Source of the DNA: Deltaproteobacteria bacterium
Lineage (GTDB): Bacteria; Desulfobacterota; Desulfuromonadia; Geobacterales; DSM-12255
Reading direction: 5' to 3'
Assembly: GCA_021849045.1 (NCBI GenBank)
Contig: JAJZTK010000015.1
Span: forward strand, 1 to 42,428
Length of the DNA: 42,428 bases
A program made the position numbers and the translations under genes. Numbering within the stretch: the first letter of the stretch is position 1; each line of letters opens with the position of its first letter. The notes under the pieces were generated by a model. The model was not told the DNA's origin. It saw nothing but the letters and a program-made list of their open reading frames with translations, and ran no database searches. This document shows, piece by piece, positions 1 to 42,428 of this stretch.

Positions 1-63
1 AAAAAAATCGTTTGTTGCAAGCTCTCGATGTATGATTCTCTAGTTAAAGGCCAAAGACGAGAA

Positions 64-113
64 TCAATAAAAAACGAAAGGCGGGAATGACCCCGCCTTT
101 CGTTTTTTATTGA
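64..113 (-). terminator. Strong bidirectional rho-independent terminator after hemE
   Basis: A perfect inverted repeat has 22-bp arms (64-85 and 92-113) and a 6-nt loop. Its core is ACGAAAGGCGGG, and runs of six A and six T flank the GC-rich part, so it reads as an intrinsic terminator on both strands. It starts 8 bp past the hemE stop codon, which fits termination of the minus-strand heme gene unit. Transcripts entering from the left would also stop here. Confidence 0.93.
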
Positions 114-120
114 TCAAATT

Positions 121-1143
121 CTACTTCTGCGACAGGCGATGGACGCACTCAACCATGTGGATCGCGTTCTCAGGCGGTACCGTCGGCAGGATGCCGTGCC
201 CCAGGTTGAAGATGTGACCAGGCCGGCCGGCGTTCTCGGCCAGCACCCGCTTGACCTCGGTCTCGATCACCACTTTCGGCGCAAAGAGAGCGGTCGGATC
301 AAGGTTCCCCTGTACCGCCATATCCGGCCCGAGGATGTCGCGGGCCTTGCCGAGATTGATGTGCCAGTCGAGCCCCATCACGTCGCCGCCCGCCTTCTTG
401 ACCAGGTCGAGCATGGTGCCGGCCCCCTTGACGAAGTGGATGACCGGCGTGTTCTGGCGGTTCAGGCCATTGATCAGCTTGGTGGTGTAGGGAAGGACAA
501 ACTTTTCGTAATCGGTCGGGGAAAGGACGCCTCCCCAGGTGTCGAAGATCTGGATCGCCTGGGCACCCGCCTTGATCTGGGCGTTCAGGTACTCCATGTC
601 CATGGTGGTCACCTTCTCCATCAGGGCGGCATACACCTCCGGGGCGGCGTACATCATCCGTTTGATGTTGGCCCAGTCCTTGGACCCCTTTCCTTCGACC
701 ATGTAGCAGGCCAGGGTAAACGGCGCCCCGCCGAAGCCGATGAGCGGCACCTTGCCGGCCAGCTCCTTCCTGAGGATCTTGATGGTGTCGAGCACGTAGG
801 GAACATCGGCCTCCATCTCGGGAATACGGAGTGCCTCCACGTCGGCCATGGTCCTGATCGGGTGCTCGAAAACCGGGCCGGGAACGAAATCGAGCTTCAT
901 CCCCATCGGCTCCACCGGGGTGAGGATATCGGAGAACATGATGGCGGCATCGACCCCGAGGATGTCCACCGGCTGGATGGTCACCTCGGCGGCCAGTTCA
1001 GGGGTCTTGCAAAGCTCCAGGAAGGTGCACTTGCTCCGGACCCGCATGTAGTCGGGGAGATAGCGGCCAGCCTGACGCATCAGCCATACCGGGGTACGGT
1101 CAACCGGCTTGCCCCAGCAGGCATCGAGAAAACGTGTATTCAT
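121..1143 (-). CDS. hemE: Uroporphyrinogen decarboxylase
   Basis: HemE decarboxylates the four acetate side chains of uroporphyrinogen III to give coproporphyrinogen III, a cytosolic step of heme synthesis. The 340-residue protein has the family's usual length. It begins with the conserved N-terminal segment containing PVWLMRQAGRYLPDY, whose arginines bind substrate carboxylates, and carries the second family signature GFGGAPFTL near residue 140. The ATG start has an AGGAGG ribosome site about 7 nt upstream. It is the last gene of the minus-strand unit, directly after a radical SAM/SPASM gene that also looks heme-related, and it is followed by a strong terminator. Identification is secure. 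Confidence 0.97.
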   Translation of the reverse strand: MNTRFLDACWGKPVDRTPVWLMRQAGRYLPDYMRVRSKCTFLELCKTPELAAEVTIQPVDILGVDAAIMFSDILTPVEPMGMKLDFVPGPVFEHPIRTMADVEALRIPEMEADVPYVLDTIKILRKELAGKVPLIGFGGAPFTLACYMVEGKGSKDWANIKRMMYAAPEVYAALMEKVTTMDMEYLNAQIKAGAQAIQIFDTWGGVLSPTDYEKFVLPYTTKLINGLNRQNTPVIHFVKGAGTMLDLVKKAGGDVMGLDWHINLGKARDILGPDMAVQGNLDPTALFAPKVVIETEVKRVLAENAGRPGHIFNLGHGILPTVPPENAIHMVECVHRLSQK

Positions 1144-1175
1144 GAATTACCCTCCTAATGAAAGCGTGAGGGGTA

Positions 1176-1236
1176 AGGAGTGAGGAGTGAGGAGAAAAGT
1201 CTTTGCCACCTCACGTCTCACTCCTCACTCCTCACT
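1176..1236. repeat. Inverted array of a GAGGAGT-type 7-mer
   Basis: The left arm (1176-1194) reads AGGAGTGAGGAGTGAGGAG and the right arm (1217-1236) is its near-exact inverted copy, with 15 bp that can pair perfectly. Each arm is a tandem 7-mer. The right arm overlaps the last codons and stop of the radical SAM gene, so the Ser-Glu-Glu C-terminus is encoded by the repeat. It could form a hairpin between the radical SAM gene and hemE. Function is unknown. Confidence 0.75.
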
Positions 1237-2301
1237 GGATTTTTGTATGCGTATCGGGACGTAATTACAGAACGGCTCCTCTTCCATATAATCCCCATAC
1301 ACCGCATCGGCCCTGGCGCGGCAGCCGCCGCAGACGTTCAGGTACTCGCACTGGCCACATTTCCCCTTGTAGGCCTTGAAGTTGCGCAGGTTGTTGAAGA
1401 GTTCCGATGTTTCCCAGATCTCGCGGAACGGCGTGGTCTTCACGTTGCCGGCAGTACGGTGGAAATAGGAGCAGGGCTTGACGTTACCGAAGCAGTCGAT
1501 GAGGCAGATGGTCTGGGCCGCGATGCACCCCTTGCCGCCGCCAGTGGAAAAGGTGAGGGAGCGGCGCTCGAACTTGACCCCTTCGGCCTTGGCCTTCTGC
1601 GGCACGATCCGGTAGTAGTGGGGGGCACAGGTGGGACGCATGAGGATATCGTCTTCCAGCTTCTCCTGCTCGTAGTGCCAGTCGAGAATCTCCTCGTAGT
1701 CTTCCTTGGAGATCAGCTCACTCATGATTTCTTCGCCGCGACCGGTCGGAACGATCATGAACATGTACCAGGCAGTAGCGCCGAGCGACTTGGCCAGCTT
1801 GAAGGTATGGGCGATGTCGGTCTGGTTCCGCTTGGTAAATGAGGAGTTGATCAGGAACTTCTGGCCGTGCTTCCGGAACAGGGCTGCGGCGTTCATCACA
1901 CCGTCGAAGGCGCCCGGGCACTGGCGAAAGTTGTCATGGACCTCGGCTGTCGAGCCGTCCAGGGAGAGCGACACCATCTTGATGTCGGCCTTTTTCATCT
2001 TGAGACAAACGTCGTCGGTCACCAGGGCACCATTGGTGGCCATGCACATCCGCAAGCCCAGCGAGGTGCCGTATTCGGCCAGCTCGAAGATGTCCGGGCG
2101 GAGCAGCGGCTCGCCGCCCGACAGGACAATAACCGGTTTGGAGAAATCGGCGATCTCCTTCAACAGCTTCTTTCCTTCGTCGGTGGTGAAATCCCCTTCC
2201 GAGGAGGTGATGTCCGACGAACAGCGGCAATGGACACACTTCAGGTTACATTTTTGCGTGGTTTCCCAGGCGACCCATTTCGGGACAAACTCTTGGTTCA
2301 T
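1225..2301 (-). CDS. Radical SAM/SPASM protein, heme-biosynthesis type (NirJ/AhbC/AhbD-like)
   Basis: The N-terminal CNLKCVHC motif (Cys18, Cys22, Cys25) binds the radical-SAM 4Fe-4S cluster, and SGGEPLLR is the usual SAM-contact motif. The C-terminal third is a SPASM-type region rich in cysteines, including [10 protein letters not shown] and [13 protein letters not shown], which would hold auxiliary clusters. The 358-residue length fits NirJ/AhbC/AhbD enzymes, which modify side chains of siroheme- or coproheme-derived tetrapyrroles. Placement directly before hemE supports a tetrapyrrole role. That exact role is inferred: other SPASM proteins such as PqqE-like or peptide-modifying enzymes share the fold. 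A GGAGAG ribosome site precedes the ATG. Confidence 0.85.
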
Positions 2302-2385
2302 GGTCTCTCCGATCGGTTGCTGCCAATCTGAAAAGCCTACTATGAATAGTGTGCGAAAAACAAGAAGATTCGCCGATGGTAAAGG

Positions 2386-4542
2386 CTACAGCGGGTCATT
2401 AAGGGGAAAGACGAGGGTGAAGACACTACCGGTCCCGTGCACGCCATCCTCCACCCAGACAAGGCCGTCGTGGGCGTCCAGTATCCCTTTGACAATGGAG
2501 AGCCCCAGCCCGGTCCCCTTGGACATGAAGTCGGTTTTGCCGGAGGAATGGTGGTCAAGACTGCCGGCGCTGTAAAACTTATCGAAGATCCGTTGCCGTT
2601 CCGCCGATGGTATGCCGATCCCGCTGTCCACCACCTCCAGGCGGTAGAAGTGCTCCCCTTTGGCCAGATTCCTGGGGAAATGCGGATAGAACTGCTGGAT
2701 GAGCGCGGTACCGGCCAGAAGTTCCTGTCGGGTCGTCACCCGGCCGCTGAGCAGGATCGAGCCGCCGTCAGGAGTAAACTTGATGGCATTTTCCAGAAGG
2801 TTCCTGACCACCAGCTTGGTAAAGGAGTCGTCTGCCGGTACCGGTTCTTCATCCGCTTCGATATCCACCACGATCCGCCGTCGCGACAGGGGGAGGGCAA
2901 AGGTATCGTAGACCTCCCGACAGAGCAGGGCCAGGTTGAGGGGGCGTTTCTGCAACACCAGCCCCTTGGCCTCGATCCGGGAGATGGAGAGCAGATTGTC
3001 CACGATATCCTTCAACTGGAGCACCCCTTCGTAGACCGAGGTGAAGATATCGTGCTGCTCCGGTGTCAGTGAGATGCCGCTGTAATGCAGCAGGAACTGC
3101 ACTCCGCCCAGGACTGACGTAATCGGGGTTTTCAGCTCATGGGACGCCATGCCGATGAAATTGTTCTTGGCGGCATTCAGTCGCCCCAGTTCGATATTTG
3201 CCCTCTTCACCTCCTGCAGATTTTCCTTGAGGGCCTGGCGGCTCCGCTGGAGTTCCTCGGCCTTGGCCTTCATCTGGTCGTACAGGGCATGGTTCTCGAT
3301 CAGCACGGCCAGCTGGCTGGCAATGGACGAGAGCAGGAAAAGCTCACGGTCGGTATAGTGCCGCTCCGCCTTGTGTCCCACCATGAGCACGCCGAGTACG
3401 TCCTGACCAATGGTCAGGGGCACGGCGCACCAGGCGCGAATCCCCATTTCACGGGCTCCCTTGACCATCTTCATCGGAAGCCGACCCACCAGGGTGTGGG
3501 AACGGAACGGCTTGCCCGCTAAGACCTGGTTCACCCAGGGGGCGTAGTCGGGAAGACGCTTGATCGCATCTTCGGCGCTCCGCGGCAGCCCAAGGGAGGC
3601 GCGCAGCTTCAGCACGCCGTTGTCCAGGAGGTGGATGCTGGAAAAGTCGATCTGCAGCATGTTGTGCAGCTGGAAGAGCAGGTCAACCATGACCATTTTT
3701 GAGCTGCGGGCGGAATTGAGGCGGTAGGCAATGGCGTAAAGGGTAAGGAGCTCCCGGTCGATGATCTGCTTTTCCTGCTCGATCTGTTTCCGCTTGGTAA
3801 CATCCTTGATGACGTACACACCGCCGGCCAGCTGATTGTCATCCCAGTGAAACGGGTAGCTGGAGACAGTGAACCACCCCTCCAGCATCGGGAAGGCCAG
3901 ATCGTCGATCCCCTGGGAAAAGTGTCCCGGCTGGAACACCGGGCTGTCCGGCTCGGTGGAACCGTAAAAGATGTCGACGATATTCCTTCCCAGCATGTCG
4001 CTGTACGAGGTGAGGAAATACTCGATGAGCCGCTTGTTGCAGCGGATGACCACACCATCAGGGTCGGTAAGTACGATCAGGTCGGAAACCGAGTCAAAAG
4101 CGGCCTCCCACTCCTTTTTACCCTGACTGATGGCCTGCTCCGCCCTGCGGTGCCGGCTTCGCTCGGCGGCCTCCCGGAGCTCCCGCTCTATGGCCGGCAC
4201 CAGCCGGGACAGGTTCTCCTTCAGCAGGTAATCGTGGGCACCGGCCTTCATGGCCGCCACCAGCTGATCCTCGCCGATCGGCCGGGAAACGATGATGAAC
4301 GGCAGGTTCAGACCGCTTTCCCTGAGAATTATCAGGGCATCGAACGCGCTGAAACCCGGCAGGATGAAATCGGCAATGACCAGGTCCCAGACATTGTCGA
4401 CCAGAGCCTTTTGCATGGCTGCCGTATTGGCGACCCGTTCACAATGCAGCTGATACCCGCCGGCACTGATCTCATTGAGAATGAGAGCGGCATCCTCCGG
4501 AGAATCCTCGATGAGCAGGAGCCGCAGCCGCTTGCCGCTCAT
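2386..4542 (-). CDS. REC-PAS-GAF sensor histidine kinase
   Basis: This soluble kinase has an N-terminal receiver domain (about residues 5-125) with the phospho-acceptor Asp in the IADFILPG segment, a PAS domain (about 145-255), a GAF domain (about 265-420), a coiled coil and a HisKA domain with the phospho-His in the ASHELKTP motif near residue 468. The HATPase C-terminus has an intact GTGLGLSIV G-box. No transmembrane segment or output domain is present. The ATG at 4542 shares one base with the stop of the upstream kinase gene (TGATG), so translation is probably coupled. A GTG one codon earlier is an alternative start. The receiver-first layout suggests it takes a phosphoryl group from another kinase in this cluster. 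Confidence 0.9.
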   Translation of the reverse strand: MSGKRLRLLLIEDSPEDAALILNEISAGGYQLHCERVANTAAMQKALVDNVWDLVIADFILPGFSAFDALIILRESGLNLPFIIVSRPIGEDQLVAAMKAGAHDYLLKENLSRLVPAIERELREAAERSRHRRAEQAISQGKKEWEAAFDSVSDLIVLTDPDGVVIRCNKRLIEYFLTSYSDMLGRNIVDIFYGSTEPDSPVFQPGHFSQGIDDLAFPMLEGWFTVSSYPFHWDDNQLAGGVYVIKDVTKRKQIEQEKQIIDRELLTLYAIAYRLNSARSSKMVMVDLLFQLHNMLQIDFSSIHLLDNGVLKLRASLGLPRSAEDAIKRLPDYAPWVNQVLAGKPFRSHTLVGRLPMKMVKGAREMGIRAWCAVPLTIGQDVLGVLMVGHKAERHYTDRELFLLSSIASQLAVLIENHALYDQMKAKAEELQRSRQALKENLQEVKRANIELGRLNAAKNNFIGMASHELKTPITSVLGGVQFLLHYSGISLTPEQHDIFTSVYEGVLQLKDIVDNLLSISRIEAKGLVLQKRPLNLALLCREVYDTFALPLSRRRIVVDIEADEEPVPADDSFTKLVVRNLLENAIKFTPDGGSILLSGRVTTRQELLAGTALIQQFYPHFPRNLAKGEHFYRLEVVDSGIGIPSAERQRIFDKFYSAGSLDHHSSGKTDFMSKGTGLGLSIVKGILDAHDGLVWVEDGVHGTGSVFTLVFPLNDPL

Positions 4543-6095
4543 CACCTGGCTGCCCCTTCCCCTTTTTTGCGCTCATCCACGGGGAAGAGCAGGCCGAAGG
4601 TGCTCCCCTTCCCCTCTTCGCTCTCGGCCCAGATATAACCATGATGGACATCCATCACCTTGCGGCAGAACGCCAGCCCAAGACCGGTCCCCTTGGTCTT
4701 GCCCTGGCGCCGGTTCCGTGCCTGAACGAAGCGGTCGAAGATGGTCCCCAGGGCATCGGAGGGGATGCCCACTCCGGTATCGCGTACCGTAATCATCAGA
4801 AAACGACCGTCAGTCCTGAGTGTATCCACCGGATAGGGCTGGGTGGCCAGCCACAGCCGAATCTGTCCGCCATTCGCCACTACCTCTGCCGTCACCTCGA
4901 TCCGGCCGCCCGCCGGGGTGAATTTCACGGCGTTGGACAGCAGGTTGCCCAGCAGGCGGGTCACCAGATTCCGATCCATAATCAGTTGAGGAAGGTGTTC
5001 GGCAAATGAGGCGACAAGTTCCAGATCGGCCCTTTTCGCCACCGGCGAAAACTTGGCCAGCGTTTTTTCCAGCACCGGCACCGGCTCTTCCCGCCTGGTG
5101 TGCAGTACCATCATGCCGGCCTCGAATTTGTGGATATCCAGGAGCGCATTGATCATTTCCACCATCTCGTCGCAACTCTCCTCGGCAGATTCGATGAACT
5201 CACGCTGGTCCTGGTTGATCGGTCCGAGCCGCCCCTCCCGCACCAGGTCGAGCGAGCCGACAATAGCGGTTATCGGCGTTTTCAGGTCGTGGGACAGCAT
5301 GCTGACAAAATCCTCCCGCTCCTGTTCCAGCGCCTTCAGGACTGAAATATCACGGATGATCTCCACACTACCCACAACTTCTCCGGAACTGCCGTACAAA
5401 GGGGTGGCGCTGGCCAGCACCGGCAGGTCCCCGGAACTGCAGTGCAGGGTATAGGCCACCGCCAGACAGGGCGCACCGGTCGCGAGCACCACCCGGCAGG
5501 GGAGACGCTCGGCCGGGATGTCGACACGCAGAAGCTCGCTCACGTTCCGCCCGAGCAGTTCCTCTCGGCCACTCCCCAACACCAGTTCCGCCTTGTGATT
5601 GACGGTCATGACCCGCCCCTGGGTGTCGACCGCCACCAGCAGATCGGCCATTCCTTCCAGAATCGCCTCGATCTTCTTCTTTTCGGCTGCCAGTTCCTGC
5701 TGGAGGACCAGGTTCTCATAGCGGGTCCGGCTGTACCTGATTGCCCGTTCCACCCGTTTCAGCATGTCATCGGTGGAAAACGGCTTGGTAATGTAATCCA
5801 GTGCCCCCCGCTTCATCGCCTCCACGGCGATCTCCTCGCTACCGTGGGCCGTCATCATCACCACCGCCAACTCGGGACGCTCCGTCCGCACCCGGTCCAG
5901 GACCTGCATGCCGTCAACCCTGGGCATCCTGATATCCAGCAGCATGAGCTCGCAATCTTCCCGTTCCAGCATCTCCAGGGCCTCGGCCCCGTCACTGGCA
6001 CGCACCGTGGTAAAACCGGCATCCTCCAGCTGCAGCCGCAGGATCAGAGCGATATCCGCCTCATCGTCAGCGATGAGAATCTTGTTTTTGACCAT
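4542..6095 (-). CDS. REC-PAS histidine kinase
   Basis: The 517-residue protein begins with a CheY-like receiver (Asp54 in LLDIRMPR, conserved Lys in ITKPF), then a PAS domain (about 140-260), a HisKA dimerization domain with His269 in the LSHDLKTP motif and an HATPase domain ending in GTGLGLAFC. It has no membrane segment. The ATG lies 29 bp inside the preceding membrane-kinase gene, with a GAGGAG ribosome site in that gene, and its stop overlaps the next kinase. It is the middle of three kinases in a row, and its receiver is a likely target of the membrane kinase. The signal is unknown. Confidence 0.92.
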   Translation of the reverse strand: MVKNKILIADDEADIALILRLQLEDAGFTTVRASDGAEALEMLEREDCELMLLDIRMPRVDGMQVLDRVRTERPELAVVMMTAHGSEEIAVEAMKRGALDYITKPFSTDDMLKRVERAIRYSRTRYENLVLQQELAAEKKKIEAILEGMADLLVAVDTQGRVMTVNHKAELVLGSGREELLGRNVSELLRVDIPAERLPCRVVLATGAPCLAVAYTLHCSSGDLPVLASATPLYGSSGEVVGSVEIIRDISVLKALEQEREDFVSMLSHDLKTPITAIVGSLDLVREGRLGPINQDQREFIESAEESCDEMVEMINALLDIHKFEAGMMVLHTRREEPVPVLEKTLAKFSPVAKRADLELVASFAEHLPQLIMDRNLVTRLLGNLLSNAVKFTPAGGRIEVTAEVVANGGQIRLWLATQPYPVDTLRTDGRFLMITVRDTGVGIPSDALGTIFDRFVQARNRRQGKTKGTGLGLAFCRKVMDVHHGYIWAESEEGKGSTFGLLFPVDERKKGEGAAR

Positions 6096-8346
6096 GGCTC
6101 TCCTCGAATATCGGCACGGTGAAAGTGAAAACGTTGCCGCCCGCCAGACCTGGTTGATAGGAGATCAGGCCGCCGTGCTTTTCGACGATCTCTTTGCAGA
6201 TGGCCAGACCGAGCCCGGTCCCGCCGATACCACTCTCTTCGGTCGTGGGAAATTGCTGAAACTTGGTGAACAGCTTGCTCCGGTCGTCCGGGCTGATGGA
6301 CCGACCGTGATCGGCAACGGAGATGGCTATAAACTCCCCGTCACGCTGGGCGGAGATCATGACCACCGTGCCGGCCGGCGAGAATTTGACCGCATTGGAG
6401 ATCAGGTTGGCCAGGACCTGAATCAACCGGTCCCGCATCCCGAGCACCATCGGTAGATCACTCGCCGCAGTGTTGACCAGGGATATGTTGCGGGAAAGGG
6501 CAAAACCTTTCTGTTCTTCAATGGCATAGATCAGGAGCTCGTTGACCGGAATCGGCTTCATGGAGAACTCCACGTTGCCTGACTCGATCTTCGATATTTC
6601 CAGGATGCTATTGATCATCCTGATCAGCCGGTCGGTGTTCCTCAGGCAGACCCCCAGGAGTTCCCGTTCCGTGCCGGTCAGCCACTTCCCTTTGTTCAGG
6701 ATCACCTGGAGTGAGCCCTTCATGGAGGTGAGCGGGGTCTTCAGTTCATGGGACATGGTGGAAATGAATGCACTCTTCATCCGGTTCACTTCCCCTTCCA
6801 GGGTCACGTCCCGGATCGACATCACCAGACCGCTGTAGAACCCACCTTCATCCAGAAGCGGAGCAATGGAGATCTTCAGATCCTTGCCGCCGATCGGCAG
6901 CTCCAGGACACGCACCGATTCCGCAGAAAACTCCCGAATCTGTTCGACCAGGGCACAAAAATCTCCCCGGCGGCAGGCTTGGTCGATGGGAAGACCCAGG
7001 ATGTCCTCGGCAGCGACTCCGAAGATTTTCTGGGCAGCCGGGTTGATATGGGCGATGTGGTTCTTCCGGTTGGTTACCACCACCCCGTCGACCATGCTGG
7101 TAAGGATGGCCTCCATCATCTCCATTTCCATTCTGAGTTGGGCCGTTCGCTCGGCTACCCGCTTCTCCAGCACCTCGTTAAGTTCCTCCAGCGCCTCGTT
7201 TTTCTTCCGAATTGTGGCATCGCGTTCAGCAACAGCCTTGGCCATTCTGTTGAATGAGTCCGCCAGTTGGCCCAGTTCGTCGTTGGACGCTACGGTCACC
7301 CGCTGGGTGAAGTCGCCGGCCTGGATCTCTTCCGCTTTCCGGTTCAACTCCAAGAGCGGTGTGGTGAAACGTCTGGCCGCGGAATACGCAATGGCAAAGG
7401 AAAGGAAGATGCCGAATACGCCGGAGATGAGCGTAGTTCTGATACTGTCCTGGTGGATGTTGAGGTAGTTTTCCCGGGTGAGGGCCACGGCCAGGCTGCC
7501 GATGAATGTGCCGTTGCTGTTGGTAAGGGGCTCAGCGACCATCTCGAAGGAACGGTTACCGAAGGTGGTCGATCCGTGATAGGTGTAGCCGCTCTGCAGC
7601 CGATTGAGGATCTTGGTGGAGAGCCGTCCCGTCCTGGTGCCCAGTGCTTCGGAACTGCTGGCGATCAATGCGCCACGTTGAGTGATGGCGACTGCCACCT
7701 CCTTGCCGAACACCTTCTGAATCTGGTACGGCAGGCGAGTGTCCTTGTTAAGAGCATTGCCAACCACCACCCACCCCAGAAAAGAGTCATCAGCGGCAAT
7801 GACCGGCATCACCACGGTGATCATCATCAGATCGCCGTCAGGTGGTATTGATGCGCAAACCGCCGCATCACCCTCACGGCAAAAATCGTCGCGGCTGATC
7901 AGTTCCGTCGTTACCAGCGGCGCCCGCCGGCTGTGGGCCAGTTGAAGCAGAGCCGCCGGCCTGAATTGATCATCACCGCTCTGGCCGTTCAGCCGGACAA
8001 TCACCCGGCCGCTGCTATCGACGATACTGAGCAGATCGGTAAAGGGGAGGGCGTGGTGCCAGCGACGCAGGGCATCCGCCAGCCAGAGCCGGTCGCGGGC
8101 CAGGATACGTTCGCGAACCGGTTGGGCCGAGATGGGAAGGGCGAGGGAGTTCCTGATCAGATCGGCCTGGCCAAGATACTGGCTTTTGGCAAACCTGAGG
8201 TTTGCCTCCAGGTCCTTGTCGATTTCCTTGTTCAGGGAGGAGGTGCTGCTGGTGATGGTAACATAGAACAGGAACAGGTGCGAGACGACCAGGGTCAGAA
8301 GAATGGCCGCGAACAGCTTGCTGCGGATGCTGAACTGGCGTCGCAT
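6067..8346 (-). CDS. Membrane sensor histidine kinase (periplasmic sensor-HAMP-PAS-HisKA-HATPase)
   Basis: A first membrane helix (about residues 10-30) and a second (about 304-322) bracket a periplasmic region of roughly 270 residues that resembles a Cache-type sensor. A HAMP linker follows (about 323-375), then a coiled coil, a PAS domain (about 408-515), HisKA with His533 in the MSHELKTP motif, and an HATPase domain with GGTGLGLAI. The periplasmic part contains two cysteines about eight residues apart (FCREGDAAVC), which could form a disulfide. It is the first of three overlapping kinase genes and the only one with membrane segments, so it is the obvious signal input. It starts 30 bp after gpsA with an AAAGGA ribosome site. 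Confidence 0.92.
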   Translation of the reverse strand: MRRQFSIRSKLFAAILLTLVVSHLFLFYVTITSSTSSLNKEIDKDLEANLRFAKSQYLGQADLIRNSLALPISAQPVRERILARDRLWLADALRRWHHALPFTDLLSIVDSSGRVIVRLNGQSGDDQFRPAALLQLAHSRRAPLVTTELISRDDFCREGDAAVCASIPPDGDLMMITVVMPVIAADDSFLGWVVVGNALNKDTRLPYQIQKVFGKEVAVAITQRGALIASSSEALGTRTGRLSTKILNRLQSGYTYHGSTTFGNRSFEMVAEPLTNSNGTFIGSLAVALTRENYLNIHQDSIRTTLISGVFGIFLSFAIAYSAARRFTTPLLELNRKAEEIQAGDFTQRVTVASNDELGQLADSFNRMAKAVAERDATIRKKNEALEELNEVLEKRVAERTAQLRMEMEMMEAILTSMVDGVVVTNRKNHIAHINPAAQKIFGVAAEDILGLPIDQACRRGDFCALVEQIREFSAESVRVLELPIGGKDLKISIAPLLDEGGFYSGLVMSIRDVTLEGEVNRMKSAFISTMSHELKTPLTSMKGSLQVILNKGKWLTGTERELLGVCLRNTDRLIRMINSILEISKIESGNVEFSMKPIPVNELLIYAIEEQKGFALSRNISLVNTAASDLPMVLGMRDRLIQVLANLISNAVKFSPAGTVVMISAQRDGEFIAISVADHGRSISPDDRSKLFTKFQQFPTTEESGIGGTGLGLAICKEIVEKHGGLISYQPGLAGGNVFTFTVPIFEESHGQKQDSHR

Positions 8347-8376
8347 GCGTTCCTTTCGGCCGGCAGTGTGCGCCGG

Positions 8377-9384
8377 CTAGACCCCTTCCGGTTTCAGGTC
8401 GCGGGCCATCAGTTCAATGACCGCGGCGCGGGCCGGCTTGTCCTCGTACAGCACGCGGTAGACCTGCTCGGTGATCGGCATATCCACGCCGAGTTTTCCG
8501 GCCAGGAGATAGGTCGATTCAGCCGTCTTTACCCCTTCCGCAACCATCCGCATCCGGCCGAGGATGGTCGTGAGCGTCAGCCCCTGTCCCAGTTGCACCC
8601 CGACGGTCCGGTTGCGGGAAAGGTCGCCGGTGCAGGTCAGCACCAGGTCCCCCATGCCGGCCAGACCGGCAAAGGTCTCCGGCCTGGCTCCCATGGCCAG
8701 GCCGAGCCGGGAAATTTCGGCCAGCCCCCTGGTGATGAGAGCGGCACGGGTGTTGTGGCCGAAGCCGAGGCCATCGGCAATGCCGGCAGCGATGGCAATG
8801 ACGTTCTTGAGCGCCCCGCCGAGCTCCACGCCGATCACGTCGTTGTTGGTGTAGACCCGGAACCAGCGGCTGGTAAAGATTTCCTGTACGGTCCGGGCAA
8901 TCGCCTCGTCCGCGGCGGCAGCCACCACGGCCGTTGGCATCTCCAGGGCAACCTCCCGCGCAAAACTCGGACCGGACAGAACGGCAAAACGTTGGTAGAG
9001 GTTGGGGGGAAGCAGTTCCTCATAAATTTGTGAAACCGCTTGCAAGGTTTCCAGCTCGATCCCTTTGGAGGCGCTGACAATGACCGCATCGGCCGGGACG
9101 GCCGGCAGGGCCTGTCTGATAACCCCTCGCAGCACCTGGGTCGGTACCACGCAGAGGATAAGCTCTTTAGCGCTGACCGCCTCGGTCAGATCATTGGTAA
9201 AGGCAAGGGCAGGGGAGAGGGTGATGTCGGCGAGGAAGAGCGAATTGATCCGGGTCGTCCGCATCTCCGCCACCAGCTCCGGCTCATAGGCCCAGAGGGT
9301 AACCTCGTGCCCCCGCTTAGCCAGCAGGTCCGCCAGGGTCGTCCCCCAGCTCCCCGCCCCGATTACCCCGATTTTGCATGCCAT
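8377..9384 (-). CDS. gpsA: Glycerol-3-phosphate dehydrogenase [NAD(P)+]
   Basis: GpsA reduces dihydroxyacetone phosphate to sn-glycerol 3-phosphate for phospholipid synthesis in the cytosol. The N-terminal IGAGSWGTTLA segment is the dinucleotide-binding turn, VSASKGIE and LSGPSFARE are strongly conserved family motifs, and GALKNVIAI contains the catalytic lysine region. The 335-residue length is typical. It lies between the HEAT-like gene and the kinase cluster on the same strand. Identification is secure. Confidence 0.97.
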   Translation of the reverse strand: MACKIGVIGAGSWGTTLADLLAKRGHEVTLWAYEPELVAEMRTTRINSLFLADITLSPALAFTNDLTEAVSAKELILCVVPTQVLRGVIRQALPAVPADAVIVSASKGIELETLQAVSQIYEELLPPNLYQRFAVLSGPSFAREVALEMPTAVVAAAADEAIARTVQEIFTSRWFRVYTNNDVIGVELGGALKNVIAIAAGIADGLGFGHNTRAALITRGLAEISRLGLAMGARPETFAGLAGMGDLVLTCTGDLSRNRTVGVQLGQGLTLTTILGRMRMVAEGVKTAESTYLLAGKLGVDMPITEQVYRVLYEDKPARAAVIELMARDLKPEGV

Positions 9385-9437
9385 AAATAAAAGCCTCTAA
9401 AAAAAGGTTGTTGCCTGGCACACGAGTGCGCCCCTTT

Positions 9438-11012
9438 TCAGTCCCACCAGTCCTCGTCTTCATCGTCCGGATGGTCTCTCAGATCATACCCCTCACCCAG
9501 CGCCTCCCTGGCCACCAGCAGGCTTTCCATGGCAAAACGCCGCAGGAACGGGTGGACATGAAGGGGGAGGGGAGAGTCCAGCAGACTGAACGCTGCTGCC
9601 AGGGTCACTTCCACGATGGCGGTTCCCCGTCCGCTGCGCTGCATCAGGTCGGCATTGAGCAGGAGTCGCCGGGCGATCCGGTTGACCTGAGGCAGGATCA
9701 ACTCGCCACAGAACTCCTCCAGAAGCGTTTCCACCCGGACCGCTGCCCCCCGCGACTCGTCTTGCTCAAGGGCCAACCACTGTTCCGCGTAGTCATAAAC
9801 CCGACCGCTGGCCATATACCAGCCGCTGAAGAAGTCGTCGTCCATAAGGCGCGCCGACGCTGCCAGGAGCCGCGGATTGATCGCCATATCCTCGCTGGTG
9901 GGAGCGAGGGGAGGAATGTAGCAGGCCGCTGTCAACTCTTCCCTGGTAAACATCCCGCTTCGCAGGTAAAACTCCGGCGGCGGCAGGGCATTCTGCTGGC
10001 GCGTGGCGTACAGGGCATCCCTGAGCAGCAGGAGGCCGTAGTCAATATCGACGGAATGGAGCCGTTCATCTCCCCGGGCAGCGGTGACCTCCTCCGTGAA
10101 TTCGGCAATCGTCGTCTCCGGTACCCCCCAGGCACCTTTCACCCCCCCTTCGTCGTGCAGCTGCAGGTAGAGTGTCGCCACCCGTTCCCCGTCAAGGTGG
10201 CGGGCAATCCAGAGGGTTCGATAGCCACCGCCATCAACCGGGCTGGCATAGACGGCATGAAACGGCTGCGGAACTTCGGCTACCGGTGCCGGCATGGGCT
10301 CGACACCCAGGAAGGCCAGCCGGCGAAGGCTTTTTGTCGCCAGGTCCCGATAGGATTGATCGCCATGACCGGACCACTCCAGCGCCAGTGCTGCAGCAGC
10401 GGGGAGGCGGATTCTGCCGAGGGTGGTCAGCACCTCCTGCACCACCAGTGGGTCGTCGAAGGCGAGGAGCAGCGCACAGACCTCCACGACACGCGGATCG
10501 TCAACCTGAGCCAGCTCCCTGATCATCATCACCTGCCGCTCCTCGGCGGCATAAACGAAGTCCTCCAATAACCAGAGGAGCCCTCGCTCCCCCCGGTCCA
10601 GGAAGCGGACGAGCGATTCCTTGAGTGGGCCGCTGTAACTGGCGAGCAGACCGGCAAACGGGGGAAGGGTAACGTCGATGCCGCAGTTCTGCAGGGTGGA
10701 GAGGAGCGCCACCTTTCCTTCGTCTTCCAGGTCGCGACGGCGGAGCGCTATCTGGATCAGTTGATCAAGCCATTCCTCGTCGGCAAAAAAATCCAGCAGA
10801 TAGGTGTACTTGGAGATCAGCTCGCCGCTCTTCTCGCGCCACAGGCTGCGGACCAGAGGCGGCAGGGCGTGGCGCCCGGCTTTCTGCAGGGTACCGCCGA
10901 TCTCGTCGATCTCGGCAACCGTGATGTTATCCTGCTTGAGCCGTTCCAGGAGCCGGAGTATCCGGTGCCGTTCCAGCAGGCTCTCGTCTATGTTGCGGTG
11001 ATGGTTTTCCAT
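9438..11012 (-). CDS. HEAT-repeat-like protein of unknown function
   Basis: No enzyme family is recognised. The 524-residue protein is rich in leucine and charged helices. Residues about 20-240 look like stacked HEAT or Armadillo-type helical pairs, for example segments such as DPRVVEVCALLLAFDDP and DPLVVQEVLTTLGRI. The middle (about 250-380) looks more mixed, with GGGYRTLWIARHLDGE and YLQLHDEGG suggesting a beta-rich domain. The C-terminus is very acidic and ends in DEDEDWWD. No signal peptide or membrane segment is seen. It follows gyrA by 18 bp. No ribosome site is visible, but a TATAAT hexamer lies 7 nt before the ATG. A scaffold or protein-binding role is a guess from the fold only. Confidence 0.8.
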   Translation of the reverse strand: MENHHRNIDESLLERHRILRLLERLKQDNITVAEIDEIGGTLQKAGRHALPPLVRSLWREKSGELISKYTYLLDFFADEEWLDQLIQIALRRRDLEDEGKVALLSTLQNCGIDVTLPPFAGLLASYSGPLKESLVRFLDRGERGLLWLLEDFVYAAEERQVMMIRELAQVDDPRVVEVCALLLAFDDPLVVQEVLTTLGRIRLPAAAALALEWSGHGDQSYRDLATKSLRRLAFLGVEPMPAPVAEVPQPFHAVYASPVDGGGYRTLWIARHLDGERVATLYLQLHDEGGVKGAWGVPETTIAEFTEEVTAARGDERLHSVDIDYGLLLLRDALYATRQQNALPPPEFYLRSGMFTREELTAACYIPPLAPTSEDMAINPRLLAASARLMDDDFFSGWYMASGRVYDYAEQWLALEQDESRGAAVRVETLLEEFCGELILPQVNRIARRLLLNADLMQRSGRGTAIVEVTLAAAFSLLDSPLPLHVHPFLRRFAMESLLVAREALGEGYDLRDHPDDEDEDWWD

Positions 11013-11018
11013 AGAATC

Positions 11019-11024
11019 AATTAT
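11019..11024 (-). promoter_or_regulatory. Perfect -10 hexamer 7 nt before the HEAT-like gene
   Basis: The minus strand reads TATAAT, seven bases, then the ATG of the HEAT-like gene. A transcript begun at the usual distance from this hexamer would start at or next to the A of the ATG, so the mRNA would be leaderless. No convincing -35 hexamer is seen in the gyrA 3' end and no Shine-Dalgarno sequence precedes the ATG. Confidence 0.45.
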
Positions 11025-11030
11025 ACCGCG

Positions 11031-13601
<2,571 letters not shown>

Positions 13602-13655
13602 CTATTTCCTCTATTCGATTGCTTAGTTATACAAATTTACAGACTGGAAACACTA

Positions 13656-14048
13656 CTACCCCGCGGTTACTCTCAGGGCCGGAACAGCTGAAAAGTGCTG
13701 GTCGACGGTCAGCACCGTGACGTGATGCTTACCGGCCAACGTCGCTATGAGAATATCTGACAGCGGCAGGTTGGTACCCTTGCTGCGCAGCCTGGCGGCA
13801 AGGCGGCCGGCTTCAATCCATAGCCCTGCAGTCAGTTCCAGGACGGGAACTGCCTGAAAGGCATCGAGAATGGCATTTTCCTCTTTGGCGCCTTTAATCC
13901 CCTGCAGTAATTCATACAGCACCACGCCACAGGTCACCACCGAACCGTTCAGCAGCGCCTGTTCCACGGCCGTAGCGAGCGGGGTCTGTCTGCCACGGAA
14001 AAAATCGATCCAGGCGCATGTGTCGGGGAGAATGCTAGGGGTTGCCAT
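13656..14048 (-). CDS. vapC: PIN-domain toxin, VapC family
   Basis: VapC toxins are PIN-domain ribonucleases that cleave tRNA or rRNA until bound by their antitoxin. This 130-residue protein has the standard acidic residues: Asp in ILPDTCAWIDFF near the N-terminus, Glu in VVLYELLQG, Asp in LPLSDILIAT and Asp in VLTVDQHF. The ATG at 14048 is chosen because it lies 14 bp inside the antitoxin gene, the usual coupled layout, and gives the expected PIN start. Longer in-frame extensions run into the antitoxin gene. Activity is inferred from the family. Confidence 0.9.
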   Translation of the reverse strand: MATPSILPDTCAWIDFFRGRQTPLATAVEQALLNGSVVTCGVVLYELLQGIKGAKEENAILDAFQAVPVLELTAGLWIEAGRLAARLRSKGTNLPLSDILIATLAGKHHVTVLTVDQHFSAVPALRVTAG

Positions 14049-14268
14049 AGCGCTCACGCTCTTCAGCCGCCGCAATTTCCCGTTCTTCCTCGCGCTGCCA
14101 GTCGTAATCGATCTGCACCTTGCCGCGTAACGCCAGCAAATCCTCCATCCGACGCCGACGCACATACTCTTCCATCACGGTCACAATGGCGCCGGTCTTG
14201 GACTTCTGGCCGGAAAGTCTCTGCACCTCAGATATCAACTCATCCGGTATGTTCAGTGTCGCACGCAT
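14035..14268 (-). CDS. vapB: VapB-type antitoxin, ribbon-helix-helix
   Basis: The N-terminus RATLNIPDELISEVQRLSG has the pattern of a ribbon-helix-helix DNA-binding domain (a beta strand with alternating residues, then two helices). The C-terminal half is highly charged and rich in Glu and Arg, as expected for the toxin-wrapping tail. The ATG at 14268 is preferred over one nine codons upstream because AGGAGGTG lies 6 nt before it and the RHH domain starts here. The gene ends 14 bp inside vapC. Its promoter and a 9-bp inverted repeat lie just upstream, consistent with autorepression. Confidence 0.88.
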   Translation of the reverse strand: MRATLNIPDELISEVQRLSGQKSKTGAIVTVMEEYVRRRRMEDLLALRGKVQIDYDWQREEEREIAAAEERERYGNP

Positions 14269-14322
14269 ACAATGCACCTCCTGAATATGCATCAATTGTA
14301 TGCTTCAAGTGTAACAAGTCAA
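14265..14322 (-). promoter_or_regulatory. vapBC sigma-70 promoter and inverted-repeat operator
   Basis: On the minus strand, TTGACT (14322-14317) is followed by a 16-bp spacer and TACAAT (14300-14295). This is a good sigma-70 promoter placed within 11 bp of the gyrB stop. A 9-bp inverted repeat, GCATACAAT (14303-14295) and ATTGTATGC (14273-14265), has 21 bp between the arms. One arm covers the -10 box and the other covers the vapB start codon. This is a natural site for VapB or VapBC autorepression. Confidence 0.72.
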
Positions 14323-14327
14323 CCGGC

Positions 14328-17811
<3,484 letters not shown>

Positions 17812-17879
17812 GGGTGGACACAGAAAAGGCCCCGCCGTTCCAGTGAGGCCTCATCCAAAGTGAAATCCGGCAAACAGGT

Positions 17880-18998
17880 CTAAAGTCGCATCGGCATGAT
17901 CACCGCCTGGAAACTGTTGCCGTTTTCGGTTGTTATCAAGGCGGGTGACATCTCGTCCCGCAGCTTAAGGACCACGTTGTCGTCTGTCAGGACGTTCAGG
18001 ACATCGATCAGGTAACGGGCATTGAATCGGGAAATGAGAGCCGGCCCATCGTAGGAAACTTCAAGCTCTTCCCGGGCCTCTCCCAGTTCCGGGTTGCTGG
18101 AGGAGATCTCCATGACCGAACCGTTGATGTCGAACTTGATTCCTTTGAACCGTTCGCTGGACAGGATTGCCATCCGTCGCAGGGAATGGTGTAGTCGGTC
18201 GCGATTGACAGTGACTTCTTTGTCATTTTGGGCTGGAACAACGCGTGTGTAGTCCGGAAATTCACCGTCAACCAATCTCATGACAACGACCGTCTGTTCT
18301 TTTCGGATAGCGGCGTTATTATCCATGAAGCCGATCAGTAGTTCGTCGTCGCCTTCGTCCGCCAGCTTCTTCAGCTCCAGCACCCCTTTCTTGGGAAAGA
18401 TGGCGCCATTGGCCAGTTCAGGAGGTACAGCCCCTTCCACTTCCCGTTCGGCAATGGACAACCGGTGACCATCGGTGGCGACCATTCGGATTACGTTCCG
18501 TCCGTCTTCGCTGGCAGCCTTCACAAAGATGCCATTGAGATTATATTTGGTCTCGTCCTGGCAGATTGCGTAGGAGGTCTGTTCTATCATCTCCCGGAGA
18601 AGCGGTGCACCGAGCCTGACGAAGGACTCTTCGATAACCTTCGGAAAACGGGGAAATTCGTCCGGTGAAAGGCCGACCAGATTGAAACTTGCCTTGCCGC
18701 ACTTGATATCGACCCAATCGTTTTCACGGGTGGAGAAACGGATATTTTCATCAGGTAACTCCCGGATGATTTCGTACAGTTTCTTGGCTGAGACGGTGAT
18801 GCTTCCCTTTGCGGTGACTTTTGCTGCGTAATTGCTCCGCATACCCACTTCAAGGTCGGTGGCCGTTACCTGGATAGCGTCGTCGGTTGCATCGATCAGG
18901 ACGTTGGAAAGGATCGGCATGGTATTCCGTTTTTCTACGATCCCCTGAATTTTTTGGAGCGCCTTGACAAAGGTATCCTTGTCGATGGTGAATTCCAT
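17880..18998 (-). CDS. dnaN: DNA polymerase III sliding clamp, beta subunit
   Basis: DnaN forms the ring-shaped dimer that tethers polymerase III to DNA. The 372-residue protein has the three-fold repeated clamp domains, and the C-terminus VIMPMRL is the typical clamp ending. The ATG has an AAGGAGG ribosome site about 7 nt upstream. The gene lies next to the AT-rich origin element, so its promoter must lie in or overlap the unwinding region. Confidence 0.98.
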   Translation of the reverse strand: MEFTIDKDTFVKALQKIQGIVEKRNTMPILSNVLIDATDDAIQVTATDLEVGMRSNYAAKVTAKGSITVSAKKLYEIIRELPDENIRFSTRENDWVDIKCGKASFNLVGLSPDEFPRFPKVIEESFVRLGAPLLREMIEQTSYAICQDETKYNLNGIFVKAASEDGRNVIRMVATDGHRLSIAEREVEGAVPPELANGAIFPKKGVLELKKLADEGDDELLIGFMDNNAAIRKEQTVVVMRLVDGEFPDYTRVVPAQNDKEVTVNRDRLHHSLRRMAILSSERFKGIKFDINGSVMEISSSNPELGEAREELEVSYDGPALISRFNARYLIDVLNVLTDDNVVLKLRDEMSPALITTENGNSFQAVIMPMRL

Positions 18999-19017
18999 GG
19001 CATACCCTCCTTGCTGT

Positions 19018-19214
19018 TAGTATAAAAATATAAAAGCTTTTATTTAGTAGTAGCAGTAGGTCCTGTTGATAAGTTGACAGAACTTGCAATTATCGAAACA
19101 TGCTGCTTTTTTTCTTTGTTGTTCATGTGGCGAACTGCCTTGATAAGTTCTTTTCTATCAACAGCTGCTCGTTGTTATCAACAGCCGCGGCAGGTTATCG
19201 ACAGGTTATCCCGC
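19018..19214. other. Origin segment 1 (dnaN-dnaA): AT-rich DUE, TAG trinucleotide run, DnaA boxes
   Basis: An almost pure AT stretch (19018-19044) is followed by TAG TAG TAG CAG TAG (19045-19059), a short GTCC spacer and a reversed DnaA box TGTTGATAA (19064-19072). This matches the order DUE, DnaA-trio, GC spacer, DnaA box described for bacterial basal unwinding systems. Further box-like sites are TTATCAACA (19175-19183) and TTATCGACA (19195-19203), with weaker CTATCAACA (19155-19163) and TTATCGAAA (19090-19098). No gene is seen in this gap. Confidence 0.82.
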
Positions 19215-20567
19215 TTAGTTCAACAGGTCATGTTTAAGCATGCGCAGGGTTTCTGTCAATGCCGGATCAGCGGCCAGCAGACCATCGATCTTCTTGACCG
19301 AATGGATGATGGTTGAATGGTCCTTACCGCCGAATTTCTCGCCTATTTCCGGATATGAGGCTTTGGTCATGTCCCGGCAGAGATATATTGCTATCTGGCG
19401 CGGCACCACCAGGGCTTTTAGTCTCTTTTCCGATTTCAGATCACTGATCTTCAGTTTGTAGTGGTCGGCAACATGTTTCTGGATCATTTCGATGGTGATC
19501 TCCTTTGACTTGTCCACAATTATATCCTTGAGAATATCACGGGCCATGTTCAGGGAGATTTTGTTCCGGGTCAGGCTGGCATAGGCGCCGAGGCGTACCA
19601 GCATTCCCTCCAGTTCCCGGATGTTGCTCGAGGCACTGGAGCCGATGAACAGCGCCACGTCGTCCGGGAGTTCGATGCCGTTCAGTTCGGCCTTTTTTTT
19701 AAGAATGGCTATCTTGGTCTCTACGTCAGGCGGTTGTATATCGGCGATCAGTCCCCATTCGAAGCGGGAGCGCAGGCGCTCCTCCAGTCCCGGTATCTCC
19801 CGGGGGAATTTGTCCGAGGTGAGGATGATCTGCTTGTGTGACTCGTAAAGAGAGTTGAAGGTGTGAAAGAACTCCTCCTGGGTGGCCTCTTTCCCCTGCA
19901 TGAACTGGATATCGTCAATGAGCAGCAGGTCCGCTTTCCGGAACTTGTTCCTGAACTCCTCCATCTTCTTGTAGCGGAGGGAATTGATCATCTCGTTCAT
20001 GAACTTTTCCGATGTGTAGTAGCAGATGCGGGCCTTTGGTTTGTTCTTGAGAATTTCGTTGCCAATGGCGATCAGCAGGTGGGTTTTGCCCAGGCCGACA
20101 CCGCCGTAGATGAATAAGGGGTTATAGTTGGTAGCCGGCTTGGCCGCCACCGCCTGGGATGCCGCATAGGCAAACTGGTTGCTTGAACCGCATACAAAGG
20201 TGTCAAAGGTATATTTGGGGTTCAGGTTGCCGTTGAGATTGGAAGCTATTTCCGCTTCCGCAGCAGGCACCGATTCCTTTGCCTTGCGTGCCGGTTTCGG
20301 TTCTACCGGTGTAACTTCATTGGAATCATGCTCACTGATCAGTATTTCCAGCTGGTACTGTCGTTCGGCCAGGGAATTCACAGCTTCCTGGATCATGGAG
20401 AAGTATTTCTCCCGTACCCAGTCCTTAATGAATTTATTGGGAACCTGCAGGATAAACTGGTTGTTGTTGATGTGGGAAAACCGGATCGGTTTGATCCAGG
20501 TAGTGAAGGTTTGGGGCGTGAGCACCTTTTCAATATTGTCTTGGGCGGCTTGCCAGATGTTTTCCAT
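19215..20567 (-). CDS. dnaA: Chromosomal replication initiator DnaA
   Basis: DnaA is the AAA+ initiator that binds DnaA boxes and melts the origin. Domain I spans about residues 1-80. A variable linker follows, and the AAA+ domain carries Walker A GGVGLGKT (155-162) and Walker B LLLIDDIQF. Domain IV has the DnaA signature IGEKFGGKDHSTI. The start at 20567 gives the usual MENIWQ beginning (450 residues) and has GAAGG about 7 nt upstream. An upstream in-frame extension of 26 residues is not supported. Box clusters on both sides of the gene suggest autoregulation. Confidence 0.98.
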   Translation of the reverse strand: MENIWQAAQDNIEKVLTPQTFTTWIKPIRFSHINNNQFILQVPNKFIKDWVREKYFSMIQEAVNSLAERQYQLEILISEHDSNEVTPVEPKPARKAKESVPAAEAEIASNLNGNLNPKYTFDTFVCGSSNQFAYAASQAVAAKPATNYNPLFIYGGVGLGKTHLLIAIGNEILKNKPKARICYYTSEKFMNEMINSLRYKKMEEFRNKFRKADLLLIDDIQFMQGKEATQEEFFHTFNSLYESHKQIILTSDKFPREIPGLEERLRSRFEWGLIADIQPPDVETKIAILKKKAELNGIELPDDVALFIGSSASSNIRELEGMLVRLGAYASLTRNKISLNMARDILKDIIVDKSKEITIEMIQKHVADHYKLKISDLKSEKRLKALVVPRQIAIYLCRDMTKASYPEIGEKFGGKDHSTIIHSVKKIDGLLAADPALTETLRMLKHDLLN

Positions 20568-20711
20568 GGCGGGACCTTCACTGAAACTGATTGGAGAAAC
20601 CCTTTCCGCCGTGGTGTCTGCCGCAGTTGCCCGGCAGAAAGCCACGGAAGGTACACGGAATGGGTAAATGAGAAAAAAGTAACGATATGAACGTGTTGGA
20701 GAACTGTGGGG

Positions 20712-20764
20712 TTATTCACAGGCTTATCAACAGCTGTTGATAAGTGCGGAACGGCTGTTGATGG
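20712..20764. other. Origin segment 2 (dnaA-rpmH): DnaA box cluster with palindrome
   Basis: TTATTCACA (20712-20720) matches the TTATNCACA box consensus. Four bases on, TTATCAACAGCTGTTGATAA (20724-20743) is a perfect 20-bp palindrome made of two boxes facing each other. A degenerate TGTTGATGG lies at 20756-20764. The rest of the 369-bp gap (20568-20936) holds the 5' leader of dnaA and the promoter of rpmH, and no gene is seen. The cluster could serve origin assembly, dnaA autorepression, or both. Confidence 0.85.
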
Positions 20765-20864
20765 CGGCTCGCGGGCATAAATCCCATGTGCCGAAGCGAA
20801 GTGAGCCTAACAGACGACTTGGCAATTTGCAAGGAATTTCGTGTCCCGGTAGATGAAATAACTG

Positions 20865-20892
20865 TTGACAAAATAGAGCCCGTATGAATAAT
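20865..20892 (+). promoter_or_regulatory. Sigma-70 promoter of the rpmH operon
   Basis: A consensus -35 TTGACA (20865-20870) is followed 16 bp later by AATAAT (20887-20892), which matches five of six positions of the -10 consensus. It lies 45 bp before the rpmH start and should drive rpmH, rnpA, yidD and yidC. Confidence 0.75.
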
Positions 20893-20936
20893 AAACTCCT
20901 TTTCCGACTTATTTAATCGCTTCAAGGAGCATGATC

Positions 20937-21086
20937 ATGAAAAGAACATTTCAACCGAGCAATACTTCCCGTAAGCGGACCCACGGCTTTCTGGTTCGTA
21001 TGGCAACCAAGAACGGCCGCCTGGTGATCAAGCGTCGTCGCGCTAAAGGGCGCAAGCGTCTCGCAGTTGGCATTGCCACCAAGTAA
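20937..21086 (+). CDS. rpmH: Ribosomal protein bL34
   Basis: This 49-residue basic protein of the large ribosomal subunit begins [19 protein letters not shown] and ends in the Lys/Arg-rich tail typical of L34. The start at 20937 is preferred over an ATG two codons earlier because AAGGAG lies 7 nt upstream of the former and only 1 nt from the latter. It is the first gene of the plus-strand unit leaving the origin. Confidence 0.98.
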
Positions 21087-21426
21087 TCTTTCCTGCACCA
21101 CCTGCTTCGGTCGACATGAGCGGCTGAGAAAGTCAGCGGAATATGCGCGACTGTCGGCTGTCAGCACCAAGGCCCGGTCTCCCCATTTTCTGGTCATACG
21201 CGGGCCAGTACACGGTGGGGGACCGCGCCTCGGCATAACAGCCAGCCGCAAGGTCGGCAATGCTGTGGTCCGTAACCGGATCAAGCGTCTACTCAGGGAA
21301 TTTTTCAGGCTCAACAAAGGGCTCTTTGCCGGCGCCGACTATAATGTCGTGGCTCGACCCGGGGCAGGTGAGCTTGATTTTTCCGCACTCTGCAGGGAAT
21401 TGGCCCATGTGCTTGGCCGCCGCTAA
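21067..21426 (+). CDS. rnpA: Ribonuclease P protein component
   Basis: RnpA assists the RNase P RNA in maturing tRNA 5' ends. The family core is clear: [13 protein letters not shown] near the start, [28 protein letters not shown] (quoted in part: the RNR segment is [16 protein letters not shown]) in the middle, and a basic C-terminus. No ATG lies in frame before the conserved region. The start is placed at a TTG inside the rpmH 3' end (21067), and a second TTG at 21073 is equally possible. Either gives an overlap with rpmH of 14-20 bp, suggesting coupled translation. The gene is certain and the start is not. Confidence 0.92.
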
Positions 21427-21646
21427 ACACTCTTCCGTTATCAGACTGCTTGACAGGGGTCTGCGTACCTATCAGCTGTACCTCTCCCCCTTGAAAGGGG
21501 CAACCTGCCGTTTTTATCCATCCTGTTCCGAGTATGCCCGTCAGGCCCTGCAACGCTATGGCCTGCTCAAGGGTGTCGGAATGACCATTGCCAGGCTGGC
21601 CCGCTGTCACCCCTTCCACCAGGGGGGGTATGATCCGGTCAAGTAA
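21407..21646 (+). CDS. yidD: Membrane protein insertion efficiency factor YidD
   Basis: The 79-residue protein carries the YidD hallmark: YQLYLSPL, then [11 protein letters not shown], and [13 protein letters not shown] at the C-terminus. YidD is a small inner-face membrane-associated protein that helps YidC-dependent insertion. The ATG at 21407 lies inside the end of rnpA (20-bp overlap) and gives the normal length. The gene sits directly before yidC, as in most bacteria. Confidence 0.95.
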
Positions 21647-21665
21647 CCAACCACGGGGATAATCC

Positions 21666-23273
21666 ATGGAAAAACGTGTTCTCATTGCTGTCGTCCTCTC
21701 CATTGCGGTCATGTACGCTTATTCGTACCTGGTCCCACAGCCTCCCAAACCGGTTTCCGGTCAGCAGGCGGCACAGTCGCAGCCAGCTACGGCCGCCCCG
21801 GCGCCGGTTGGCGCTCAGAAGGAACAGTCCGCACCGTTGCCGCAGTTGGTGCCAGCTGGCGCTGCGACGCAAGCGGCCCAGGATGTGACCGTGGAAACGG
21901 ACCTCTACCGAGCGGTTTTCTCCACCAAAGGCGGGGCGTTGAAGCGGCTCGTGCTGAAACGGTACAAGGAAACGGCCGGTCCGCAGGGTAAGGACGTTGC
22001 CATGGTGGCCGAGGACAACGCTGCTGTATACCCGCTGAGGAGCAATCTGGAAGGGTTCCCCGTCGATGCCGGCACTGTTTTCGGCGTTACTGCCAGCTCG
22101 CTTTCGGTGGCAAAGGGCGAAAAAAGGGTGCTCGATTTTACCCTCACGTCTCCGAGCGGTGTCGTGTTCCAGAAGAGTTACACCTTTAGCGGCGACAGCT
22201 ATGCCATCGATCTGGTGCAAAAAGTCACCAATACCGGGTCTGCCCCGCAGTCAGGATCGGTTCAGCTCCTTCTGACCAATCATGCAGCCCCTCCCAAGGA
22301 TGGTGGCGGTCGATTCGAGGTTTTTGGTCCGGCAACCCTGACAGCAGAGGGCGTCTCGTTCGACAAGATCAAGGAACTGGACAAGGGGGAGAAGGCCTAT
22401 CAGAAGGGGGTTCTCTGGACCGGCTTTGCCGACAAGTACTTTCTCGGCGCCGCCCTGGCTGTTAACAACAGCATTCAGTCTGTCCGCATCAAAACTGTCG
22501 GCGGCTATATCGAGAACGTCATTGGCTCGGCCCAGCTGACCGCCAGACCCGGCGAGAGCGTGACTGTCCCGGTACGACTCTATTTCGGTCCCAAGGATCT
22601 GGACATTCTCAAGTCCCAGGGGAGCAGGCTGGAGGAGTCGATCGATCTGGGCTGGTTCTCGGCCATTGCCAAGCCACTTCTGTTCACGCTCAAGTTCTTC
22701 CACCGTTATCTGGGCAACTACGGCCTGGCGATCATTGTCATCACCGTAATACTGAAGATTCTCTTTTTCCCGCTTACCCACAAGAGCTACAAGTCGATGA
22801 AGGAGATGCAGAAGCTCCAGCCGAAGATGCAGGAACTGAAGGAAAAGCACAAGGACGACCGGGACGCCATGAACAAGGCGGTGATGGAGCTGTACCAGAC
22901 CCACAAGGTAAACCCGCTCGGCGGCTGTCTGCCGATGGTCGTTCAGATTCCGGTATTCTTCGCCCTGTACAAGGCCCTCATGTTTTCCATTGAGCTGCGC
23001 CATGCGCCTTTTTACTTCTGGATTCACGACCTGGCCGGCAAGGACCCCTACTATGTGACCCCGATCATCATGGGTGTCACCATGTTCATCCAGCAGAAGA
23101 TGACCCCGTCCCAGATGGACCCGGTTCAGGCGAAGATGATGCTGGCACTGCCAGTGGTCTTCACCTTCATGTTTCTCAACTTCCCGTCGGGGCTCGTGCT
23201 GTACTGGCTGGTGAACAACGTGCTCACCATTGCCCAGCAGACGTACATCAACAAGTCCCTGAAGGAAGCGTAG
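21666..23273 (+). CDS. yidC: Membrane protein insertase YidC/Oxa1
   Basis: YidC inserts and folds inner-membrane proteins alone or with SecYEG. An N-terminal membrane helix (about residues 4-20) is followed by a Pro/Ala/Gln-rich linker and a large periplasmic domain (about 65-325), as in Gram-negative YidC. The Oxa1-type core then follows, with PLTHKSYKSMKEMQKLQPKM (the cytoplasmic coiled region) and the remaining helices, ending with a short basic tail. The 535-residue length is typical. mnmE follows after 12 bp, and no R3H-domain jag/khpB gene lies between them. Confidence 0.97.
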   Translation: MEKRVLIAVVLSIAVMYAYSYLVPQPPKPVSGQQAAQSQPATAAPAPVGAQKEQSAPLPQLVPAGAATQAAQDVTVETDLYRAVFSTKGGALKRLVLKRYKETAGPQGKDVAMVAEDNAAVYPLRSNLEGFPVDAGTVFGVTASSLSVAKGEKRVLDFTLTSPSGVVFQKSYTFSGDSYAIDLVQKVTNTGSAPQSGSVQLLLTNHAAPPKDGGGRFEVFGPATLTAEGVSFDKIKELDKGEKAYQKGVLWTGFADKYFLGAALAVNNSIQSVRIKTVGGYIENVIGSAQLTARPGESVTVPVRLYFGPKDLDILKSQGSRLEESIDLGWFSAIAKPLLFTLKFFHRYLGNYGLAIIVITVILKILFFPLTHKSYKSMKEMQKLQPKMQELKEKHKDDRDAMNKAVMELYQTHKVNPLGGCLPMVVQIPVFFALYKALMFSIELRHAPFYFWIHDLAGKDPYYVTPIIMGVTMFIQQKMTPSQMDPVQAKMMLALPVVFTFMFLNFPSGLVLYWLVNNVLTIAQQTYINKSLKEA

Positions 23274-23285
23274 ACAGGAGCCCGG

Positions 23286-24656
23286 ATGTACATTGCGGAT
23301 ACCATAGCCGCCATCAGTACCCCGGTAGGGGAGGGGGGCATCGGGATCGTCCGGATATCCGGTCCCGCCTCCCTTCCGATAGCGGAACGGCTTTTTTCGC
23401 GCAGAACCAGCGGTGGCTTTCAGAGCCACCGTTTTTATTATGGGGTGATCAGTCATCCCGATAATGGCGAAATACTCGACGAGGGGTTCTGCGTCTATAT
23501 GCGGTCACCACACTCCTTTACCCGGGAGGATGTGGTGGAGTTGCACTGTCATGGCGGCTATCTGCTCGTGCAGAAGGTGCTGGCCTGCGTGCAGGGCGAA
23601 GGTGCCCGGCTGGCGGAACCGGGCGAATTTACCCGCCGGGCGTTTCTGAACGGGCGGATCGACCTGTTGCAGGCCGAGTCGGTGATCGATGTCATCCGCG
23701 GCAAGACCGACGCTGCCCTTGCCCTGGCGCAGCACCAGCGCGAGGGGCAGTTGTCGCGGGTCATTCACGACTGTCGGCAGCATCTGGTACAGGCGCTGGC
23801 TCTCCTGGAAGCGTATGTGGATTTTCCCGAGGACGAGATAGATACCTTTGACCTGAATCAGATCGCTACCCGCGTGACCGACTCCCACTCCATCATTTCG
23901 CAGCTCCTGGCAACCTACGAAGAGGGGCGGGTGCTCCGCGACGGCGTATCGGTTCTCATCGCCGGCAAGCCAAACGTCGGCAAGTCCAGCCTTCTCAACA
24001 CCCTGCTCAAGGAGAAGCGTGCTATTGTCACCGCCATTCCCGGAACCACCCGCGACCTGATTCAGGAAGTCGTGAATGTCGGTGGCCTGCCGGTTACCCT
24101 CATTGATACGGCCGGAGTGCGGGAGAGCGGCGACCTGGTGGAGCAGGAGGGGGTGCGGCTGACCCTGGAGGCGATACCCCGTGCCGATCTTGTCATCTTC
24201 CTGCTCGATGCCTCACGGCCCTTTGATAATGACGACCGGCAGATTCTGGCAGCCCTGGCCGACAAAAGGTTCCTGACGGTATGCAACAAAGCGGATCTGG
24301 CCCCAGTCATCCTGCTCCCCGACGAACTTGCTGCCAGCGGAACAGTATCTATCTCGACTCGGACCGGCGAGGGGATCGATACCCTCAAGGATGCGGTCAG
24401 CAGCTCTTTTCTTCATGGGCATGCGGTCGACGGCAGGGAGTATGTGGCCCTTTCCAGAGCCCGGCACAGAGACGCCCTTGTCAAATCCGCTGCCGCCCTG
24501 GTAAGATTCAGTGCCAACCAGTCGGCCTGCCTGCCTCCAGAAATTCTTGCCATCGACCTGCGCGATGCCCTGGCTGCAGTGGGCGAGGTCACCGGCGAGA
24601 CAACCCCGGACGAAGTTCTCGACCTGATATTCGGCCAGTTCTGCATCGGAAAATGA
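23286..24656 (+). CDS. mnmE: tRNA-modifying GTPase MnmE
   Basis: MnmE acts with MnmG to install the carboxymethylaminomethyl group on wobble U34 of certain tRNAs. The N-terminal folate-binding domain starts MYIADTIAAISTPVGEGGI. The G domain has G1 GKPNVGKSS (about 227-235), G2 TTRD, DTAGVRES as G3 and NKAD as G4. The C-terminus is the invariant CIGK with the catalytic cysteine. The 456-residue length is normal, and AGGAG precedes the ATG. Confidence 0.98.
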   Translation: MYIADTIAAISTPVGEGGIGIVRISGPASLPIAERLFSRRTSGGFQSHRFYYGVISHPDNGEILDEGFCVYMRSPHSFTREDVVELHCHGGYLLVQKVLACVQGEGARLAEPGEFTRRAFLNGRIDLLQAESVIDVIRGKTDAALALAQHQREGQLSRVIHDCRQHLVQALALLEAYVDFPEDEIDTFDLNQIATRVTDSHSIISQLLATYEEGRVLRDGVSVLIAGKPNVGKSSLLNTLLKEKRAIVTAIPGTTRDLIQEVVNVGGLPVTLIDTAGVRESGDLVEQEGVRLTLEAIPRADLVIFLLDASRPFDNDDRQILAALADKRFLTVCNKADLAPVILLPDELAASGTVSISTRTGEGIDTLKDAVSSSFLHGHAVDGREYVALSRARHRDALVKSAAALVRFSANQSACLPPEILAIDLRDALAAVGEVTGETTPDEVLDLIFGQFCIGK

Positions 24657-24659
24657 TCA

Positions 24660-24675
24660 TGTTCCACGTGAAACA
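24660..24675. promoter_or_regulatory. parS centromere-like site
   Basis: The 16-mer TGTTCCACGTGAAACA differs at one position from the widely conserved ParB site TGTTTCACGTGAAACA and keeps the central CACGTG. It lies in the 115-bp gap between mnmE and mnmG, about 4 kb from the origin, which is where primary parS sites cluster. No parA or parB gene is in this window, so its use is inferred. Confidence 0.85.
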
Positions 24676-24771
24676 ATCGCTGCAACCCGTTGAGAGGCAA
24701 GGCATTACCACTGGTATACAGTGTATTTATAGTAGCCGCTGTGAAACGATGGCTTTGCCGCAGGTGAGACC

Positions 24772-26646
24772 ATGATACTCTATGATCGGACATACGATGT
24801 GATTGTTGTGGGAGCCGGACACGCCGGTTGCGAGGCGGCCCTGGCTGCCAGCCGTATGGGGTGCCGCACCCTGCTCCTCACCATCAACCTGGATGCCATT
24901 GCCCTGATGTCGTGCAACCCGGCCATTGGTGGCCTGGCCAAAGGGCACCTGGTGAAGGAGATCGACGCCCTTGGCGGGGAGATGGGGCGGAATATCGATG
25001 CAACCGGCATCCAGTTCCGTATCCTGAACACGCGGAAGGGGCCGGCGGTCCGGGCTTCCCGGGCCCAGGCCGACAAGCAGCTGTACCGGCTGCGGATGAA
25101 GCGGGTCCTGGAACATCAGGCCAACCTCGATGTGAAGCAGGCTGAGGTGACCGGCCTGGTAGTGGCCGACGGCCGGGCGCAGGGAGTGGACACCAGGGCC
25201 AGGGTCCGTTACCAGGGGACGACGGTGGTGCTTACCACCGGCACGTTCATGCGCGGTCTGATCCATATCGGCCTCACCAATTATCCCGGCGGCCGGGCCG
25301 GCGATCTCCCGTCAATCGGTCTGTCCGATCAGCTGAAGGAGCTCGGTTTCGCGGTGGGACGCCTCAAGACCGGGACCCCGGCCCGCCTGGACGGCAGGAC
25401 CATCGATTTCAACCGCCTTGAACCCCAATACGGCGATGACCCGCCGATCCCGTTTTCTTTTTCCACCGAGCGGATCGACCGTCCCCAGGTTCCCTGTCAC
25501 ATCGCCTATACCAATCCGCGCAGCCACGAGATCATCCGTGGCGGCCTGGACCGTTCCCCCCTGTATGCCGGGGTGATCGAGGGGATCGGCCCCCGCTACT
25601 GTCCCTCCATCGAGGACAAGGTGGTGCGCTTCCCGGAAAAGGAACGGCACCAGACCTTCATCGAGCCGGAAGGGATGGATACGGTCGAGTGCTATCCGAG
25701 CGGCCTGTCCACCTCGCTCCCGATTGACGTACAGTGGGCTTTCTACCGCTCCATCGAAGGGCTGGAGCGGGTGGAGATCATGCGCCCCGCCTACGCCATC
25801 GAGTATGACTACGTCGATCCGGTGCAGCTTCACGCCTCCCTGGAGACCAAGGCGGTCGCCAACCTCTATCACGCCGGCCAGATCAACGGCACGTCCGGCT
25901 ACGAAGAGGCCGCGGCCCAGGGACTCATGGCCGGGATCAACGCGGCCCTGCGGGCACAGGGGAGGGAACCGCTGGTCCTCTCCCGGAGTGAGGCCTATAT
26001 CGGGGTGATGATCGACGACCTGGTCACCCTCGGCACCAGGGAGCCATACCGGATGTTCACTTCCCGGGCCGAGTACCGGCTGCTGCTGCGTGAGGATAAT
26101 GCCGATCTGCGGCTGCGGGAGCATGGCCATGCCGTTGGTTTGGTGCCGGAAGAAGAGTACGGCCGTTTCCTGACGAAGCGGGAGCAGATCGCGAACGAAT
26201 TGGAGCGGCTCCAACAGAGGAAGCTGCTTCCCTCCGGGGCCGATCCGGCCTTTTTGGCCGAGTTCGAACTGGTCGGGCTCCAGAACGCCCTCACCTTTAC
26301 CCAGCTCCTGCGGCGGCCGGACATCGGCTATGAAGAACTTGAGCGCCTGGATGCCGACTCGGCAGCGGTGCCGCCGCAGGTACGGGAGCAGGTCGAGATC
26401 CAGGTGAAGTACCAGGGGTATATCGACCGCCAGCTGGATCAGGTGCGCCGGCAGGAGAGGATGGAGGGAGCGCGGATTCCGGTCGACTTCGATTACAGCG
26501 CATTGCCGGGCATCACGGCCGAGGTGCGGGAGAAACTGCAGCGGTTCCGGCCCGATACCCTGGGGCAGGCATCCCGCATCTCCGGCATCACCCCGGCGGC
26601 CGTTGCGGTGCTGTCCATTGCCCTGAAGGCGAGGAACGGGGCATGA
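24772..26646 (+). CDS. mnmG: tRNA uridine 5-carboxymethylaminomethyl modification enzyme MnmG
   Basis: MnmG (GidA) is the FAD-dependent partner of MnmE. The N-terminus contains the dinucleotide motif GAGHAGCEAA (residues 14-23), and the conserved CNPAIGG, GRLKTGTP and TSRAEYRLLLR segments follow. The C-terminal helical domain binds MnmE. At 624 residues the length is typical. The ATG is preceded by an AGGTGAG site, and the stop overlaps rsmG in an ATGA. Confidence 0.98.
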   Translation: MILYDRTYDVIVVGAGHAGCEAALAASRMGCRTLLLTINLDAIALMSCNPAIGGLAKGHLVKEIDALGGEMGRNIDATGIQFRILNTRKGPAVRASRAQADKQLYRLRMKRVLEHQANLDVKQAEVTGLVVADGRAQGVDTRARVRYQGTTVVLTTGTFMRGLIHIGLTNYPGGRAGDLPSIGLSDQLKELGFAVGRLKTGTPARLDGRTIDFNRLEPQYGDDPPIPFSFSTERIDRPQVPCHIAYTNPRSHEIIRGGLDRSPLYAGVIEGIGPRYCPSIEDKVVRFPEKERHQTFIEPEGMDTVECYPSGLSTSLPIDVQWAFYRSIEGLERVEIMRPAYAIEYDYVDPVQLHASLETKAVANLYHAGQINGTSGYEEAAAQGLMAGINAALRAQGREPLVLSRSEAYIGVMIDDLVTLGTREPYRMFTSRAEYRLLLREDNADLRLREHGHAVGLVPEEEYGRFLTKREQIANELERLQQRKLLPSGADPAFLAEFELVGLQNALTFTQLLRRPDIGYEELERLDADSAAVPPQVREQVEIQVKYQGYIDRQLDQVRRQERMEGARIPVDFDYSALPGITAEVREKLQRFRPDTLGQASRISGITPAAVAVLSIALKARNGA

Positions 26647-27314
26647 TCGGCAGCTGGCAGGAGATCCTGGCTGCCGGGATGTCCGGCATGGGGCGCCCAC
26701 TCGATGCGGACCAGATCGACCGCTTCGCCCTGTTCGTTGACGAACTGAAGCGGTGGAACAAACGTATCAACCTCACGGCCATCACCTCAGACCGGGAGAT
26801 TGTCGTCAAGCACCTCCTCGACTCCCTCACCCTGACGTCCATTCTTCCTTCAACGGGACGGTTGCTGGACATCGGTTCGGGTGGGGGCTTTCCCACCATT
26901 CCCCTTGCCATCGTCCTTCCCGGCCTCTCCATCACCTCCGTTGATGCGGTGGGCAAGAAGATAATCTTTCAAAGACATATCGGCCGGCTCCTGTCTCTGA
27001 CCAACCTCACCGCCATCCATGCCAGGGCCGAAACCCTTGCCGATAGCGATCCGGGCGGGTTCGACTGGATCGTCTCCCGCGCGTTTTCCAGCGTACCGTT
27101 GTTCGCCCGCCTGGCTCTGCCGGTCCTGAAGCAGGACGGCACCATCGTGGCCATGAAGGGGAGGGAAGGGGAGCAGGAGGCGTCAGCTGCTGAATCCGAA
27201 CTGGCCGAAATGGGACTCCGGGTTGACAGGGTGAATACCCTCCACCTTCCGGACGACAACGCCACACGGACCCTGGTCCTTATTCGGAAGGACGGCACGG
27301 GGCGCCCCTCCTGA
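26643..27314 (+). CDS. rsmG: 16S rRNA (guanine527-N7)-methyltransferase RsmG
   Basis: RsmG (GidB) methylates G527 of 16S rRNA with S-adenosylmethionine. The SAM site is LLDIGSGGGFPTIPLA, preceded by the family segment NLTAIT and followed by the conserved SRAFSSV region. The 223 residues match the family. It overlaps mnmG by 4 bp (ATGA), so the two are translationally coupled. Confidence 0.96.
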   Translation: MIGSWQEILAAGMSGMGRPLDADQIDRFALFVDELKRWNKRINLTAITSDREIVVKHLLDSLTLTSILPSTGRLLDIGSGGGFPTIPLAIVLPGLSITSVDAVGKKIIFQRHIGRLLSLTNLTAIHARAETLADSDPGGFDWIVSRAFSSVPLFARLALPVLKQDGTIVAMKGREGEQEASAAESELAEMGLRVDRVNTLHLPDDNATRTLVLIRKDGTGRPS

Positions 27315-27322
27315 GTCTGATC

Positions 27323-27357
27323 TGATGCTTATAGTCCAAAACGATCAAAAAGCATCA
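27323..27357 (+). terminator. Possible terminator hairpin after rsmG
   Basis: TGATGCTT (27323-27330) and AAGCATCA (27350-27357) form an 8-bp perfect stem with a 19-nt loop, followed by a T-rich stretch (TTTATTACGTTTTT). The long loop makes it weaker than a classic terminator. The remaining gap up to 27535 holds a second inverted repeat, GGCAAAA (27422-27428) with TTTTGCC (27441-27447), and the leader of the next gene. Confidence 0.4.
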
Positions 27358-27535
27358 TTTATTACGTTTTTGTGTTAGCGAAGGCTTGGGTGAGGGCTAG
27401 CGCTAAAAAACGGCAAAAAGGGGCAAAATTGCTCGTCGGGTTTTGCCTAAAAAGTAAGCACAAATATGTTTGGGTTGTTGCATGGCTGTTGCTGAGTGGT
27501 AAGCTGTTACTAGCAAATTTCAGGGAGGTCTGTTC

Positions 27536-28264
27536 ATGATGAAAAAAATCATTGCGGGCATCATGCTGCCGGTATTTCTTCTGGCCGGATGCACCACCTA
27601 CAAGAGCCAGTTTGTTTCCTTCCGTCCTCCGGAAGCCTATGCCAACAAGCAGCTGGTCAGCGGCATCGCCATTGGCGGCGAGGCGTATGCCGACGCTGCT
27701 GCTGCCGAGGATGCTTTCGGGTTCGACATCCGCGGTGCCGGGCTGCTGCCGGTCCAGTTGGTGATGAACAACCAGAGCGGCAAGACGCTGGAGATCGTCA
27801 GCGGCCAGACCTTCCTGGTGGATGCCGATGGCCGGTACTGGCAGGTGGTGCCCAACAACACGGCGATCGACCGGCTGGAGAGCTCGACCCAGTTGTCATC
27901 ATTTTTCGGCAAGGGGGCCGGTAAAGGGGCGTTGCTCGGGGCCGCCGGTGGGGCAATCCTCGGGGCGGCACTCGGCATTGTTTCCGGCAAAAATGTCGGC
28001 GAGGCGCTCGGCAAGGGGGCGGCCATCGGTGCCGCTGGCGGAGCGGTCATCGGCGGGGTCAAGGAAGGTACCTCCAGCGAGCGGGAATATCGGATCACGG
28101 ACGATATTCGCGCCAAGGGGCTGGAAGGCAAGGCGATTCCCAACGAAAATCTGGCCAACGGTTTCATCTTCTTCCCCGGCGAGGCCAAGAGCGCCAAGGA
28201 GCTGCGTATCCAGCTGAAAGAGCGGGAAACCGGCCAGCTGCACTCGGTGAGTCTGAAACTATAG
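27536..28264 (+). CDS. Putative outer-envelope lipoprotein with glycine-zipper segment
   Basis: The signal ends in LLAGC, giving a lipidated Cys19. Residues about 120-185 contain two glycine/alanine-rich helical stretches such as GALLGAAGGAILGAALG and AAIGAAGGAVIGG, typical of glycine-zipper membrane-associating segments in lipoproteins. An ordered region with a mixed beta pattern precedes them (about 40-115). GGGAGG lies 7 nt before the ATG. The next gene encodes another lipoprotein 25 bp downstream, so the two probably act together. No specific function can be named. Confidence 0.85.
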   Translation: MMKKIIAGIMLPVFLLAGCTTYKSQFVSFRPPEAYANKQLVSGIAIGGEAYADAAAAEDAFGFDIRGAGLLPVQLVMNNQSGKTLEIVSGQTFLVDADGRYWQVVPNNTAIDRLESSTQLSSFFGKGAGKGALLGAAGGAILGAALGIVSGKNVGEALGKGAAIGAAGGAVIGGVKEGTSSEREYRITDDIRAKGLEGKAIPNENLANGFIFFPGEAKSAKELRIQLKERETGQLHSVSLKL

Positions 28265-28289
28265 GTTAACATGCGAAAAGGAGCGAGCA

Positions 28290-28961
28290 ATGCGTGCACC
28301 ACACCGAAACTGGCTGAAACTGTCGATCGCCGCCGCCTGTGGACTGCTGGCAGCATGCGCCATCATCACGGTGAACGTCTACTTCCCGGAAAAGGATGTC
28401 AAGCAGGCCTACAAGTCGCTTGACGACATGCTCCTCAAGCAGGGCAACGGCAAGGGCGCCACGGATCAGGCACCCGCGCCGCCAGCAGGTGAGACCCCGG
28501 AGACACCCAAGCCCCAGAGCCGCCTGTTGATTCCGGGCTTCTCCCTGGTGGCAGCGGCAGATGCCGCCGAGGCAAACGTTGCGGACGAGTTGGCCGTTGA
28601 ACTTTCCAGCATGCCCGAGGTGCTCAAGGCCTATGATGATATGAACAAGCGGCTTCCCGAACTGAACCGGCTCCGGGACAGCGGGGCGGTGGGCGAAACC
28701 AACCAGGGGCTGGTCTCCATCCGCGACAAGGCAAAAGCGGCGGGCAAGGACGAACTGGTCAAGGCCGAGAACGAAAACCGCAAAGCAGTTATTACCGGTA
28801 TGGCCAAGGCGATCCTCAAGGTGAACAGGCAGCCGGTCACCGATGCCAGGGTGAAGCAGGTACTGGGAAAGGCAGCTGCCACCTATGCGGCAACCAAGCA
28901 GGAGGGGGCGAAGGCAGGGTGGTGGACCCAGCTTCCCAACGGGCGCTGGGTGCAGAAGTAG
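28290..28961 (+). CDS. YdbL-like (DUF1318) lipoprotein
   Basis: A signal ending in LLAAC gives a lipidated Cys23, followed by TVNVYFPEKDVKQAY, a segment shared with the YdbL/DUF1318 family. A low-complexity Pro/Thr/Ala linker (about 55-75) precedes a helical C-terminal domain with NENRKAVITGMAKAILK, also family-like. The extreme C-terminus WTQLPNGRWVQK is distinctive. In other bacteria YdbL-like genes accompany large AsmA/YdbH-like envelope proteins, but none is seen here. AAGGAG precedes the ATG. A bidirectional terminator follows. Confidence 0.82.
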   Translation: MRAPHRNWLKLSIAAACGLLAACAIITVNVYFPEKDVKQAYKSLDDMLLKQGNGKGATDQAPAPPAGETPETPKPQSRLLIPGFSLVAAADAAEANVADELAVELSSMPEVLKAYDDMNKRLPELNRLRDSGAVGETNQGLVSIRDKAKAAGKDELVKAENENRKAVITGMAKAILKVNRQPVTDARVKQVLGKAAATYAATKQEGAKAGWWTQLPNGRWVQK

Positions 28962-29012
28962 GGGAGAGGAACAGGAAAAAAGGAACGAGGAAAAATCGTT
29001 GGCACTGTGACG

Positions 29013-29034
29013 AAGGCGGGAACCTCCCCGCCTT
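29013..29034. terminator. Bidirectional terminator between the lipoprotein and MATE genes
   Basis: AAGGCGGG (29013-29020) and CCCGCCTT (29027-29034) make an 8-bp stem with a 6-nt loop and a short T tract on the plus side. It lies between two converging genes (plus-strand lipoprotein, minus-strand MATE), where a two-way terminator is expected. The core GGCGGG/CCCGCC resembles the terminator after hemE. Confidence 0.7.
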
Positions 29035-29042
29035 TGTTGCGT

Positions 29043-30410
29043 TTAAAGGGGTATGGCGTGCAGGTCGCGACGTTGGTAGCGCCAGGCAAAGGCAGCGGCC
29101 CGGACGAACCAGTCGATCACGAAGACCCCCCAGACCGCATAGAGGGAGAGATGGAGGAGGGAACTGACCACCCAGGCCAGCAGCACCCTTACGCCCCACA
29201 TGCTGAGCAGGGTGACGATGAAGACATAGAAGGTGTCGCCGGTTCCTCGCAGGCTCCCGGCATAGACAAAGGAGAGAGCGAGCGGTATCTGGGCAAAAGC
29301 GACCATCCGGAGGAACACGCACCCCTTTTCGATAACCGCTTGGTCGGAGGTGAACAGGGCCATGAGCAGGTGGGGGAAGGCAAGGAACAAGAGCGCCATG
29401 ATCCCCATGACCAGTACCGCCAGACGAAGCGCCTCCCGGTGGCTGATCCTCGCCCGGCGCAGCTTGCGTGCCCCCAGGGCCTGTCCCATCAGGGTGGCGG
29501 CGGCGATTCCCATGCCGGCGCCGGGCATGAACGAGAGCGACTCGATGGAGAGACCAACCTGGTGGGCCGCATAGGCTGCGGTACCGTAACCGATGATGAA
29601 CTTGGAGTAGAGGAGCTGGCCGGATTGCTGGGCGACCCGCTCCAGGGCCACCGGGTAGCCGACCTGCCAGATCCGGCGGGCCAGAAGGAGGTCTGGTCGG
29701 CCGATTGCCAGGTAATGTCGGCGTAGCGCCTGCCAGAGCAGGTAGAGAAAGGCCAGGCATTCCGAGATGTTGATGGCATAGGCGGCGCCGATAACCCCGA
29801 GCGGGGGGATGCCGAACAGCCCGTAAATGAGCGGCCAGGCAATTGCCACGTGGAGGATGTTTAAGAGCAGCACGCCGGTCATGGGGGTGCGGGTGTCACC
29901 GATGCCGTGCATGATCCCGGACAGTATATTGAGCCCGGCAGTAAAGGCGAACCAGAGGAAGACCAGCCGGATATAAGCGCCGGCATACGCCATCACATCG
30001 TCACTGGCTCCCATCAGACGCGCCAGCTCGGCACCGTAGCGGCCGCCGATCACTGTAGCCGCAAACGCCATGATGCCGCAGATAAGCAGTGCGGCAAAAG
30101 CGGCGCGTCGGGCATCCCGCTGGCGCCCGGCACCCCACAGCTGGGCAATGACCACAGTGGTGCCGGTGGAAAGCCCCCAGAACACTGTCATGACGACAAA
30201 GACCAGCAGCTGTCCCAGCCCTACAGCGGCAATTGCGGCCGCCCCTACGCCGCCGACCAGAAAGATGTCGATAATGGAGACCAGCCGTTGCAGGAGGGAC
30301 GAGAGGAGGACCGGCAGGGAAAGGTTTACCACGTTTCGCCGGATGGAAACAGGTTTGCCCGGATTGCCCACCAGCCGGTTCCGGATTCTTTTGAGTGCCG
30401 CTGCGGTCAT
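29043..30410 (-). CDS. MATE-family efflux transporter
   Basis: The 455-residue protein has about twelve hydrophobic segments arranged as two similar halves. It shows MATE traits such as NLSLPVLLSSLLQ at the start, a first-half GIGDTRTPM and a second-half GTGDTFYVF that mark the internal repeat, and LPGAGMGIAAATLMGQALGA-like packing (seen here as MPGAGMGIAAATLMGQ). MATE proteins exchange Na+ or H+ for drugs or metabolites across the inner membrane. The substrate is unknown. Its ATG lies 1 bp after the stop of the selenoprotein gene, with an AAGGAGGAG upstream inside that gene, so the two form one unit. Confidence 0.92.
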   Translation of the reverse strand: MTAAALKRIRNRLVGNPGKPVSIRRNVVNLSLPVLLSSLLQRLVSIIDIFLVGGVGAAAIAAVGLGQLLVFVVMTVFWGLSTGTTVVIAQLWGAGRQRDARRAAFAALLICGIMAFAATVIGGRYGAELARLMGASDDVMAYAGAYIRLVFLWFAFTAGLNILSGIMHGIGDTRTPMTGVLLLNILHVAIAWPLIYGLFGIPPLGVIGAAYAINISECLAFLYLLWQALRRHYLAIGRPDLLLARRIWQVGYPVALERVAQQSGQLLYSKFIIGYGTAAYAAHQVGLSIESLSFMPGAGMGIAAATLMGQALGARKLRRARISHREALRLAVLVMGIMALLFLAFPHLLMALFTSDQAVIEKGCVFLRMVAFAQIPLALSFVYAGSLRGTGDTFYVFIVTLLSMWGVRVLLAWVVSSLLHLSLYAVWGVFVIDWFVRAAAFAWRYQRRDLHAIPL

Positions 30411-30411
30411 G

Positions 30412-30663
30412 CTACCAGTCCAACTCCTCCTTCATGTTCAGTACAAAATTCTTGGCCCGGCCTGACGGCGCGATTATCCCGTAGGCCATGGCCTCCTTCA
30501 GCTCCTCTTCCGTTGCGCCGGCACTCTTCGCGACCGCGAAGTGCTTCTTCAGTCAGGTGGGACAGCCGACAGCCACGGCGCAGCCGACCCGGATCAACTC
30601 GCGGGTTTTGGTGTCGAGCACCTCGCTATACTCGAAGTCGAGGATCTGCTTGCGGATCTTCAT
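30412..30663 (-). CDS. AhpD-like selenoprotein (carboxymuconolactone decarboxylase fold), in-frame UGA read as Sec
   Basis: The reading frame has 83 codons with one in-frame UGA at codon 37 (30553-30555). Around it the protein reads GCPT-U-LKKH, so Cys34, Sec37 and His41 form C-x-x-U-x-x-x-H. This is the AhpD redox motif CxxCxxxH with selenocysteine in place of the second Cys. Sequence on both sides is in one frame and continues the same helical fold (LIRVGCAVAVG before, ATEEELKEAMAYGIIAPSGR after), so this is not a decayed gene. A SECIS-like hairpin follows the UGA. The ATG has AGGAGG 6 nt upstream. AhpD-like proteins reduce peroxiredoxins or carry thiol redox reactions; that role is inferred. 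AhpD-like selenoproteins are known in other bacteria. Confidence 0.88.
30522..30555 (-). promoter_or_regulatory. SECIS element for the AhpD-like selenoprotein
   Basis: After the UGA, 11 bases precede a perfect 6-bp stem, CTTCGC (30541-30536) and GCGAAG (30531-30526), closed by the loop GGTC (30535-30532). The loop begins 17 nt after the UGA and starts with GG. Both fit published bacterial SECIS rules of a G in the first loop positions and a short fixed distance. The loop sequence GGUC is also present in the E. coli fdhF SECIS loop. An outer pairing of CACT with AGTG is possible with a two-base bulge. Confidence 0.82.
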
Positions 30664-30757
30664 CGGGGCCTCCTGTACATTTGGCTAGCCTTCTGATCAC
30701 ATAGTACCTATCACATTTATCGGCAAAATGACACCAGAAGCGTGCCTGTTTCATCCC

Positions 30758-30786
30758 TTGTCCGGGGCGGGAGGGTGTGCTATAAG
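30758..30786 (+). promoter_or_regulatory. Possible sigma-70 promoter of tadA
   Basis: TTGTCC (30758-30763) is followed after 17 bp by TATAAG (30781-30786). The -10 lies only 9 bp from the chosen tadA ATG, so transcription would begin within a few bases of that codon and give a leaderless or nearly leaderless mRNA. If tadA instead starts at 30841, the leader would be about 48 nt with AAAGGA at 30822-30827. Confidence 0.4.
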
Positions 30787-30795
30787 GCACAGATA

Positions 30796-31302
30796 ATGGC
30801 TCGGGAAAAACGGCAGGTCATAAAGGATGATCTCTACTGGATGGACAAGGCGCTTGCCCAGGCTGCCAGGGCAGGGGAGCGGCGCGAGGTGCCGATCGGG
30901 GCTGTCCTTGTAAGGGATGGCATTGCCATTGCGTATGGCTTCAACCAGCGGGAGGCGAAGAACGACCCGTGCGCCCACGCCGAGCTGCTGGCGATCCGCC
31001 AAGCGGCCAGGAAGCTGAAGAGCTGGCGCCTCACCGGTACGACCCTCTACGTGACCTTGGAGCCGTGCCCGATGTGCATGGGGGCGATTCTGCTGGCGCG
31101 GATCGAACGGCTGGTCTTCGGCTGCTTCGACCCCAAGGCCGGGGCAGCAGGCTCCCTGTACGACCTGACCAACGACCGGCGCTTCAACCACACCGTTACC
31201 GTTACCCCGCGTGTTCGGGAAGAGGAATGCTCCGGTATCCTGAGCAGTTTTTTCAAAGAGCTCCGCCAGCAGAAGAAAGCGGAGCGGGACGCGACCAACT
31301 GA
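30796..31302 (+). CDS. tadA: tRNA-specific adenosine deaminase TadA
   Basis: TadA converts wobble A34 to inosine in tRNA-Arg(ACG). The zinc site is complete: His61 and catalytic Glu63 in CAHAELLAI, and Cys91 and Cys94 in PCPMC. The ATG at 30796 keeps the conserved DDLYWMDKALAQA beginning and gives 168 residues. An alternative ATG at 30841 would cut into this conserved region. A longer upstream extension has no family similarity. The gene is divergent from the selenoprotein-MATE unit. Confidence 0.93.
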   Translation: MAREKRQVIKDDLYWMDKALAQAARAGERREVPIGAVLVRDGIAIAYGFNQREAKNDPCAHAELLAIRQAARKLKSWRLTGTTLYVTLEPCPMCMGAILLARIERLVFGCFDPKAGAAGSLYDLTNDRRFNHTVTVTPRVREEECSGILSSFFKELRQQKKAERDATN

Positions 31303-31320
31303 ATGAAAGAGGAGGCAGCC

Positions 31321-32322
31321 ATGGAAAAGACAATCTGGACACCCGCAGACCTGCTGCAGATGTCTGGCGCTTACTGGAGCGCCTGCGCCCTGCATACCGG
31401 GGTGGAACTGGATCTTTTCACCCCCTTGGCCGAGCGGCCCCACACCGTGCCAGAACTTGCTGCGCGGCTGTCGTGCGCTGACCGTGGATTGGCCATGCTT
31501 CTCGGCGCACTGGCGGCCCTCGGATTGCTGGAAAAGCAGGGGGAAGCCTTTGCCGCAACCGCGTTTAGCGCTGATTACCTGTCCCGCACCTCGCCCGGTT
31601 ATCTGGGGTACATCATCCGCCACCACCACCATCTGATGGCAGGCTGGGCGAGGCTTGACGAGTCAGTGCGAAGAGGTGGGCCGATAGGAGAGCGGATTAC
31701 CCACGGCAACGATGCGGAGGCCAGGGAGAGCTTCGAGATGGGGATGTTCAACCTGGCCATGCAGCTCGCCCCCCGCATCGTCCCGCAGATCGACCTCTCC
31801 GGTCGGCGGCGCCTGCTCGATCTGGGCGGCGGTCCCGGCACCTATGCCATCCATTTCTGCCAGCACAACCCCGACCTGACTGCCGTTGTCTACGACCTCC
31901 CCTCTACCCGCCCCTTTGCCGAAAAGACTATCGCCAGTTTCGACCTAGCCGACCGGATTGTCTTTACGGACGGTGACTTCATTGCTCAAGGGATCGAGGG
32001 GCGCTACGACGTGGCGTGGCTGTCGCACATCCTCCACAGCGAAGACGGGGCCGGGTGCGCGATCATCCTGGAGAAGGCCGTGGCCGCCCTGGAGCCGGGC
32101 GGGCTGATTCTGATCCAGGAGTTCATCCTCGACGACGCCAAAGCCGGCCCGCTGTTCCCGGCCCTCTTCTCCCTGAACATGCTGCTGGGGACACCGGCCG
32201 GCCAGTCTTACTCCCAGGGGGAGCTGATGCAGATGCTGTGCACGGCCGGTGCCAGTGACGTGCGGCGGCTTCCCATCGAACTCCCCAACGGTGCCGGGAT
32301 CATTATGGGCAGGGTGCCGTAA
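31321..32322 (+). CDS. O-methyltransferase-family (class I SAM) protein
   Basis: An N-terminal winged-helix-like dimerization domain (about residues 8-95) precedes a Rossmann methyltransferase domain with SAM motif LLDLGGGPGTYAIHF and AVVYDLPST as the acidic ribose-binding strand. This layout matches O-methyltransferase family 2 (small-molecule hydroxyl methylation). A four-histidine run (HHHH) sits in the linker helix. The ATG at 31321 has AGGAGG 6 nt upstream and is chosen over one 18 bp earlier. It lies 18 bp after tadA and may be cotranscribed with it. The substrate is unknown. Confidence 0.85.
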   Translation: MEKTIWTPADLLQMSGAYWSACALHTGVELDLFTPLAERPHTVPELAARLSCADRGLAMLLGALAALGLLEKQGEAFAATAFSADYLSRTSPGYLGYIIRHHHHLMAGWARLDESVRRGGPIGERITHGNDAEARESFEMGMFNLAMQLAPRIVPQIDLSGRRRLLDLGGGPGTYAIHFCQHNPDLTAVVYDLPSTRPFAEKTIASFDLADRIVFTDGDFIAQGIEGRYDVAWLSHILHSEDGAGCAIILEKAVAALEPGGLILIQEFILDDAKAGPLFPALFSLNMLLGTPAGQSYSQGELMQMLCTAGASDVRRLPIELPNGAGIIMGRVP

Positions 32323-32414
32323 CCGTTGGACGGGAAAAGTAGGCAAATAGCCCGCCCCTTGGACCCTCGCAGCCTGCCCACCAATCCGTTCCCAGTACCC
32401 GTTGGGAGAGACCG

Positions 32415-33845
32415 ATGAAAATCCATTACCAGGGATGGGTCCACCGACTCATCAGGAACATGTCGGCAACAGCCCACCAGGCCCGAAAAGAGCGGGACAT
32501 GCTGGAGCAGCTCCTGGAGCATGCCTACGAAGGGCTCATTATCACCGATGCCGATGGTGTCATCCTGAAGATCAACCAATCCTATGCCAAATTTCTCGGG
32601 AAACGGGAGGATGAGGTGGTTGGCCAGCCCGTGACGAAAGTGGTGGAAAATACCCGAATGCATATCGTTGCAAAGAGCGGCGTCCCGGAAATTGCACAGG
32701 TGCAGAAGATCAAGGGCCACCAGATGATCTGCAGCCGGATCCCCATCTTTGAGAACGGCAAGGTGGTGGCAGTGGTCGGCAAGGTGATGTTCCAGGACCT
32801 GGCCGACCTTTTTGCCATGACGGACAAATTCAAGTCGCTCAATAGCGAGTTGGAGTATTACAAGAGCGCTCTGAGCAGGCAGTTGAGCGCCAAGTATTCG
32901 TTCAATCACATTGTCGGCAACAGCAAGGAACTGGAGTGGGTGAAGGAACTGGGGAAACGGGTCGCAAAAAGCAACACCACGGTCCTGTTGAAAGGTGAGA
33001 GCGGTACCGGCAAGGAGCTGTTTGCCCATGCCATCCATATCGAAAGCCAGCGGGCGTTGGGTCCGTTCATCAAGGTGAACTGCGCCGCCATCCCGGAAAA
33101 CCTGTTCGAAGCTGAGCTGTTCGGCTACAAGGAAGGGGCCTTTACCGGCGCCCGGACCAAGGGAAAACGCGGCCGCTTCAGCATGGCCCACCAGGGAACC
33201 ATCTTTCTGGACGAAATCAGCGAGCTCCCTTTGACCATGCAGGTGAAGCTGCTCCGGGTTCTCCAGGAGCGCGAAATAGAACCGGTGGGCGCCGAGCGGC
33301 CCGAAACGGTGGACGTAAGAATCATCGCCGCCTCGAACCGTGACCTGGAGACCCTGGTCAAACAGGGGCTCTTCCGCCACGACCTTTACTACCGGCTCAA
33401 TGTCGTCATGCTGGAGATCCCGCCCCTCCGAGCACGTCGCGACGACATCCCGCAGCTGATCCGCTTCCACCTGCGCCAGTTGGAAAAGGAGACCGGTATC
33501 CCGGTGGAGGGGGTGGACCACGAAGTTGAGGAGATCTTCACCGCCTATGACTGGCCCGGCAACGTCCGGGAACTCCGCAACGTGCTGGAACAGACCCTGT
33601 ATGTAAAAAGCGGCACTATTGTCACGAAGCAGGACCTTCCCCGAGCACTGGCCCGGACTGGCCCCCTCGACAGCCCCTTCGACCATCGCCGGACCCTGAA
33701 GTACATCCTGCAGCAGGTGGAGGAAGAGGCCATCCGCCGGACAATCCAGGAAGAAAAGGGGAACAAGCTGGCAGCAGCAGCCCGCCTCGGTATCAGCAAA
33801 TCCTCTCTCTATGCGAAAATTGGCCAGTATGAGATCGGTGACTGA
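32415..33845 (+). CDS. PAS-type sigma-54-dependent transcriptional activator
   Basis: A PAS sensor (about residues 28-135) is followed by an AAA+ domain with Walker A GESGTGKE (194-201), the sigma-54 contact loop GAFTGA (241-246) and FLDEISELP as Walker B. The Fis-type helix-turn-helix at the C-terminus contains [20 protein letters not shown]. No receiver or membrane segment is present, so a small ligand sensed by PAS is likely. It lies upstream of, and reads toward, an operon with a clear sigma-54 promoter and three 18-bp palindromes, so it is the obvious local regulator. GGGAGAG precedes the ATG. Confidence 0.93.
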
Positions 33846-33869
33846 GCGGTCCGCTGCTAACGCCCATAC

Positions 33870-33908
33870 ATTCCAGACAACTGGAATCTTTGTCCAGAAA
33901 CCTGGAAT
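33870..33908. promoter_or_regulatory. Two activator binding sites (ATTCCA-N6-TGGAAT palindromes)
   Basis: ATTCCAGACAACTGGAAT (33870-33887) has perfect 7-bp arms. TGTCCAGAAACCTGGAAT (33891-33908) is the same site with two changes in the left arm. The sites start 21 bp apart, two helical turns, so two dimers would sit on one face of the DNA. They lie about 275-295 bp upstream of the predicted transcription start, fitting sigma-54 enhancer sites. The adjacent stretch 33935-33960 can form an imperfect hairpin around GCTTATAG. Confidence 0.78.
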
Positions 33909-34012
33909 CAACTGCCATTACCGACAACTCCTTGCTAACCCCCGCTTATAGGGGCGTTAGAACAGCTGCCCTCTCGTACACCCCGTATACCCATTAAACC
34001 AAACCATTTAAT

Positions 34013-34030
34013 ATTCCAAAATTCTGGAAT
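34013..34030. promoter_or_regulatory. Third activator binding site (ATTCCA-N6-TGGAAT)
   Basis: ATTCCAAAATTCTGGAAT has the same outer 6-bp arms and 6-bp spacer as the two upstream sites. It lies about 150 bp upstream of the predicted start. The AT-rich DNA between it and the promoter (34090-34130) could allow bending, as by IHF, but no clear IHF consensus was found. No gene is seen in 33846-34254. Confidence 0.75.
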
Positions 34031-34147
34031 CCACCTCTCCCCGCGAAGACCCGAGTCCGTGAATACTGTTGGCCCATCTTTGGTCACGCAGAAAATTATC
34101 ATTTATAAACATGGTTTTATAAAATCAGTTCAACCTCTTCGTCAGCT

Positions 34148-34162
34148 TGGCACCATCCTTGC
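34148..34162 (+). promoter_or_regulatory. Sigma-54 (-24/-12) promoter of the usp-liv-CoA-transferase operon
   Basis: TGGCAC (34148-34153), five bases, then TTGC (34159-34162) matches the sigma-54 consensus with GG and GC exactly 10 bp apart. Transcription would start near 34174 and leave an 81-nt leader before the universal-stress gene. The upstream sigma-54 activator gene and palindromes support it. Confidence 0.85.
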
Positions 34163-34254
34163 CATACAAAATAGCAATTATGCAATATTTATAAACGTTG
34201 CTTCGTCGGACAACAGTGGTACATAGATAAAATACTGTTCTTCAAGAGGGGCAT

Positions 34255-35061
34255 ATGGTCCTACGAAATATTCTCCTGCATATCGACGCATCACCCGCCT
34301 GCGAGGGCCGCGTCGATCTGGCCCTGGCCATTGCGAAACAGCACGGAGCATCCGTCACCGGGCTTTCGATCATCACCCATGCGCCTCACGAACCTCGGCG
34401 GCAGGTAATGGAGCAGCAAACAGCCGAACAGGCCGAACGTTTCCGGCAAAGGGGGATTTCAGCCGGGGTCCCGGTCCAGTGGCGTAACGTGGAGTGGGAG
34501 GTGGTGGGGGTGGGAATGGCAGAGGTCCTGATCCGTCAGAGCTACTCCACCGACCTGGTGATCGTCGGGCAGAGTGGCGGGCCGGCCCAGCGCCTCGGGG
34601 TTCCGGCCGACCTCCCCCAGCGCCTGCTACTCGGCAGCGGCAGGCCGGTACTGGTAGTCCCCCATGCCGGGCGGTTTCACGCCACCGGGAGTCGCATTCT
34701 GGTTGCCTGGAAAGAAGGGCGCGAAGCGACCAGGGCCTTGAGCGAAGCGTTGCCGCTCCTGACCAGGGCAACAACGGTCCGGCTCCTGACCGTGGCACCC
34801 GCCGATCCCGCCGGCCAGCCCGATCCATGGGAGGGGGTCCGGGAATACCTGGGGCGACACGGGGTACACGTCGAAACCGAACTGGTGCCGACCACGGCCA
34901 CACCACTCGGCGACCTGCTCCTGAACCGGGTTTGCGACGAGGAGTTTGACCTGCTGGTCATGGGGGCCTTTGCCCATTCATCCCAGGGAGGGGTGGTGCT
35001 GGGCACGGTTGCGGCCCAGATTCTCCGGGAGATGACCGTACCGGTGCTGATGGCTCACTAG
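34255..35061 (+). CDS. Tandem-domain universal stress protein (UspA family)
   Basis: Two Usp domains are visible: residues about 1-140, starting VLRNILLHIDASPACEGR and ending PVLVVPHAG, and about 145-268, starting SRILVAWKEGREA and ending VPVLMAH. Such cytoplasmic proteins bind ATP or other ligands and often modulate transporters or stress survival. The second domain keeps a GGVVLGTVAAQIL loop near the nucleotide site, but the full G-2x-G-9x-G(S/T) ATP motif is not exact. It is the first gene of the operon with AGAGGGG upstream. Its role here is unknown. Confidence 0.88.
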   Translation: MVLRNILLHIDASPACEGRVDLALAIAKQHGASVTGLSIITHAPHEPRRQVMEQQTAEQAERFRQRGISAGVPVQWRNVEWEVVGVGMAEVLIRQSYSTDLVIVGQSGGPAQRLGVPADLPQRLLLGSGRPVLVVPHAGRFHATGSRILVAWKEGREATRALSEALPLLTRATTVRLLTVAPADPAGQPDPWEGVREYLGRHGVHVETELVPTTATPLGDLLLNRVCDEEFDLLVMGAFAHSSQGGVVLGTVAAQILREMTVPVLMAH

Positions 35062-35079
35062 ATCTGTAAAGGACGAGCA

Positions 35080-35832
35080 ATGAGTGACTACATTCTGGAA
35101 ACGCGGAACCTTTCCAAGGAATTCAAGGGGTTCACGGCGGTGAGCGACGTCAACCTGCAGGTCAGGCGCGGTCAGATCCATGCCCTGATCGGCCCGAACG
35201 GGGCTGGCAAGACCACCGTGTTCAATCTCCTGACCAAGTTCATCACCCCTACCGCCGGCACCATTACCTTCAACGGGAATGACATCACCCGTGAGAAACC
35301 GGCCGATGTCGCACTGCGCGGCATTGTAAGGTCGTTCCAGATCTCGGCGGTCTTCCCCAACCTGACACCCATGGAGAACGTCCGGGTGGCCCTGCAGCGC
35401 CGGCTCGGCACCTCCTACCACTTCTGGCGCTCTTCCGCCTCCCTTTCCACCCTGGACGACCGTGCCCGGCAACTTCTGGAGTCCGTGGGGCTCCTGGAGC
35501 TGGCCCACGAACCGACAATGGAGCTTTCCTACGGCCGCAAACGGGCACTGGAGATCGCCACCACCCTGGCCCTTGACCCGGAGCTGATGCTGCTCGACGA
35601 GCCGACCCAGGGGATGGGGGCCGAGGACGTGGGGCGGATCACCGACCTGGTCAGGACGGTGGCTGCCAGCCGGACCATCCTGATGGTGGAACACAACCTG
35701 AAGGTGGTAGCAACCCTGGCAGACCGGATCACGGTCCTGCAGCGGGGCTCCATCCTGGCGGAGGGGTCGTACGACGAGGTATCGGCCAATCCCCAGGTCC
35801 TTGAGGCATACATGGGGTGTGGCCATGCATGA
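35080..35832 (+). CDS. livG: Branched-chain-type ABC transporter ATP-binding protein (LivG-like)
   Basis: This is one of the two ATPases of a LIV/HAAT-class importer. It has Walker A GPNGAGKTT near residue 40, Q-loop region RSFQIS, signature LSYGRKRALEIA and Walker B LMLLDEPTQGM, followed by the switch His in VEHNLK. The 250-residue size and the insertion after the Q-loop are LivG-like. It starts 18 bp after the usp gene and overlaps livF by 8 bp. The family symbol reflects homology; the substrate is probably not a branched-chain amino acid. Confidence 0.92.
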   Translation: MSDYILETRNLSKEFKGFTAVSDVNLQVRRGQIHALIGPNGAGKTTVFNLLTKFITPTAGTITFNGNDITREKPADVALRGIVRSFQISAVFPNLTPMENVRVALQRRLGTSYHFWRSSASLSTLDDRARQLLESVGLLELAHEPTMELSYGRKRALEIATTLALDPELMLLDEPTQGMGAEDVGRITDLVRTVAASRTILMVEHNLKVVATLADRITVLQRGSILAEGSYDEVSANPQVLEAYMGCGHA

Positions 35833-36541
35833 TACCGGTGCCAATGTCCTGCTCTCCCTCAGCGGGGTCAACTCGTTCTACGGCGAGTCCCATATCCTCC
35901 ATGACATCAACCTGTCGGTACGGGAAGGCGAACTGGTCACTCTGCTCGGCCGCAACGGCGCCGGCAAAACCACCATCCTCAAGTCGATCATGGGGCTGGT
36001 GGGGCGGCGTAGCGGCTCCATTACCGTGGCCGGCCGGGAAACCTGTCATCTGCCGACCCATCGGATCGCCCGTCTCGGCATCGGTTACTGTCCGGAGGAG
36101 CGGGGGATCTTTTCGAGCCTGAACGTGGAGGAGAACCTGCTCCTCCCCCCCATGGTCAAGGACGGCGGTATGACCCTTGCCGAGATCTACGACATGTTCC
36201 CGAACCTTTTGGAACGGCGCAACAGCGTCGGCACCCGACTCTCCGGCGGCGAGCAGCAGATGCTGGCAATGGCCAGAATACTCCGGACCGGCGCCCGTCT
36301 GCTCCTGCTCGACGAGATCACCGAAGGGCTGGCGCCGGTGATTGTCCAGGCCCTGGGGCGGCTGACCGGGCAGCTCAAGGAGAAGGGGTTCACCATCATC
36401 CTGGTGGAACAGAACTTCCGCTTTGCAGCCGAAGTCGCCGACCGTCATTACATCATCGAAAACGGCCGGGTTGTGGAAATGATCGACCGAAAAGACGTGG
36501 AAACGAGTGCTGCCGTCTTCAACCGCCACCTGGGGGTTTAG
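35825..36541 (+). CDS. livF: Branched-chain-type ABC transporter ATP-binding protein (LivF-like)
   Basis: The second ATPase of the importer has Walker A GRNGAGKTT, LSGGEQQMLAMA signature, and a Walker B that reads LLLLDEITEGLAP, with Ile where most family members have Pro after the catalytic Glu. The switch region is VEQNFRFA. The ATG at 35825 overlaps the livG stop and is preferred because it gives the usual LivF start and length (238 residues). An in-frame ATG 24 bp earlier lies deeper in livG. Confidence 0.92.
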   Translation: MHDTGANVLLSLSGVNSFYGESHILHDINLSVREGELVTLLGRNGAGKTTILKSIMGLVGRRSGSITVAGRETCHLPTHRIARLGIGYCPEERGIFSSLNVEENLLLPPMVKDGGMTLAEIYDMFPNLLERRNSVGTRLSGGEQQMLAMARILRTGARLLLLDEITEGLAPVIVQALGRLTGQLKEKGFTIILVEQNFRFAAEVADRHYIIENGRVVEMIDRKDVETSAAVFNRHLGV

Positions 36542-36582
36542 GAACAAGTCCAAGCAGTTGAGCAGACGAAAGGAGAATGACA

Positions 36583-37809
36583 ATGAACGTGATGCTTCGC
36601 AAGGCACTGGCAGGGATGTTGATCGGGGTGCTGGCATCAACACCGGCACTGGCCGCACCCGCCAAGGGGATTTCCGACAACGTGGTGAAGATCGGCGTCC
36701 TTACCGACATGTCCGGTGTCTATTCGGCCATTGGCGGCAAAGGAACCCTGACCGCGGTCGAGATGGCCGTGGCAGACTTCGGCGGCACGGTACTCGGCAA
36801 GCCGATCCAGGTCGTCTCGGCTGATCACCAGAACAAGGCCGACATCGCCTCCACCAAGGCGAGGGAGTGGTTCGACACCGGCAAGGTGGACATGGTGACC
36901 GGCCTGCTCAACTCGGCCTGCGCCCTGGCAGTGCAGAAGATCGGCGCCGACAAGAAGCGGATCACCATGAACACCGGCGCCGGCTCCACCGACCTGACCA
37001 ACAAGGACTGCACCCCCTACGGCATCCACTATGCCTACGACAACTACGCCCTGGCCAACGTGGCCGGCAGCGCCATCGTCTCCCACGGCGGCAAGAGCTG
37101 GTACTTCATCACCGCCGACTACGCCTTTGGCCACTCCCTGGAGAAGAACACCAGCAATTTTGTCCAGAAGCTGGGGGGTAAAGTAGTCGGCTCGGTGCGG
37201 CATCCACTCTCCACGGCCGACTTCTCCTCCTACCTCTTGCAGGCCCAGTCTTCCGGCGCCAAGGTGATCGGCCTGGCCAACGCCGGCGGTGACTTCACCA
37301 ACGCGGTGAAACAGGCCCGCGAATTCGGCATCGTCCAGAAGGGGCAGACAATTGCCGGCATGCTGGTCTTCGACACCGATGTGAAGAGCCTGGGGCTGAA
37401 CACCGCCCAGGGGATGCAGTTTGCCAGCGGCTTCTACTGGGATCGTGACAAGGCGAGCCGCGACTGGTCCAAGCGGTTCTACGCCAAACACAAGGCGATG
37501 CCGACCATGGATCAGGCCGGCGCCTACTCCGCCACCATGAACTACCTGAAGGCGATCAAGGCCGCCGGTACCGACGATCCGGATGCGGTCATGGCCAAGC
37601 TCCGCTCCATGAACATCAGCGACTTCTTTGCGGTGAACGGCAAGATCAGGGCCGACGGCCGGATGGTGCACGACATGTACCTCATGGAGGTGAAGAAACC
37701 GTCCGAATCCAAGGGGGAGTGGGACATCCTGAAGATCATCAAGACCGTGCCCGGCGACCAGGCCTTCATGCCGCTCTCCGAGAGCGTCTGTTCGCAGGTA
37801 AAGAAGTAG
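36583..37809 (+). CDS. Periplasmic solute-binding protein of the LIV-type importer
   Basis: A Sec signal peptide ending ALA-APAKG directs it to the periplasm. The mature protein is a type-1 binding fold with the family features NVVKIGVLTDMSGVYSAIGG at the start, DKKRITMNTGAGSTDLTN in the middle and repeated lobes. The AAAGGAG ribosome site sets the start at 36583 rather than an ATG two codons earlier. Homologs with the same general layout bind amino acids, amides or aromatic acids, so the ligand cannot be named from sequence; the downstream CoA-transferase suggests an organic acid. Confidence 0.9.
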   Translation: MNVMLRKALAGMLIGVLASTPALAAPAKGISDNVVKIGVLTDMSGVYSAIGGKGTLTAVEMAVADFGGTVLGKPIQVVSADHQNKADIASTKAREWFDTGKVDMVTGLLNSACALAVQKIGADKKRITMNTGAGSTDLTNKDCTPYGIHYAYDNYALANVAGSAIVSHGGKSWYFITADYAFGHSLEKNTSNFVQKLGGKVVGSVRHPLSTADFSSYLLQAQSSGAKVIGLANAGGDFTNAVKQAREFGIVQKGQTIAGMLVFDTDVKSLGLNTAQGMQFASGFYWDRDKASRDWSKRFYAKHKAMPTMDQAGAYSATMNYLKAIKAAGTDDPDAVMAKLRSMNISDFFAVNGKIRADGRMVHDMYLMEVKKPSESKGEWDILKIIKTVPGDQAFMPLSESVCSQVKK

Positions 37810-37869
37810 GGGCGGCGTTGCGCCGCCCGATTTATGGGCATAAAACAGGGGCGGGGTGATCCCGCCCCT
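37810..37869 (+). repeat. Pair of GC-rich hairpins between the binding-protein and permease genes
   Basis: GGGCGGCG (37810-37817) pairs with CGCCGCCC (37821-37828) around a 3-nt loop, and AGGGGCGGG (37847-37855) pairs with CCCGCCCCT (37861-37869) around a 5-nt loop. Neither is followed by a T tract. They immediately follow the binding-protein gene, where a 3' hairpin commonly slows decay and keeps that mRNA segment abundant. Confidence 0.75.
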
Positions 37870-37893
37870 ACGCAGAACCACGGAGAGGGCACC

Positions 37894-38799
37894 ATGGACG
37901 TCACATTCCAGACCGTCATGTCACAACTGATGCTCGGGCTCAACAACGGCGCCTTCTACGCCGTGCTGAGCCTGGGGCTGGCGGTGATCTTCGGCCTCTT
38001 GAACATCATCAACTTCGCCCATGGCGCCCTCTACATGCTGGGGGCCTTCGTGGCCCTGCTCGGCTACACGGAACTGGGGCCGCTTCTGGGGATGCCCGAG
38101 TTCCACCTCAACTACTGGGCCGCCCTGATCGTCGCGCCACTGGTGGTGGGAGGGATCGGCATCATTTTGGAGCGGACCATGCTGCGCCGGCTCTACCGGG
38201 TCGACCACCTCTACGGCCTGCTCCTCACCTTTGGCGTGGCGCTGATTTTCCAGGGGATTTTCACCAACTACTTCAACGTCTCCGGCACCCCGTACGACGG
38301 CAAGCCCGAGCTTCTGAACGGCGTGGTGAACCTGGGATTCATGATGTTTCCCACCTACCGGCTCTGGTCGATCGTGGTGTCGCTGACAATCTGCTTCGGT
38401 ACCTGGTTCATGATCGAACGGACCCGGCTCGGCTCCTATCTGCGGGCCGGCACCGAAAACCCGCACCTGGTGCAGGCCTTCGGCATCAACGTCCCGCTGA
38501 TGGTCACCCTGACCTATGGCTACGGGGTGGGGCTGGCCGCCTTTGCCGGGGTGGTGGCCGCACCGATCTACTCGGTCAGCCCGGTCATGGGGGCGGAGAT
38601 GATCATCACCGTCTTCGCGGTGGTGGTGATCGGCGGCATGGGCTCCATCATGGGGGCAATCGTCACCGGGCTGGCCCTCGGCATGGTGGAGGGGCTGACC
38701 AAGGTGATCTACCCGCCGGCATCCAGCACGGTCATCTTCTTCATGATGGTGCTGGTCCTGCTGGTGAAGCCGGCCGGGCTCTTCGGCAAGGAACAGTAA
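37894..38799 (+). CDS. livH: Branched-chain-type ABC transporter permease (LivH-like)
   Basis: This 301-residue inner-membrane protein has about eight hydrophobic segments. The LivH start is clear in LGLNNGAFYAVLSLGLAVIFGLLNIINF, of which the GLLNIINFAHG segment is characteristic, and the coupling loop EN-PHLVQAFGIN is present. GMGSIMGAIVTG is the conserved C-terminal segment. The ATG at 37894 has GGAGAGG upstream and excludes a 20-residue upstream extension over the hairpins. Confidence 0.93.
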   Translation: MDVTFQTVMSQLMLGLNNGAFYAVLSLGLAVIFGLLNIINFAHGALYMLGAFVALLGYTELGPLLGMPEFHLNYWAALIVAPLVVGGIGIILERTMLRRLYRVDHLYGLLLTFGVALIFQGIFTNYFNVSGTPYDGKPELLNGVVNLGFMMFPTYRLWSIVVSLTICFGTWFMIERTRLGSYLRAGTENPHLVQAFGINVPLMVTLTYGYGVGLAAFAGVVAAPIYSVSPVMGAEMIITVFAVVVIGGMGSIMGAIVTGLALGMVEGLTKVIYPPASSTVIFFMMVLVLLVKPAGLFGKEQ

Positions 38800-38801
38800 G
38801 A

Positions 38802-38838
38802 GTCTGCCAGGAAATGTAACTGTTATTTCCTGGCAGAC
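38802..38838 (+). repeat. 14-bp perfect inverted repeat between livH and livM
   Basis: GTCTGCCAGGAAAT (38802-38815) and ATTTCCTGGCAGAC (38825-38838) are perfect inverted copies separated by 9 nt, placed 2 bp after the livH stop and 16 bp before livM. There is no T run, so read-through is expected. It may act as an RNA-stability hairpin, or as a protein site. Confidence 0.8.
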
Positions 38839-38854
38839 CCTAAAGGGAGACGGT

Positions 38855-39796
38855 ATGAATCGCACGCTCTGGCTGGTGCTCCTGGTAGCGGGTCTGGCAG
38901 CCCCCTTTGTCATCTATCCGGTATTCGTGATGGAGCTCCTCTGCTTCGCACTTTTTGCCTGCGCCTTCAATCTCCTGCTCGGTTACTCGGGGCTTCTCTC
39001 CTTCGGCCATGCCGCCTTCTTCGGTGGCGCGGCCTACGTGACCGGCTACCTGGTGAAGAATGCCGGCCTGACCCCGGAGCTGGGGGTACTGGCCGGCACC
39101 CTCTTCGCCGGGGCCTTAGGGTTTGTTTTCGGCAGCCTGGCCATCCGCCGCCAGGGGATCTACTTCGCCATGATCACCCTGGCCCTGGCCCAGATCATCT
39201 ATTTCGTCGCCATCAAGGCGCCGTTCACCGGCGGCGAAGACGGCCTGCAGGACATCCCTCGGGGAAGGCTCCTGGGGATGCTCGATCTGGACCACGTCTA
39301 CCACCTGTGGGGCAAGACCCTGGAGCTGAACCTCTACTACTTCGTCTTCGCCCTCTTCTGTATCGGGTTCTGGCTGGTCCACCGGACCATCCATTCCCCC
39401 TTCGGCCAGGTCCTGAAGGCGATCAGGGAGAACGAGCCCCGGGCCGTATCCCTCGGGTACAAGGTGGAACGGTTCAAGCTGATTGCCTTTGTCATCTCCG
39501 CCTCCCTGGCCGGCATGGCCGGATCTGCCAAGGCCCTGGTCTTCCAGCTGGCGTCGCTCACGGACGTCAACTGGCACACGTCGGGAGAGGTGGTGCTCAT
39601 GACCCTGCTGGGAGGGCTCGGCACGGTCCTCGGGCCGCTGGCCGGCGCCTTCACGGTGGTCACGCTCCACTCCAAGCTGAGCGCCATCGGCTCCTGGGTG
39701 ACGGTGGTCATCGGCGCCATCTTCGTCATCTGCGTGCTCGCCTTCCGGCGGGGGTTCGTGGGTGAACTGGGACGGCTTTTGAAGCGGTCGCTGTAG
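38855..39796 (+). CDS. livM: Branched-chain-type ABC transporter permease (LivM-like)
   Basis: The second permease subunit (313 residues) has about nine hydrophobic segments, the LivM motif LGYSGLLSFGHAAFFGGAAY near the N-terminus, the cytoplasmic coupling segment AIRENEPRAVSLGY and the conserved TLLGGLGTVLGPLAGA near the C-terminus. AAAGGGAG precedes the ATG. It completes the importer together with LivG, LivF, LivH and the binding protein. Confidence 0.93.
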   Translation: MNRTLWLVLLVAGLAAPFVIYPVFVMELLCFALFACAFNLLLGYSGLLSFGHAAFFGGAAYVTGYLVKNAGLTPELGVLAGTLFAGALGFVFGSLAIRRQGIYFAMITLALAQIIYFVAIKAPFTGGEDGLQDIPRGRLLGMLDLDHVYHLWGKTLELNLYYFVFALFCIGFWLVHRTIHSPFGQVLKAIRENEPRAVSLGYKVERFKLIAFVISASLAGMAGSAKALVFQLASLTDVNWHTSGEVVLMTLLGGLGTVLGPLAGAFTVVTLHSKLSAIGSWVTVVIGAIFVICVLAFRRGFVGELGRLLKRSL

Positions 39797-39809
39797 CTCT
39801 TGAACAAAC

Positions 39810-39893
39810 GTAGGTTGGGTTAGGCGGTTGTATCGCCGTAACCCAACGAATCAGCGGTATTTGTCGGGTTACGCTGGCGTTAACCCAACCTAC
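39810..39893. repeat. REP-like TTGGGTTA inverted-repeat element
   Basis: GTAGGTTGGGTTA (39810-39822) and TAACCCAACCTAC (39881-39893) are perfect inverted copies at the ends of an 84-bp element. Internally, TTGGGTTA with TAACCCAA (39815-39846) and GGGTTA with TAACCC (39866-39886) form two smaller hairpins. This arrangement resembles dispersed TAGGTTGGGTTA palindromes of the REP/BIME type found in many bacteria. It fills most of the gap between livM and the CoA-transferase. Confidence 0.85.
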
Positions 39894-39921
39894 AATCCGG
39901 GATACTTGCGGAGGATCAACA

Positions 39922-40614
39922 ATGACAAAGGTCTGCACAACCATCGAAGAGGCCCTGGCCGGGCTCACGAGCGGTTCATCGGTCATGGCCGGCGGCTTCG
40001 GCCTGGTGGGGATTCCCGAAAAGCTGATCCAGGGGGTCGCTGCCACCGGGGTGACCGGCCTGACGGTCATCTCCAACAACTGCGGCGTCGACGACTGGGG
40101 GCTCGGCATCCTCCTGCGAAACCGCCAGATCAGGAAGATGGTCGCCTCCTACGTGGGTGAGAACAAGGAGTTCGAGCGCCAGTACCTGGCCGGCGAACTG
40201 GAGGTGGAACTGGTTCCCCAGGGGACCCTGGCCGAGCGGATCAGGGCCGGCGGCGCCGGCATCCCGGCTTTCTACACCCCGGCCGGAGTCGGCACACCCC
40301 TGGCCGAGGGGCGGGAGATCCGCAGCTTCGATGGCCGGAACTATCTGCTGGAAACGGCCCTGACAGCCGATTTCGCCCTGGTGAAGGCATGGAAGGGGGA
40401 CCGGCTCGGCAACCTGGTCTACCGGAAAACGTCCCGGAACTTCAATCCGATGATGGCCACTGCCGGCCGGATCACCGTTGCCGAGGTGGAGGAACTGGTG
40501 GAGGTCGGGGAACTCGATCCGGACCAGATCCACACCCCGAGCATCTATGTCCGGCGGATCATCGCCTGCACCGGCTACGAAAAACGGATCGAGCGACGCA
40601 CCGTTCGGGGATAG
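39922..40614 (+). CDS. 3-oxoacid CoA-transferase, subunit A
   Basis: Family I CoA-transferase alpha subunit (230 residues). It has the [13 protein letters not shown] segment of the CoA-binding N-terminus and the conserved [30 protein letters not shown] and NPMMATAG regions (written here in parts of at most 20 residues). With subunit B it would move CoA from a donor such as succinyl-CoA or acetyl-CoA to a 3-oxoacid such as acetoacetate. Length resembles AtoD, ScoA and PcaI, which cannot be told apart by eye. GGAGG lies before the ATG. Confidence 0.93.
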
Positions 40615-40627
40615 AAAGGAGACCATT

Positions 40628-41272
40628 ATGCCTCTGACACGCGAAGATATGGCCAGGCGGGCCGCTCTGGAAATACGGGACGGCTTCTACGTCAACCTGG
40701 GAATCGGCATGCCGACGCTGGTGGCCAACTATATCCCCCCGGGGATGCAGGTTGTCCTGCAGTCGGAAAACGGCCTCCTGGGGATCGGCCCCTACCCGAC
40801 CGAGGCCGAACTGGACCCGGAGCTGATCAATGCGGGCAAGGAAACCATCACCATGATCCCCGGTGCCTGCACCTTCAGCAGCGCCGACTCGTTCGCCATG
40901 ATCCGGGGCGGCCACATCGACCTGGCGATCCTGGGCGGGATGGAGGTCTCTGCCAGTGGCGACCTGGCCAACTGGGTCATCCCCGGCAAGATGGTCAAGG
41001 GAATGGGGGGCGCCATGGATCTGGTCCACGGCGCAAAAAAGGTCGTGGTGCTGATGGAGCATGTGAACAAGCACGGCGAGCCGAAGATCCTGAACCGCTG
41101 CACCCTGCCGCTCACCGGAGAGCGGGTGGTGAACCGGATCATCACCGACCGGGCCGTTCTCGACGTGACCCCCGAAGGGCTCTGCCTGGTGGAACTGGCG
41201 CCGGGCCACACCGTGGATGAGATCCTGGCCTGTACCGAGCCGCCGGTTACCGTGTCGGCCGGCCTGACATAG
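40628..41272 (+). CDS. 3-oxoacid CoA-transferase, subunit B
   Basis: The 214-residue beta subunit contains [18 protein letters not shown] and the catalytic-glutamate segment [14 protein letters not shown], where Glu of SENG forms the enzyme-CoA thioester. The conserved [15 protein letters not shown] and [18 protein letters not shown] segments follow. AAAGGAG precedes the ATG at 40628, 13 bp after subunit A. Substrate choice between acetoacetate and 3-oxoadipate stays open, but the thiolase next door favours acetoacetate. Confidence 0.94.
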
Positions 41273-41281
41273 GAGTCGATC

Positions 41282-42428
41282 ATGAGAGAGGTTGTCATTG
41301 CGGCTGCTGCCCGCACCCCCATAGGCGCCCTGAACGGCGCCCTGGCCACCGTGCCGGCAGCCCGCCTCGGGCAGCTGATCATCGAGGCAGTGCTGCAACG
41401 TGCTGGCATTCCAGGAGATGCGGTAGAGGAAGTGATCATGGGCCAGATCCTCCTGGCGGGGTGCGGCCAGAATCCGGCCCGCCAGGCAGCGGTCCGGGCC
41501 GGCATTCCCGAAACGGTCCCCGCCTACACGGTGAATAAGCTCTGCGGCTCCGGGCTGAAGAGCGTGGCACTGGGAGCGCTGGCCATCGCCGCCGGCGAAG
41601 CGGACGTGATCGTGGCCGGCGGCATGGAGAGCATGAGCCGGGCACCGTACCTTCTCGCCAACGCCCGGACCGGCTACCGGCTGGGTAATGGCACCCTGGA
41701 GGATACGCTCCTTAAGGATGGGCTCACAGACGCCTTCCACGACATCCATATGGGGATCACGGCCGAAAACATCGCCGACCAATGGCGGATCTCCCGCGAA
41801 GAGGCCGACGCCTTTGCCCTCCAGTCCCAGCAGAAGGCCGGCAAGGCCATCAGGGAAAAGCGGTTCCATGAGGAACTGATACCGGTGCCGGTGGCCGGCA
41901 AAGGGGGCAAAACCGCCCTGGTTGCGGTCGACGAATACCCCCGCAGCGACACCACCATGGAGAACCTGGCGCGCCTCAAGCCGGCCTTCAGCAGCGACGG
42001 CGTGGTCACTGCCGGCAACGCCTCCGGGCTCAACGACGGAGCAGCGGCGCTCCTGCTCATGGAGCGGGGCCGGGCCGAGGCGGCTGGGGTGAAGCCGCTG
42101 GCCCGCATCCGGAGTTGGGCCTCGGCAGCGCTTGATCCGCGGATCATGGGGATGGGGCCGGTGGAGGCGGTTCGCAAGGCCCTGGCAAAGGGAGGCCTGA
42201 CCGCGGACGATATCGACCTGGTCGAGCTGAACGAGGCGTTTGCGGTCCAGTCGTTGGCGGTGATCCGGGAACTGCAGCTGGACAGCAGGCGGGTGAACGT
42301 GAATGGCGGCGCCATCGCCCTGGGTCATCCGGTAGGCGCCAGCGGGGCGCGGATACTGGTGACCCTCCTGCATGAGATGGAGAAATGCGGCGCCAAGCTC
42401 GGCCTCGCATCCCTCTGCCAGGGCCTTG
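41282..42428 (+). CDS. Acetyl-CoA C-acetyltransferase (thiolase), 3' end beyond the window
   Basis: The frame is open for 382 codons to the window edge. The acyl-accepting cysteine is in VNKLCGSGLKS near residue 88, as in biosynthetic and AtoB-type thiolases. The catalytic histidine segment NGGAIALGHPVGASGAR and the start of the second cysteine motif ASLCQGL are present. It would cleave acetoacetyl-CoA to two acetyl-CoA or run in reverse. The LCGSGLKS wording is closer to acetyl-CoA acetyltransferases than to PcaF. Only about ten C-terminal residues should be missing. AGGAG precedes the ATG at 41282. Confidence 0.93.
   Translation, partial: MREVVIAAAARTPIGALNGALATVPAARLGQLIIEAVLQRAGIPGDAVEEVIMGQILLAGCGQNPARQAAVRAGIPETVPAYTVNKLCGSGLKSVALGALAIAAGEADVIVAGGMESMSRAPYLLANARTGYRLGNGTLEDTLLKDGLTDAFHDIHMGITAENIADQWRISREEADAFALQSQQKAGKAIREKRFHEELIPVPVAGKGGKTALVAVDEYPRSDTTMENLARLKPAFSSDGVVTAGNASGLNDGAAALLLMERGRAEAAGVKPLARIRSWASAALDPRIMGMGPVEAVRKALAKGGLTADDIDLVELNEAFAVQSLAVIRELQLDSRRVNVNGGAIALGHPVGASGARILVTLLHEMEKCGAKLGLASLCQGL

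Follow-up and report, generated by a model that had tools for sequence, protein, structure and literature searches.

A gene for a small GSU3128-family selenoprotein with an AhpD/CMD fold lies on the minus strand of the window (the whole stretch of 42,428 nucleotides that was analysed), and its in-frame UGA at codon 37 is almost certainly read as selenocysteine (Sec) by SelB with the help of a hairpin located just downstream. The family is already catalogued, and the locus is another orthologue, genuine but ordinary. As stated in the first-pass annotation of this DNA, AhpD-like selenoproteins are known from other bacteria. A 4-carboxymuconolactone-decarboxylase-like selenoprotein was listed for G. 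sulfurreducens in a prediction paper of 2005 (PMC1242214), a survey of 2006 (PMC1794560) reported a "distant AhpD homolog" in this species and in G. uraniireducens (printed as uraniumreducens), and a review of 2026 (PMC13188914) lists the distant AhpD homolog under accession NF041047, with a CxxU motif and one Sec. The in-frame UGA was therefore read correctly from the raw sequence, in a family known to the catalogues for about 20 years. The gene had also been described as hidden from ordinary gene calling, which holds for naive gene callers but not for modern annotation, where a dedicated NCBIfam equivalog (NF041047) exists.

Gene anatomy and family membership

The features of the locus are the following:

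30412..30663, minus strand: GSU3128-family AhpD-like selenoprotein gene, 83 aa, ATG to TAG
30553..30555, minus strand: in-frame UGA, codon 37, predicted Sec of the CPTU-LKK-H motif
30526..30541, minus strand: SECIS-type hairpin CUUCGC-GGUC-GCGAAG, loop starting 17 nt after the UGA
30669..30674, minus strand: Shine-Dalgarno-like AGGAGG, 5 nt before the ATG
29043..30410, minus strand: MATE-family efflux transporter, a neighbour retained only in part of the Geobacterales
30784..31302, plus strand: tadA (tRNA adenosine(34) deaminase), divergent neighbour, context only

The frame of 83 codons runs from 30663 to 30412 on the minus strand and, as first described, contains a single internal stop, the TGA at 30555-30553 (codon 37). 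With U37 read from this TGA, the translation is MKIRKQILDFEYSEVLDTKTRELIRVGCAVAVGCPTULKKHFAVAKSAGATEEELKEAMAYGIIAPSGRAKNFVLNMKEELDW, in which E22-x11-C34-P-T-U37-x3-H41 reproduces the AhpD active-site motif. A genome-wide search found one full-length copy in its own genome, interrupted by the codon-37 TGA only.

The protein matches NF041047 ("GSU3128 family (seleno)protein", an equivalog model with a curated cut-off of 110 bits) over model positions 1-83 of 84 (E 7.4e-50, 167 bits) and the Pfam domain CMD (PF02627; E 7e-14, 52 bits vs a gathering score of 23), and its C34-P-T-U37 corresponds to the CxxU with one Sec given for NF041047 in PMC13188914. It is AhpD-like and not AhpD sensu stricto, because it scores only 14.2 bits against TIGR00777, whose cut-off is 191.95. 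The AlphaFold prediction has a pLDDT of 94, and its best PDB matches in Foldseek are the CMD/AhpD-core proteins 3bey, RclX (7y4r) and TTHA0727, with AhpD from M. tuberculosis further down the list; the E-values are modest (best 1.2e-3), the query being a short helical protein. Family model, domain and fold all bear out the initial description as AhpD-like.

In the alignment with Cys-type AhpD-like proteins that had been proposed as a check, E22, C34, C/U37 and H41 are invariant. These are the proton relay residues of the E-x11-CxxC-x3-H pattern and the counterparts of Glu118-Cys130-Cys133-His137 in AhpD (PMC3141380), with U37 falling, as claimed, on the second cysteine of the motif (Cys133). 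The genome of the window also encodes a CMD-domain paralogue (G000:C61:15947-16087, locus L002), 47% identical over 47 residues and located on the same contig as the tRNA-Sec gene (at 22526), that has lost both redox residues (GSKGSLSSH vs GCPTULKKH).

The hairpin downstream of the UGA

The hairpin starts 11 nt after the UGA (30541-30526) and is composed of a 6-bp stem (CTTCGC/GCGAAG) closed by a GGTC loop. Bacterial SECIS elements have been defined (PMC13188914) by a loop of 3-9 nt with a G in its first two bases, a stem of 4-16 bp, a distance of 16-37 nt from the UGA and an MFE <= -7.5, and the hairpin agrees with all four published constraints (4-nt loop GGUC, 6 bp, 17 nt and an MFE of -11.1 kcal/mol for 45 nt). 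The six-pair stem is intact in all 74 distinct sequences compared, 73 of them identical and one with U-G in place of C-G. In two of the pairs, the partners are wobble positions (His-Lys and Phe-Ala) that the protein leaves unconstrained; in 34 sequences TTC, the second GCG and AAG never vary, and the two Lys codons directly upstream are split about evenly between AAG and AAA, so that wobble sites inside the stem are frozen while the adjoining ones vary freely. We infer pairing from this frozen sequence and not from covariation, because the stem is essentially invariant and a compensatory double change was never seen among the 74 distinct sequences. This comparative evidence supports the SECIS-type hairpin that the first-pass annotation had pointed out from its 6-bp stem, GGUC loop and distance.

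The loop is more variable than the stem, being GGTC in 62 of the distinct sequences, GGGC in 3, GGCC in 3, GGTT in 1 and CCTG, CTTG or TCTG in 5; the latter five (YYUG loops) lack the early G of the bSECIS model. Loci L040, L042, L052, L115 and L122 have CCUG, CUUG or UCUG where other loops read GGNC; their stem is intact, and Val is changed to Leu in the protein. The named records among these five are two Geobacter sp. and one Trichlorobacter lovleyi.

Single-sequence folding was rejected as evidence for a SECIS (z = +0.61, no better than shuffles), and an Rfam scan of the window gave no match. Taken by itself, the anatomy is weak evidence: the window has 63 comparable frames interrupted by a TGA, of which 10 have a stem-loop of at least 6 bp at SECIS distance and 3 have the C/U redox spacing, and the fold, as just noted, is unexceptional. 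Judged by sequence comparison, homology and conservation raise the locus far above chance, because of the NF041047 match (E 7e-50), the TGA present in all 34 orthologues and the frozen synonymous sites of the stem.

A transcription terminator, or some element other than a SECIS, could also form such a hairpin, and there is indeed a terminator-like call at 30526-30541, on the opposite strand (3 calls in the region vs 1.7 expected). However, the hairpin lies within the coding sequence, is equally far from the UGA in every relative, even where the neighbouring genes differ, and fits the bSECIS model, which makes this explanation very improbable.

Conservation of the UGA and the selenocysteine machinery

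A search of 84,980 species genomes identified 34 close relatives, 68-98% identical and titled Geobacter, Geobacteraceae, Desulfuromonadales, Deltaproteobacteria or related names, with TGA at codon 37 in every one of them. Within the same class, 136 of 277 genomes contain matches over the NF041047 cut-off (137 in total), each with one TGA; an even sample of the phylum (395 genomes) gave 16 matches, all from this class and all with the TGA. Neither the 277 class genomes nor the 395-genome sample yielded a Cys form above the cut-off, and this Sec-only family lends itself well to asking which capacities of selenocysteine are lacking in cysteine. One genome contains a second near-identical gene copy at a contig end (G134:C112:13813-14040, locus L091) with an additional in-frame TAG, possibly a strain variant or a decaying copy.

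The frame is interrupted and its single-sequence fold is unexceptional, as would be expected if the locus were a pseudogene, a Cys-type AhpD-like gene in which TGT or TGC had changed to TGA, by mutation or by sequencing error, and the UGA were a plain stop. Against this, the identical TGA occupies the identical codon in 34 independent close relatives and is found in every over-cut-off class member listed, there is no Cys form among them, and the residues 3' of the UGA are as conserved in the alignment as those 5' of it. The pseudogene reading can be regarded as already refuted on these comparative grounds and is extremely improbable; a sequencing error, which the first-pass annotation had named as one way in which its proposal could fail, is excluded by the same TGA in independent genomes. 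Two stacked products, a 36-codon ORF ending at the UGA (an ORF present by definition) and a separate downstream product, are just as implausible, since the conserved CxxU-x3-H active site has the UGA at its centre and the CMD domain match continues unbroken across both sides of it.

Decoding of the UGA as Sec remains the preferred reading, and the genome search suggested at the outset found all four components of the machinery: tRNA-Sec (74.7 bits), selB (383 bits), selA (613 bits) and selD, which has its own TGA. Two SelD loci are present (G000:C193 and G000:C3, loci L021 and L022), with an in-frame TGA in each, the C3 copy reading SCAGUAAK. In the class, a selA match was found in 129 of the 136 genomes with the family vs 108 of the 141 without it. 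Seven family-bearing genomes have no selA match; five of them are 59-81% complete and contain tRNA-Sec or selB. In the other two, G217 (96% complete) and G227 (99%), neither selA nor selB nor tRNA-Sec was found over the cut-off, and the intact UGA frame and hairpin are retained (G217:C33, taken as locus L047, and G227:C21, taken as L037), pointing either to unbinned contigs or to a recent loss of the Sec machinery. In G227 selD is present without a stop. A broader interpretation, which we consider rather unlikely, is that this is an obligate selenoprotein family confined to the class and lacking a Cys form, whose frozen SECIS stem has diverged to a clade-specific YYUG loop without the canonical early G, and whose gene is kept by some lineages after losing the classical Sec machinery.

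Genomic context, proposed mechanism and known systems

The ATG of the MATE gene lies one base after the selenoprotein TAG, and the two genes are probably co-transcribed. A promoter scan found nothing. The downstream MATE gene is common to several genera of Geobacterales and is replaced elsewhere by other genes, the alternative contexts being glnE upstream with a DUF116-like gene and fmt downstream, or a recO-like gene downstream (glnE, DUF116, fmt and recO are names given from reading the translations). A general functional link drawn from the neighbours was rejected, because the downstream gene differs among genera. The context, which had been singled out as deserving attention, carries little functional signal, because MATE downstream and divergent tadA are common only to part of the Geobacterales.

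In the proposed mechanism, SelB and Sec-tRNA-Sec would insert selenocysteine at UGA37 under the direction of the hairpin 11 nt downstream, and Sec37 would then stand where AhpD from M. tuberculosis has its second cysteine (Cys133). Because of the AhpD precedent, Sec37 is expected to be the attacking residue and Cys34 its resolving partner, and Glu22 and His41 would be part of the proton relay. By analogy, the protein is likely to be a small AhpD-type thiol/selenol oxidoreductase that would form a selenenylsulfide between Cys34 and Sec37, its most likely activity being either the reduction of peroxide or thiol-disulfide exchange.

Among known systems, the locus differs in nothing of substance from the GSU3128 family, or distant AhpD homolog (NF041047; PMC1794560, PMC13188914), with which it shares the CxxU, the length, the bacterial group and a full-length match over the cut-off; it is 98% identical to the orthologue from Geobacter argillaceus. 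AhpD from M. tuberculosis and the AhpD-like protein PA0269 have the same spacing of Glu, CxxC/U and His in the relay and the same two-helix core, whereas the protein described here would have Sec for the second Cys, consists of a single domain of 83 aa and is too distant for TIGR00777. The marine selenoproteins AhpD-like 1 (COG2128) and AhpD-like 2 (pfam02627) (PMC2398784) have in common with it the CxxU motif and an AhpD-like/CMD domain, but they are set apart by the catalogues, the 2006 list giving the COG2128 AhpD-like protein and the distant AhpD homolog as separate entries, and that of 2026 separating several AhpD-like and CMD-like entries from NF041047. The closest solved relatives, by sequence and by fold, are the CMD proteins RclX (7y4r) and 3bey, which contain Cys at the predicted Sec position, RclX being also longer (112 aa).
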